Virus record (IMG/VR): IMGVR_UViG_3300033148_001467
Location: 1 to 45,970 of that record
Origin: a virus
Direction: 5' to 3' (one strand)
Length of the DNA stretch: 45,970 nt
Positions 1-45,970 of this stretch are shown here, piece by piece. Under the pieces are notes generated by a model. It worked only from the letters and a program-made list of their open reading frames with translations, searched no databases and had not been told where the DNA came from. Position 1 is the stretch's first letter; every line of letters begins with the position of its first letter. The position numbers and the translations under genes were made by a program.

Positions 1-2
1 CT

Positions 3-626
3 CTTGCAGGGGTTTGGTCACCCGTGAGTACTTCTTGGGGCTTTGCACTTACCCCCGAAACTGTGCAGAATGCAACCGCGACCTTCACAGTTTCAATACG
101 ACAAGGATCTGGCGCTGTGATAGACACAGCAACTTGGACTATACAAGTAATCCGCGCAACGCCAGGCGGTGGCGGTGGCGGACCAGGCGGCGGATGCTTC
201 GTGTATGGAACGCTAATGCGCATGGCAGACGGATTGCTCAAGGAAGTTCAAGATATTGTACCTGGTGATATAATGGAAGAAGGCGGCCGAGTTTATCAGC
301 AACAAATTGGCGATGCTTCGTTAGAAACTTGGTATGATGTCGATGGTGTGATTGTTACAGGTACACATACTATGTGCAAGGATGGAGTATGGATGCACGT
401 TGAAGATGCTGGCTATCCTAAAGCAGATGAAGATTCAGAAGTATATTATGTTGTTTCAAACTACAATCATAAGATGGTAACAGCAAACGGACAAAGGTTT
501 ACAGATTATTCAGAAGTAGAATATCAGTCTAGTGGTTGGGATGATTGGGTATTGCTGAAACTTAATGGCAAAGCCGATAATGAAACTATGCGTCAAGCAA
601 TCGAATCAACGCAGAGAAAAACTTAA
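3..626 (+). CDS. C-terminal part of a structural protein ending in a Hint domain (partial)
   Basis: The frame is open at the left edge of the window, so the gene starts upstream; a GTG at 24 is in frame but nothing marks it as the start. The first ~55 visible residues look like a beta-rich, Ig-like repeat of a virion protein. They are followed by a glycine/proline linker and then a Hint domain: nucleophile Cys (codon 195-197) in CFVYGTLM, then GD (DIVPGDIM), and a TxxH block-B motif in VTGTHTM. Hint domains (hedgehog, intein) catalyse an N-to-S acyl shift at this Cys. There is no intein C-terminal HN plus nucleophile and almost no C-extein, so this is more like a hedgehog-type self-cleaving tail than a splicing intein. 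Host protein identity (tail fibre or adhesin) is inferred only. Confidence 0.7.
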   Translation, partial: LAGVWSPVSTSWGFALTPETVQNATATFTVSIRQGSGAVIDTATWTIQVIRATPGGGGGGPGGGCFVYGTLMRMADGLLKEVQDIVPGDIMEEGGRVYQQQIGDASLETWYDVDGVIVTGTHTMCKDGVWMHVEDAGYPKADEDSEVYYVVSNYNHKMVTANGQRFTDYSEVEYQSSGWDDWVLLKLNGKADNETMRQAIESTQRKT

Positions 627-709
627 CGAAGTTCGTATTTGACTGCAGGGCGGGCTGCAATGTAAGTGATTGATTTTACAAAAAACAGGAAATAAAGTGA
701 CGAAATAGC

Positions 710-738
710 TTGACAAACCCCGCAAATTAGCGTATAGT
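710..738 (+). promoter_or_regulatory. sigma-70 promoter for the NMNAT-Nudix gene
   Basis: TTGACA at 710-715, 17 bp spacer, TATAGT at 733-738. A CTAAATA late-type box (749-756, GCTAAATA) lies just downstream, so the gene may be read both early and late. Confidence 0.75.
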
Positions 739-767
739 TATACTATAAGCTAAATAGTAGTGAACAA

Positions 768-830
768 ACAAAGAGGTGGACTCTTTGTAGTCTAAGAAAA
801 TCTTAGACAAAGACGATACGGAGGGTATCG
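768..830 (+). promoter_or_regulatory. three tandem hairpins in the 5' leader, the last presenting the Shine-Dalgarno in its loop
   Basis: Hairpin 1: 768-775 pairs with 781-788 (8 bp, loop GTGGA). Hairpin 2: 790-797 GTCTAAGA pairs with 801-808 TCTTAGAC (loop AAA). Hairpin 3: 814-819 CGATAC pairs with 825-830 GTATCG, and its 5-nt loop is exactly GGAGG (820-824), the ribosome binding site of the GTG start at 833. All stems are perfect Watson-Crick. A role in translational control or mRNA stability is inferred. Confidence 0.6.
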
Positions 831-832
831 AA

Positions 833-1894
833 GTGAGTACAAAAGAATATAATCTCGCCACATTCGTTGGCAGACTTGAGCCGCTACATAACGGCCACAT
901 TCCAAATATTGAAAAAGCATTAGAAATCGCTGACCATGTTCTGGTCATTGTCGGTTCAGCAAATCAACCCCGCACTCCGAGAAATCCGTTCACCCTAGAT
1001 GAACGTATTGAAATGATTAAAAATGTCTTCCCTGACGACCGCGTACAAGCTGTTGGCGTTGAAGATTATTACCCTGACGCACTATGGCTACAATCTGTTC
1101 AGACTGTAGTTCACAAACATCTAATCGAAAATAGCATTGACACGCAATCAGCTAAAGTCGCTATTCTCGGTCACGACAAAGATCACACAAGTTTTTATCT
1201 TGAGCAGTTTCCTACTTGGAAGTTCATTGAGATCGGACATCGCATTCGCTCTAAAGGCAGCAGGATACTTGACGCATCAGTTATTCGCGACCACTATTTC
1301 GATGGCGAGTTTGAAGAAATCATTCCTGATGTTCCGCCAGAAGTACTTGCATTTCTTGACAAGTTTTCAAAGACCCCTGAATACGATTTACTCGTAGAAG
1401 AACAAGAATATATTCATCGCTACAAAGAAGAATGGGCAGCAGCACCTTACCCACCAACTTTTGTAACGACTGATGCTGTTGTTGTTCAAAGTGGTCATGT
1501 ACTTTTAGTCAAAAGACGTTTTGCTCCAGGCAAAGGTCTTTGGGCATTGCCTGGTGGATTTGTCAATCAAAACGAACGTCTTGATGAATGTGTCATTCGC
1601 GAACTGCGCGAAGAAACTAGAGTGAAAGTTCCCGTAGCAGTCTTAGAGGGCAGCATCAAGCACAAGCACACGACAGTATTTGACGCGCCCAACAGAAGCT
1701 TGCGAGGACGCACAATTACAAACGCATTTCTTATTGATCTTAAACCACAGCCTAAACTTCCCAAAGTGAAGGGCTCGGACGATGCAGAATTTGCTGATTG
1801 GTTCCCACTAAACGTAGTTGACGCAATGGGAAGCATTCTTTTTGAAGATCACAAGCTAATCATCCAAACGATGGTTGCGAAGATCGAGGACTAA
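833..1894 (+). CDS. nadM: bifunctional NMN adenylyltransferase / Nudix hydrolase
   Basis: The 353-residue protein joins two catalytic domains. Residues ~8-175 are a nucleotidyltransferase with the GRLEPLHNGH signature (HxGH-type, residues 13-22) and an SxxxR-like DASVIRD motif near 148, as in NadM, which makes NAD+ from NMN and ATP. Residues ~205-350 are a Nudix domain with the box GGFVNQNERLDE...RELREE (241-261); the usual glycine after EEx is Arg263. NadM-Nudix fusions of this length are known in bacteria and in T4-like phages such as KVP40. The GTG start is chosen because GGAGG lies 8 nt upstream. Together with the NAMPT gene at 2408 it gives a complete nicotinamide-to-NAD+ route. Confidence 0.9.
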   Translation: MSTKEYNLATFVGRLEPLHNGHIPNIEKALEIADHVLVIVGSANQPRTPRNPFTLDERIEMIKNVFPDDRVQAVGVEDYYPDALWLQSVQTVVHKHLIENSIDTQSAKVAILGHDKDHTSFYLEQFPTWKFIEIGHRIRSKGSRILDASVIRDHYFDGEFEEIIPDVPPEVLAFLDKFSKTPEYDLLVEEQEYIHRYKEEWAAAPYPPTFVTTDAVVVQSGHVLLVKRRFAPGKGLWALPGGFVNQNERLDECVIRELREETRVKVPVAVLEGSIKHKHTTVFDAPNRSLRGRTITNAFLIDLKPQPKLPKVKGSDDAEFADWFPLNVVDAMGSILFEDHKLIIQTMVAKIED

Positions 1895-1895
1895 G

Positions 1896-2159
1896 ATGAA
1901 TAAAGGCGACACAGTATTTGTACTTACAAGAACGCAAAAGATTGCAGAAGGTATACTCGGTGATGAATCTACAGCACAAGGATTCTACACACGTTGGGGT
2001 TCAGGACATCGTGTTTATGTCAAATTCTACAGCGATGGTCACAGCGCGACAACTGTTCGAACCTTCAATGACGAAAACATTTTTAGCACGAAAGTAGCAG
2101 CAACAAAAGAAATATTCACACGAAGATTGCGATACCCGCAGTTCTTCAAAGCAGCATAA
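1896..2159 (+). CDS. hypothetical protein, 87 aa
   Basis: Starts with ATG one base after the TAA of the NMNAT gene, with GAGG just upstream inside that gene. The product is basic and polar, opens MNKGDTVFVLTRTQ and contains GxxxRVYVKF, a pattern compatible with a small beta-barrel. No family was recognised. The position between two NAD-salvage genes suggests co-transcription but not function. An in-frame ATG 7 codons earlier overlaps the previous gene and is less likely. Confidence 0.65.
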   Translation: MNKGDTVFVLTRTQKIAEGILGDESTAQGFYTRWGSGHRVYVKFYSDGHSATTVRTFNDENIFSTKVAATKEIFTRRLRYPQFFKAA

Positions 2160-2170
2160 AGGAGATGAAA

Positions 2171-2368
2171 ATGAGTAACTTAGAATTTATCGCAAAAGTA
2201 GCATATGAGGAGCGCATACATCGCTCACTACATGGAGTCAAACACGCTGAGCCGTATTTGGAAGTGTTGCGCAGAGCAGCACAGATAGGACACACGGAAG
2301 GCGCATTTGACGATGTAACATTCAACGAATATGGATTGGCTGAAGGCGGCCCATTCGTGAAACACTAA
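2171..2368 (+). CDS. hypothetical protein, 65 aa
   Basis: Small acidic to neutral protein (MSNLEFIAKVAYEERIHR...). GGAG at 2161-2164 is 6 nt from the ATG at 2171, preferred over the ATG at 2165 that nearly touches the GGAG. It lies in the same run as the NAD-salvage genes. It has no recognisable motif; the EERIHRSLHG and AQIGHTEG segments look helical. Confidence 0.6.
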   Translation: MSNLEFIAKVAYEERIHRSLHGVKHAEPYLEVLRRAAQIGHTEGAFDDVTFNEYGLAEGGPFVKH

Positions 2369-2407
2369 GTCCTGCATTGGAGCGGGCATAATTGTAAGGA
2401 GATTACA

Positions 2408-3916
2408 ATGAGCATTATACAAGAAATTAGAGATACATATGGCGTGGCTGGCGACACAGACAGCTACAAATTTTCACATCCTGCACAGTACCCAAAGGGA
2501 ACTGAACGGTTAATGAGTCACATCTTTAGCAGGGGCAGCGAACAGTTTAATGAAGTACAATGGTTCGGTTTACAGTTGGTTATCAAGGAGCATTTGCTTC
2601 GACAGTTGACGCACAAGCAAGTTGATAACATTATTGCCTTTCAGCGCGAACATTTGTTCGGCACTGAGATTGACGAACTGGAAGTTGCGCTTCGCGCAGT
2701 AGTTGACGATTACGATGGCTACATGCCATTGAAGATTCGCGCAATTCCAGAGGGCATGGTGATTCCTACGAAACAGTTGCTTGCAACAGTTGAGTCAGCA
2801 GTAGCAGATGAGCGAATCATTGCGCTAACAACGTACATGGAAACGCTGATTATGCGAGTATGGGCACCTACTACAGTCGCTACCACATCGTACCACATCA
2901 AAAAGATTATCTATGATGGTTTGTTGAAATCGGCTGACGATGCAGATGCAGAAATCGGATTCAAGCTACACGACTTCGGTTCTCGCGGTGTATCAAGCAT
3001 GGAAAGCGCAGCATTCAATGGCGCAGCACATCTTGTTAACTTCTTAGGAAGTGACACGACTGTAGGTATCATGGCAGCAAACATTGGCTACCATGAGAAA
3101 ATGGCTGGTTTTAGCATTCCTGCTACAGAGCATAGCACAACAACAGCGTTCGGGCGCGACGGCGAACCAGAGTTTATCGCACAGATGTTCGATAAATTTG
3201 CAAAGCCAGGCGCGATTTTCGCTACTGTAGCAGACAGCTACGATCCGAAACATTTCATTGATGTAATTGCACCGATGTTCAAAGATCGACTACGTGCTTC
3301 TGGCGCAACATGGGTGATTCGCCCCGACAGTGGCGATCCAGTGCTGACACCAGTAGCATTTGTTAAGCGATTGTCTAGAGTCTTTGGGTTCACGTACAAT
3401 AGCAAGGGCTACAAGGTTCTTGACGGAGTTCGCGTAATCCAGGGCGACGGCATCGACATCGAAGATGTTAGGCAGATTATTGACTTGCTTCTTGAGGATA
3501 ATTGGAGCATCAGCAACATCGCATTCGGAATGGGTGGAGGTCTGTTACAGAAGAACAACAGAGACACACTGAAGTTTGCAATGAAAGCTTGCGCACGATA
3601 CACAGATGGTGTTTGGATCGACATTTACAAAGATCCTACCATTTACGATGCAACTACTTGGGAGCCAATTAGCTCAAGCTTCAAGAAGTCTATGGCTGGT
3701 CGTTTGGAACTGATGTACAACGGCAAAGACCACAAGACTGTACGTGTAGAAGAAGTTGCAGCAATGATGTCTGCTGGCTACACACCAATGCTTGAGACAG
3801 TCTACGACAGTGGTAAGCTAATTCGTGATATGACATTTGCAGAAGTTCGTGAAAATGCGAAACTTCCAGCAGAGCGTATTAATATCGAAGTAGTAGAAGC
3901 AGTCGAGACTGTCTAA
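2408..3916 (+). CDS. nadV: nicotinamide phosphoribosyltransferase (NAMPT)
   Basis: At 502 residues it matches the usual NAMPT length. It makes NMN from nicotinamide and PRPP, the committed step of NAD+ salvage. Visible family features are the N-terminal DTDSYKFSHPAQYP motif, HDFGSRGVSSMESA near 190-203, PATEHSTTTAFG around 238-249, and the phosphate-binding RPDSGDP near 304, followed by GDGIDIEDV. The start ATG has AAGGAG about 8 nt upstream. NMN made here feeds the adenylyltransferase encoded at 833. Similar NAMPT/NMNAT pairs in other phages rebuild NAD+ during infection and can counter NAD+-depleting defences; that role here is inferred from family and linkage. Confidence 0.93.
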   Translation: MSIIQEIRDTYGVAGDTDSYKFSHPAQYPKGTERLMSHIFSRGSEQFNEVQWFGLQLVIKEHLLRQLTHKQVDNIIAFQREHLFGTEIDELEVALRAVVDDYDGYMPLKIRAIPEGMVIPTKQLLATVESAVADERIIALTTYMETLIMRVWAPTTVATTSYHIKKIIYDGLLKSADDADAEIGFKLHDFGSRGVSSMESAAFNGAAHLVNFLGSDTTVGIMAANIGYHEKMAGFSIPATEHSTTTAFGRDGEPEFIAQMFDKFAKPGAIFATVADSYDPKHFIDVIAPMFKDRLRASGATWVIRPDSGDPVLTPVAFVKRLSRVFGFTYNSKGYKVLDGVRVIQGDGIDIEDVRQIIDLLLEDNWSISNIAFGMGGGLLQKNNRDTLKFAMKACARYTDGVWIDIYKDPTIYDATTWEPISSSFKKSMAGRLELMYNGKDHKTVRVEEVAAMMSAGYTPMLETVYDSGKLIRDMTFAEVRENAKLPAERINIEVVEAVETV

Positions 3917-3922
3917 ACAGAT

Positions 3923-3947
3923 GGGTGGCGCGCATTGTGCGTCACCC
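3923..3947 (+). other. intergenic GC-rich hairpin
   Basis: GGGTGGCGCGC (3923-3933) pairs with GTGCGTCACCC (3937-3947), an 11-bp stem with two G-U pairs and a 3-nt loop. It lies directly after the NAMPT stop. No T tract follows, so it is more likely an mRNA-stability or processing element than an intrinsic terminator. Confidence 0.5.
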
Positions 3948-3965
3948 GTCAACTTGGAGAAAAAA

Positions 3966-4193
3966 ATGAAACTTTATGAATTAATCATCGAAGACATGAC
4001 TACGTTGGGTGCAATGGGAACAAGTCCTACCGTGACCGAACGTAAAATGTTTCTCGATCCAAACGATGCCCGCGCATACGCAGAGGCAGATTATGAGAAA
4101 GACATCAAATGGACTGCAACTGGCAGGGGAAACTGGACTAGTGGTGATCTTAGTTACGTAATGTACACGATTCACGTAAGGATGGTAGAATAA
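3966..4193 (+). CDS. hypothetical protein, 75 aa, with MKLYELIIED N-terminus
   Basis: ATG at 3966 follows GGAG (3956-3959). The N-terminal decapeptide MKLYELIIED resembles that of other small proteins in this window (11891, 12777, and reverse-strand 44735, 44923, 45267). It also resembles the T4 capsid-targeting peptide of internal head proteins. The rest (NDARAYAEADYEKDIKWTATGRGN) looks like an alpha/beta mini-domain with no identified family. The stop overlaps the next ATG (TAATG), so the two are translationally coupled. Confidence 0.65.
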   Translation: MKLYELIIEDMTTLGAMGTSPTVTERKMFLDPNDARAYAEADYEKDIKWTATGRGNWTSGDLSYVMYTIHVRMVE

Positions 4194-4453
4194 TGCAATT
4201 CACAAAAGAGCAAATGATTTGTAACGCAACGAACTGTAATGAAGAAGACACCAGTTTTATTGATTGCACAAGAGGCCCAATGTATGACCCACGCTTTTAT
4301 TGCGCGGAGCATATGTCAGCAGTAAAAGAACATGAGGCCAAACTTAGTCGAGAAGCTGCATTGTCTTATCAGCATAGTGTTGTTGCCCACCTTGAATTCA
4401 AACTTGAACAAGAGAAAATTAAGCTAGAAGGAATGGAGAGTAGAAGTGACTAA
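4193..4453 (+). CDS. small Cys/His protein, 86 aa, possibly zinc-binding
   Basis: The N-terminal half carries CNATNC, then DC and FYCAEH, giving Cys and His residues spaced as in a treble-clef or zinc ribbon-like fold. The C-terminal half is a predicted charged helix (AHLEFKLEQEKIKLEGMESR). The ATG overlaps the preceding stop by one base. The gene runs into the GTG of the radical SAM gene by 8 nt. Function is not recognised. Confidence 0.65.
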   Translation: MQFTKEQMICNATNCNEEDTSFIDCTRGPMYDPRFYCAEHMSAVKEHEAKLSREAALSYQHSVVAHLEFKLEQEKIKLEGMESRSD

Positions 4454-5390
4454 GCAATGGCGTAATGAACTGCTTCGCCCCGAATTTGAAAAGAATTGGG
4501 ATCGTTCTGCACCAAGTTTTGCGAACATTAACGTTCTCGGAAAGTGCAACGCGGATTGTTACTTTTGTCTTGGCAAAGACATTGATCCAATCTTTTCAAA
4601 CCAAAATCAAATGCGCGACCACTTTAGTACGTGGAAAAAGTTTGATGAATTTCTCGACACTTGCAAACAGCGCAACATTCCAAATATCTATCTCACTGGA
4701 CAAAACACAGATGCATTAATGTATCGGTATTTGGGTGAGATTCTAGATTACGTTCAAGGGCAAGGTTTTAAAATGGGATTACGTACCAATGGATTCCTCG
4801 CACCTAAGAAAATGGATGCGATAGCCAAGTGCATTGCCAATCCTGGGTTCTCAATCCATACGCGAGACTTTGATACCCAACAATTGATGATGGGCAAGTC
4901 ACCAATGCCAGATTGGGAGAAAATCTTAACTGAAGTGGATCATTGTCGTGTGTCTATCGTTGCAAGCAAATACAACGTAGCAGAGATACCCGAAATGCTC
5001 GAATGGTTGGGTAATTTCCCCTCTGTGCAGTATGTTCAAATACGTAGAATTTGCACAGACAGCCGCGAAGACTTTTTGATCGAAGATGCACTATGTTTTG
5101 ATCGCCTGTTAGTCGATGTTGTCAAAGAGCATACACAAGTGGGAGAATTCTACGCTGCACCAATTTATAGTATAGCTGGAAAAGACGTATGCTTCTGGCA
5201 GACAGTCAAAACTGACATTGACAGCGTAAACTACTTCACAGACGGAACGATCAGCGACGAGTATTTCGTGATCGAGGGCTACATGCGTGAATCTGAGAAT
5301 TTCCCGAAACTGAAGGGAATTCCAATCAATGCGCATGGCATGGGACTCGAGGGCTTCTGGCGAAAGCAACGGGCCACGGTCAATAGCTAA
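4446..5390 (+). CDS. radical SAM superfamily protein
   Basis: The protein has 314 residues. The canonical iron-sulfur motif CNADCYFC (Cys34, Cys38, Cys41; CxxxCxxC) sits in the first beta-alpha unit of a partial TIM barrel. Later features are IYLTGQNTD (where the GGE-type SAM motif would be), GLRTNGF and SIHTRDFD, typical of SPASM/MoaA-like relatives. A C-terminal region with few cysteines (one near residue 256) argues against a full SPASM auxiliary cluster. It starts with GTG at 4446 overlapping the upstream gene. The substrate cannot be told; linkage to NAD salvage may be incidental. Confidence 0.8.
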   Translation: MTKQWRNELLRPEFEKNWDRSAPSFANINVLGKCNADCYFCLGKDIDPIFSNQNQMRDHFSTWKKFDEFLDTCKQRNIPNIYLTGQNTDALMYRYLGEILDYVQGQGFKMGLRTNGFLAPKKMDAIAKCIANPGFSIHTRDFDTQQLMMGKSPMPDWEKILTEVDHCRVSIVASKYNVAEIPEMLEWLGNFPSVQYVQIRRICTDSREDFLIEDALCFDRLLVDVVKEHTQVGEFYAAPIYSIAGKDVCFWQTVKTDIDSVNYFTDGTISDEYFVIEGYMRESENFPKLKGIPINAHGMGLEGFWRKQRATVNS

Positions 5391-5423
5391 AGGGCGTATT
5401 TTATTTTGCCCCCTCGCAACCCC

Positions 5424-5563
5424 TTGATTTCCTTAGGGTTTTTCGACCCCAAATACAGGAAATTCTGTTATATACGCATATAATACCATGACCAAGCCCC
5501 GTTCCAATAAAGGGTGAAAAAACTTGTAAACCCATGAATTCCTTAGGAATTTAGGTTGCTCAA
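5424..5563 (+). promoter_or_regulatory. AT-rich leader with repeated TTGATNTCCTTA-type elements
   Basis: Two related elements lie upstream of the promoter at 5568: TTGATTTCCTTAGGG (about 5433) and ATGAATTCCTTAGGAATT (about 5534). The second contains the dyad AATTCC-TTA-GGAATT. The stretch from the second element to the -35 box aligns with the one upstream of 30902 over about 34 bp. It may be an operator or UP element shared by the two promoters. Nothing coding was seen here. Confidence 0.5.
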
Positions 5564-5567
5564 AAGC

Positions 5568-5596
5568 TTGACATTTCCCTGTTTTTCCCGTATAAT
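5568..5596 (+). promoter_or_regulatory. consensus sigma-70 promoter
   Basis: TTGACA 5568-5573, 17-bp spacer, TATAAT 5591-5596, 33 bp before the ATG at 5629. It is a perfect match to the consensus and probably drives the small-gene run from 5629 to about 8011. Confidence 0.85.
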
Positions 5597-5628
5597 TATA
5601 TTATACACTGAGAAAACGGAAACAATAA

Positions 5629-5865
5629 ATGGCAATTTTATCAGAAGCACAAATCAACATCGTTCGTGACCAGATCGTAGCAGATGGTGGCGAACTGCTT
5701 GGCGTAGACCAAGAAACCAAGACATTCACGTTTGCGTTCGCAGACGTTGAGAAAATGCTTGCACTCATTTCAGCGATTAAGGGCGACAAGATTTTGTCGC
5801 GTGTTACTCGCGTCAATTCTAAAGTTGTCGATGGTCGGAATATTCTGACTGTCGATCCGTCGTAA
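5629..5865 (+). CDS. hypothetical protein, 78 aa
   Basis: First gene behind the consensus promoter at 5568, so probably strongly and early expressed. The sequence MAILSEAQINIVRDQIVADGG...ALISAIKGDKILSRVTRVNSKVVDGRNILTVDPS suggests a compact alpha/beta fold with no Cys. No family was recognised. The ribosome binding site is weak (GGAAAC). Confidence 0.7.
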   Translation: MAILSEAQINIVRDQIVADGGELLGVDQETKTFTFAFADVEKMLALISAIKGDKILSRVTRVNSKVVDGRNILTVDPS

Positions 5866-5885
5866 TTTACCTGGAGCAAACCCAC

Positions 5886-6275
5886 ATGATGTTCAATAAA
5901 TCAAATCTGAAAACCATCCGCGCTGACATCGACGCTGCACTTGCAGTAGTTGAAAAGAAGCATGGCGTTTCGTTCAAGCTTGGAAATATTCGTTACACTG
6001 ATAACGATTTTCGTGGCAAGCTTGAGTGTTTTTCTGCGTCCGACAACAGCGGAAATGCTGTCAACATCGACAAGCAGAATTTCGAATCGAAAGCTTGGTT
6101 GGTTGGCGTTAAAAAGACTTCGTTTGGAAAACCGTTTACAGTTGGTCGTACGGCGTACACCATTTGTGGCATCAACACTCGCGCTAAAAAGTATCCGATC
6201 CAAGCAATGAATGCTCAGGGTCGGCGTTACAAGTTTTGCGTGAGCCAACTTCCTTCTAACCTTACCAATTCATAA
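5886..6275 (+). CDS. conserved T4-like phage hypothetical protein, 129 aa
   Basis: Basic protein opening MMFNKSNLKTIRADIDAALAVVEKKHGVSFKLGNIRY; this opening feels familiar from many T4-like genomes, where it is annotated without function. GGAG at 5873-5876 serves either ATG 5886 or ATG 5889. The C-terminal part (GRTAYTICGINTRAKKYPIQA) looks like a small beta-rich domain. Second gene of the 5629 run. Confidence 0.7.
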   Translation: MMFNKSNLKTIRADIDAALAVVEKKHGVSFKLGNIRYTDNDFRGKLECFSASDNSGNAVNIDKQNFESKAWLVGVKKTSFGKPFTVGRTAYTICGINTRAKKYPIQAMNAQGRRYKFCVSQLPSNLTNS

Positions 6276-6289
6276 AGCGAGTCACCCAC

Positions 6290-6778
6290 ATGACTATTAA
6301 TATCAAATCACAAGAAATACTTGATGCCTTCGAAGTCTATGACAATGCTGGCATCTATGACAAAACTAAACGCAATAACAAACTCTTGCGTTACATGATG
6401 GATCGCACGAAGATTCCATCTTTCAGATCATACAAGAAAGTTATTGTTGGTCAAAAGACCACAGGCCCCAAGGGCGATGACAGAGATATTGTTGAGAACG
6501 AGCAATTGAAGCGCGAGGACTTGACTACTGAGCAGTTGGCTGAGTTGGAACAAATGACTGAGTTGATGAATGGCGACATTGGTGGTCGTGACAACGTAGC
6601 TGAACTGAGAGAACTAATCTTGAAAGTTCCGCCAGTATTGCGAGAGCAACTTTTAATCATAGCTATTATGATCTATCTGCTCCGTCACAGAAACGCAGAA
6701 TTCGATAGTGAAACGAAAGCATTTGGTGAGTTTTACTACAATTTCAGAGATATTGTGTTAAGCACACATATCAAATAG
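6290..6778 (+). CDS. hypothetical protein, 162 aa
   Basis: N-terminal charged segment, a central acidic helical stretch (LTTEQLAELEQMTELMNGD), then a hydrophobic helix (LLIIAIMIYLL) that could be a membrane segment or a buried helix. It ends in TAG, one of only four TAG stops seen in this window. No family was recognised. Co-directional with its neighbours, 14 nt after the previous stop. Confidence 0.65.
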   Translation: MTINIKSQEILDAFEVYDNAGIYDKTKRNNKLLRYMMDRTKIPSFRSYKKVIVGQKTTGPKGDDRDIVENEQLKREDLTTEQLAELEQMTELMNGDIGGRDNVAELRELILKVPPVLREQLLIIAIMIYLLRHRNAEFDSETKAFGEFYYNFRDIVLSTHIK

Positions 6779-6789
6779 AGGCACGTAAC

Positions 6790-7056
6790 ATGAAGAATGT
6801 AAAAATCCACGACTACGCAGAAGATGGTGACACTGAGACATTTCAGGTCATCACTGGCGTAACTGCACAGGGCTGTGTCATTTCAGAACGCGAGTATGCG
6901 TATCAGGAAGAAGATACGCTGGACATTAAGACTGGCGTTGAAATCACCATGTCTGTCCCCTTGCTTGACACTGAGGCAGCAGCATTTGTCACACTTGAGG
7001 AATTGGCAGAAGAATCAAACATCACTGCCGACGATTTGAGTCTCGTAGACGAGTAA
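6790..7056 (+). CDS. acidic hypothetical protein, 88 aa
   Basis: Strongly acidic protein (KNVKIHDYAEDGDTETFQ...EELAEESNITADDLSLVDE) with a probable beta-rich first half. The stop codon overlaps the next ATG (TAATG). The function is unknown; small acidic early proteins in T4-likes often act on host enzymes, but nothing here shows that. Confidence 0.6.
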   Translation: MKNVKIHDYAEDGDTETFQVITGVTAQGCVISEREYAYQEEDTLDIKTGVEITMSVPLLDTEAAAFVTLEELAEESNITADDLSLVDE

Positions 7057-7610
7057 TGGCAACTCCGAAAGAACATCGACTTATACACGGTGCGTCAGGT
7101 CTGAACTTTGATCTGGCCGATGTGCGTGAAAGTTATGCGACTTGTGTGGAATTCGAACATCTTCCAGAATTAAAAACTGCGAAAGATCGTTGTGAGAAAA
7201 TTCTTGATGAAGTCGAGGGACAGAATTACAAATCTCTCTATGATTCAGCATGTTCAAGTGTTCAGGAAAAGGTTATTGAAATAGATAGATTGCAACGCGC
7301 AATCTTTGAAAGTCTTCCGCTTGAAAAAGCATTCGAAATCATTGATGCTGCACCAGTAGAGCATGGTCGAATGATTATTCGGGACGAGGAAGCAACCAAA
7401 CTCAAGCAAGAACTTGATGCTGCCCGCACAGTACGCGATAAAGTTGTTGCTAAAAATTCACGCGACGATGTAGTTGCATTTGCATACAGAGTTGTCGCAA
7501 TACAGGGGTCAGTAGATCAAGCGAAGAAAAAGCTGTACATGCATCTTCGCGCTAATCGTAAAAACTCAATGATCCCTGGTGGTCGTGACGTTAAACACAG
7601 AGACTTGTAA
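7056..7610 (+). CDS. hypothetical coiled-coil protein, 184 aa
   Basis: Largely helical and charged, with heptad-like stretches (LKTAKDRCEKILDEVEG, ATKLKQELDAARTVRDKVV). The C-terminus is basic. It is coupled by one-base overlaps to both neighbours (7056 and 7610). No catalytic motif or family was recognised. Confidence 0.65.
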   Translation: MATPKEHRLIHGASGLNFDLADVRESYATCVEFEHLPELKTAKDRCEKILDEVEGQNYKSLYDSACSSVQEKVIEIDRLQRAIFESLPLEKAFEIIDAAPVEHGRMIIRDEEATKLKQELDAARTVRDKVVAKNSRDDVVAFAYRVVAIQGSVDQAKKKLYMHLRANRKNSMIPGGRDVKHRDL

Positions 7611-8011
7611 TGGATCAAGACAAACCACAATTAGACCTTTGCAAGATCGCGCTGGCTGTTGAAGCTGGCGAACTCAATAATGACGATTTACAACAGATTT
7701 TTATGACCAAAGAGCAGCGTGACCACATAGATAAAGTCTATTCAACAGATGTCACACCGCAGAAGATTGCGACGATCCTCATAAATGATTGGGCACCTGT
7801 TCAAGAGCGTTATGAATTAGAATATGGTGATGTTCCAGCTTGGCGCGTAAGAGAATGCATAAATTTTTACGCTGATGGAACTGTTGCCAAGTGGGGCATG
7901 ATAAAGCTGTTTGAGCATTTTGCTGAAGCAGCAGCAGAACGTAAAAAGATCGTAAAAGACAGTACAGTTGATGAACTTGCAGCAATAATCGCAGGCCAGT
8001 TGCAATCTTAA
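7610..8011 (+). CDS. hypothetical protein, 133 aa
   Basis: Mixed helical protein (DQDKPQLDLCKIALAVEAGELNNDDLQQIF...) with WAPVQERYELEYG and WRVRECINFYADG segments. The start ATG overlaps the previous stop. It is the last gene before the promoter at 8000-8028, which lies across its 3' end. No function was recognised. Confidence 0.62.
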   Translation: MDQDKPQLDLCKIALAVEAGELNNDDLQQIFMTKEQRDHIDKVYSTDVTPQKIATILINDWAPVQERYELEYGDVPAWRVRECINFYADGTVAKWGMIKLFEHFAEAAAERKKIVKDSTVDELAAIIAGQLQS

Positions 8012-8033
8012 CTCAATTATGCTATACTAAATA
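8000..8033 (+). promoter_or_regulatory. sigma-70 promoter fused to a CTAAATA late-type box
   Basis: TTGCAA 8000-8005, 17 bp, TATACT 8023-8028; ACTAAATA 8026-8033 overlaps the -10. The same overlap of a sigma-70 -10 with CTAAATA is seen near 749 and 10510. Drives the gene at 8060. Confidence 0.65.
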
Positions 8034-8059
8034 GTTCGTAACCATAAGGAAAACAGGAA

Positions 8060-9184
8060 GTGGCTAAGAAATCAAAATATATCATGGACAGGCCGAAATT
8101 CGACCTGATGAAACGTACCCACAAGAAACATGGACACTTGGTTTGGGGCGCATTGCACTATGCACAATACGATATGACAGATAAGCAGTTGAAAGCGAAC
8201 TGTCTCAAATATGCTAAGAATGAAAAGTTGGATTACAAGCTCCTGAGCGTACTCAGTGATGCTGAATTAGCGTTTTCTGGCAAGTATGCAACTATTATTG
8301 TCGAAGGCGGGGAACTTCCAGAGGATATGGAAGCTAGTTTCAAGAACAAGATTGATGAATTGCTAGTGAAAGCTGTGGCACTGAAATCTGAACGCAAGAT
8401 CGAAGCAGCAGAGAAAGCAAAGACTACTAACACTGGCCCTGTGCTTACAGTACAAGATCGTATGCGCATCCAAGCAGAGACACTCGGCGCAGTATTCGAT
8501 CAATGGGTTGATGATTTGATGTATGGTAGAGTCAAGACAGTCTCAAAAGTAACAATGAACCCTACCAAGACAATGCAGGCAGCAGGATTTAAGGCTGGTC
8601 AGGCACGATGGATCAAGAAATTCTATGAGCCAGAGTTGCTTCAAATCAAAGACGTTCTTTCAGACAAAGACAAAGAACTCACAGAAGCATACAGTCACGT
8701 TTCCAAGAGTGCGCTGGTTCGTGTTCAGAAACTTTTGAATAACATCGTAGCTGAGGCAGCAGTCGTTGAGACTGTATCAAACGCACAGCGCAAGACACGC
8801 AAGAAGAAAGCTCCGTCTACTGAAAAGTTGATAGCGAAGTTGAAGTATTGTGTTTCTGCGCCAGAACTTGGAATTGCAAGTGTGAGTCCATCAGGAATCA
8901 TAGGTGCCAGTGAAATCTGGATTTACAACAAGAAATATCGTAAGCTTGGCAAGTATGTTGCACAGGATGCAGCAGGACTTACGGTCAAAGGAACTTCAAT
9001 CAAAGACTTTAACACTAGTCTAAGTATTCAGAAAACAATACGCAAGCCAGAACAGCAGTTGAAAGACTTTATGAAGTCTGGTAAAGTGAAGTTGCGCAAG
9101 TTTCTTAGTGATATTAAAGCAGTTGACTATAAACTCAATGGGAGGATAAATAATGATGTTGTGATATTAAAAATATTCAAATGA
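8060..9184 (+). CDS. hypothetical protein, 374 aa
   Basis: Highly basic protein starting at GTG with AGGAAG just upstream. The N-terminus (KYIMDRPKFDLMKRTHKKHGHLVWGALHYA), a middle helical region and a lysine-rich segment near 250 (QRKTRKKKAPS) suggest nucleic-acid contact. It has its own promoter (8000-8028). The opening is reminiscent of unassigned proteins of marine T4-like phages. The last codons overlap the next ATG (ATGA). Function is not known. Confidence 0.7.
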   Translation: MAKKSKYIMDRPKFDLMKRTHKKHGHLVWGALHYAQYDMTDKQLKANCLKYAKNEKLDYKLLSVLSDAELAFSGKYATIIVEGGELPEDMEASFKNKIDELLVKAVALKSERKIEAAEKAKTTNTGPVLTVQDRMRIQAETLGAVFDQWVDDLMYGRVKTVSKVTMNPTKTMQAAGFKAGQARWIKKFYEPELLQIKDVLSDKDKELTEAYSHVSKSALVRVQKLLNNIVAEAAVVETVSNAQRKTRKKKAPSTEKLIAKLKYCVSAPELGIASVSPSGIIGASEIWIYNKKYRKLGKYVAQDAAGLTVKGTSIKDFNTSLSIQKTIRKPEQQLKDFMKSGKVKLRKFLSDIKAVDYKLNGRINNDVVILKIFK

Positions 9185-9456
9185 ACGAGAAAGACTCAAT
9201 CTGCGCACTAACAGAGCAATGGGCAGTTGAGTATGGCTACGCAAGTTTGAAATTTTTACATCGAAAATACAAGGGTGTCAATACTCTGTATATCACAACA
9301 AAAGGCGCATACAAAGTTGAAAGTGGTCGCCTCATATCATATTATTTCTTCCATACTAATCGAATCAAAGAAGATTACAATACATTAACGTACACATACA
9401 GGATTGAAAATGAAACACAAATCAACAGACCTGAAAGAGATTCTGACGACGGGTGA
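9181..9456 (+). CDS. hypothetical protein, 91 aa
   Basis: Overlaps the preceding stop by 4 nt (ATGA). Aromatic-rich middle (LISYYFFHTNRIKEDYNTLTYTYRIE) and polar ends; probably a small beta-sheet protein. The 3' end overlaps the next gene by 47 nt, which is long for this window, so one of the two starts could be wrong. No family was recognised. Confidence 0.55.
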   Translation: MNEKDSICALTEQWAVEYGYASLKFLHRKYKGVNTLYITTKGAYKVESGRLISYYFFHTNRIKEDYNTLTYTYRIENETQINRPERDSDDG

Positions 9457-9724
9457 GGATCGTGTAGCCAAAGTTAATAAACTCAAAGAAATCTTTGCCG
9501 ACCACAAAGATAAAATGAAGTTTCAGGTAACTCGGCGCAAGCTTGCAAGCGGAGTGAAATTCTATTTCCATCTTGAAGTTGTTGGTGGATGGCGAGAAGA
9601 AGAAACATTTTCGTGGAAACAAGGTCTTCGTGGGTTCGCCCTGCCAATAATACAAGAACATTTTCCCGAAGCAAATTTAACGAGTGGCGGCACACTCTCC
9701 ATGACAATTGCAAGTCATCACTAA
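9410..9724 (+). CDS. hypothetical protein, 104 aa
   Basis: ATG at 9410 is preceded by AGGA about 6 nt upstream, inside the previous gene. Basic N-terminal half (MKHKSTDLKEIL...DKMKFQVTRRKLASGVKFYFHLEV) followed by a beta-like half (GGWREEETFSWKQGLRGF). The stop overlaps the next ATG. Function unknown. Confidence 0.6.
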   Translation: MKHKSTDLKEILTTGEDRVAKVNKLKEIFADHKDKMKFQVTRRKLASGVKFYFHLEVVGGWREEETFSWKQGLRGFALPIIQEHFPEANLTSGGTLSMTIASHH

Positions 9725-9999
9725 TGAATAACATGGTCTATCTTGTAAGAGCGCATAGCAAAAACAGTGGCATCCATCTATGGATTGGTGGTGAGCAATC
9801 TGCAAATATTGCTAGAGCAAAATACTGGAACACAGAAGCAGAAGCACAAGCAATTGTAGACCACAATCAGAACGAATTTGATAAAATAAATAAAGATTTA
9901 TATGAGCGACAGAAAGCGCATTACGGCATAACGACGATAGTACTTGAAGTAGTGCCAATGACGCGCAAAGAACTCATGGTCGAGATACTGAAAGGATGA
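9724..9999 (+). CDS. hypothetical protein, 91 aa
   Basis: ATG overlaps the previous TAA. Begins MNNMVYLVRAHSKNSGIHLWIGGEQSANIARAKYW; the rest is helical (EAQAIVDHNQNEFDKINKDLYERQ) with a final beta-like segment ITTIVLEVVPM. No known family. It is joined to the next gene by ATGA. Confidence 0.6.
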   Translation: MNNMVYLVRAHSKNSGIHLWIGGEQSANIARAKYWNTEAEAQAIVDHNQNEFDKINKDLYERQKAHYGITTIVLEVVPMTRKELMVEILKG

Positions 10000-10178
10000 G
10001 TACGCACTCATCAACGAACAAGGGGAAGCGTGTTTTCATTAAGATGAAAGATGGAACGTCTTTTGTCGATAAATTTATGGACACAGGGAGCGGTTGGATC
10101 GAATTTGAGGAGCGTGGGCGTGTACAGAAGAAAGATATTAAGAATTTTTCTATACACAGATGGCAAACGAACGACTAA
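9996..10178 (+). CDS. small basic hypothetical protein, 60 aa
   Basis: KRVFIKMKDGTSFVDKFMDTGSGWIEFEERGRVQKKDIKNFSI resembles a small SH3/Sm-like beta-barrel by its pattern of alternating strands and turns, but no family can be named. ATGA coupling upstream with AAAGG at its site. Confidence 0.58.
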   Translation: MSTHSSTNKGKRVFIKMKDGTSFVDKFMDTGSGWIEFEERGRVQKKDIKNFSIHRWQTND

Positions 10179-10181
10179 ATA
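10174..10181 (+). promoter_or_regulatory. CTAAATA late-type box
   Basis: ACTAAATA 19 nt before the lipoprotein ATG at 10200. It is the same element as at 8026 and 10510. Confidence 0.45.
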
Positions 10182-10199
10182 GATTGTAAGGAGGCTATT

Positions 10200-10454
10200 A
10201 TGAGAACACTATTCATAATTATAGCACTAGTTACAGTAAGTGGGTGTGATACTCTCGGTGAAGTAATCAGAGAGAAGAAATACACACTGCAAATACATGA
10301 AACACCAAACTCTAAACAGACGTTTGGCTACAATGATGACTACGATTATGTAGGTTTCATGGTGAGCGGCAAATTCGGCGCAACGATTCATAAACATGAA
10401 CATAATGCTAATTGCCCGCACGAAATCGCTGTTGCTGCATCAGCAGGAAATTAA
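10200..10454 (+). CDS. small phage lipoprotein, 84 aa
   Basis: A short signal peptide (MRTLFIIIALVTVSGC) ends in a lipobox VSGC with Cys16, so the mature protein should be lipid-anchored in the host envelope. The mature part is acidic to neutral (DTLGEVIREKKYTLQIHETPN...) and ends with a His-rich stretch HKHEHNANCPH. Phage lipoproteins can be superinfection-exclusion or lysis (Rz1-like) proteins; proline content is too low for Rz1. AAGGAGG lies about 6 nt before the ATG. Confidence 0.72.
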   Translation: MRTLFIIIALVTVSGCDTLGEVIREKKYTLQIHETPNSKQTFGYNDDYDYVGFMVSGKFGATIHKHEHNANCPHEIAVAASAGN

Positions 10455-10478
10455 TTTCCAAAAATCCCCGATATTCAG

Positions 10479-10517
10479 GTGACGTTCAGCGAAATTGTGC
10501 TATCATAGTACTAAATA
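10479..10517 (+). promoter_or_regulatory. probable promoter with CTAAATA box
   Basis: GTGACG (10479-10484), 16 bp, TATCAT (10501-10506), followed by ACTAAATA (10510-10517). The -35 is weak. Upstream of the lipoprotein at 10542. Confidence 0.45.
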
Positions 10518-10541
10518 ATATATACGAAGGAGAGCAAAATC

Positions 10542-11093
10542 ATGCGTATTTTATTAGTATTAGCAGCACTTTTTACACTCGCAGGTTGCGAGTCAATGGA
10601 GTTTGTCGCAGTCGATTATCACAGTGGTCACAACTATGGCCCGTATTTTCAACCAACTAATCACATCAGCTACACGCTAGGCTACTACAGTGGCAGTTAC
10701 TACAATGGTTATCGTGTGTATGGTAATCACGGGTATCGTTACTATCATGCTCCGCGACATTATAGCGGCCACAGGCATTTTTCTCGTCCTGTAGTTGTGC
10801 AGCATGTGCATGTTCATACTTCGTATTGCGAACACACCGTTCGTCCGCGCAATAATCAAAGACAACATGATAATGATAGACAACGCAATAATAGACGCGA
10901 CTATGTACAGCCTCAAGTACGAAACGAGCCACGAAGCACTCCACCTCGTCGCACACCACCAAGAACTACTCCGCCTAGACAACGTGAACCCCGTGTAGTC
11001 AATAACGAACGACGCGAACCCCGTGTAGTCAATAACGAACGACGCGAAAATCGCCAAGATCGAAAGCGCGACCAGAAAAGAAAGCGCAAATAA
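10542..11093 (+). CDS. His/Tyr/Arg-rich lipoprotein, 183 aa
   Basis: Signal peptide with lipobox LAGC (Cys16). Mature domain: a Tyr/Gly-rich repeat region (YGPYFQ, LGYYSGSYYNGYRVYGNHGYRYY), a His-rich segment (VVVQHVHVHTSYCEH), then an Arg/Asn/Pro-rich low-complexity tail with two perfect copies of a 10-residue repeat (EPRVVNNERR). The tail is strongly basic and ends KRKRK. AAGGAG ribosome site. The low-complexity, metal- or polyanion-binding character suggests interaction with LPS or nucleic acid in the envelope, but this is inference. Confidence 0.7.
   Translation: MRILLVLAALFTLAGCESMEFVAVDYHSGHNYGPYFQPTNHISYTLGYYSGSYYNGYRVYGNHGYRYYHAPRHYSGHRHFSRPVVVQHVHVHTSYCEHTVRPRNNQRQHDNDRQRNNRRDYVQPQVRNEPRSTPPRRTPPRTTPPRQREPRVVNNERREPRVVNNERRENRQDRKRDQKRKRK
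10986..11045 (+). repeat. 30-bp perfect tandem repeat (2 copies)
   Basis: Copies at 10986-11015 and 11016-11045 are identical; a third begins (GAA) and stops. It encodes the in-frame repeat in the lipoprotein tail. Confidence 0.95.
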
Positions 11094-11103
11094 ACCAAAA
11101 GCT

Positions 11104-11111
11104 GATAAATA
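11104..11111 (+). promoter_or_regulatory. late-type promoter GATAAATA
   Basis: GATAAATA 27 nt upstream of the ATG at 11139. T4 late promoters have TATAAATA as their only conserved element; this box recurs before structural genes throughout the window. Confidence 0.6.
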
Positions 11112-11138
11112 CTCTACATCATAGTAGAGGATTATTGA

Positions 11139-11891
11139 ATGTCAGCAACAGAAACACCGCGTCACACTTTGAAAAAAGAGATTCAGCTATTACTTGGCGA
11201 TCAGATGATCGAAGTAGAGCTTGATAACGAGCACCTCGACCTCGCAATCAAATTGGCAATTGAAAAAATTCGACAACGTACAACTGGCGGTGTTGAAGAA
11301 TCACATGTATTCTTCACAATGCAACCAGATCAGAACATCTACACACTTCCAGAAGAGGTTGTGGAGGTTGAAAAGTTGTATCGCAGGGGCGTAGGAGCTA
11401 ACAGTACTGGTGGTACTAACTTCGATCCATTCGAAGCAGCATTCTCAAACATCTATCTACTGCAAGCTGGTCGTACAGGTGGTCTAGCCACTTGGGACTT
11501 CTTTGCGCAGTATCAAGAAACAATTGGTCGTGTATTTGGCTCAGAAATTAACTTCATTTGGAAGCCATCCTCGCATGAACTAGAACTTGTTCGTCGTCCT
11601 ACAGCAGAAGAAGATGTAATGGCTAAAACTTGGATGAAGAAACCAGAAGGATTCTTGCTCACTGACATTTATACTGGCCCCTGGATTCGCGAATACGCTT
11701 TGGCTAAGTCAAAAGCGATGCTAGGTGAAGCACGTAGTAAATTCCCAGGTGGACTTCCAGGCCCAGGCGGCGCTGTATTGCTTAACGGTGAGCAGATGAA
11801 AGCTGATGGACTGGCAGATATGGAACGTCTTGAAATTGAATTGCAGAACTTTGTTGCAAGCAGAGACGGCATGCCATTTAGGATTGGATAA
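11139..11891 (+). CDS. 13: neck/head-tail connector protein, gp13-like
   Basis: 250 residues. The C-terminal part (IREYALAKSKAMLGEARSKFPG...GGAVLLNGEQMKADGLADMERLEIEL) fits T4 neck gp13-type proteins and their marine relatives, which seal the portal after packaging and form the tail attachment site. The N-terminus is helical (LKKEIQLLLGDQMIEVELDNEHLDLAIKLAIEKI), as in head-tail adaptors. It sits behind a late-type box. The family call rests on pattern memory, so other connector families remain possible. Confidence 0.55.
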   Translation: MSATETPRHTLKKEIQLLLGDQMIEVELDNEHLDLAIKLAIEKIRQRTTGGVEESHVFFTMQPDQNIYTLPEEVVEVEKLYRRGVGANSTGGTNFDPFEAAFSNIYLLQAGRTGGLATWDFFAQYQETIGRVFGSEINFIWKPSSHELELVRRPTAEEDVMAKTWMKKPEGFLLTDIYTGPWIREYALAKSKAMLGEARSKFPGGLPGPGGAVLLNGEQMKADGLADMERLEIELQNFVASRDGMPFRIG

Positions 11892-12151
11892 TGAAGATTA
11901 ACGAAATTATAAGTGAAAGCAAGCCTCACGTACCAGTTATTGTTGCACATGATCCTAAAGAAGCTGAGAAAAAGTTCTTAGATGCTAACAAAGGAAAAGC
12001 AGGCGAAGGGCACGATGTACGAGCAGCATTAAAAATAGTTCGTGATCGCTATGATGTAGAAATTGTTGGCGATATAGAAGATTGTCATGGAAAGCACAGC
12101 GAGAAATGCGGTGATGGCAAAGATAGTATGCTCACTAAGGATAATAGATAA
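11891..12151 (+). CDS. hypothetical protein, 86 aa, with MKINEIISES N-terminus
   Basis: TAATG overlap with the connector gene. The N-terminus MKINEIISES matches the recurrent MK-x-x-E-I motif. The middle contains DPKEAEKKFLDANKGKAGEGHDVRAALKIVRDRY, probably helical; two Cys and several His residues (DCHGKHSEKCG) may bind metal. Function unknown. Confidence 0.6.
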   Translation: MKINEIISESKPHVPVIVAHDPKEAEKKFLDANKGKAGEGHDVRAALKIVRDRYDVEIVGDIEDCHGKHSEKCGDGKDSMLTKDNR

Positions 12152-12471
12152 TGATAGAAGCATTGACTGTCGTAGGATTAGTAATACTAGGATTTGTTCT
12201 TTTTATCGCAGGATTTATAGGCTGCATAATTTACATAGTTGCGCGCATGATGAAAACCATAGGTGATGATAGCAATATGAATAATCCATTGCGCTTATTG
12301 AGCCAAGCAACTATTCATCCTGAAGATTTCGGACGTATGTATTATTTAACGCATAAACAAATGAAGCTACTGCGCGACAACGGCCATGAGCCAGATCGCC
12401 CAGGATGGTATGTGGACGGTGACGAGTTTGCAGATGTTGTAAAATCGCGCCCAGGCCCAGATCACGTATAA
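12151..12471 (+). CDS. small membrane protein, 106 aa
   Basis: A single N-terminal transmembrane helix (about residues 5-32, ALTVVGLVILGFVLFIAGF...IVARMM), then a cytoplasmic-looking charged domain. The MKLLRDNGHEPDRPGWYVDGDEF part has the feel of a small helical DNA- or protein-binding motif. Coupled to the previous gene by TAATG. Function unknown. Confidence 0.62.
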   Translation: MIEALTVVGLVILGFVLFIAGFIGCIIYIVARMMKTIGDDSNMNNPLRLLSQATIHPEDFGRMYYLTHKQMKLLRDNGHEPDRPGWYVDGDEFADVVKSRPGPDHV

Positions 12472-12487
12472 AAGAGGAAATACGGGC

Positions 12488-12516
12488 TTGACTTTTGGTA
12501 CAGAATAGTCTATAAT
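12488..12516 (+). promoter_or_regulatory. sigma-70 promoter
   Basis: TTGACT 12488-12493, 17 bp, TATAAT 12511-12516. TGAGGA ribosome site follows before the ATG at 12538. Confidence 0.8.
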
Positions 12517-12537
12517 AATTCTTTTGAGGATAGAAAA

Positions 12538-12780
12538 ATGCCAAAAGCAAAATTTAGAGCAGATCGCGGTAAGAAAGCAGAAGTACGTACATACAAGTAC
12601 AAGCTTGGAAACAGGAAGAGCAGCACATCTGCGCACACAGTTTCAACACCAGAGTTGATTAAGATGTACGAGTCTGGTAATACACCAAAAGACAGGCCAA
12701 AAATTGAAAAAGTCTTGCTTTTGCGTGGTGTGCGATTGGGTGAATCTGCATTAACAGAGGAAGTACCAGCAACAGAATGA
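12538..12780 (+). CDS. basic hypothetical protein, 80 aa
   Basis: Lys/Arg-rich N-terminal half (MPKAKFRADRGKKAEVRTYKYKLGNRKSS) followed by a short helical region (STPELIKMYESGN). It is the first gene behind the 12488 promoter. Its charge suggests nucleic-acid binding; no family was recognised. ATGA overlap with the next gene. Confidence 0.6.
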   Translation: MPKAKFRADRGKKAEVRTYKYKLGNRKSSTSAHTVSTPELIKMYESGNTPKDRPKIEKVLLLRGVRLGESALTEEVPATE

Positions 12781-13232
12781 AGATGAATGAAATTTCAAAT
12801 GTCGTGCGCCATCCAGCGATGAAACGAAAAGAGGACTTTGACAATTTGTTAATGTCTGACAATCAGGATGATATAATTGCGTTTATCATGGATGATAACA
12901 ATACGCAAGAGCGACGTTTGGCACTTCTCAAGCGATTAGACTTGATGCTTGGGCAAGCAGTAGATGGATACATCTACGATGAAAGTGACTTGGATAGTTT
13001 CATGCATGATTCTGGTGAAATTTCGCCTGAAGAGGCAGATGAAATAGCGCGTGATCTAAAACTTCCACCATACCATCTTTCCGCTGTTGATGAAACACAA
13101 GATGAAGATATTCCAACTGGCGAATATGATCTTTGTGACAAGTGCTTTGGTGAAGGGTGTCCAGAGTGCGAAGAAGGCCTCATCGACGTTACTGGTGAAT
13201 TCAAACTTCCTAATTTTGACGATTTCAAATAA
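12777..13232 (+). CDS. acidic protein with DnaJ-type zinc motif, 151 aa
   Basis: Starts MKMNEISNVV, another copy of the MK-x-x-E-I N-terminal motif. The body is acidic and helical, with a short EF-type acidic loop feel but no clear calcium site. Near the C-terminus is CDKCFGEGCPEC, two CxxC pairs similar to the CxxCxGxG zinc motifs of the large proteins at 21294 and 24904. ATGA coupling upstream. The zinc motif is inferred from spacing. Confidence 0.65.
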   Translation: MKMNEISNVVRHPAMKRKEDFDNLLMSDNQDDIIAFIMDDNNTQERRLALLKRLDLMLGQAVDGYIYDESDLDSFMHDSGEISPEEADEIARDLKLPPYHLSAVDETQDEDIPTGEYDLCDKCFGEGCPECEEGLIDVTGEFKLPNFDDFK

Positions 13233-13236
13233 CCGC

Positions 13237-13265
13237 TTGACAAATTTCTCTATCCTTGATATAAT
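13237..13265 (+). promoter_or_regulatory. consensus sigma-70 promoter
   Basis: TTGACA 13237-13242, 17 bp, TATAAT 13260-13265; starts only 5 nt after the previous stop and serves the dNMP kinase at 13292. Confidence 0.85.
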
Positions 13266-13291
13266 TAGAGCATAATTATAAGGATAACTCA

Positions 13292-13918
13292 ATGATAATT
13301 GGACTACTCGGCCGCATGAACTCTGGAAAGGGTGCGGTAGCAGACGAACTCGTAGATAAGTACGGCTTTCGACAAGACAGCTACGCAGCTACACTCAAAG
13401 ACATCACAGCACATTTATTCAATTGGGATCGTGCTATGCTTACTGGCGATACAATTGAGAGTCGCGATTCCAGAGAGCAAATTGACCATTGGTGGTCTGA
13501 GAAACTTGGTATAAAAGACTTCACTCCCCGCCTAGCACTTCAACTAATAGGCACCGACGTATTTCGCGACAACTTTCATACGGATATTTGGATGTTAAGC
13601 GTCATGGCACGTTATAAAGACACAGAAAACGTTGTAATCAGTGATTGTCGATTTCCAAACGAAGTCCAAGCAATACGCGAATTAGGTGGGAGAATAATTC
13701 AAGTTGATCGTGGTGAAGAACCCGAATGGTGGGGCTGGGCAAAAATGGCAGCAGCGGGCGACGAAGCTGCGATTATTGCTATGGAAAAATTACACCAAAT
13801 TCATGCAAGTGAATGGGCATGGTCAGCAGAGACACCAGATGAATTAATGTACAATAATGGTACACTTGAAGATTTGTATGGAATGGTTCAACTACTTGCT
13901 AATCGTTATAAGTTTTAA
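13292..13918 (+). CDS. 1: deoxynucleoside monophosphate kinase (T4 gp1-like)
   Basis: 208 residues. P-loop GRMNSGKGA at residues 7-15; then the family stretch DFTPRLALQLIGTDVFRD followed by WMLSVMAR, and VVISDCRFPNEVQAI, where DxRFxNE is characteristic of phage dNMP kinases. It phosphorylates dGMP, dTMP or hydroxymethyl-dCMP to the diphosphates for phage DNA synthesis. It has its own consensus promoter, consistent with early expression. The 3' end overlaps a convergent small gene by 20 nt. Confidence 0.85.
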   Translation: MIIGLLGRMNSGKGAVADELVDKYGFRQDSYAATLKDITAHLFNWDRAMLTGDTIESRDSREQIDHWWSEKLGIKDFTPRLALQLIGTDVFRDNFHTDIWMLSVMARYKDTENVVISDCRFPNEVQAIRELGGRIIQVDRGEEPEWWGWAKMAAAGDEAAIIAMEKLHQIHASEWAWSAETPDELMYNNGTLEDLYGMVQLLANRYKF

Positions 13919-14186
13919 AATTCTTACCTTTATACTTTTCACTTAATCTTTTTTTCTTAGCTTGCCCTTCTGGACTAGCCCAATACGCTTTAGTTCTTTC
14001 AGACCGTGCCTTTCTTTCTGCTTGGCCTTTCTCTGACGCATAATAATCTTTCTTGGCTTTACTAATTGCTTCGTTGTGTTCTTTTGTGCGGGATTTACGC
14101 TTCTTTTGTACAACAACATCTAATGCAGGCAAAGAAATGCCAGAAAGGTCATTAAGTGTTCTTTTTTCTTTCTCAAAGTCGCCCAT
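13899..14186 (-). CDS. small basic protein with NUMOD-like repeats, 95 aa
   Basis: Reverse-strand gene between the kinase and the sheath genes, all of which run forward. The product is very basic (KKRKSRTKEHNEAISKAKK) and carries two copies of a [WY]xASxxGQAxxKxRSE repeat (YYASEKGQAERKARSE, YWASPEGQAKKKRLSE). The Arg/Lys repeats recall NUMOD3-type DNA-binding modules of homing endonucleases, and insertion in reverse between conserved genes is typical of such elements, but no HNH or GIY-YIG catalytic domain is present. Late-type boxes lie on its strand at 14229-14250. Confidence 0.65.
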   Translation of the reverse strand: MGDFEKEKRTLNDLSGISLPALDVVVQKKRKSRTKEHNEAISKAKKDYYASEKGQAERKARSERTKAYWASPEGQAKKKRLSEKYKGKNFKTYND

Positions 14187-14200
14187 ATTTCCTACTTTAT

Positions 14201-14208
14201 GATAAATA
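14201..14208 (+). promoter_or_regulatory. late-type promoter GATAAATA for tail sheath
   Basis: GATAAATA, 57 nt before the sheath ATG; AAGGAG precedes the ATG. Confidence 0.6.
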
Positions 14209-14228
14209 TTCGTATAAGCGTATAACGC

Positions 14229-14250
14229 TATTTATACATATTTATTTATC
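14229..14250 (-). promoter_or_regulatory. reverse-strand late-type boxes
   Basis: On the minus strand GATAAATA (14243-14250) and the exact T4 late consensus TATAAATA (14229-14236) precede the ATG at 14186, forming a divergent arrangement with the sheath promoter. Confidence 0.5.
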
Positions 14251-14264
14251 AAGGAGAACATAAC

Positions 14265-17108
14265 ATGGCCCTAGTATCACCTGGCGTTCAAGTCACTGTA
14301 ACCGATGAGAGCTTTTTCAGTTCTGCGGGACCAGGTACTGTACCCCTAATCCTTATTGCTACAAAGCAAGACAAACTTACACCTGATGGAACAGGTATCG
14401 CAGCAGGAACAACTGCCGCGAACGCAGACAGCTTATTTCTAATCGCTAGTCAGCGTGAACTACTACAGACATTTGGTGATCCAAACTTCAACGAAGTTGG
14501 TGGAACAGCACAAAATGGCTTCCCACTAAACGAATATGGTCTTTTGGCTTCATATTCTTTTCTTGGCGCAGCTAATCGTGCATATGTTGTTCGCGCAGAC
14601 GTTGATCTAGACGAACTTGATCCAACGTCCGTAGCACCAGCAGGAGCAGCACCAGACAATACATACTGGTTAGATACAACAGCTACTAGTACCATTAATG
14701 GTCTATTTTCATGGAGCAGCGCAGGCGCATGGGAGGCGCTAACTAATCTAATAGTGGTTGACACCGAAACCATTACCAATGGTAATGCTGAACCATCAAG
14801 CGGATATCAAAACGGCAACCGAGTTGTCAACTACAGAAGCGACGGCACAATTGTTTATTTCGAACGTGTGGCTGGCGCCTGGTTGATAATAGGTAACCCA
14901 GCACATCGAGCAGCAGGTGGTGGAACTGACTTTCAGTGGGCTCCTCATGCAGGCGAACCTGATAAACAGTCTGACGATTCAACTGCACTAGCCACAGGTG
15001 ACTTGTGGTTGAAGACATCTACGCCAAACGGTGGTCTAGACCTCTCAATAAGTCATTATGACTCTAGTTTAGGACAATCTGTTACTGACACTGTATCATC
15101 TATTGAAGATACTCATGCAGGTTACTATGCACTAACAGGGGTTTCTTCAAATAATATTGCTGCTGGTACAATAGTTGGATTTATTGATAGTCAAGATTCA
15201 TACGATACGACTGTTCCAGGTGGCCCTTCAACGAATAGGCCACTAAGTCCACAGATACTTTCTGAGGCAGATATTTCATTACAAATGCACAACGGCGCAG
15301 CAACAACAGTATTCACAGGTTCAACAGCAGTTGCAGGCGTAATCACTGATGATACGACAACTGTGTTTACACTTAATGGCACAGCAACAACTACATTTGG
15401 CACAGCAGTAACAGCAGTTATGACGGGCATTGACGAAGTTATTATCGCACTCAACCTTGATCCAGCATTAACAAGCAATTCAGTAGTTGCTACTAAAAGT
15501 GCAACAGATCAAGTAATATTAACTGCAACAGATGGTCGTGACATTGTTATTACAGCCGCTAGTACATCTGTTATAGGTGAACTGTATATTATTAACGGCA
15601 CGACATCTAACTTCAGAACTATAGCAGAAGCTATAACTGATAATTTAGTAGATACATATAACGTACAAAGCACAGCACCAACTGGTACTACAGTAGCAGG
15701 CACATATTGGTATGATCCAAGCTTCATTGTTGACATTCTAGTTAACGGTGGCAATGCTGTATGGAATGAAGTTGCTGGCACAATTTATGTCCAGTCCGAC
15801 GAGCCGACTGTGACCATAGACAGTGTTTGGGTTGAAACCGACCAAGTTAACGATTATCCAGTTATCTATCGTAATAATGTTGCTGTAGATGCATGGGTAC
15901 TAGTAGATAATACTGACCAAACAACATCAGCAGGTATTGTATTTGCTGATGCGCGAGTGAATTCCGCACAGAGTAACGCGGATCTTGACCTTGACGCTCC
16001 AGATCCGCGTTTATATCCAGGTGGCACATTGCTATTTAATACACGCTACAGTGGACGCAATGTTAAGATTTGGACAGAAAATGCAACAGCACTAACGTCA
16101 GCGCCAACCGTACTGGTTGATCGTTGGGTTAGCTCAAGTGGCAACAACCAAGATGGTAGCTTGATTACAGGACAACGTGCGCAGAAAGCAGTAGTTACAC
16201 AAGCACTTGCTGCGGTACTAGTTGGTAATGAAGAAATTCGTGACGATACAATTTTCTTCAATCTAATTGCTGTTCCTGGCTACGAAGAACTTATTGATGA
16301 AATGGTTGCACTAAACGTTGACCGTAAAGAGCAAGCTTTTGTTCTTGGTGATTCCCCATTCAACTTGTCAAACAGTACAACTGCTTTGCAAGCATGGGCT
16401 TCTAACTCTGCTAACGCAGCAGGCAACGGCGAAGATGGTCTAGTAACAGCAGATAGCTACTTGGGTGTTTACTACCCATCTGGTCTATCTACTAATACAG
16501 ATGGTAGTGAAGTAGTTGTTCCATCAAGTCACATGATGCTTCGTGTGATGGCGCAGAATGACAACGTTGCTTACCCTTGGTACGCACCAGCAGGCTTCAC
16601 ACGCGGCACAGTAACTAATGCATCAGCAGTTGGCTACTTGGATTCAAACGATGAGTTTGTTCCAGTATCACTAACACAAGGACAACGTGATGTTCTACAG
16701 CAGAACAACGTTAATCCAATTGCAAACATTCCAAACAGAGGACTGGTTGCATTTGGTCAGAAGACAAGACAGGCTACTTCGTCTGCTCTAGATCGTATTA
16801 ATGTTGCTCGCCTCGTGAACTATGTTCGTTATCAAGCAGACCAGTTGGCACAGCCATTCTTGTTTGAGCCTAACGACACAGTAACACGCGGCGCTGTGAA
16901 AGATGCGTTTGACGCATTCCTAGCAGAGCTAGTAACGCTACGTGGCTTGAATGACTTCCTAGTAGTTGTGGACGAGAGCAATAACACTCCTGCTCGCATC
17001 GACGCTAACGAACTATGGATTGATATTGCTATCCAGCCAATCAAGTCTGTAGAGTTCATCTTTATCCCAATTCGTATCCAGAACACAGGCGACGATTTGA
17101 ACTTATAA
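14265..17108 (+). CDS. 18: tail sheath protein, gp18-like, enlarged
   Basis: The N-terminus ALVSPGVQVTVTDESFF and the C-terminal region (residues ~620-947: RAQKAVVTQALAAVLVGNEEIRDD, GVYYPSG, APAGFTRG, NDTVTRGAVKDAFDAFLAEL, and FIFIPIRIQNTGDDLNL) match contractile tail sheath subunits. Contraction of the sheath drives the tube through the host envelope. At 947 residues it is far longer than T4 gp18 (659); the extra length is a Thr/Ala/Asp-rich, beta-repeat middle (about residues 120-600) that probably forms surface-exposed domains. It is followed by a strong terminator at 17130. Confidence 0.88.
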   Translation: MALVSPGVQVTVTDESFFSSAGPGTVPLILIATKQDKLTPDGTGIAAGTTAANADSLFLIASQRELLQTFGDPNFNEVGGTAQNGFPLNEYGLLASYSFLGAANRAYVVRADVDLDELDPTSVAPAGAAPDNTYWLDTTATSTINGLFSWSSAGAWEALTNLIVVDTETITNGNAEPSSGYQNGNRVVNYRSDGTIVYFERVAGAWLIIGNPAHRAAGGGTDFQWAPHAGEPDKQSDDSTALATGDLWLKTSTPNGGLDLSISHYDSSLGQSVTDTVSSIEDTHAGYYALTGVSSNNIAAGTIVGFIDSQDSYDTTVPGGPSTNRPLSPQILSEADISLQMHNGAATTVFTGSTAVAGVITDDTTTVFTLNGTATTTFGTAVTAVMTGIDEVIIALNLDPALTSNSVVATKSATDQVILTATDGRDIVITAASTSVIGELYIINGTTSNFRTIAEAITDNLVDTYNVQSTAPTGTTVAGTYWYDPSFIVDILVNGGNAVWNEVAGTIYVQSDEPTVTIDSVWVETDQVNDYPVIYRNNVAVDAWVLVDNTDQTTSAGIVFADARVNSAQSNADLDLDAPDPRLYPGGTLLFNTRYSGRNVKIWTENATALTSAPTVLVDRWVSSSGNNQDGSLITGQRAQKAVVTQALAAVLVGNEEIRDDTIFFNLIAVPGYEELIDEMVALNVDRKEQAFVLGDSPFNLSNSTTALQAWASNSANAAGNGEDGLVTADSYLGVYYPSGLSTNTDGSEVVVPSSHMMLRVMAQNDNVAYPWYAPAGFTRGTVTNASAVGYLDSNDEFVPVSLTQGQRDVLQQNNVNPIANIPNRGLVAFGQKTRQATSSALDRINVARLVNYVRYQADQLAQPFLFEPNDTVTRGAVKDAFDAFLAELVTLRGLNDFLVVVDESNNTPARIDANELWIDIAIQPIKSVEFIFIPIRIQNTGDDLNL

Positions 17109-17129
17109 GAAGGACCCACAAACAAGAAA

Positions 17130-17156
17130 ATACCCCGCTCGTCGGGGTATTTTTTT
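17130..17156 (+). terminator. intrinsic terminator after tail sheath
   Basis: ATACCCCG (17130-17137) pairs with CGGGGTAT (17143-17150), loop CTCGT, followed by a run of T. Confidence 0.9.
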
Positions 17157-17184
17157 AGGGTCAGGAAAATTATTTTCGAAATTT

Positions 17185-17192
17185 GATAAATA
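17185..17192 (+). promoter_or_regulatory. late-type promoter GATAAATA for tail tube
   Basis: GATAAATA 37 nt before the tube ATG at 17230, just after the sheath terminator, so the abundant tube protein has its own late transcript. Confidence 0.6.
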
Positions 17193-17229
17193 AGTGTGTA
17201 TTAGAACTGTTCACAGGAGAACATTATAA

Positions 17230-17850
17230 ATGGCAGATTTAAGTAAATTTGGTATTCCATTAGACGGCAACAAGCTGGGTATGCTTCAACCAAAGCTATC
17301 CTATCGCTTTCGTATTCTGTTTAGCAACTTTGGAACCAACGACAATCTACGCGAACTAACAGCAAACGTTGTATCTGTTACACGCCCTAACATTACGTAT
17401 ACTGAGGTTCCAGTACACTCATATAACTCTATTGCATACGCAATGGGCAAGCATGAGTGGCAACCAATCGACGTTACAGTAAGGGATGACATTACAAATG
17501 CTGTAACTTCCGCCGTTAGTTCACAGGTTCAGCGCCAGCTAAACCACTTTGAGCAAATCGGCCCAGTTGCAGGAACAAACTATAAGTTCAGTATGCAAAT
17601 TCAAACACTTGATGGAACGAATGCAGAAGAACTTGAGAGTTGGCAGCTAGATGGTTGTTTCTTAACAAACGTTGTAAACAACGAATTTAACTATGAAAGC
17701 GGCGGCGAGTTCATGCGTATTCAAATGACAGTACGTTATGACAATGCCACACTTCTAAGCGGACCAAACGATAACGACGGCACAACAGTTGGTGGCGATC
17801 CGTTCCCTAACATTCTTGATGGGTTTACGGGCGGCACGAGCGTTGGCTAA
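17230..17850 (+). CDS. 19: tail tube protein, gp19-like
   Basis: 206 residues. GMLQPKLSYRFRILFSNFG at residues 16-34, VVSVTRPNITYTEVPVHSYNS and ISYAMGKHEW-type strands, then SWQLDGCFLTNVVNNEFNYESG, fit the T4 gp19 fold (163 residues in T4) that stacks as hexamers to form the inner tail tube. GGAG ribosome site at 17216. It shares the LQPxLxYRxR opening with the paralogue at 34812. Position directly after the sheath is as in T4. Confidence 0.85.
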   Translation: MADLSKFGIPLDGNKLGMLQPKLSYRFRILFSNFGTNDNLRELTANVVSVTRPNITYTEVPVHSYNSIAYAMGKHEWQPIDVTVRDDITNAVTSAVSSQVQRQLNHFEQIGPVAGTNYKFSMQIQTLDGTNAEELESWQLDGCFLTNVVNNEFNYESGGEFMRIQMTVRYDNATLLSGPNDNDGTTVGGDPFPNILDGFTGGTSVG

Positions 17851-17866
17851 CTAGTAGGACACTAAC

Positions 17867-19165
17867 TTGGCTAAGAGTTTCGAAGGAATTTTTGGCGGCA
17901 TATTCGACCAAAACGTGCATATGCGCGATTCTCGACATGCCGCCAATGCTTATGGGTTCAATAAAACGAATCTTGTTAATGGAACGCCTCGACACAAGTT
18001 TGAGTTTTTTGTAAAATTCAATTTCAATGAAGCAGACCCTGCTGTAAGAAATTTCGTACAAGCGTTCTTGAATAATGTAGACCAAGACATTGTTACTCAG
18101 ATGGTAAAAAGCGTAACGATGCCTTCGATGACGATTGATACTGAAATTTTAAACCAGTACAACAAGAAGCGCATTTCACAAAAGCGCATTAATTATACAC
18201 CCATAGCCATGACTTTCCACGACTCTGTGGAAGGTCGAATGTTGCGCCTGTGGGAAATGTACTATGAATACTACTTCAAAGACGGCGTTGCAAATGAGAA
18301 GCTAGACTTGGGACAAAGCACTGGCGCAGGTAACACAATACTTGGAACATTTCTAGAAACATTTCTTAATGCATTCAATGGAACAGCAGCACCAGAACAT
18401 CGCAGAGATCAGTACTTAGATGATACGATCACAGAGGCTTTTGCTGATAATTATGGTTACAATCTGAAGCGAGTAGGCAACTCCAAATATTTAATAGAGA
18501 GCATGGATGTATTTCAAGTTCATGGTGGTAAGTTTTCTCGCACACGCATTATACACCCTCGTGTTTCTACATTTCAACATGATACATTAGACTATGAAGA
18601 TAGTAGTGGCTTAGTTGAAATGCGATTTGAATTCGAGCATGAAGGCGTAATTTATGCAAACATCAATGAGCAACTTGACCAGAATGAACTAGAACGATTT
18701 AGATATGGAGATTTCCATGAACTCTCAAATCTTATTACAATACGTTCACCAATTTCTGGACGAAACTTAACAAACGCTGCGCTTGCACAATTTCCAAATG
18801 TAACAACATGCGGGCCAGGCGCTGTTGTAGATTCAATGGGAATGGCAAGTGGAAACTGGTTATCATCTCGTTTCGGCCAAACTGTTAGCTCAGTTGTTGG
18901 ACAACAGAACCTACAAAGATTAACTGGTGGTGTCAGTGATATTTTCGCATCAATCCCAGGCGCAATTGGATCAGTAGCGGCAACCAGTATTTTTGGTGGC
19001 ACAGTAAGCTTCAATCCTGATCCAATTAACTTACTTAAAACAACAGCAAATAACATTGGACGCGGTGCTGTGAATAGAACAAAAAATAGATTTGCTTCAG
19101 GCGTGGGTGCCGTTGCAACGGCAGGCTTAAACTCAGTTGTAACAGGCATAACAGGCGGTGGATAA
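17867..19165 (+). CDS. tube-fold baseplate protein (gp48/gp54-like)
   Basis: 432 residues, starting at TTG (17867) with GTAGGA upstream. Residues ~40-290 have a tail-tube-like pattern: KFEFFVKFNFN, VKSVTMPSMTIDTEILNQYNKKR, INYTPIAMTFHDSVEGRMLRLWEMYYEYYF. The C-terminal ~120 residues are glycine/alanine-rich and hydrophobic, possibly a membrane- or tube-associated tail. In T4, gp48 and gp54 cap the baseplate with a tube-like ring that starts tube assembly; position after gp18/gp19 and fold support such a role, but the exact homologue is uncertain. Confidence 0.6.
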   Translation: MAKSFEGIFGGIFDQNVHMRDSRHAANAYGFNKTNLVNGTPRHKFEFFVKFNFNEADPAVRNFVQAFLNNVDQDIVTQMVKSVTMPSMTIDTEILNQYNKKRISQKRINYTPIAMTFHDSVEGRMLRLWEMYYEYYFKDGVANEKLDLGQSTGAGNTILGTFLETFLNAFNGTAAPEHRRDQYLDDTITEAFADNYGYNLKRVGNSKYLIESMDVFQVHGGKFSRTRIIHPRVSTFQHDTLDYEDSSGLVEMRFEFEHEGVIYANINEQLDQNELERFRYGDFHELSNLITIRSPISGRNLTNAALAQFPNVTTCGPGAVVDSMGMASGNWLSSRFGQTVSSVVGQQNLQRLTGGVSDIFASIPGAIGSVAATSIFGGTVSFNPDPINLLKTTANNIGRGAVNRTKNRFASGVGAVATAGLNSVVTGITGGG

Positions 19166-19617
19166 TGGCTGCAAATAGAATCTCAACAAACCTCGTTAGA
19201 TACTTGGGTGCTGATGTTGCTGCAAGACAGAACAATGGCAAACTAGTAAATGTAGTAAAAGATGGACAAGGAAGTGAAATAGTACGCCCCGCTGATGTAC
19301 AGCGAACATTCGATACTAACTTGGTATCTGCCTCAATTAATATCGCAGAGTTCGATGCTGCACAAGGTTATCTACAGCAACGTGGCGCAGAACCACTTGC
19401 TGCAAAAGCAATGGCAGTTGTCATGGTAGATGCTGCTAGAGCGCAAGGAGTTAGCGTTATGTCTTTGCTGGAAGGATCAAACACAGCAACACTATCACTA
19501 CTTGAAGCAAACACATACAAATTCATCAATCAACTGCGAGATGGGACAAGTCAGCTTGCAGCATCAAAGGGAGTAGATAATAGAACTAGCGTAAGGTCAC
19601 GTTATCTATTAGCATAA
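19165..19617 (+). CDS. hypothetical virion-cluster protein, 150 aa
   Basis: Alanine-rich, helical protein (FDAAQGYLQQRGAEPLAAKAMAVVMVDAARAQGVSVMSLLEG) with no Cys. It is joined by TAATG overlaps to the tube-fold protein upstream and to the gp4-like gene downstream, so it is very probably a tail or head assembly component. No family was recognised. Confidence 0.62.
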   Translation: MAANRISTNLVRYLGADVAARQNNGKLVNVVKDGQGSEIVRPADVQRTFDTNLVSASINIAEFDAAQGYLQQRGAEPLAAKAMAVVMVDAARAQGVSVMSLLEGSNTATLSLLEANTYKFINQLRDGTSQLAASKGVDNRTSVRSRYLLA

Positions 19618-20060
19618 TGGCTAGACGAAAGAAGTACGCAAGCGATACTTACACTCCAAACAATCCAGACAAGTATGCGGGCCCAAATCTCCCGCGATAC
19701 CGAAGTAGTTGGGAACTCACACTTTTTCGTTTGGCTGATAACCACCCAAATGTCGTTAGTTGGGTTGCTGAACCTATAAAAATTCCATACATAAATCCAT
19801 TAACCAGAAAATCATCAGTATACATTCCTGATATGTTACTGGTTTACGTAGATAAGCATGGAAATAAGCACCAAGAACTCATTGAAGTAAAACCAGCAAA
19901 AGAATCATCGCTTAGTGAAGCCAAAACAAAAGGCGATAAACTAAGATATGCAGTGAACATGGCGAAATGGCAGGCGGCTGCAAACTTTTGCAAGAAGCAT
20001 GGATTGAAGTTTCGCGTTATCAATGAAAATCAATTATTCGGCAAGAAAAAGAAGAAATAA
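19617..20060 (+). CDS. 4: head completion nuclease, gp4-like
   Basis: 147 residues, close to T4 gp4 (150). The pattern YRSSWELTLFRLADNHPNVVSWVAEPIKIPY...YIPDMLLVY......LIEVKPAKE is that of TnsA/restriction-endonuclease-like folds: Glu in SSWE, Asp in IPDML and ExK in EVKP form the putative PD-(D/E)xK site. gp4 acts on packaged heads before tail joining. The basic tail ends in KKKKK. TAATG coupling upstream. Confidence 0.82.
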   Translation: MARRKKYASDTYTPNNPDKYAGPNLPRYRSSWELTLFRLADNHPNVVSWVAEPIKIPYINPLTRKSSVYIPDMLLVYVDKHGNKHQELIEVKPAKESSLSEAKTKGDKLRYAVNMAKWQAAANFCKKHGLKFRVINENQLFGKKKKK

Positions 20061-20090
20061 TCAAAACTGATATAATGCATTCCATTAAGT

Positions 20091-20098
20091 GATAAATA
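20091..20098 (+). promoter_or_regulatory. late-type promoter GATAAATA
   Basis: GATAAATA 22 nt before the ATG at 20121; TGGAGA ribosome site between. Confidence 0.6.
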
Positions 20099-20120
20099 CA
20101 CGTATAATGGAGATCAACGC

Positions 20121-20624
20121 ATGACTAAGAGTTTAGAAGAAACATTCAATCTGCCACCAATCAAAGAAGTGCTAAAGGTAGAAGTAAAAGAAATTGAAGT
20201 TAACCCTGTAGTTGAGGTCAGCACAGAAGACGAGACTACACAGATTATCAAAGCACTGACTGTTGCTGAAAAGATAGACCATGCCCTAACGAGAGTAGAT
20301 GATCTTGATAACAATGATAGTGAGATGGATGACATTGCCAAAGAGGCGCTTGAAGCATACGCAGAACTAAAAGACTTAGCCATGAATATGTCGGATGCGC
20401 ATAGTGGTCGCATGATGGAAGTGGCTGCGTCTATGCTAAAGACTTCCTTGGATGCCAAAGAAGCTAAAATCAATCGAAAACTCAAAACAATCGACCTACA
20501 GTTGAAGAAAATGCGCATGGATCGTCTGGCGGGTGCTAACATGAATGACCCAATAAGCGAAGATGGCGTGGAATTTGACCGCAACGAACTATTAAGACAC
20601 TTGCACATCACGAAGGAAGAATAA
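20121..20624 (+). CDS. 16: terminase small subunit, gp16-like
   Basis: 167 residues, near T4 gp16 (164). It has an acidic, valine-rich N-terminus, then a long helical segment ALEAYAELKDLAMNMSDAHSGRMMEVAASMLKTSLDAKEAK with NxxDxxxxRxxEVxAxMxK as in gp16, and a charged C-terminus. gp16 assembles into rings, stimulates gp17 ATPase and recognises DNA for packaging. The context, two genes before the large terminase, supports it. Confidence 0.75.
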   Translation: MTKSLEETFNLPPIKEVLKVEVKEIEVNPVVEVSTEDETTQIIKALTVAEKIDHALTRVDDLDNNDSEMDDIAKEALEAYAELKDLAMNMSDAHSGRMMEVAASMLKTSLDAKEAKINRKLKTIDLQLKKMRMDRLAGANMNDPISEDGVEFDRNELLRHLHITKEE

Positions 20625-20646
20625 GGCTCTTTTATTTCTAGTATTT

Positions 20647-20654
20647 GATAAATA
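20647..20654 (+). promoter_or_regulatory. late-type promoter GATAAATA
   Basis: GATAAATA 29 nt before the ATG at 20684. Confidence 0.6.
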
Positions 20655-20683
20655 CTACAAAATGAACAGAGGAATTTTTCCGA

Positions 20684-21310
20684 ATGACAAACGCATATAA
20701 AGACTATTACTTGGTAGAATCCGCGAAAGAGTATACTTATCGCATTAAGTTTGCTGTAAATGAGTTGGGCGCAGACCAGAAAGACGCATTGGAAAATGCA
20801 CTGGCTAAATTTGACCTTCATTCAATTGGTAAATTTACTGAATCTCCAATTCAGCAGTCACCACTTGACTTTCCAAATGTACGTAATGCTAAGGTATTTA
20901 CAGCAGAAATTGTACTTGGCTATCCAGTAACAGTTGACGAGCTACGAGTATTCATCTCTGATAAAGTAGCAATCAGCCAACAAGAAATTGCTGTATATAA
21001 CTCATATGATCCGCGTGATGCATACAACATTGAAAAAATGGCAATCACAGCAGGCAAAGATGACGCATATGAAACTGCACTAGGTAACGAATATCCAGCA
21101 GACGAAAAGCCAGCGTACGGTAAAGAATATAACGAAAACTTCCTTAAAGAACTGTCCGATGCAAAGAAAGAGCGTCCAGTAGTTGAAGTTGAAAATCCTC
21201 TCATGTCAAAAACAGCAGTAGACAATACAAGTGTTGCTACACCAGATGTTGGCGAACAGGGTGGATGGTCAGTAATGGGTGGAGACACTACAGATGGGCC
21301 GCAAAAATAA
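20684..21310 (+). CDS. conserved marine T4-like hypothetical protein, 208 aa
   Basis: Opens MTNAYKDYYLVESAKEYTYRIKFAVNELG; PIQQSPLDFPNVRNAKVFTAEIVLGYPVT follows. This layout resembles an unassigned protein near the terminase genes of cyanophages and pelagiphages (recalled, not searched). An N-terminal globular alpha/beta domain (~1-110) is followed by a disordered acidic tail. Its 3' end overlaps the next gene by 17 nt. A structural or packaging role is inferred from position. Confidence 0.62.
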   Translation: MTNAYKDYYLVESAKEYTYRIKFAVNELGADQKDALENALAKFDLHSIGKFTESPIQQSPLDFPNVRNAKVFTAEIVLGYPVTVDELRVFISDKVAISQQEIAVYNSYDPRDAYNIEKMAITAGKDDAYETALGNEYPADEKPAYGKEYNENFLKELSDAKKERPVVEVENPLMSKTAVDNTSVATPDVGEQGGWSVMGGDTTDGPQK

Positions 21311-23228
21311 GCCTTACTCTGATAAGAGTGCGCCTTATGCAACAATGGCAAGTAAGCCAGATGATTACTTGTACAAGAAAGGCAAAAAGCAGAAGCTAGT
21401 TGGTTCTGCTGATAACTCACCTGAAGATGGTGAAGAAGAATTAGAAGAAAGTGGTTACCGTTACGAACGAGATGAAGAAATTGAATTCGATGGTAACAAC
21501 AGTAAAATTTGGCATTACTTAATTACGCCAGATGGTGAACGATTCACAATAGATCACTCACCATATCAGGAGATAAGCCCTGAAGAATTTGATAAGTACG
21601 TGGAGGAGTTTCGTAGAAGCTCACTTAAGGAAACGAATATGACAGATGAACTAAACGAATTGCGTAAAGCAGCAGGACTCCCAATCGTAGAAGATTGTGA
21701 CAAATCTGACGATGCAGAGAAGAATGATGACGGCGAATGCAGTCCATTTACTCATGCAGATGAAAATGTTGAAATGGTACGCGAATATGATGAAGAATTC
21801 GAACCAGCAACAAATATGTGTCCCGATTGCGAAGGCAGCGGCCAAGTACATGCTGGTGGCGATGAACAAGGACTGTGGGATTGCGACCGCTGTAATGGCG
21901 AAGGTGAAATTTTCGAAGGCGAAGTAGAAGAAGATTTTCTAGCACCACCACAAGATGTTGAAGACACATATGATACAGGTGAAGGCGATTATCCAGATGA
22001 TTATGATGAAACTAATCTACAAGCATTTGATCGTGATATGTCAGACAGCGAACCATTTAGTGATGATTACCCAATTGATGAAGCAACGTACACGCGCCAA
22101 GATTTTCGTATGGTAGCAGATACACTTCAGAACATCGGCGACCCATTTATTCGCCAACAACAAGCAGAAGAATATGCTGCAAAATTCGCAGCATCAAATC
22201 CACGCTTTAACAAGGAATTATTTATGAATGCAGCAGGCGTTACTTACATAGAAGAAGGCCCAGGCGATGATGAATTTGCACACGATGATGATGCAATGGT
22301 TGATGTTGGTGATGAAGATTATGATTCTGGTGAAGACCTATCTGATTTTGGTGGCGAGTATTATGGCGATAGCCAGTACTACGAAACAATTGAAATGAAC
22401 GAATTGCGTAAAGCAGCAGGCCTAGCGCAAGTCAACGAAGAATCTAAGACTAAAGGCTTCTTTGGTAACATTAAGCCACAAGAAGTTTGGTGGGAAAATG
22501 ATCCAGAAGACTTGATGGACTACTATTACTGGCGTAAAAGCCAAATATCCCCAACAGCGGGATCTAGTGCGTTTGCTAGAAACTGGAATAAGATTGTTAC
22601 AAATCTATCCAAGAAAAATCCACCACCAGAGGGATGGGTAAATCCAGTTCCAAGACCAGAACCAGAAGAAATGACTTGTCCTGCTTGTCAAGGTCGTGGT
22701 TCAAACTACGAAAAAGATGAAGTATGTTACAAGTGTGACGGCGAAGGCACAATCATTGAATCAACAGAAATGAATGAATCAAATGGCGCAGGGTATGACT
22801 TCATTGACTTTGTTGATGAGCAAGCATATTATGCAGTAGCAGATGAAATTGGTGATCGAGTTATCTTCGGCATGCATAATGAAGTTGGTATTCCTGAAGA
22901 GTACTCAAAGAAAATCGAAAACATGCTACGTAGACAAGGCTTTGAAAAAGGCATCGACTATAATTATACTAGTCGTGGAAACCCAGGTCACCCATCAAAT
23001 CGTGAAGCTGAAGTTGAAGAAGATTTACAGAATGGTTACAATGACAAGAAGTATGCTGATGGAGAAGATTTCTTTCCAAAGGGATCGCATCAATCACCAT
23101 CTGACGATCTAGGCCCAACAGCAAGTGGCTACGGCGACAACGCTATGAAGAATCGTATGCGTAGTAAAGAGACTGATGCAGTCTATGAAAGCATGAAGCA
23201 ATCATATCGCAGGTTTCGCAAGTCTTAA
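21294..23228 (+). CDS. large acidic protein with DnaJ-type zinc motifs, 644 aa
   Basis: ATG at 21294 is preferred (GGAG 9 nt upstream); an in-frame ATG lies at 21279. Very acidic, mostly disordered, with two DnaJ-like double zinc knuckles: CPDCEGSGQ...CDRCNGEG (about residues 181-205) and CPACQGRGS...CYKCDGEG (about 462-485). The motif NELRKAAGL occurs twice (about residues 118 and 372) and matches one in the 24904 protein and the N-terminus of the reverse gene at 38284. DnaJ uses the CxxCxGxG pairs to bind zinc and unfolded protein. Whether this protein is a chaperone, scaffold or virion component is unknown. It ends at a strong terminator. Confidence 0.7.
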   Translation: MGRKNKPYSDKSAPYATMASKPDDYLYKKGKKQKLVGSADNSPEDGEEELEESGYRYERDEEIEFDGNNSKIWHYLITPDGERFTIDHSPYQEISPEEFDKYVEEFRRSSLKETNMTDELNELRKAAGLPIVEDCDKSDDAEKNDDGECSPFTHADENVEMVREYDEEFEPATNMCPDCEGSGQVHAGGDEQGLWDCDRCNGEGEIFEGEVEEDFLAPPQDVEDTYDTGEGDYPDDYDETNLQAFDRDMSDSEPFSDDYPIDEATYTRQDFRMVADTLQNIGDPFIRQQQAEEYAAKFAASNPRFNKELFMNAAGVTYIEEGPGDDEFAHDDDAMVDVGDEDYDSGEDLSDFGGEYYGDSQYYETIEMNELRKAAGLAQVNEESKTKGFFGNIKPQEVWWENDPEDLMDYYYWRKSQISPTAGSSAFARNWNKIVTNLSKKNPPPEGWVNPVPRPEPEEMTCPACQGRGSNYEKDEVCYKCDGEGTIIESTEMNESNGAGYDFIDFVDEQAYYAVADEIGDRVIFGMHNEVGIPEEYSKKIENMLRRQGFEKGIDYNYTSRGNPGHPSNREAEVEEDLQNGYNDKKYADGEDFFPKGSHQSPSDDLGPTASGYGDNAMKNRMRSKETDAVYESMKQSYRRFRKS

Positions 23229-23249
23229 TTCATAAGGAAATGCATAAAA

Positions 23250-23271
23250 ATGGGGCTTCGGCCCCATTTTT
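23250..23271 (+). terminator. intrinsic terminator with UUCG loop
   Basis: ATGGGGC (23250-23256) pairs with GCCCCAT (23261-23267), loop TTCG, T tract to 23271. It lies between the acidic protein and terL. Confidence 0.92.
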
Positions 23272-23275
23272 GTCT

Positions 23276-23283
23276 GCTAAATA
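23276..23283 (+). promoter_or_regulatory. late-type box GCTAAATA directly before terL
   Basis: GCTAAATA ends 5 nt before the terL ATG at 23289, and no Shine-Dalgarno is present, so the transcript would start at or near the ATG (leaderless). Confidence 0.5.
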
Positions 23284-23288
23284 CTCAT

Positions 23289-24869
23289 ATGGCACAATTA
23301 GATAACGAATTAATCAAAAAAGCACATGCTAAAGTTCGCTTTACGCCAGAAATGGCAGACGAACTTAAAAACTGTATTGATCCAATCACAGGACCAATGT
23401 ACTTCATGGAAAATTTCATGTATGTGCAGCATCCAATTCAAGGTAAGGTTAAATTTACCCCGTATGATTTTCAGCGGGATCTCTGTGCTGTATATAATGA
23501 GCATCGCTATTCTATTGCTATGATTGGTCGCCAGCTAGGCAAGACAACACTTGCGGCAGGCTATCTACTTTGGTTTGCTATGTTCAAACCAGATTCTACT
23601 ATCCTTATCGCAGCACATAAGCGAGAAGGTGCTGATGAAATCATGCAGAAAATTCGCTATTGCTATGAAGAATTGCCAAACCATATTCGTGCAGGCGCAG
23701 CAGAGTACAACAAAACTAGACTAACATTCGATAATGGCTCACGTATACTTTCGCAAGCAACAACACCAACTACTGGTCGTGGTCTTGCGCTATCTCTTGT
23801 ATATCTTGATGAGTTTGCTTTCGTACCACCGCAAGTCGCAAGAGATTTCTGGACTTCTCTATCACCAACACTATCTACTGGTGGTAAATGTCTTATTACA
23901 TCTACACCAAACGTTGATGATGACCAGTTCGCTCAAATTTGGTTTGAATCTCAACGTACCATTGATGAGTGGGGCAACAAGTCAGAAGTTGGAACAAATG
24001 GATTTAAAGGATACTTTGCAACATGGGAAGCACATCCTGATCGTGATGATGAATGGGCGCGACTAGAGCAAGCTAAGGTTGGTGAAGATCAGTTTAAGCG
24101 AGAGCATGAGTGCCAGTTCATTTCATTCAACGAAACGTTGATTAGTTCTATGGCACTATCTCAGTTGGGATTTGAAACACAAAATGAGATTCATAAGACA
24201 GGGCAAGTACGCTGGTATGATAAGATACGTGATGGGCGATCCTATTGTGTTGCACTTGATCCATCTATGGGTACTGGTGGTGATGATGCTGCTATACAAG
24301 TACTTGAGCTACCGTCATTAAAACAAGTGGCAGAGTGGCAACACAATAAGAGTACAGTCGAAATACAAATTAAGATACTGCGTGGTATATTACTAGAGAT
24401 TCATCATCGCGCACCAAAGTCTGATATTTATTGGACAGTTGAAAACAATTCGCTTGGTGAAGCATGTCTTGTTGTTATTCGTGATACTGGCGAAGAACGA
24501 TTCCCAGGCACATTCATGCATGACCCAAATCGTCATCTAGGACCAAAAAAGCGCAAGGGATACAACACTACTCACAGAACAAAGCTAGAATCGTGTGCTA
24601 AATTGAAGTCACTAGTAGAAACTAAGAAAATGGATGTTCGCAGTAAGAATCTTGTACATGAATTGAAATACTTTATTGCAAGAGGCAACACATACGAGGC
24701 CAGCGTTGGTGAGAAAGATGATTTAATTTCAGCTATGCTACTAAATGTCCGTATGGTTCAGCATATTGCACAATGGGACGATGATCTTCAAGCACAACTA
24801 TCCAGTAACATTGGCGGCCAGTTCGAAGGGGATGACGAGGAAATTCCACTTCCAATGCTCATATTATAA
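23289..24869 (+). CDS. 17: terminase large subunit, gp17-like
   Basis: 526 residues from the ATG at 23289; the in-frame ATG at 23250 lies in a terminator stem and is rejected. The ATPase half has Walker A GRQLGKTT (80-87), Walker B LVYLDE (170-175) with catalytic Glu175, and coupling motif ITSTPN (203-208). The nuclease half has VALDPSMGTGGDD (321-333), EN (VENNS, near 385) and EKDDLISAM near 484, giving the RNase-H-like acidic triad. It packages the concatemeric DNA through the portal and cuts it. T4 gp17 is 610 residues. Confidence 0.93.
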   Translation: MAQLDNELIKKAHAKVRFTPEMADELKNCIDPITGPMYFMENFMYVQHPIQGKVKFTPYDFQRDLCAVYNEHRYSIAMIGRQLGKTTLAAGYLLWFAMFKPDSTILIAAHKREGADEIMQKIRYCYEELPNHIRAGAAEYNKTRLTFDNGSRILSQATTPTTGRGLALSLVYLDEFAFVPPQVARDFWTSLSPTLSTGGKCLITSTPNVDDDQFAQIWFESQRTIDEWGNKSEVGTNGFKGYFATWEAHPDRDDEWARLEQAKVGEDQFKREHECQFISFNETLISSMALSQLGFETQNEIHKTGQVRWYDKIRDGRSYCVALDPSMGTGGDDAAIQVLELPSLKQVAEWQHNKSTVEIQIKILRGILLEIHHRAPKSDIYWTVENNSLGEACLVVIRDTGEERFPGTFMHDPNRHLGPKKRKGYNTTHRTKLESCAKLKSLVETKKMDVRSKNLVHELKYFIARGNTYEASVGEKDDLISAMLLNVRMVQHIAQWDDDLQAQLSSNIGGQFEGDDEEIPLPMLIL

Positions 24870-24878
24870 GTAGTTTTT

Positions 24879-24886
24879 GATAAATA
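24879..24886 (+). promoter_or_regulatory. late-type promoter GATAAATA
   Basis: GATAAATA 17 nt before the ATG at 24904, with AGGAG between. Confidence 0.6.
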
Positions 24887-24903
24887 CTGCTATAGGAGAT
24901 AAT

Positions 24904-27189
24904 ATGATTAATTACGAAAAAGTTGGCGAAAAGATATTCTCTATCGTCAAAGGGCACAATCACAACCTCGTCATGTTCAATGAAGAGGGCATGGAGACAA
25001 ATGATGCCGCAGAAGCCCGCCGTTTCTTCGTAAACAAACCAAACTATATGGTTACTCTTGACGCTGAGAACCGCAAGATCAAATTCAATAAGAATCGACA
25101 CGTTACACTGGAAGAAATCGAAAGTGTAATGAAGCAGATCAAGAATCTTGCTACAACCAACATGCTCAAGAATGAAGTTCAAGTGTTTGGCAAAGAGATT
25201 ACTCCAAAAGATTTTGCATATCAAGCAAAACAATTTAAGGAAGCAAACATGAATGACATTAGCGAAGCATCCCTATCGCGTATGAGTGGTGTTAAAAAGA
25301 CAAGCTATCAAACACTAGAATCAGTTAAGATGGTTGTGCGCCATCGCAAAGAAGTAGATGAAGATATACGTGGTTCACGTAGTCGCCAGATTTCTGCAAT
25401 CTTTCTAGAGCAAGCAGGCGAGCGTTTTCGTTTCCCACACAATCATCTAGCAGGTGCGCGAGCAATGGCTCGTCATATGTATGAAGGTGGAAACATGCAA
25501 GACACACTTGGCGAGTATATCGTTGAGTCAACTGGCAATGTTATCAAGCTAATTGAGTTCGTGCGTTACGCACGTACAAACAAGCTAATGAATGAAGCTA
25601 ATGACGATATTGTAAAGACAGTCAAAGAAAATATCGCCACACTACGCGGCGAACTTAAGGGATTAACTGGTGCTAAGTCATACGCAACGATGAGCGAAAC
25701 AATTTCTGCCCGTGAAGCTAACGTACTTGAAGAAAATGATACGACTGATCTACAAGATATGTTTACAGTTCGTAAGTTTGATGAGAAAATCACTGATACG
25801 CTTCCACTAATTAAGCGACTAATGGACAACAAGCAAACATGGCGCGATGCCATTCTTGAAGCAAGCCAAGTAGAAATTGCAATTTCTGAAAAGACTGAAC
25901 TTGCAGAACAAGAAATATTTGAATTTGAAAATCCAGTACAAGCAATGGGTTATAAAGTTCGTGGAATCGCAGAACGAATGATTGGTGAATCTGATCTTTC
26001 TGTTTTCGTTGGTAAAGTTGCAGGCAAGCTTATCGAAGGCGCTGGTATCAGTGACTTTGAAAAGAACATCGTTAGCAACGTTCTAGAGAACGCAAGAATT
26101 CGTGAAGAGGAAGAAGTTTGCGAAGGTTGTGGCAAGATTCACGAAGACTGTGGTTGCAGCACGAAAGATGTTGTAGACCTTATCTCTGAAAACTTTGAAC
26201 TCAAGATGAAAATGATTGAGCATGAAGAAATCTTCGAAGAAGAGGGCCAGTGTTCTGAATGCGACGGCGTAGGCGAAGTATGGGGCAAAGCTTGCGAAAA
26301 GTGTGGCGGTGAAGAAAAATTAAAAGAAGAATACACAGAAAATACAATCGTAAGCCATTGCTGCGGCGTAGAGAGTGATCCAGATGTTGGCAAGTGTTCT
26401 AACTGTTATGAAGATTGCAGTTTCGAAACAGAAGCAGAACATCATGGTGAAGTAAACGAAGCAGACCGAACTCTTGCTGATCCATATGAGCCACAAACAA
26501 AGCGTGAATGTTCTAACTGCGGCGATTTCGCATCTGACTTAATGGACAGGCATGGTGATGATCTTTTCTACGTGTGTGACACTTGTGGATTCGAAGAAGA
26601 AGACCAGATTGTTAATCTTAACTTTGCTGGTGAAATAGATGAAGCAGAAGGCGAGAAATGTATTCGTTGTCGCAAAGGCACAATGCACAAAGGTGACACA
26701 ATGATGGGGCCTGCGAAGCAATGTGATCGTTGTGGCTATCAGCTTCAAGTAAACGAAGCAGATTATGACGATCATCACGCAGGTGAGATCGCAGCAGGTG
26801 CTCACATGGGACTACCACCAGAAGATGCTGTTGGCATGGACATTGAGCGACCAGATTGCGAAGATTGCGACGGCTCTGGTATTGGCTTAGACGATGTATC
26901 TGATTGCTACTCATGCAACGGAACTGGCAAAGTTGAAGACGAGGAAGAATTTGACGGCCAACCATCAGAATATGATGAATGGCAAGACTACATGGGCGGA
27001 GATGACTGGGATCAAGGACAGTTCGATGAATCACTAAACGAATTGAGGAAAGCAGCAGGAATTACGGAAGTTGCTGATCCAGCAGCCGCAAATGAATGTC
27101 CAGAATGTAACGGATCTGGCGATGCACAAGATAGCATCTTTGATGAAGATGAGTGCAAAGAATGTAATGGAACAGGCGAAGTAGAGTAA
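24904..27189 (+). CDS. large two-part protein: conserved phage N-terminal domain plus a multi-zinc-ribbon tail, 761 aa
   Basis: Residues 1 to ~400 (MINYEKVGEKIFSIVKGHNHNL..., ITPKDFAYQAKQFKEANMND, RGSRSRQISAIFLEQAGERFRFPHNHLAGARAMARHM) resemble an unassigned protein in the structural cluster of cyanophage-type T4-likes. Residues ~400-761 hold at least six Cys clusters: CEGCGKIHEDCGC, CSECDGVG/CEKCGG, CSNCGD/CDTCG, CIRCRKG/CDRCG, CEDCDGSG/CYSCNGTG and CPECNGSG/CKECNGTG, the DnaJ-type CxxCxGxG pairs being the clearest. A NELRKAAGI motif sits near 710. Zinc binding is inferred from spacing. A virion or assembly role is inferred from the neighbours and the late-type promoter. Confidence 0.72.
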   Translation: MINYEKVGEKIFSIVKGHNHNLVMFNEEGMETNDAAEARRFFVNKPNYMVTLDAENRKIKFNKNRHVTLEEIESVMKQIKNLATTNMLKNEVQVFGKEITPKDFAYQAKQFKEANMNDISEASLSRMSGVKKTSYQTLESVKMVVRHRKEVDEDIRGSRSRQISAIFLEQAGERFRFPHNHLAGARAMARHMYEGGNMQDTLGEYIVESTGNVIKLIEFVRYARTNKLMNEANDDIVKTVKENIATLRGELKGLTGAKSYATMSETISAREANVLEENDTTDLQDMFTVRKFDEKITDTLPLIKRLMDNKQTWRDAILEASQVEIAISEKTELAEQEIFEFENPVQAMGYKVRGIAERMIGESDLSVFVGKVAGKLIEGAGISDFEKNIVSNVLENARIREEEEVCEGCGKIHEDCGCSTKDVVDLISENFELKMKMIEHEEIFEEEGQCSECDGVGEVWGKACEKCGGEEKLKEEYTENTIVSHCCGVESDPDVGKCSNCYEDCSFETEAEHHGEVNEADRTLADPYEPQTKRECSNCGDFASDLMDRHGDDLFYVCDTCGFEEEDQIVNLNFAGEIDEAEGEKCIRCRKGTMHKGDTMMGPAKQCDRCGYQLQVNEADYDDHHAGEIAAGAHMGLPPEDAVGMDIERPDCEDCDGSGIGLDDVSDCYSCNGTGKVEDEEEFDGQPSEYDEWQDYMGGDDWDQGQFDESLNELRKAAGITEVADPAAANECPECNGSGDAQDSIFDEDECKECNGTGEVE

Positions 27190-27227
27190 TTTATTTCCTC
27201 GATAAAGCCCTTCCTGCTTTCAAAAAT

Positions 27228-27235
27228 GATAAATA
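27228..27235 (+). promoter_or_regulatory. late-type box GATAAATA upstream of gene 32
   Basis: GATAAATA just upstream of the sigma-70 promoter at 27257, so gene 32 may be transcribed both early and late. Confidence 0.5.
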
Positions 27236-27256
27236 ATAGTATCTGTTAATAAAGAC

Positions 27257-27285
27257 TTGACAGATTTAGTTAGAACGTGTATAAT
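27257..27285 (+). promoter_or_regulatory. consensus sigma-70 promoter of gene 32
   Basis: TTGACA 27257-27262, 17 bp, TATAAT 27280-27285. Confidence 0.88.
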
Positions 27286-27296
27286 GTGTAAACACT

Positions 27297-27381
27297 ATGC
27301 GTTCAACCCAATATAAAAATAATGCAGTTATATTGGGCAACATGGTACGCATTCAAAAATAATAATTATGGAGTAATAATC
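27297..27381 (+). promoter_or_regulatory. structured gene 32 leader (possible autoregulatory operator)
   Basis: A perfect 10-bp stem CCCAATATAA (27307-27316) / TTATATTGGG (27328-27337) is enclosed by ATGCGT (27297-27302) / ACGCAT (27347-27352). It is followed by about 29 nt of A/U-rich, unpaired sequence containing the GGAG before the ATG. In T4, gp32 represses its own translation by binding a pseudoknot and the adjacent unstructured A/U-rich leader; the layout here is the same in outline. Confidence 0.55.
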
Positions 27382-28374
27382 ATGGCTACACTAGCAGAAA
27401 TGAGAGCAAAACTTGAAGCTCTCGAAAATAACAACAAAAACAAACGTACAACAGGAAGTTCACTCGTCTACCCATTCTGGGAGATTCCTGAAGATTCAAC
27501 AGTACAAATCCGCTTTCTACCTGACGCTGATCCAGATAATACCTTTTTCTGGAAAGAGATTCAGATGATTAACTTGGAATTCCCAGGTGTCAAAGGCGGC
27601 GACGAGAACAAACGAGTTTACATTAAAGTACCTTGCGTAGAAATGTGGGGCGATACATGTCCTGTTCACGCAGAGCTACGACCAATGTTCAAAGATTCCT
27701 CTCTTGAGGAAATTGCTCGTAAATACTGGAAGAAACGTTCTTACATTTTCCAGGGTCTCGTAATGGATAGCCCATTGAACGAAGATGAGGTTCCAGCGAA
27801 CCCAATTCGTCGTATCAATCTAGGAAAGCAGCTTTACAACATCGTGAAGAATGCTTTGATGGATCCTGATATGGAACATCTACCAACAGATTACCTCAAT
27901 GGAATCAATTTCCGCATCACCCGTACGAAGAAGGGTCAGTATAATGACTACAACACTTCTAGCTGGTCACGTAAAGAGTCCGCTCTTACAGAAGAACAGC
28001 TAACAGCAGTTGATACAAACGGTCTAGTTACACTTACTGATTGGATGCCAAAGAAGCCAACAGCAGAAGGTGTGCAAGCTATCTTTGAGATGTTCGAAGC
28101 TTCATTGGAAGGTGAACTTTATGATCCAGACCGCTGGGCTGCATACTATCGTCCTTGGGGCCTTGAGTATGATGGCGCAGGCAAGCAGCAGACAACTGAA
28201 TCTACAGCAGCACCAAAATCAACAGTTTCACCAAATGTTGATCGTGTAGCTAATCTTTCTCCAACAAGGGAAGAGACAGTAGAAGAAGCAGTAGAATCAC
28301 CAAATGTTTCTACAGCATCAAGTCAAACTGCACAAGACATTCTTGCTAAGATTCGCAACCGCGATAACGCATAA
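27382..28374 (+). CDS. 32: single-stranded DNA-binding protein, gp32-like
   Basis: 330 residues (T4: 301). Basic N-terminal segment (MATLAEMRAKLEALENNNKNKR, protein-protein cooperativity), core OB-fold region with a Cys/His cluster (VPCVEMWGDTCPVHAEL) matching the zinc subdomain, aromatic-rich DNA surface (FFWKEI, YWKKRSYIFQG, YYRPWGLEY), and an acidic, Ser/Thr-rich C-terminal tail that in T4 contacts replication and recombination partners. It has its own consensus promoter and a structured leader, and is followed by a terminator, so it can be transcribed alone. Confidence 0.9.
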   Translation: MATLAEMRAKLEALENNNKNKRTTGSSLVYPFWEIPEDSTVQIRFLPDADPDNTFFWKEIQMINLEFPGVKGGDENKRVYIKVPCVEMWGDTCPVHAELRPMFKDSSLEEIARKYWKKRSYIFQGLVMDSPLNEDEVPANPIRRINLGKQLYNIVKNALMDPDMEHLPTDYLNGINFRITRTKKGQYNDYNTSSWSRKESALTEEQLTAVDTNGLVTLTDWMPKKPTAEGVQAIFEMFEASLEGELYDPDRWAAYYRPWGLEYDGAGKQQTTESTAAPKSTVSPNVDRVANLSPTREETVEEAVESPNVSTASSQTAQDILAKIRNRDNA

Positions 28375-28382
28375 ATGATATA

Positions 28383-28410
28383 GGGGCGAGTTCTTCTCGC
28401 CCCTTTCTTT
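28383..28410 (+). terminator. intrinsic terminator after gene 32
   Basis: GGGGCGAG (28383-28390) pairs with CTCGCCCC (28396-28403), loop TTCTT, tail TTTCTTT. Confidence 0.9.
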
Positions 28411-28428
28411 ACACTGGAGAATAAGAAA

Positions 28429-29541
28429 ATGGTAAAACCATTCAATCCCGATAAATTTCGGAAGGGAATTACAAAAGCACTTCCAGGCATCGCAGCGGGC
28501 TTCAATGACCCCGATACTTGGGTTAGTACTGGAAACTATACACTAAACTACTTGATTTCAGGCGATTTCGAACGCGGAATCCCACTAGGCAAAGTCACAT
28601 GCTTTGCTGGTGAGTCAGGATCTGGAAAAAGCTATATTGCTGCTGGTAATCTTGTGCGTAATGCGCAAGCACAGGGCATCTTTTGCGTACTACTCGACTC
28701 TGAGAATGCGCTAGACGAACAATGGCTACACGCCGTTGGCGTTGATACTAGTCCAGATAAACTACTTCGAATTGGCATTAGCATGGTCGATGAAGTGGCT
28801 GGCATCTTACATGAGTTTGTAAAAGACTATGCATCAAAATATGATGGAGTTGACAAAGAAGAACGACCAAAAGTTCTATTCGTAGTCGATTCGTTGGGTA
28901 TGCTATCAACACCAACAGAGGTCAATCAATTCGAAAAGGCTGATATGAAGGGTGACATGGGACGTAAAGCTAAAGCCCTAAAAGCACTCGTACAGCAAAC
29001 TGTAAATAGGATCGCACAATGGAACATTGGTTTCGTTGCGACCAACCACACGTATAAATCACAAAATATGTTCGACCCCGATGATGTAATCAGTGGTGGC
29101 ATGGGTGTTATCTTCGCAAGTTCAATTGTTGTAGCAATGAAGAAGATGAAACTGAAGGAAGATGCAGCAGGAAACAAGATTACACAAGTAAAGGGCATAC
29201 GAGCAGGTTGTAAAGTTGTAAAATCACGCTATGCTAAACCATTTGAGAGCGTACAAGTACACATTCCATATGATACTGGAATGGATCCGTACTCTGGACT
29301 GTTCGATATGCTAGATGGCATGGACTTGTTACGAAAAGAGGGCAATAGCTACATCTATACCGCACTCGATGGAACTGAAATTAAAAAGTTCCAGAAGGCA
29401 TGGAAGCTAAATACAGACGGTTGCTTGGATAGGGTGATGGATGAGTTCGACAAGATTAAAAAGAACGAAAATTACAATCTTGCTGACAAAATCCACGCAG
29501 AAGACGAGCAGACCACTGAAACGGTAGAAAAGGAAGTATAA
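28429..29541 (+). CDS. uvsX: RecA-like recombinase UvsX
   Basis: 370 residues. Walker A GESGSGKS (61-68), Walker B LFVVDS (150-155), conserved STGNYTLNYLISGDFERGIPLGK, catalytic Glu region LLDSENALDE (88-97), and GFVATNHTY (motif like RecA L2) fit UvsX. It forms filaments on gp32-coated single-stranded DNA and promotes strand exchange for recombination-dependent replication. The acidic tail is typical. It lies right after gene 32 and shortly before a UvsY-like mediator. GGAG ribosome site. Confidence 0.93.
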   Translation: MVKPFNPDKFRKGITKALPGIAAGFNDPDTWVSTGNYTLNYLISGDFERGIPLGKVTCFAGESGSGKSYIAAGNLVRNAQAQGIFCVLLDSENALDEQWLHAVGVDTSPDKLLRIGISMVDEVAGILHEFVKDYASKYDGVDKEERPKVLFVVDSLGMLSTPTEVNQFEKADMKGDMGRKAKALKALVQQTVNRIAQWNIGFVATNHTYKSQNMFDPDDVISGGMGVIFASSIVVAMKKMKLKEDAAGNKITQVKGIRAGCKVVKSRYAKPFESVQVHIPYDTGMDPYSGLFDMLDGMDLLRKEGNSYIYTALDGTEIKKFQKAWKLNTDGCLDRVMDEFDKIKKNENYNLADKIHAEDEQTTETVEKEV

Positions 29542-29702
29542 TGGGCATTCACGGACACAGAACAATAAAATGCAAAGAATGTGATAAGACAATTAACACT
29601 TGTCGTTGCATGGCTAAAGACAAGACAATCGTTTACGAAACTTGCGATGCATGTAAAATTGTTGCTTTCCATATACAAGAGGAAGAGAAAGATGAGGGAT
29701 GA
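29541..29702 (+). CDS. small zinc-ribbon-like protein, 53 aa
   Basis: Starts with the ATG overlapping the uvsX stop (TAATG, AAGGAAG upstream). Cysteine pairs CKEC (11-14), CRC (21-23) and CDAC (35-38) are spaced like a zinc ribbon, followed by an acidic C-terminus. It overlaps the next gene by 11 nt. No family was recognised; T4-likes often have small zinc proteins in this position with unknown roles. Confidence 0.65.
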   Translation: MGIHGHRTIKCKECDKTINTCRCMAKDKTIVYETCDACKIVAFHIQEEEKDEG

Positions 29703-29922
29703 TTTTATAATTGAATTGTGGACTAGAATGAAAGATTTAATACCACAGAAAGACAGACTAGATGCTGCTGATGCTCTTATTTGTATTTGTGATGAATATG
29801 GATATGCAGATGGAATTGAGCTACGAGCAGATTTGGACAAAGAACTTCATGCAGCCGTACATACATACTTCGGTGAAGAGGATCTAGACGATCTTGAAGA
29901 AACAGAGGATGAATATTACTAA
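29692..29922 (+). CDS. acidic hypothetical protein, 76 aa
   Basis: ATG at 29692 has AGGAAGAG upstream and overlaps the small zinc protein. The N-terminal helix MRDDFIIELWTRMKDLIPQKDRLDAADALICICDEYGYADG and acidic tail (EEDLDDLEETEDEYY) are the only clear features. It is coupled to the next gene by TAATG. Function unknown. Confidence 0.65.
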   Translation: MRDDFIIELWTRMKDLIPQKDRLDAADALICICDEYGYADGIELRADLDKELHAAVHTYFGEEDLDDLEETEDEYY

Positions 29923-30284
29923 TGAAAGTACTAATTGAAAATTTTATCGAAAAGATTGAAACAGGCGATGGAGAAAAGGCATTGGAAGCAGTTGATCTTA
30001 TTCTAGAGAAACTTGGTGGTGATGTGGACTTGATTACTGAGATTTGTGATCCAACAATAATCACAAATTTACATCAACAATTGATTGACCACTTGGACGT
30101 AGCTCCACGCGCAATGCAATTGAATCGTCGTTTTCCAAACGCGGGTGTTCGCGCACTTATGTTTACAAAAGCAATGCGCAATGGAATTCTGCACTCAATA
30201 AAGGTTACAGAAGCAGAAGCAGAAAAGGCCGCTTTGGCAGAAAACGCTACTCTGGTCAAAGCAGAAGACAAGACAGCGGACTAA
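29922..30284 (+). CDS. hypothetical protein, 120 aa
   Basis: Helical protein (MKVLIENFIEKIETGDGEKALEAVDLILEKLGG...) with a basic middle (APRAMQLNRRFPNAGVRALMFTKAMRNG) and an alanine/glutamate-rich tail. TAATG coupling upstream, and the next gene starts two bases after its stop. It lies between uvsX and a uvsY-like gene, so a recombination-related role is possible but unproven. Confidence 0.62.
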   Translation: MKVLIENFIEKIETGDGEKALEAVDLILEKLGGDVDLITEICDPTIITNLHQQLIDHLDVAPRAMQLNRRFPNAGVRALMFTKAMRNGILHSIKVTEAEAEKAALAENATLVKAEDKTAD

Positions 30285-30285
30285 T

Positions 30286-30747
30286 ATGTGGTACAATAAG
30301 ATTGTAAAAGACATTGGCAATTTAACTGGTGCTATCGAACATTTCGAAGCAGAGCTTGAGTTGGCAAAGAAAACTGATCTTAGTCTTAAGGGCAGACCAA
30401 TGGAGCGCATATCAGCAGAACTTCCAGGAGTCGTTGAAATGCGCTACAATCAACTTCAAGAAATTGAAGCAATCTTAGAGTACCTCAATATCAAACTACA
30501 AAGAATTCGCACCGAAGCGTTTCGTAACTATCTAGAGCATAACGATAGAGCATTGAGTTCTAGGGATGCGGGAATATATGCTGACGGCGACTCTGATGTA
30601 GCAGATATGGCAATGCTTATAAATGAGTTTGCATTATTGCGCAACAAGTGGATCGGCCTTCACAAAGGGATCGAGGCCAAGAGTTTCCAAATCAACAATA
30701 TCGTCAAACTCCGAACCGCTGGTTTGGACGATGCGACGATAATGTAA
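30286..30747 (+). CDS. uvsY: recombination mediator, UvsY-like
   Basis: 153 residues (T4 UvsY: 137), largely helical. The C-terminal half DAGIYADGDSDVADMAMLINEFALLRNKWIGLHKGIEAKSFQINNIVKLRTAG corresponds in pattern to the UvsY helical region where GIL..C..AID.I..RGFAIKHI is found in T4. UvsY loads UvsX onto gp32-coated DNA. The call relies on size, helicity, this segment and linkage to uvsX and gene 32. Confidence 0.6.
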   Translation: MWYNKIVKDIGNLTGAIEHFEAELELAKKTDLSLKGRPMERISAELPGVVEMRYNQLQEIEAILEYLNIKLQRIRTEAFRNYLEHNDRALSSRDAGIYADGDSDVADMAMLINEFALLRNKWIGLHKGIEAKSFQINNIVKLRTAGLDDATIM

Positions 30748-30748
30748 G

Positions 30749-30835
30749 CACCTTACAAGGTGAAAAACACCTTATTATCCTTCCTATTTTTACCCCTATA
30801 TAAATCAACGACTTACGCGTGGGTTACCCCGTTGA
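30749..30835 (+). promoter_or_regulatory. alternative hairpins and inverted repeats between uvsY-like gene and the AAA+ gene
   Basis: CACCTT (30749-30754), AAGGTG (30757-30762) and CACCTT (30768-30773) can form either of two mutually exclusive hairpins. Further on, ATCAACG (about 30804) pairs with CGTTGAT (about 30829), with GGGTTACCC inside. There is no clear T tract. This could be an attenuator or processing site. Confidence 0.4.
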
Positions 30836-30901
30836 TATCCTTATAAAAACGAAAATAATTGCAAGTGCTTGATATCCTTAAGAATTCAGTTGTTTAAAAG
30901 G
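30829..30901 (+). promoter_or_regulatory. repeated TTGATATCCTTA elements upstream of promoter
   Basis: TTGATATCCTTATAA (about 30831) and TTGATATCCTTAAGAATTC (about 30870). The latter plus the stretch to the -35 box aligns over about 34 bp with the sequence in front of the promoter at 5568. Confidence 0.5.
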
Positions 30902-30929
30902 TTGCAATTACCTATAGTTCCTGTATAAT
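30902..30929 (+). promoter_or_regulatory. sigma-70-type promoter of the AAA+ gene
   Basis: TTGCAA 30902-30907, 16 bp, TATAAT 30924-30929. Confidence 0.72.
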
Positions 30930-30976
30930 GGTACTATAGATTGAGTGAAAGCACTTACCCACATAAGGACTCATAA

Positions 30977-32074
30977 ATGTTAGCACAAGTTGAAGTTAAG
31001 AATGGCACGTACCGCAACCAAGATGTTGTTGGTATTTTCGAATTGGTCAAAGAATGGAAGAAAGGCAAGAAGGGTGGTTTCGTTACTGTTCGTAGCGACA
31101 AGTCACTTGAAAAGCTTGGTGCTGGCCCGAACGCTGACGTTCGTATTAACGTCAAATCAAAAGACATTAAAGTTATTGGCGAAATCGCTGGTACTTATTC
31201 TGCTCCTGCTGGCGACACAAAAGAATCTGCTCCAATCTTCCATGAGACAGACAAGCAGACTGTTGCGCGTATCACTGAAACTTTCCAGTACATCGAAACT
31301 TTGACTTCTGCCGCGCAGAAGAATCAAATCACTGGTCTTATCATTTCTGGCCCCGCTGGTGTTGGTAAGTCATATGGTGTTGAAATGACTCTGAATCGTT
31401 TGAACATGCAAGCCATGTTTAAAGAGAATGGTTCTGAGAAGTTCGAAATCATTACTGGTGGTACTTCTGGAATTGGCTTGTACCAAAAGCTTTGGGAGTG
31501 GAGAAAGCCTGGAAACGTTTTGGTATTTGACGATTGTGACTCTGCACTGTTCGAAGAAATTCAGTTGAACATGCTGAAGGCTGCGATGGATACGAAAAAG
31601 AAGCGTAAGATTTGTTGGTTGAAAGAGTCTACTGCTCTTGATAAGACAGACATCCCGAACTCATTCCAGTTCGAGGGCAGCATTATCTTCCTGACTAACA
31701 TCAAGTTCGACCAGTGTAAAGTACGTAAGCTGGCTCCTCACTTGGAAGCAATCATGTCTCGCGTACATTATCTTGATCTTTGTCTTGATACTCGTCGTGA
31801 GCAGTTGCTCCGCGTTAAGCAAGTAGTTGATGCTGGTATGCTGAAAGATCGTAAGCTGGGCGCGAAGCTTGAGAAGGATGTTGTCAACTACGTGTACGAT
31901 AACGTTGACCATCTTACTGAGTTGTCTCTGCGTACTGTACTGAAAGTTGCTGATCTGGCAGCTATCTGTGACAAGACTTGGGAAAAAGCTGCAAGCTTTA
32001 CTTGTCTGTCGCACAATGGTCGCAAAGCGAAGCTGATGGAAGCACAGAACGCTGCCAAGAAGGCGACTGCATAA
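30977..32074 (+). CDS. AAA+ family ATPase, 365 aa
   Basis: A small N-terminal beta domain (residues ~1-75), then an AAA+ core with Walker A GPAGVGKS (125-132), Walker B VLVFDDCD (181-188), sensor-1 IIFLTN (236-241), and an arginine in MSRVHYLDL as possible finger. The C-terminal helical lid follows. Similar stand-alone AAA ATPases are common in large T4-like phages with no proven role; a DNA-remodelling or chaperone function is possible. Its promoter shares an upstream element with the 5629 gene, and its codon use (more GCT, TCT, CGT) suggests high expression. Confidence 0.82.
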   Translation: MLAQVEVKNGTYRNQDVVGIFELVKEWKKGKKGGFVTVRSDKSLEKLGAGPNADVRINVKSKDIKVIGEIAGTYSAPAGDTKESAPIFHETDKQTVARITETFQYIETLTSAAQKNQITGLIISGPAGVGKSYGVEMTLNRLNMQAMFKENGSEKFEIITGGTSGIGLYQKLWEWRKPGNVLVFDDCDSALFEEIQLNMLKAAMDTKKKRKICWLKESTALDKTDIPNSFQFEGSIIFLTNIKFDQCKVRKLAPHLEAIMSRVHYLDLCLDTRREQLLRVKQVVDAGMLKDRKLGAKLEKDVVNYVYDNVDHLTELSLRTVLKVADLAAICDKTWEKAASFTCLSHNGRKAKLMEAQNAAKKATA

Positions 32075-32076
32075 TC

Positions 32077-32259
32077 ATGTATTCACTAGCACAAAAACGA
32101 TTTTTCGCAAAGCGCGATGGCAAAGATGAAGTAGTACTGACGATGGAAGAAGCTGAGGCAACGCTTGCTACCATTGCAGCGCAAGATCGCTTGATCGCGA
32201 AGTACATGGATTACGTTCCTGAAGATGTACTGAAAGAGGATGACGAGTGCTATGAGTAA
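32077..32259 (+). CDS. small acidic hypothetical protein, 60 aa
   Basis: Starts two bases after the ATPase stop. Basic N-terminal dozen residues (MYSLAQKRFFAKRDGK), then an acidic helical body (LTMEEAEATLATIAAQDRLIAKYMDYVPEDVLKEDDE). It overlaps the next gene by 8 nt. Function unknown; linkage suggests co-expression with the AAA+ ATPase. Confidence 0.6.
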   Translation: MYSLAQKRFFAKRDGKDEVVLTMEEAEATLATIAAQDRLIAKYMDYVPEDVLKEDDECYE

Positions 32260-32500
32260 AAGCAGATTAATAGCTGTATGTTGGACTATCGTAGCTGTCC
32301 TTCTTGTATTAAGTCTTGGGCGGTTTATTCTCTACATGCAAACACCAGAAGGCCAATGTGGGCTGGCGACAAGCACTGTCGAACACTTCCAGCCCTGCGA
32401 TCTTAGTGATTCATGCATACTCAGTTTCAGCCAACATGGTAAATATGAGCGGGCACTTCGAACACAAGCTATCTACTGCCCGATTGCTGAGAAAGAATAA
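32252..32500 (+). CDS. small membrane or exported protein, 82 aa
   Basis: ATG at 32252 (ATG 32240 is also possible). The N-terminus SKSRLIAVCWTIVAVLLVLSLGRFILYM is a transmembrane anchor or uncleaved signal. The C-terminal ~50 residues have four or five cysteines (CGLA, CDLSDSC, YCPIAE), which could form disulfides outside the inner membrane. No family was recognised. Confidence 0.6.
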   Translation: MSKSRLIAVCWTIVAVLLVLSLGRFILYMQTPEGQCGLATSTVEHFQPCDLSDSCILSFSQHGKYERALRTQAIYCPIAEKE

Positions 32501-32523
32501 CAGAACATGCCATGCAAGTTAAG

Positions 32524-32545
32524 GCGCCCTTCGGGGCGCTTTTTG
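32524..32545 (+). terminator. intrinsic terminator with UUCG loop
   Basis: GCGCCC (32524-32529) pairs with GGGCGC (32534-32539), loop TTCG, then TTTTT. Right after it is a 12-bp perfect palindrome, GTATGCGCATAC (32545-32556). Confidence 0.88.
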
Positions 32546-32658
32546 TATGCGCATACAATAAAGAGGAAAACATACATAAATATCTGTATGTGGGGTATCA
32601 TCTTTTTCTTCCTAATTCTAATAATTCTCTTTTGGGACACTTAGTTTCCTGAATTCCC

Positions 32659-32687
32659 TTGACAAGTGCATCCCATTGATGTATAAT
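32659..32687 (+). promoter_or_regulatory. consensus sigma-70 promoter
   Basis: TTGACA 32659-32664, 17 bp, TATAAT 32682-32687; AAGGAG follows before the ATG at 32723. Confidence 0.87.
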
Positions 32688-32722
32688 GGTTTAATAAATT
32701 CCACTTAAGGAGAATTAATAAA

Positions 32723-32986
32723 ATGGTAATTTTGACAAAGAAAGACGCCCTACTTGAAGGGCTACGCGCACATGATCGTGGGCTAACAGCAGCACAGATT
32801 ACAGCATGGTTTGGCGTTCGCAATGTTCGCGCAACAGTTAGTGATCTTCGCATGGAAGGCTTCGCTATCTATGCAAACCAAGTAACTGATTTGAAGGGTC
32901 GTACAAAGACGTTTTACCGTCTTGGCACACCTGCTCGTTCAGTTGTTGCAGCAGGTTACGCGGCAATCGCAGCAGGCCTAGTTTAA
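32723..32986 (+). CDS. winged-helix-like DNA-binding protein, 87 aa
   Basis: A probable helix-turn-helix spans KKDALLEGLRAHDRGLTAAQITAWFGVRNVRATVSDLRMEGFAIYANQV: two helices around RGLTAAQITAWF, a recognition-like helix VRNVRATVSDLRMEG, then a beta wing (FAIYANQV...TFYRLG). The C-terminus is alanine-rich. The gene is a self-contained unit with its own consensus promoter and a strong terminator, as expected for an independently regulated DNA-binding factor. Target unknown. Confidence 0.65.
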   Translation: MVILTKKDALLEGLRAHDRGLTAAQITAWFGVRNVRATVSDLRMEGFAIYANQVTDLKGRTKTFYRLGTPARSVVAAGYAAIAAGLV

Positions 32987-33002
32987 GACTAGCCAGATAA
33001 CG

Positions 33003-33036
33003 GGGGTTGTTGCTTTGCAACAGCCCCTGTTTTCGT
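33003..33036 (+). terminator. intrinsic terminator
   Basis: GGGGTTGTTGC (33003-33013) pairs with GCAACAGCCCC (33017-33027), 11 bp with one wobble, loop TTT, followed by TGTTTTCGTTT. Confidence 0.85.
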
Positions 33037-33050
33037 TTCAGGAATACACA

Positions 33051-33494
33051 ATGTTATTAATAGATACATATTTGGCAGAGTCATCTGTACATGGGATAGG
33101 CGTATTTGCAGCAGAGGACATAGCAGAAGGTACACTTATCTGGAAATTTCACCCAGCATTCGACAGTGTTATTCGCAAAGAAGAAATTTCTGATCTTCCT
33201 ACACATATGCTGAACTGGCTATTCGTTCACGCATGGCAAAATGAGGAAGGACACTTTTGCATCGGAATAGACAATGACAAGTACATCAATCACTCAGAAA
33301 ATCCCAATTCCATTTACCAGAAAGAATCTAATACATGGATTGCAGCGCGAGATATAAAGAAAGGCGAAGAACTGACAGACGATTATAGAGAATTTTCTGA
33401 ATCAGACTACGCAAATAGTCTCAGAGGGGACGATGAATACGATCCTGCTATGATTGATGGGCTAGTTGATCTTGTAAAAAACAGTGGTGAGTAA
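33051..33494 (+). CDS. SET-domain protein
   Basis: 147 residues. SET hallmarks in order: SSVHGIGVFAAEDIAEGTLI (residues 11-30, SAM-binding GxG region), NHSENPNS (80-87, matching the NHS/xPN motif) and GEELTDDYREF (105-115, catalytic Tyr112). These form the pseudoknot fold of SET lysine methyltransferases, which transfer methyl from S-adenosylmethionine to protein lysines. There are no pre- or post-SET cysteine clusters. Phage SET proteins are uncommon and their substrates unknown; a host or phage nucleoid or ribosomal protein target would be speculation. Confidence 0.85.
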   Translation: MLLIDTYLAESSVHGIGVFAAEDIAEGTLIWKFHPAFDSVIRKEEISDLPTHMLNWLFVHAWQNEEGHFCIGIDNDKYINHSENPNSIYQKESNTWIAARDIKKGEELTDDYREFSESDYANSLRGDDEYDPAMIDGLVDLVKNSGE

Positions 33495-33756
33495 AGTAGT
33501 ACACTGTAAAAAAGAGAGCTATGACGTATATATTGGTCGCCCTGGCCCGTTTGGAAACCCCTTCGAAATAGGAAAAGACGGAAATAGGGAAGAAGTTGTG
33601 ACACAATACGCAGAATGGGTATTGACACAGCCCGAATTACTTGCTACAATAAAGACTAAATTAAAAGGAAAGACGCTAGGATGTTGGTGCGCACCTCAAT
33701 TGTGTCACGGTGATATTCTAGTGGAACTGACGAATGACACAATTCAAGACGAGTGA
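33484..33756 (+). CDS. DUF4326-family protein, 90 aa
   Basis: Starts at GTG 33484 or 33487, overlapping the SET gene by 11 or 8 nt. Family features are YIGRPGPFGNPFEIG, then LKGKTLGCWCAPQLCHGDILVEL (CxCxPxxCHG), which define DUF4326 proteins common in phages; the Cys/His set may bind a metal. Biochemical role unknown. Ends TGA. Confidence 0.8.
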   Translation: MVSKVVHCKKESYDVYIGRPGPFGNPFEIGKDGNREEVVTQYAEWVLTQPELLATIKTKLKGKTLGCWCAPQLCHGDILVELTNDTIQDE

Positions 33757-33889
33757 ATTATTGATACTTGGTCGTAAGTTACTTAAAGCGTCCAAGGGAG
33801 TTAACAGAGAAAATCTCACAACGAAAGAGTGGTACGCAAAACACAGAGGTGTTGATTGGAACGAAATGGCTAGGCGAAAGAAGCAATGA
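33734..33889 (+). CDS. small basic hypothetical protein, 51 aa
   Basis: Overlaps the DUF4326 gene by 23 nt and the next gene by 4 (ATGA). The peptide MTQFKTSELLILGRKLLKASKG...EWYAKHRGVDWNEMARRKKQ looks helical and basic. The tight overlaps on both sides are the main reason to accept it; the function is unknown. Confidence 0.5.
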   Translation: MTQFKTSELLILGRKLLKASKGVNRENLTTKEWYAKHRGVDWNEMARRKKQ

Positions 33890-34173
33890 AATATTACTTT
33901 TTTGGACAGCAGTCTGGCGTTTCAGGTAGGTGGGTTAGTTGTATGGGATATACTACAGCAAAAACGTGGTATGAAGACAAGTATGTAGGTTGCCTAGACC
34001 CAATGGACGCCTTTAAAAAAGGAATTCCAATTACTGCTATCGGCTGTTGGGTTTGGGGAGAAGCAAGCACAGACGCAGAAAGATTTAAGCAACGACTAAT
34101 TGATAACAACTTTTCACGATTTATGGGATTGAGAATTGCGAAAAAAGATAGAATTTACGAAACGGCTCGTTAG
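33886..34173 (+). CDS. hypothetical protein, 95 aa, ending inside a tRNA gene
   Basis: Aromatic-rich protein (MKYYFFGQQSGVSGRWVSCMGYTTAKTWYEDKYVG), probably a small alpha/beta fold. The stop TAG (34171-34173) is formed by residues 8-10 of the downstream tRNA, so the last codons (GCT CGT) are the tRNA acceptor stem. ATGA coupling upstream. No family was recognised. Confidence 0.62.
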   Translation: MKYYFFGQQSGVSGRWVSCMGYTTAKTWYEDKYVGCLDPMDAFKKGIPITAIGCWVWGEASTDAERFKQRLIDNNFSRFMGLRIAKKDRIYETAR

Positions 34174-34239
34174 CTCAGTGGTAGAGCAAGCGCCTCTAAA
34201 ACGTATGTGTCCAGGGTTCGATTCCCTGACGAGCCTCCA
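34164..34239 (+). tRNA. tRNA with atypical anticodon arm, possible anticodon CTA
   Basis: Acceptor GGCTCGT / ACGAGCC, D arm GCTC-AGTGGTA-GAGC, T arm CAGGG-TTCGATT-CCCTG and encoded CCA are all perfect; total 76 nt. The anticodon arm is poor: the only loop with U33 is CTCTAAA, reading CTA (amber), with a C-A mismatch closing the loop and one more mismatch at the base of the stem. Alternative registers pair worse. Identity is therefore unsure; it could be a suppressor tRNA or a decayed gene. Confidence 0.75.
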
Positions 34240-34244
34240 AATTT

Positions 34245-34514
34245 ATGTTTAAAAAGAAACAGAAACGAGAATTTTTAGACAAACTGAAGAATGGCAATCC
34301 TCCGCCGCCGCCTGAAATGCAATGGCGAGAAGTTTGGTGGGATTGGTACGCAACTGAAAGAAGTTCACGACCAATATTTGGTAGATCAACTACCAGCCGC
34401 TGTTTTACTTTGTATTTTGGATTATTTGCAGTACGATTTCGATATGGCGGCGGGCTTCCAAAAGAAATCTCTGCTAGATACCATCCAATCTATTTTGAAA
34501 AGTGCGAGTTTTAA
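34245..34514 (+). CDS. hypothetical protein, 89 aa
   Basis: Starts 5 nt after the tRNA. Opens basic (MFKKKQKREFLDKLKNGNPPPPP), then EMQWREVWWDWYATERSSRPIFGRS, a Trp-rich stretch, and TLYFGLFAVRFRYGGGLP. It is linked to the next gene by TAATG. An alternative reading frame at 34291-34527 covers the same DNA; this one is preferred because of its coupling and start context. Function unknown. Confidence 0.55.
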   Translation: MFKKKQKREFLDKLKNGNPPPPPEMQWREVWWDWYATERSSRPIFGRSTTSRCFTLYFGLFAVRFRYGGGLPKEISARYHPIYFEKCEF

Positions 34515-34705
34515 TGGAAACGTGTAAACACAACGAAAGCGAAGGCGCAGTAGGACTCTGTTGGGGCTGCAAAGCAAACAGAAAAGCAGAGTATGACTTA
34601 ACTGGAACACACGATCCAGAAGAACAGAAGCAATATTGGAATGACGTTTGGGATCATGTTCGTAAACTAAGACGAGCAAAGTTCAAGAGAAAATTACAAG
34701 GCTGA
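34514..34705 (+). CDS. small Cys/His protein, 63 aa, ending inside a tRNA gene
   Basis: CKHNESEGAVGLCWGCKANR has Cys-x-His and CxxC spacing suited to one zinc. The rest is helical and basic (WNDVWDHVRKLRRAKFKRKLQG). The stop TGA lies in the acceptor stem of the tRNA starting at 34701. TAATG coupling upstream. Function unknown. Confidence 0.55.
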   Translation: METCKHNESEGAVGLCWGCKANRKAEYDLTGTHDPEEQKQYWNDVWDHVRKLRRAKFKRKLQG

Positions 34706-34770
34706 TGTGCCGCTGGGCGGATAAGGGCTTCTAAAACCTGGACGTAGGGGTTCGAATCCCCTCATCAGCG
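34701..34770 (+). tRNA. short tRNA-like gene, possible anticodon CTA or TCT
   Basis: Acceptor GCTGATG / CATCAGC and T arm AGGGG-TTCGAAT-CCCCT are perfect. The D arm is reduced (CCG-CTGGG-CGG) and the whole is only 70 nt; CCA is not encoded (GCAA follows). The anticodon region GGGCTTCTAAAACC can be read as T-T-CTA-A-A (amber) or C-T-TCT-A-A (Arg), each with weak pairing. It is probably an unusual or degenerate tRNA. Confidence 0.6.
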
Positions 34771-34798
34771 CAAACATTATACCCACACTTAATGAAGT

Positions 34799-34806
34799 GA
34801 TAAATA
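34799..34806 (+). promoter_or_regulatory. late-type box GATAAATA directly before the tube paralogue
   Basis: GATAAATA ends 5 nt before the ATG at 34812; no Shine-Dalgarno. Confidence 0.5.
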
Positions 34807-34811
34807 AAAGT

Positions 34812-35237
34812 ATGGCTACATTAATAAACAAGAATACGGGAATTCTGCAACCGCAGTTGCCGTATCGTTGGAGACTTCGTGTACCAGCAGGGTTCACTGA
34901 CGAGGAACACAACAGAATTGCTTGCCAAACAGAATCAATCAAACTAGATTATAAGAATCGAACGTTGCTTGTTACTCTAGTGCAGAATTCAACAGACACG
35001 ATTTTGCATGAAGCAATCATAAAGTTGGTAAATAGACATACAGTAACACTACATATTGATAGCTTAAATGGTACAGATGAGGCCCCTTATTATATTTTGG
35101 AATTTGATTGTAAGCCACTCTCACATAATTTTGAGTTTGACTATACACAGACAAAGGGCGTGGCGAAGCATACAATAGAACTTGAGTACATCACCATGAC
35201 TCCGTACAATCAAAAAGAGGAAATAAAAGATGAATAA
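34812..35237 (+). CDS. tail-tube-like paralogue, 141 aa
   Basis: TGILQPQLPYRWRLRVPAGF (residues 9-28) matches GMLQPKLSYRFRILFSNFG of the gp19-like tube protein at 17230. The end YYILEFDCKPLSHNFEFDYTQTKGVAKHTIELEYITM parallels SWQLDGCFLTNVVNNEFNYESGG of the tube. It is shorter and lies far from the tail cluster, behind a late-type box. It could be a minor tube ring component, a tube terminator or a diverged duplicate. An in-frame ATG at 34797 is upstream of the box and less likely. Confidence 0.6.
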   Translation: MATLINKNTGILQPQLPYRWRLRVPAGFTDEEHNRIACQTESIKLDYKNRTLLVTLVQNSTDTILHEAIIKLVNRHTVTLHIDSLNGTDEAPYYILEFDCKPLSHNFEFDYTQTKGVAKHTIELEYITMTPYNQKEEIKDE

Positions 35238-35388
35238 ATGGTTGACAAAGCTATACGTAGGTGTTACAATTGGTACATGGATTAAGAGAATCCTGATTGC
35301 CATTGTTATTGGGTTTGTCTGGTTTGTACTTGACTACTACTTTAACGTCCACTTGCCAATGATGCAACGTGGAATGCACGTAAACTAA
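35230..35388 (+). CDS. small membrane protein, 52 aa
   Basis: ATG overlaps the previous stop by 8 nt with AGAGGAAA upstream. One transmembrane helix (about residues 21-37, ILIAIVIGFVWFVLDYY) follows a basic start (MNKWLTKLYVGV...WIKR) and precedes a short outer tail (HLPMMQRGMHVN), predicting N-in topology. Function unknown; a consensus-like promoter is embedded in its first half. Confidence 0.55.
   Translation: MNKWLTKLYVGVTIGTWIKRILIAIVIGFVWFVLDYYFNVHLPMMQRGMHVN
35242..35270 (+). promoter_or_regulatory. sigma-70 promoter inside the small membrane gene
   Basis: TTGACA 35242-35247, 17 bp, TACAAT 35265-35270. It would give the 35501 gene a leader of more than 200 nt. Confidence 0.6.
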
Positions 35389-35428
35389 GGAGAAAATGAT
35401 ATGACATAGATCAACGCTATAAGAGGTC

Positions 35429-35493
35429 CCTAATAATGGGTTGTTTGACCTTCCCCGAGCATTCGCTCACAAACAACATAAACTTATTAGGAG
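35429..35493 (+). promoter_or_regulatory. nested leader hairpin that covers the ribosome binding site of the 35501 gene
   Basis: Outer stem CCTAATAA (35429-35436) / TTATTAGG (35484-35491), middle stem GTTGTTTG (35440-35447) / CAAACAAC (35470-35477), inner stem GAGC (35457-35460) / GCTC (35465-35468); all perfect. The outer 3' strand includes the AGG of the AGGAG Shine-Dalgarno (35489-35493), so folding would block initiation at 35501. Confidence 0.65.
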
Positions 35494-35500
35494 AACCACA

Positions 35501-36091
35501 ATGGAAAACTTAAACATTGAAAATGCAAAAACACGATTCTTTGAATCAAAAGAACACTATCTAAATTTTAAACAAGCGTGGAAAGACTTCCACAATAGCG
35601 ACAAACTCGTATGGCGAGAAGACGTTGAAGTATATGCGTACAATCTCGACCGTAACGTAATCATGCGTAACGTGAAGCACACATCGCTATCTGCGCAACA
35701 CTACATGCTCTATAACCTACTTCGTGGATACGACATTCAGCGTGGCTTCACACCACCAAAAGACGCACCAGATCATCAGAAGTGGTATACTTGTGAGTAT
35801 ACTGCTGTGGAAATCTTTCGTGCATCCAAACGACTAGCTGATATTAATAGTACTTCAAAATCTTCGCGTGAATATGCGCGCAAGGATATTGATGCGCTGT
35901 TGCTACCATTTGGTGGACACGTTACGCACGAAACATTACGTGACGTTGGTGAATGGCTCAATATCAACATCTTCAACAACCAGAACTATCCACAATTCGA
36001 AGTCGAAGAATACAAGGACTTTACGGAAGAGGAAGAAGCGAAGAACAAGTTGTCAATCGCAGAACGAATCCAATCATGGAGGACTGCATAA
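35501..36091 (+). CDS. hypothetical protein, 196 aa, translationally controlled
   Basis: AGGAG 8 nt before the ATG lies in a predicted repressive stem. The protein opens MENLNIENAKTRFFESKEHYLNFKQAWKDFHNSDKLVW; the middle LSAQHYMLYNLLRGYDIQRGF is reminiscent of small phage proteins that bind RNA or DNA, and the acidic end (FTEEEEAKNKLSIAERIQSW) is helical. No family can be named. Given the elaborate leader it is probably abundant or autoregulated. TAATG coupling to the next gene. Confidence 0.68.
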   Translation: MENLNIENAKTRFFESKEHYLNFKQAWKDFHNSDKLVWREDVEVYAYNLDRNVIMRNVKHTSLSAQHYMLYNLLRGYDIQRGFTPPKDAPDHQKWYTCEYTAVEIFRASKRLADINSTSKSSREYARKDIDALLLPFGGHVTHETLRDVGEWLNINIFNNQNYPQFEVEEYKDFTEEEEAKNKLSIAERIQSWRTA

Positions 36092-36531
36092 TGTTTACCA
36101 TACCCAAAGAAAACTTTGAACAATACATGGAAGGATATGTAAAGATACATGATGCAGTTGAACAACTGGCAGATTCATATGTCAATACTTTTGGCGAGGG
36201 CGACAGAGAGTACGTATCAGATTTTGAAATCGAATACGATGGCGTACTTGGCTCAATACAAATAGGGTCTGAAATATCACGTTGCGGTTGTTGTGGCCCT
36301 GATTACAATTCGTATAATATTCCGCTTGCTTACCTGCTTGACGATGATTGGATTAACACTGAAAAGAATCGTCGTGCAGCAAAGGCACGAAAACTAAAGA
36401 AAGACAAGGCTGCAAAGGCAGCAATACGAAAGAAAGAAAAAGTCATTAAAGACGCAGCAAAGAAGAAAAGACTTGAGGCCGAACGTTATCAAGAATTTTT
36501 GGAAATGAAAAAAGAGTACGAAAGTAAGTAA
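36091..36531 (+). CDS. hypothetical protein with Lys-rich coiled coil, 146 aa
   Basis: The N-terminal ~90 residues look globular (VSDFEIEYDGVLGSIQIGSEIS then RCGCCGPDYNSYNIPLAYL, with a CxCC cluster). The C-terminal ~55 are a lysine/alanine-rich coiled coil (RRAAKARKLKKDKAAKAAIRKKEK...). Coupled to the gene at 35501 by TAATG. Function unknown. Confidence 0.65.
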   Translation: MFTIPKENFEQYMEGYVKIHDAVEQLADSYVNTFGEGDREYVSDFEIEYDGVLGSIQIGSEISRCGCCGPDYNSYNIPLAYLLDDDWINTEKNRRAAKARKLKKDKAAKAAIRKKEKVIKDAAKKKRLEAERYQEFLEMKKEYESK

Positions 36532-36540
36532 GTGAATTAT

Positions 36541-36719
36541 GGCGGTAATAGCTTAAGGGTAAAGCGCCTGGGGCAAAGTTATATAGCGCGGCCAGTTATA
36601 TATAGCATCACTGCAATGAGCAGACAGGAGACGGTAAACTGCAAGTTAGGTAGTAGGATTACGGCCAACAATCTGAATCAAACCTTGCAGCGCGTTCGAA
36701 TCGCACCGTGCCGCCACCA
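36541..36719 (+). tRNA. tRNA-shaped gene with two insertions (anticodon loop and T stem)
   Basis: 5' GGCGGTA pairs with 3' TGCCGCC (36709-36715), followed by ACCA; D arm GCTT-AAGGGTA-AAGC. The anticodon 5' strand CCTG (36567-36570) pairs with CAGG only at 36625-36628, so about 47 nt interrupts the loop. The T-stem 5' strand is split: CGGT (36632-36635) and GCG (36692-36694) together pair perfectly with CGCACCG after TTCGAAT, separated by 56 nt (36636-36691). The loop lacks U33 and the acceptor/T region is 2-3 nt long, so this copy may be degenerate; no anticodon can be assigned. Confidence 0.6.
36636..36691 (+). other. T-stem insertion element, copy 1 (56 nt)
   Basis: Terminal helix CTGCAAG / CTTGCAG (7 bp). 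The core TTAGG...ATTACGGCCAACAAT...CAAAC is shared with copy 2 at 36835. It starts with AAA. Confidence 0.65.
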
Positions 36720-36730
36720 ATTCAATCTAT

Positions 36731-36913
36731 AGGGGTATAGCTCAGTGGTCAGAGTATCCGTATGCAAACGTGGCATGTGTGGCCTATATGTCGCAGCGGT
36801 TCTATTTAGGCAATGGAATAGACGGACGGTCGGTAAAGCATTAGTTAGGATTTTTATTACGGCCAACAATAGAAGACAAACCTAGTGTGGTTCGAATCCA
36901 CCTACCCCTGCCA
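36731..36913 (+). tRNA. tRNA-Cys(GCA) with two insertions (53 nt and 54 nt)
   Basis: Exon blocks 36731-36768, 36822-36834 and 36889-36913 join to exactly 76 nt: acceptor AGGGGTA / TACCCCT, D arm GCTC / GAGT, anticodon stem TCCGT / ACGGA with loop ATGCAAA (U33, anticodon GCA), variable loop CGGTC, T stem GGT+GG / CCACC around TTCGAAT, discriminator G and encoded CCA. Insert 1 (36769-36821) sits between positions 38 and 39; insert 2 (36835-36888) splits the T stem. Exact ends can slide by a base or three. Known bacterial tRNA introns are group I or II and much larger; whether these are spliced is not known. Confidence 0.75.
36835..36888 (+). other. T-stem insertion element, copy 2 (54 nt)
   Basis: Terminal helix CATTAG / CTAGTG (one G-U pair) at the same place as CTGCAAG / CTTGCAG in copy 1, with compensatory changes. 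Shared core TTAGG, ATTACGGCCAACAAT, CAAAC; begins AAA. Confidence 0.65.
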
Positions 36914-36914
36914 A

Positions 36915-37133
36915 TTACACAGGCTCAACAGTAAAATGTTGGGCCTGTTCTTTTGAGAAAGCGAACAGTGTGTTCATAATTCGGAATTCGAATGCGTTGC
37001 CAGCAGTTGTGAGGTGAGTTACTTCTGCACCTTCGACAAACCCTAGTACCATAAGACGTTGAACGTGTACGTCTGTTGCGTCAACGTGCGTAATAACGCC
37101 CGTTTGCCCAATGCCAAGTTCAGTAATGCACAT
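36915..37133 (-). CDS. feoA: FeoA-family protein
   Basis: 72 residues, the usual FeoA length. GIGQTGVITHVDA, QRLMVLGFVEGAEVTHLTTAGNAFEFRIMNTLFAFSKEQAQHFTV reproduces the FeoA pattern (GxxGxI, RLxxLGxxxGxxV, final beta strands), an SH3-like fold. In bacteria FeoA assists the FeoB ferrous iron transporter, and the same fold occurs in DtxR-type regulators. Its ATG overlaps the stop of the 38284 gene (TAATG), so it is translated with it; the stop is 2 nt from the tRNA-Cys. No FeoB is present in the window. Confidence 0.8.
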   Translation of the reverse strand: MCITELGIGQTGVITHVDATDVHVQRLMVLGFVEGAEVTHLTTAGNAFEFRIMNTLFAFSKEQAQHFTVEPV

Positions 37134-38284
37134 TATAGTCTATCTAGTCGTTTCATCCATTCACTAACGACTTCATCAATTTCATTTTCTTCAAGTGCTG
37201 GATTATACTTGCCGTCTGGTCGATGCGTTGGATCATATGCTAATTCAATCTGGTCGTGTGTCCATTCACCAAGATACAGTGTTACAACAGGACCACTATA
37301 CAGCTTAATCTGGTATACGCCCTCTCTTGATCCTGTATCATTGCGCTCCCAATTTGCATCAATGACTTTGCCAGTTTCGCCTTGATGTTCGCCACCAGTA
37401 ATCTTAACTGTTTGTCCTAGCCATTGTTCGTAGTTATCTTCATACGGGCCAAGATTCTTGTCTTCATCACCTTCATCGAGTCCTTCAGCGCGAATAGCTT
37501 TATTATACTTGGCACCGCGATTTGCTTTATCACGTTCCATGTCTTCATCACTTGCTAATTTCTTGTCCCAGCCCCAAATATCGTCTTCACCAATATCGCT
37601 AAAGACACCACGAACAAAATGGTTCATGTCGCTAGTTCCAATGCCTTCACCACTGTCACGATAGGTGTCCATGACTTCTTCTGCTCGCCATTGCATTACT
37701 TTCCATAGTTGGTCTTCACCACCAGCAAGTTCCACGCCTTTGTCCCACACATTCTGACTTTTCATTTTGTGTTCAAAGCTTTTCATCATTTGGATAACAT
37801 CATCAGGTACGTGCATCCAATCCATGCTATCTAGCTTGTGACGCTCTGGCATCTTTGGTGGCTCGTACCCTTCTGGATACGTTAGGTACTTGATTTCAGA
37901 TTCTTCGTCAATGCTTTCTTCATTGCCTTTTACAACATAGTCACCAACACCAAGACGAACAACAGTGCCATCATATTTCTTAGCATAGTCTGCTGCCCAA
38001 CGAACTTGTCCACCAAACTGTTTAGGGAAACGTGGTTCATCATCTTCGTGTTCTTGGCGAATAAGTTTAAATACGTGTTCAGCAGCCTCTTTAGATAGTT
38101 CGCCACTCTTGCCAGCTTGAAACGATTCGCGTCCAAGTACTGTAATTTGACTAGGATCCATTTCACCACTGCGATTACGCTTGATCCAGCGTAATGCTTC
38201 CTCTTGGTGTTCAATATCTTGCTCTTTGAAATATCCTTCCTCGATTTTCTCGACAGATTCCATCAATTTGCGCATTTCGTTCAT
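37133..38284 (-). CDS. large acidic protein with a KOW-like segment, 383 aa
   Basis: Opens MNEMRKLMESVEKIEEG, close to the NELRKAAG motif repeated in the 21294 and 24904 proteins. Residues ~15-110 are charged and helical (HQEEALRWIKRNRSGEMDPSQ...). A middle segment is Trp/Met-rich (DSMDWMHVPDDVIQMMKSFEHKM). Residues ~295-355 (GQTVKITGGEHQGETGKVIDANW...VYQIKLYSGPVVTLYLGEWTHDQIEL) have a KOW-type RNA- or protein-binding pattern. A late-type box on the minus strand (38320-38327) precedes it, suggesting late expression. Function unknown. Confidence 0.68.
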   Translation of the reverse strand: MNEMRKLMESVEKIEEGYFKEQDIEHQEEALRWIKRNRSGEMDPSQITVLGRESFQAGKSGELSKEAAEHVFKLIRQEHEDDEPRFPKQFGGQVRWAADYAKKYDGTVVRLGVGDYVVKGNEESIDEESEIKYLTYPEGYEPPKMPERHKLDSMDWMHVPDDVIQMMKSFEHKMKSQNVWDKGVELAGGEDQLWKVMQWRAEEVMDTYRDSGEGIGTSDMNHFVRGVFSDIGEDDIWGWDKKLASDEDMERDKANRGAKYNKAIRAEGLDEGDEDKNLGPYEDNYEQWLGQTVKITGGEHQGETGKVIDANWERNDTGSREGVYQIKLYSGPVVTLYLGEWTHDQIELAYDPTHRPDGKYNPALEENEIDEVVSEWMKRLDRL

Positions 38285-38316
38285 GTTGTATTCCCGTATA
38301 AATATATGATAACTCT

Positions 38317-38345
38317 TGTATTTATCAAGAATCTATGTTATAATA
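38317..38345 (+). promoter_or_regulatory. sigma-70-type promoter immediately before uvsW
   Basis: TTGTAT 38317-38322, 17 bp, TATAAT 38340-38345. The -10 ends 5 nt before the ATG, and there is no Shine-Dalgarno. Confidence 0.55.
38320..38327 (-). promoter_or_regulatory. reverse-strand late-type box GATAAATA
   Basis: GATAAATA on the minus strand, 35 nt upstream of the ATG at 38284. Overlaps the uvsW promoter region, making a divergent control point. Confidence 0.5.
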
Positions 38346-38350
38346 CTCAT

Positions 38351-39814
38351 ATGAAGAAAACAGTTTTGGAGATAACGGACGAGGTAAATTGCCGATTCCA
38401 CAATCTCGACATACTAACAAGAAGAAAACTAGTAGACGAAGTAAGCTTTTTCCTAGATTATGCACGACACACTCCCGCGTTCAAATTGGGCAGGTGGGAC
38501 GGTAAGGTGCGGTTCTGTGATATTGGTGGTCGTAGCTATATCAACTTGCTGGATCGACTATTACCCATTGTTCAAAATCAAGGGTATGATGTTGAGCTAG
38601 TAGATAATAGAGTGCCTACGCAGTTTGAGTTCCAAGCAGTCAAAGAGGACAGCTATTCACACATCGTTTGGCCTGATGGTCATAACTGTGCTGGTGAACC
38701 AATTGTTTTACGTGACTACCAAGTTGAAGTAATCAATGAATTTCTAGCCAATCCACAGGGTGTACAGAAAGTCAGCACTGGCGCGGGCAAAACAGTCGTA
38801 ACAGCAATACTATCACACAAAATCGAGCCATATGGTCGCTCATTGGTCATTGTGCCAAGCAAACAGCTTGTTAGACAGACTGAGAAAGACTATGCAAATC
38901 TTGGATTGGACGTTGGTGTATTCTTTGGAGACAGAAAAGAGTACAACAAGACACACACGATCTGTACATGGCAAAGTTTGGAAGCACTTAACAAGAAATC
39001 CAAATATTATGATCCAGATATTTCACTAAATGACTTTATCGAAGATGTTGTTTGCGTTATTGTTGATGAAGCGCATGGTGCGAAAGCAGACGCACTTAAA
39101 AAGCTAATGACAACAACATTTAAGCAGGTCCCATTGCGGTGGGGCTTGACAGGAACGATTCCAACAGAAGAATCTGATGCACTCTCGTTGTATGCTTCCA
39201 TTGGCAATCTAATCAATGAAGTTTCAGCAAAAGAATTGCAAGACAGGGGCATACTTGCCAAGTTGGATGTTCAAGTGAAGCAATTACAAGACCCCGTTCG
39301 TGTATTTGGCAGCTATCAAGCAGAGTTGTCGTGGCTTGTGACTGATAATGCCAGATTACGTTGGCTCGCAACACACATAATGGAACAAGCAAAAACTGGC
39401 AATACACTTATCTTGGTTCAGCGCAAAAAGACTGGCAAGATGCTACAAAACATGATACCAGATTCAGTATATATTGATGGTAGCATGAAAGTCAAAGCTA
39501 GAGAAGTAGAATACGACGAAATCAAAACATCACATGGTAAAATCATCATTGCAACAGCAGGTGTAGCAGCAGTTGGTATTGATGTACCAAGAATCTTCAA
39601 TCTTTATCTGTTCGAACCAGGCAAAAGTTTCATACGAGTAATACAGAGTATTGGTCGTGGCATTCGTATGGCTAAAGATAAAGATTACGTCAACGTGTTT
39701 GACATTACATCGACTTGCAAGTTTGCAAAGCGACATTTAACAAAAAGAAAGCAGTTCTATAAGAGTGAAGAATATCCTTTCACAATAACAAAAGTGGACT
39801 ATACAAAATGCTAA
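38351..39814 (+). CDS. uvsW: helicase UvsW-like
   Basis: 487 residues (T4: 503). It has an N-terminal double-stranded-DNA-binding domain (~1-110) with YARHTPAFKLGRWDGKVRF; helicase motif I STGAGKT (about 141-147), motif II VDEAHG (about 237), motif III LTGTI (about 261), and motifs V/VI GIDVPRIF and QSIGRGIR (about 430), an SF2 helicase. UvsW unwinds branched recombination intermediates and R-loops, shifting replication from origins to recombination. The ATG is 5 nt after a -10 box, suggesting a leaderless message. Confidence 0.9.
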   Translation: MKKTVLEITDEVNCRFHNLDILTRRKLVDEVSFFLDYARHTPAFKLGRWDGKVRFCDIGGRSYINLLDRLLPIVQNQGYDVELVDNRVPTQFEFQAVKEDSYSHIVWPDGHNCAGEPIVLRDYQVEVINEFLANPQGVQKVSTGAGKTVVTAILSHKIEPYGRSLVIVPSKQLVRQTEKDYANLGLDVGVFFGDRKEYNKTHTICTWQSLEALNKKSKYYDPDISLNDFIEDVVCVIVDEAHGAKADALKKLMTTTFKQVPLRWGLTGTIPTEESDALSLYASIGNLINEVSAKELQDRGILAKLDVQVKQLQDPVRVFGSYQAELSWLVTDNARLRWLATHIMEQAKTGNTLILVQRKKTGKMLQNMIPDSVYIDGSMKVKAREVEYDEIKTSHGKIIIATAGVAAVGIDVPRIFNLYLFEPGKSFIRVIQSIGRGIRMAKDKDYVNVFDITSTCKFAKRHLTKRKQFYKSEEYPFTITKVDYTKC

Positions 39815-40314
39815 TATTAACAGAAGAAAACCTATCATATAATCTGGATAGGATTCCAGATGAAGTCGATGATGTACGCTATTGCGTACTCGACTGCTCA
39901 AGTCAGCGGGAAACAGATTTTTACTGGCTCCCATTAATCTTTCTTGAGTCATTTAACGCACCAGCAGTCGTTCTAGACATTGGGCCGTATCAAGTGCAGA
40001 TGCCGCTAGATTGGTCAATACTCGTATGCGACGATAACTACTCAGATTTGGAAGTAATGCCATTGACACAGTTGAATGATCGTGGATTTCACGCAATCAC
40101 ATTCAATCCTCTAGAGCATATGGTTCCAGTATCATACGAAGTGAACATTTCAAACATCTATGCAGATGTAAAATGGTATTTTCCAAAATTAAAGAATGGA
40201 AACGTACTGACAATGCCATTAGAGTTTGGAAACGTACCACAGTGTTCATTATTTGTCAAAGAAGGAAATAAAGTGCCAGATCCGTTGGATATGGCAATCC
40301 TATTCGATGGTTAA
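39808..40314 (+). CDS. hypothetical protein, 168 aa
   Basis: Overlaps uvsW by 7 nt. Acidic, mostly beta-like sequence: MLILTEENLSYNLDRIPDEVDDVRYCVLDCSSQRETDFYWLPLIFLESFNAPAVVLDIG, later HAITFNPLEHMVPVSYEV. No motif was recognised. T4-like genomes often carry a small unassigned gene just after uvsW. Coupled to the next gene by ATGGTTAA. Confidence 0.62.
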   Translation: MLILTEENLSYNLDRIPDEVDDVRYCVLDCSSQRETDFYWLPLIFLESFNAPAVVLDIGPYQVQMPLDWSILVCDDNYSDLEVMPLTQLNDRGFHAITFNPLEHMVPVSYEVNISNIYADVKWYFPKLKNGNVLTMPLEFGNVPQCSLFVKEGNKVPDPLDMAILFDG

Positions 40315-40549
40315 GTGGTATCTATTCTGGATATTAACTGTTCAACACACTGATGGTATAACCAATGACTTGCCTCGCATGGAAATTCGTATGGATTCTC
40401 AAGTAGAATGCATGTTAGAAGCAACTGCAAAGCAAGAAGAACTGGAATTATTGATTGGTGGTGAGTGGTACTCAACACATTACTATGGTGGTCGTGTAAG
40501 ACTCAGTGGCACACTACTTGGTATCAAGGTTGGATGTGATAATGGCTAA
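40307..40549 (+). CDS. hypothetical protein, 80 aa
   Basis: Starts with the ATG that overlaps the upstream stop by 8 nt. Beta-rich pattern (MVKWYLFWILTVQHTDG...RMEIRMDSQVECMLEATAKQEELELLIGGEWYSTHYYGGRVRLSGTLLGIKVG). The hydrophobic start is probably a core strand rather than a signal peptide. Function unknown. Confidence 0.55.
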   Translation: MVKWYLFWILTVQHTDGITNDLPRMEIRMDSQVECMLEATAKQEELELLIGGEWYSTHYYGGRVRLSGTLLGIKVGCDNG

Positions 40550-40838
40550 TTTTAAGTCAGGCCAATTGGGTGATGTACCATATGTTGATGAAGATGATGA
40601 TATAATCATATTACCAGGAATTGAATTTCGCCACCACCATAAAGTACAGGAGTGGATAAACGGCACAGACAGAAATGCTGATTTCGTCATTGTAATTACA
40701 CACATCGAGCAAGAAAGGGACTACATGAAAACGACGGTAGCTGTGAAGCCAACAACTGCGCGGGTCATGTTTTGGTGGAAGTTACACGGACTCGAAAAAT
40801 TAGAACAGGAAATACTTGACTTCAAGCCTGAAAGATAG
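40542..40838 (+). CDS. hypothetical protein, 98 aa
   Basis: ATG at 40542 overlaps the previous stop by 8 nt. Acidic start (DVPYVDEDDDIIILPGIEF), a His-rich RHHHKVQEW segment and beta strands FVIVITHIE and TTVAVKPTTARVMFWW. Ends in TAG. A promoter for the next gene overlaps its 3' end. Function unknown. Confidence 0.58.
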   Translation: MANFKSGQLGDVPYVDEDDDIIILPGIEFRHHHKVQEWINGTDRNADFVIVITHIEQERDYMKTTVAVKPTTARVMFWWKLHGLEKLEQEILDFKPER

Positions 40839-40844
40839 TATAAT
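40816..40844 (+). promoter_or_regulatory. sigma-70 promoter immediately before the 40851 gene
   Basis: TTGACT 40816-40821, 17 bp, TATAAT 40839-40844; the -10 ends 6 nt before the ATG at 40851, with no ribosome site. Confidence 0.7.
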
Positions 40845-40850
40845 ATGTAA

Positions 40851-41219
40851 ATGTTGTATGTTATAGCAATCGTAATAGTGGCCGCTGGAATTGGTTTGGC
40901 ATGGATGATCGCGCCAAAAGAAGATGCTGTGTCTAGATATTCGCGGCGCCGCGTTCCTGGTCTTAGCGAGCATTTAAAATCCGATAAGTTTCTTCAAGAA
41001 GCTGAAACATTACGCAAAATTGTAAATCGACACCGTGAGATGGAACGTAAGAAGAAAGAGGAAAAGAAAAGCGAGGTGGGACTGATGCGTGAGTCAATAG
41101 ACAAATTGCTGGAAGAACGTAATTACGCAATGGGCGCAGCGATTGTTCCAACCCCCGATTCAAACATTACACACAAAGATTGGATACACGTTTATGGCGG
41201 CGAAGAAGAAAACAGCTAA
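40851..41219 (+). CDS. membrane-anchored coiled-coil protein, 122 aa
   Basis: An N-terminal transmembrane helix (residues 1-21, MLYVIAIVIVAAGIGLAWMIA), then an Arg-rich stretch (RYSRRRVPG) and a charged coiled coil (EAETLRKIVNRHREMERKKKEEKKSEV). N-out, C-in topology is expected from the positive charges after the helix. It may be leaderless. Function unknown; the layout resembles phage inner-membrane anchors or spanin-like proteins but is not diagnostic. Confidence 0.6.
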   Translation: MLYVIAIVIVAAGIGLAWMIAPKEDAVSRYSRRRVPGLSEHLKSDKFLQEAETLRKIVNRHREMERKKKEEKKSEVGLMRESIDKLLEERNYAMGAAIVPTPDSNITHKDWIHVYGGEEENS

Positions 41220-41664
41220 AGTACCATTGAGAGAAATGCTTAACGCATTGGACAAGAACGATTTTGACTTTTATTCACGACTAGACAAAGAACAAAAGAA
41301 AGCATTTTCGCCTTGGCTCGCAATGCGTTATGCAAGTTCTGCCAGTGGCGATGACGCATATCATTATCTATTGATGGTCAACGATCTTGTGAATGTTGAT
41401 TTTAGCTCACTCAAGAAACATCCCGAATTACAATGGAAATTACTTGCGACTTGTGGCATAGGCCACACATCGTATCACAAATATATTCAACCTGGCAAAA
41501 AGAAAGTCAAGCCAAAGCTACATAAGTTCTTAGTAGAGTTGTACCCAACGTTGAATGAAAAAGAACGAGACTTGTTGTTAGCACTCAACGACAAAGATGA
41601 TTTAACACAATTAGCTAAAGACAATGGACTTAGCGATAAAGAGATAAAGGAACTATTCAAATGA
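41194..41664 (+). CDS. 62: possible clamp-loader small subunit, gp62-like
   Basis: 156 residues (T4 gp62: 187). The pattern LREMLNALDKNDFDFYSRLDKEQKKAFSPWLAMRYASS, LLMVNDLVNVDFSSLKKHPELQWKLLA, then HKYIQPGKKK and a final helical region with LSDKEIKELF resembles the small clamp-loader subunits of marine T4-likes, which pair with gp44 to load gp45. gp44 and gp45 are not in this window, so the call depends on pattern memory alone. Overlaps the previous gene by 26 nt. Confidence 0.45.
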   Translation: MAAKKKTAKVPLREMLNALDKNDFDFYSRLDKEQKKAFSPWLAMRYASSASGDDAYHYLLMVNDLVNVDFSSLKKHPELQWKLLATCGIGHTSYHKYIQPGKKKVKPKLHKFLVELYPTLNEKERDLLLALNDKDDLTQLAKDNGLSDKEIKELFK

Positions 41665-42194
41665 GTAACATTATAGTAGACGTAGAAGCAGACGGCCCAT
41701 GCCCAGGAATGTACAGCATGGTATCGTTTGGTGCCGTCGTACTTAGCGAAGGATTGAACAAAACATTTTACGGACAGCTTCGTCCATTGGACGATGCTAC
41801 TGCTGATTACATTCCAGAAGCACTCGCTGTTTCAGGACACAGCAGAGAAGAAGTAATGACGTTTCGTGATCCAACATTCGTAATGCAAGAATTTGCATCT
41901 TGGATTACCAAAGAGAGCAAAGGTCGTCCCATCTTTTGGGCAGACAATAATGGATTTGATTGGGCATACATCAATTACTACTTCCACAGATTCTATGGCA
42001 GCAATCCATTCGGGTTCAGTTCGCAGAACATAAATAGCTTGTATAAGGGAATTACAAGAGACTTGTTCGTGAGCTTCAAACACTTGCGCAAAACAAAACA
42101 CACTCACCACCCTGTCGATGATGCAAAAGGAAATGCAGAAGCGTTGATAGCGATGCGTGATTTTAAGAATTTGAAGATAAACGTTGACAGCTAA
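41661..42194 (+). CDS. DEDDh-type 3'-5' exonuclease
   Basis: 177 residues. Exo I IIVDVEADGPCPG (Asp7, Glu9), Exo II FWADNNGFDWAYI (Asp100) and Exo III HTHHPVDDAKGNAEA (His149, Asp154) make a complete RNase T/DnaQ-like active site. The sequence around them resembles Rv2179c-like exoribonucleases and phage proteins in the DexA position. It probably trims RNA or single-stranded DNA ends; which one is not clear. ATGA coupling upstream. Confidence 0.82.
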   Translation: MSNIIVDVEADGPCPGMYSMVSFGAVVLSEGLNKTFYGQLRPLDDATADYIPEALAVSGHSREEVMTFRDPTFVMQEFASWITKESKGRPIFWADNNGFDWAYINYYFHRFYGSNPFGFSSQNINSLYKGITRDLFVSFKHLRKTKHTHHPVDDAKGNAEALIAMRDFKNLKINVDS

Positions 42195-42870
42195 ACCAAA
42201 ATATGTATGTGGCTTTTGTAAGAAAGCGTTTTCCAGCGAGAGGACGCTTTCTAGTCATATGTGTGTTAAGAAACGCCGACACTTGGATAAGGACAGTGTA
42301 GCTTCACGCATGGGACTACAATTGTACGGTCGATTCTATGAATTGAATACTGCACAAAAGAATTCAAAAACTATTGATGAATTTATCAATAGCAAATACT
42401 ATACTGCGTTCATCAAATTTGCGCGCAGACTAATGGATTTGCGGCCAGTGGATCAAAGTCGATTCATAGATTATGTATTTCGTAATGGATTCAAAGAGCG
42501 AGATTGGTGTAAAGACAAAGTGTATGAATCGTACATCGTGGACTTGCTCTCAAAAGAACCAGCAGATCGTGGACTTGAGCGAAGTATCAAAACAATGGAA
42601 ACGTGGGGTCAAAAATACGAGAAACCATTCAATGAATTTTTCGCTTACGTTGCACCAGCAGAAGCAACACACTTAGTAAAGATGGGTAAAATTTCTCCGT
42701 GGGTTTTGTACTTGGCGGAAACATCTGATCTATTGTGGGAACGACTATCAGACGAGCAAGCAGATATTATCGCATCAGTCATTGATCCGAAGATATGGCG
42801 AGCAAAGTTTGAACTCAAGAAAGATGATTGTTCGTTCACTAGAGATATACTGAAAGAAGCGCACATATAA
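42184..42870 (+). CDS. C2H2-like zinc-finger protein, 228 aa
   Basis: Probable TTG start at 42184 overlapping the exonuclease stop; the next ATG is 43 codons later and would lose the finger. YVCGFCKKAFSSERTLSSHMC (residues ~7-27) follows the C-x2-C-x12-H layout of a C2H2 finger, with a Cys near the last ligand. The rest is helical (FINSKYYTAFIKFARRLMDLRPVDQSRFIDYVF, SPWVLYLAETSDLLWERLSDEQADIIASVI). It may be a DNA- or RNA-binding regulator. No family was recognised beyond the finger. Confidence 0.65.
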   Translation: MTAKPKYVCGFCKKAFSSERTLSSHMCVKKRRHLDKDSVASRMGLQLYGRFYELNTAQKNSKTIDEFINSKYYTAFIKFARRLMDLRPVDQSRFIDYVFRNGFKERDWCKDKVYESYIVDLLSKEPADRGLERSIKTMETWGQKYEKPFNEFFAYVAPAEATHLVKMGKISPWVLYLAETSDLLWERLSDEQADIIASVIDPKIWRAKFELKKDDCSFTRDILKEAHI

Positions 42871-43145
42871 TGCTTACAAGGGATTTCAAAGTACTCGATG
42901 GCTATACTTCTACGCTATGGCATGATAATGACGAATGGGTGCAAATTGAAAGTCGTAGTCCGTGGGAATCATGTTTCGTAATGTTTCCACGTAAATCATA
43001 TTTCTCAGAGCAAAAACTTTGGGGTAAGTGTTTTAAACGTGGCACAAAATTTATGATAAGAGGAACGACAGGCCCAGCGCCCCGCACAACAGAATATGCT
43101 ACACGACAAGAAGTTTTTAAGGATAAACTGGAAGGCGCACTATGA
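42870..43145 (+). CDS. hypothetical protein, 91 aa
   Basis: TAATG coupling to the zinc-finger gene, and a 4-nt overlap with the next. Basic, aromatic sequence (LWHDNDEWVQIESRSPWESCFVMFPRKSYFSEQKLWGKCFKRGTKF). Probably a small beta-sheet protein; no family. Confidence 0.6.
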   Translation: MLTRDFKVLDGYTSTLWHDNDEWVQIESRSPWESCFVMFPRKSYFSEQKLWGKCFKRGTKFMIRGTTGPAPRTTEYATRQEVFKDKLEGAL

Positions 43146-43726
43146 AAGTTAATACAGATGTAGACATTGACGTATTTGACAGAGATATACTTCTGGAAGA
43201 CTTGAAGTATATCGTTGCGCGCATTGAAAAAGATGGTGAGTACACGAAGCACAATACTGGCGTATACTTTCAGCCAATTCCACATGATCCATTGACAAAC
43301 ATCGCAACGATAGACCACAAAGCAGCAAATGACTTGGGCTATTTCAAGATAGATTTTCTAAATAATAGTGTATACAAAGGCATTCGTGATGAAGCACATT
43401 TGCAAGAGTTAGTTGATATAGAACCACAGTGGGATTTGTTAGTGCATAAAGAAATTGTTGAGAAGCTTGTTCATGTTCACAATTATTCTGATCTTGTTGC
43501 AAGACTAATGCCAAACTCTATACAGCAACTTGCAATGATTCTGGCAATCATTCGACCAGCAAAAGCACACTTACGAAATAGTACATGGGAAGAAATTGAA
43601 CAAACAGTATGGGAAAAACCAACAGATGATAGCTACTTCTTTAAGAAATCACACGCACATGCGTTTGCACTATCAATCGTTGTGCAGTTAAATCTGATGG
43701 TAGAGGAAGCAATGAAGGCATCATAA
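43142..43726 (+). CDS. DnaE/PolC-fragment-like protein, 194 aa
   Basis: MKVNTDVDIDVFDRDILLEDLKYIVARIEKDGEYTKHNTGVYFQPIPHDP, then LGYFKIDFLNN, SIQQLAMILAIIRPAKAHL and YFFKKSHAHAFALSIVVQLN recall pieces of bacterial replicative DNA polymerase III alpha: K[VI]DxL, the LxAxxRPG region and the KSHAxxY motif. Short phage proteins of this kind are known to me from marine T4-likes, but the polymerase active site is absent, so it cannot synthesise DNA alone. Role unknown; perhaps it interferes with or borrows host polymerase contacts. Confidence 0.5.
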   Translation: MKVNTDVDIDVFDRDILLEDLKYIVARIEKDGEYTKHNTGVYFQPIPHDPLTNIATIDHKAANDLGYFKIDFLNNSVYKGIRDEAHLQELVDIEPQWDLLVHKEIVEKLVHVHNYSDLVARLMPNSIQQLAMILAIIRPAKAHLRNSTWEEIEQTVWEKPTDDSYFFKKSHAHAFALSIVVQLNLMVEEAMKAS

Positions 43727-43968
43727 TGGAAGATGAATCACCAAACGATTATATCAACATAACCAAGAGCGATCCCATGCTAATGAAGACTGGTGGTGGT
43801 TATGTAATTGGGCGCGTTGTTGCAGAGATAAATCACATGACTTCAGAATTCAAGCAGTACCATGAAATCATTGATTACTCACCGCCCGACAAAGAAGTTT
43901 TCAAAATGCTGCTAGAAAAAGAGTTCGTACCAGTATACAGCGAACGACAAGTTATGGGATATGAGTAA
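43726..43968 (+). CDS. acidic hypothetical protein, 80 aa
   Basis: TAATG overlap with the DnaE-like gene and an 8-nt overlap with the next. MEDESPNDYINITKSDPMLMKTGGGYVIGRVVAEINHMTSEFKQYHEIIDYSPPDKEVFKMLLEKEFVPV looks like a compact alpha/beta domain. No family was recognised. Confidence 0.58.
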   Translation: MEDESPNDYINITKSDPMLMKTGGGYVIGRVVAEINHMTSEFKQYHEIIDYSPPDKEVFKMLLEKEFVPVYSERQVMGYE

Positions 43969-44233
43969 ATCAAACTTCTCCCCGCCCTGGACTAACACAG
44001 AGTATCTCATAGCTCAAGGCCAGCCATATCTAATCTATGATGAGATTAAACTAACATATAAGATTGGAATGATGGAATCTATTTTTAAGTATGAGCCAGG
44101 TGGCATAGTTGCGAAAGATTGTTATAATCAAGAAATTATCGTGGACGAAAATCCATCAGAGAAAGATATTTTTACGCTTAAACTTAAGGGCGATACAAAA
44201 TCAGTTCACCCGACTGATCCAACAAATAACTAG
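43961..44233 (+). CDS. hypothetical protein, 90 aa
   Basis: Last forward gene of the run. MSKSNFSPPWTNTEYLIAQGQPYLIYDEIKLTYKIGMMESIFKYEPGGIVAKDCYNQEIIV... is beta-like. It ends with TAG, and its 3' end overlaps the convergent gene by 50 nt. Function unknown. Confidence 0.58.
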   Translation: MSKSNFSPPWTNTEYLIAQGQPYLIYDEIKLTYKIGMMESIFKYEPGGIVAKDCYNQEIIVDENPSEKDIFTLKLKGDTKSVHPTDPTNN

Positions 44234-44735
44234 CAGCAGCACGTTCATACGCGTTTTGGTCAAGCATATTTTGTAGAATTTGCAAATGTGTTATTGACGC
44301 ATCCCAATCCTTATACCCTAATGCAACCGCAGCTTCGCGCCCATGATATTGTGCTGCGTTATAAACAGGAAGTTTCTCATGTTCTTTAGCATACTCAAGT
44401 AACTGACGATCAAGTTTTTCAACATCTGTTTTGTTGGCTCGAATATTTTCTTGCATTTCTTTTTCAAACCCATAGCCATGTGTGAGATAGCTAAGACCAC
44501 GTTTTACTTTCTCTTGAATAATATCTTCAAGCCAATAACCACGGTCAGCATGTTCAGTCATTCTGTGAGCCAAGTCGCCAACGTGTTCAACAACAACTGA
44601 CAGTACGCCGCCACCCATAGTGCGCTGTACGCGAAGCATAGCGTGTTCTGGTGGGCCTCGCTGTTCGTCAGCTATGGCTACAAATGCCTTTGCTACTTCA
44701 GGTGGAAGGCCATCTTTTATCTCAACGAGTCTCAT
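44184..44735 (-). CDS. hypothetical protein, 183 aa, with MRLVEIKDGL N-terminus
   Basis: Last gene of the reverse run. Another MR/MK-x-x-E-I start. Helical body (EVAKAFVAIADEQRG, HVGDLAHRMTEHADRGYWLEDIIQEKVKRGLSYL, KEMQENIRANKTDVEKLDRQLLEYAKEHEKL). No motif. It is joined to the gene upstream by ATGA and converges with the forward run. Confidence 0.6.
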   Translation of the reverse strand: MRLVEIKDGLPPEVAKAFVAIADEQRGPPEHAMLRVQRTMGGGVLSVVVEHVGDLAHRMTEHADRGYWLEDIIQEKVKRGLSYLTHGYGFEKEMQENIRANKTDVEKLDRQLLEYAKEHEKLPVYNAAQYHGREAAVALGYKDWDASITHLQILQNMLDQNAYERAAASYLLDQSGELILYRP

Positions 44736-44923
44736 CTGTTCACCCTACGACCTGAGTCGCCAAACACTTTCTTTTCCAATCCACAGTTTCTACATTTACG
44801 ACCTTCCACGTTGCGATTGGTCTTAGCTTCTGCGCCAAAACTTCCGTTCCAATCCCATTTGTGTCGTTGACCATCAGGGCATCGCACGTAGTCTTTCTTT
44901 TTGTAAATCTCGTTTATTTTCAT
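44732..44923 (-). CDS. small zinc-ribbon-like protein, 63 aa
   Basis: Begins MKINEIYKKK, the same N-terminal motif as the 11891 protein. YVRCPDGQRHKWDWNG...RKCRNCGLEKKVF provides Cys, His and CxxC in ribbon-like spacing. Basic overall. 4-nt overlaps on both sides. Function unknown. Confidence 0.6.
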   Translation of the reverse strand: MKINEIYKKKDYVRCPDGQRHKWDWNGSFGAEAKTNRNVEGRKCRNCGLEKKVFGDSGRRVNR

Positions 44924-45267
44924 TCGAAACTCTCATCCCAAGGCCCAAGATTGCCTGATCGTGCTGCTTTAATCATGGCTTGCTCAGGTGTATATTCAAT
45001 TATGTTTTCAGCGTTCATTACATCTCTGTACTTTGCTGCATCCATTACTAGTGGATCGTCTTTGCTTCGTGAGCTATCTATGGCTTTACCACTTAGTTCC
45101 AGCCATCCGTGTGGGAAGCGTCTGCCTTCTGCATTGGTTACAAATGCGTGAACCAACCTATACTTGTCTTGTACTTCTACTGGTTCGTCTTTAATGAGTT
45201 CCATCATTTTTCGCCACGAATTGTCGAAGCAATGCAACAAACTACGTTGAATCTCATCTAATCTCAT
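44920..45267 (-). CDS. hypothetical protein, 115 aa, with MRLDEIQRSL N-terminus
   Basis: Third member of the recurrent N-terminal motif in this reverse run. YRLVHAFVTNAEGRRFPHGWLEL looks like a beta-hairpin with a His-Gly-Trp motif that I remember vaguely from unassigned phage proteins; then a helical IEYTPEQAMIKAARSGNLG. Coupled by ATGA on both sides. Confidence 0.6.
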   Translation of the reverse strand: MRLDEIQRSLLHCFDNSWRKMMELIKDEPVEVQDKYRLVHAFVTNAEGRRFPHGWLELSGKAIDSSRSKDDPLVMDAAKYRDVMNAENIIEYTPEQAMIKAARSGNLGPWDESFE

Positions 45268-45848
45268 GTGCCAATCTTACGTTTCAGTCTCACTTGTGTA
45301 GCGAATCCCAATCCTGGAACTGTACTACCAACTTTCCAGCCAAACCAAATTTCGCTGTACGTATCAGCATCGTTGAGCCATATAATGCGATAGCCCGCCA
45401 TTGCTCCTCTGTAACTCCAACGTGTAGCAGATGTTACGCCTGCTGCAATCAGATCATGTGCTTCCATACTTGGTTGCTGCCAACCAACTACTGTAAATTC
45501 TTTGCTATCATCAAACAAGAAACGCATGTTATTAAGTGGATTGCGTATAGAGTACCACCACCAACGAGGAAATAGTTTCTTATACCAAAAGTTTTGTACA
45601 TAGCGATCAAACCAATCTGGATAACCTTCTTCTTGGTTGCCATAGAGTGGAAGTTTTTTCATGTTCACTTTGAATAGTAACGCTAACGGAATTACAACAA
45701 CTGCGCCAAATGGAATTAATCCAACAGGCAGGAATGCTTGCCACAACGTTAAGTCAACGAACGGCCATACCATAACTAGTGGGAAAACGAACAACAGAAT
45801 AATAGCTATCCATTGAATAATGTGAAGCAACTTTACGATAGGGTTCAT
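45264..45848 (-). CDS. membrane protein, DUF7338-like, 194 aa
   Basis: Two N-terminal transmembrane helices (about residues 9-30 and 38-60), then a Trp/Tyr-rich soluble part with YPDWFDRYVQNFWYKKLFPRWWWYSIRNPLNNMRFLF. This WWW/NPxNNxR pattern is common in unassigned membrane proteins of large phages. The C-terminal part (WSYRGAMAGYRIIWLNDADTYSEIWFGWKVGS) is beta-rich. Function unknown. ATGA overlaps on both sides. Confidence 0.65.
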   Translation of the reverse strand: MNPIVKLLHIIQWIAIILLFVFPLVMVWPFVDLTLWQAFLPVGLIPFGAVVVIPLALLFKVNMKKLPLYGNQEEGYPDWFDRYVQNFWYKKLFPRWWWYSIRNPLNNMRFLFDDSKEFTVVGWQQPSMEAHDLIAAGVTSATRWSYRGAMAGYRIIWLNDADTYSEIWFGWKVGSTVPGLGFATQVRLKRKIGT

Positions 45849-45970
45849 GCCATGTGAATCTCATATTTGTGTTTCTGCGCATAGTTAAGAATTTTCAACA
45901 TGCGATCAAACTTATCTTTTAGATATTCAACGTCAATACCAGCACCAATCATACGTGGGCCTTTCTTGCG
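45845..45970 (-). CDS. C-terminal end of an unknown gene (partial)
   Basis: Reverse-strand frame open at the right edge of the window; 41 residues are visible, ending KILNYAQKHKYEIHMA. Its stop overlaps the ATG at 45848 by 4 nt (ATGA), as in the rest of this run. An internal ATG exists, but the gene most likely begins outside the window. No family can be judged from so short a piece. Confidence 0.5.
   Translation of the reverse strand, partial: RKKGPRMIGAGIDVEYLKDKFDRMLKILNYAQKHKYEIHMA

Follow-up and report, generated by a model that had tools for sequence, protein, structure and literature searches.

Positions 36731-36913 of a viral DNA sequence present a puzzle: the two ends of a 183 nt gene pair like those of a tRNA-Cys, and two stretches of some 50 nt each interrupt the tRNA body between them. 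Is this a tRNA gene with two unusually small introns, or an RNA of a different kind built on a tRNA fold? The gene, here called gene B, lies in a 45,970 nt stretch (the window) comprising positions 1 to 45,970 of IMG/VR record IMGVR_UViG_3300033148_001467. Based on comparative analysis, gene B and its relatives are best read as a previously undescribed RNA family and not as a normal tRNA with two small introns.

Phage context of the reported gene

The window derives from a T4-like myovirus encoding UvsX, UvsW, a single-strand-binding protein, a clamp-loader-like protein and a tail sheath protein. Its closest named relatives by UvsW are Pseudomonas phages such as PA5oct (57% identity). An ordinary-sized tRNA with a CUA anticodon (34164-34239, plus strand) is found upstream in the same region, together with a second tRNA-like gene carrying CUA at the anticodon position (34701-34770, plus strand; RF00005, 31.8 bits), and neither is a member of the family described below. 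The window thus holds two CUA (amber) tRNA-like genes although TAG ends only one of 41 open reading frames (ORFs). Amber recoding was considered as context and rejected, given stop codon counts of 37 TAA, 3 TGA and 1 TAG and no gene clearly interrupted by TAG. Other observations in the window are a nucleotidyltransferase-Nudix gene (833-1894) and a nicotinamide phosphoribosyltransferase gene (2408-3916), which form an NAD salvage pair possibly involved in counter-defence, and a phage SET-domain protein (33015-33494).

Gene B combines a tRNA core with two structured inserts

Gene B (36731-36913, plus strand) possesses an acceptor stem AGGGGTA/TACCCCT and an encoded CCA. The Rfam tRNA model (RF00005) covers positions 36731-36910 as a single match with two long insertions, scoring 31.0 bits, above the gathering score of 29 bits. 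Removal of both inserts leaves 38 + 13 + 25 = 76 nt, which ARAGORN calls as tRNA-Cys(gca), while the full-length gene receives no call at default settings. The sequence-only reading had described a tRNA-derived gene with inserts of 53 and 54 nt and a 76 nt joined tRNA, and both the sequence and the coordinates are as it claimed. Correct for gene B, this description was incomplete in that it overlooked a sister gene located directly upstream.

The first insert (36769-36821, plus strand; 53 nt) interrupts the anticodon loop 3' of position 38 and forms two hairpins, Pa and Pb, that covary across A and B genes. Pa (36770-36794) consists of 9 base pairs closed by the 7 nt loop GUGGCCU, with 7 of the 9 pairs changed on both sides among relatives. 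Pb (36802-36821) is formed by CUAUU/AAUAG and was assigned by helix counts and hand alignment. The second insert (36835-36888, plus strand; 54 nt) lies in the T stem, with GGU before it and GG after it, and its exact junction is uncertain by about 2 nt because GT is present at both ends. Here, stem Pc (CAUUAG/CUAGUG, 36839-36887), supported by covariation, surrounds UUAGG...AAAC and hairpin Pd (36855-36871), whose loop ACGGCCAAC is kept in A and B genes.

The sister gene, gene A (36541-36719, plus strand; 179 nt), was recognised by eye and by two covariance models described below (R2 and R1). It likewise carries an encoded CCA, and its acceptor stem is GGCGGTA/TGCCGCC. Its first insert (36578-36624, 47 nt) contains Pa (36580-36602, loop GCGGCCA) and Pb (36611-36623, CUGC/GCAG), and its second insert (36636-36691, 56 nt) contains Pc (CUGCAAG/CUUGCAG) and Pd (GAUU/AAUC) with the loop ACGGCCAAC.

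The upstream ORF ends at 36531 and gene A begins 9 nt past its stop codon, which makes read-through from this ORF the more likely source of the transcript. Immediately ahead of the array, its strand shows no promoter-like site, so the earlier remark that promoters in this DNA are of the sigma-70 type is uninformative for these genes. At the end of the array, a terminator-like hairpin of 12 pairs is followed by a U-rich tail (36919-36953, plus strand), and a matching hairpin is present 3' of the array on all four related contigs (L012, L013, L016 and L017). The ORF spacing and this hairpin make read-through combined with trimming at the tRNA-like ends the simplest expectation. A FeoA-domain ORF (36915-37133, minus strand) overlaps the hairpin and is also found in the relatives.

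Gene B belongs to a tandem RNA family found on five contigs

Pattern and protein searches identified relatives on four further IMG/VR contigs (L005/L012, L013, L016 and L017), with L022 being near-identical to L013. Each of these contigs, found in line with the suggestion of the sequence-only reading to look for the same insertion in related phages, carries two to three tandem copies of such genes. In total, the family comprises 11 genes of 151-184 nt on five contigs and falls into three paralogous types, A, B and C. The window and L012 carry A and B, L013 carries A and C, L017 carries all three, and L016 carries B and C close to the end of the contig. Gene order is fixed, with ABC in L017 and subsets of it on the other contigs. 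All 11 genes share the tRNA core and a Pc-Pd side arm inserted between the outer GGU/ACC and the inner T-stem pairs, and nearly all encode CCA. The C genes keep this T-stem insert, lack Pa and Pb, and possess a differently built anticodon arm.

Relatedness was assessed with covariance models built from the four B genes only (R1) or from A genes only (R2), and thereby independent of aligning A with B, in searches of 1.19 Mb of sequence. With R1, the four A genes score 62-96 bits and the three C genes 63-82 bits, all at E ≤ 5e-15, while R2 detects every B gene (58-81 bits) and every C gene (29-49 bits). Gene A of the window, which was not part of the set used to build R1, scores 85.3 bits with R1 (E 1e-21) and 215.7 bits with R2; the corresponding values for gene B are 203.3 and 80.8 bits. 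The highest score of an ordinary tRNA is 39 bits with R1 and about 15 bits with R2. Cross-detection this far above ordinary tRNAs indicates that the A, B and C genes are related beyond being tRNAs. The generic Rfam tRNA model matches only gene B of the window and the C gene of L017 at its gathering score, and the remaining members match no Rfam family at or above gathering score. The recurrence of one plan in 11 genes on five contigs, together with the detection of gene A of the window by a B-only model, argues that the architecture of gene B is not due to chance. The earlier argument that the tRNA fit exceeds chance therefore holds, with compensatory changes in most of the variable stems adding to the shared plan.

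The searches indicate that the family is rare in the collections covered. Pattern scans with the insert 2 motif returned one true relative (L005), the other matches being chance occurrences in apparently coding sequence, and patterns for the B and C genes retrieved the same two contigs again. A combined search of 80 further UvsW-selected loci with a tRNA descriptor, R1 and R2 yielded no member beyond close relatives. Whole records of PA5oct, Atu_ph07 and Phosso as well as larger IMG/VR contigs gave tRNA-level scores only, and the type A motif is absent from one genome each of 84,980 prokaryote species. Two descriptor matches of 200 and 257 nt (L027 and L029) look like spans across neighbouring tRNAs and were rejected as members. 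As a separate observation, three tRNA genes of the Agrobacterium jumbo phage Atu_ph07 (MF403008.1; 323903-324023, 68156-68280 and 335108-335213, all minus strand; L024, L025 and L026) contain anticodon-loop inserts of approximately 30-50 nt, two of the three with a T-loop-like hairpin. Searches with two of these three genes found no relatives sharing the inserts among phage records.

Covariation supports both the tRNA core and the inserts

In an alignment of all 11 genes (A6), 94.5% of cells are paired and 27 of 45 pairs are changed on both sides, counts that are biased by the fitting of A6 to a structure derived in part from visual inspection of the same sequences. The alignment reaches a covariation score of 0.534, compared with 0.236 for shuffled alignments (0 of 500) and at most 0.127 with the structure slid. 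Helices dissected by hand, though picked by eye, agree with this picture. Most of the signal resides in the acceptor, anticodon, Pa and Pc stems, with the D stem contributing weakly. In the acceptor stem 6 of 7 pairs covary, and in Pc 4 of 6 pairs show changes on both sides with 100% of cells paired. The acceptor, D, anticodon and T stems are present along with the D-loop GG and the T-loop consensus, the loop consensus being found in nearly all members and the D arm being shortened in the A gene of L012 (L12A). The outer GGU/ACC and inner T-stem pairs are invariant in the counted columns, so covariation speaks neither for nor against them. Taken singly, gene B has a predicted fold no more stable than that of shuffled sequence (z 0.47); for gene A, z is -1.22.

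The loops of Pa and Pd are suggested to form a kissing interaction through GGCC that would clamp the two arms together. In gene B, the candidate partners are UGGCC in the Pa loop (36780-36784, plus strand) and GGCCA in the Pd loop (36861-36865, plus strand). This suggestion draws on a single compensatory change, GGUC/GACC in the A gene of L017, and across the alignment the pairing is no better than in shuffles (71 of 500). We consider it very doubtful that the inserts are co-operating self-removing mini-introns of about 54 nt each, linked by such a kissing loop within a phage tRNA in a bacterium.

Alternatively, the tRNA-like ends could be mere processing signals, so that an insert arm or an internal piece is cut out to function as a small RNA and the tRNA body is discarded. 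Consistent with this, a comparison of the A genes of the window and L013 shows no lower conservation in the two inserts (100% and 95% identity) than in the remainder (91-96%). However, the body itself covaries in the acceptor and anticodon stems, and its T-loop and D-loop consensus is retained in almost every member, which argues that the body is maintained as a fold and leaves the excised-fragment explanation quite unlikely. The same two phages share only 71% identity in UvsW DNA and 46% at third positions. As judged from these comparisons, the inserts are conserved like functional RNA, on par with the tRNA parts. Between the B genes of the window and L012, identity falls to 68% in insert 1, compared with 89% in insert 2 and 87-92% in the tRNA parts, but the hairpins of insert 1 are retained. 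Decay of tRNA genes broken by insertions might account for the odd loops of A and C genes and for low recognition by ARAGORN, but strong compensatory evolution in inserts and body and the high conservation relative to 71% identical coding DNA make such a pseudogene origin extremely unlikely and disfavoured.

The inserts are probably not introns

The sequence-only reading took the two inserts to be introns. Covariation in the relatives bears out the tRNA core and the insert positions it described, and intron status is the part that is not supported. With the inserts removed, ARAGORN calls three of the four B genes (WB of the window, L16B and L17B) as tRNA-Cys(gca), and GCA is kept in all four, which makes a self-splicing or nuclease-ligase route conceivable for type B. 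At least the B genes might then be tRNA-Cys(GCA) precursors from which a new type of self-splicing, or a nuclease and a ligase of host or phage origin, would remove the inserts to give products of 74-77 nt. Such precursors would fit the narrow range of B-gene insert lengths (53-55 nt), the covarying anticodon-stem pairs and the conserved insert structures, as would be seen in a ribozyme. Nevertheless, we consider this an unlikely explanation, since the A genes carry the same inserts and none of their four joined products is recognised as a tRNA by ARAGORN. Among the B genes, joined L12B is a tRNA only with an odd loop of 8 nt, and two of the four carry C at position 33. Joined C genes are tRNA-like only with junctions deliberately set for a 7 nt loop. 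Across the eight A and B genes, U33 is found in two, WB and L12B, while L16B, L17B and L17A have C and WA, L13A and L12A have G. The motif GCAAA is common to A and B genes and, combined with the presence of U33 in only two of eight, points to a structural motif and not an anticodon. Type A genes additionally possess a T stem of 6-7 bp.

Known splicing signals were likewise not found. At permissive thresholds (E up to 5), no group I, group II or other Rfam intron family was detected, with one chance match being the only hit besides tRNA. In five genes, a strict definition of the bulge-helix-bulge (BHB) gave no motif whose two cuts both fall 4 nt or less from a junction, and an archaeal splicing endonuclease is not expected for a T4-like and thus bacterial phage. 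The scanned proteins of the window, which represents a fragment of the phage genome, include no recognisable RNA ligase or splicing protein.

A proposed tRNA-like RNA scaffold and its possible function

Overall, we favor an interpretation in which the T4-like phage encodes tRNA-like structured RNAs in a tandem array that includes gene B, and these RNAs are probably trimmed, remain unspliced and act in trans as tRNA mimics. Transcription of the array would probably continue from the upstream gene to the terminator-like hairpin, and both ends of each RNA would probably be trimmed by host tRNA-processing enzymes, which can likely act here because the acceptor stem, D arm, T loop and mostly the encoded CCA are kept. 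In the unspliced RNA, the Pc-Pd side arm would branch from the T stem between the outer GGU/ACC and the inner pairs to give a three-way junction, and hairpins Pa and Pb would take the place of the anticodon loop in types A and B, with the GGCC loops of Pa and Pd perhaps holding both arms together. A role in trans as a stable tRNA mimic appears most likely because the anticodon loop of most members is not built for decoding. More speculatively, the RNA could act on a host factor that recognises tRNAs, for example by serving as its decoy or binding platform.

Viral tRNA-like structures and tmRNA mimic tRNA with a CCA end, a T loop and extra structured domains, features also seen here. In contrast to them, the present RNAs are encoded by stand-alone tandem genes, keep the D arm, carry inserts in the T stem and anticodon loop, and have neither a tag reading frame nor a link to the 3' end of an RNA genome. 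Group I introns of bacterial and phage tRNA genes share the insertion in the anticodon loop, whereas the inserts described here are 53-54 nt long in gene B, lack a group I match and are accompanied by a second insert in the T stem. Archaeal and algal tRNA genes can carry several introns, some of them away from the canonical anticodon position, and the review describing them also mentions a three-intron tRNA-Cys(GCA) (PMC4090602). The phage RNAs resemble these multi-intron tRNAs in being interrupted at several places, including non-canonical positions, but belong to a phage with a bacterial host and lack a BHB at the junctions, and their inserts are structured, conserved and also present in genes whose joined products are not recognised as tRNAs. 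ROOL and GOLLD are likewise phage-encoded structured RNAs, often located near tRNA genes and stabilised by kissing loops, but they are several hundred nucleotides long and form nanocages (PMC12286853). The RNAs described here are 151-184 nt long, are built on a tRNA core and have no Rfam match to either. The RNAs first called T-large, which are circularly permuted group II introns of approximately 900 nt (PMC8637638), were considered as relatives and rejected as unrelated. A search of the open-access literature, with subscription papers mostly outside its scope, found no earlier description of such RNAs.

If the inserts are spliced, they would be bacterial introns removed by a new mechanism and much shorter than those of group I or group II. 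If the RNAs are used unspliced, as we favor, they would constitute a new class of phage RNA in which the tRNA fold serves as a scaffold bearing arms at two places that normally have to remain intact. One report ties phage tRNAs to escape from host defence (PMC11555353). An unspliced family would show how far a tRNA core under selection can be elaborated and would offer a testable tRNA mimic.
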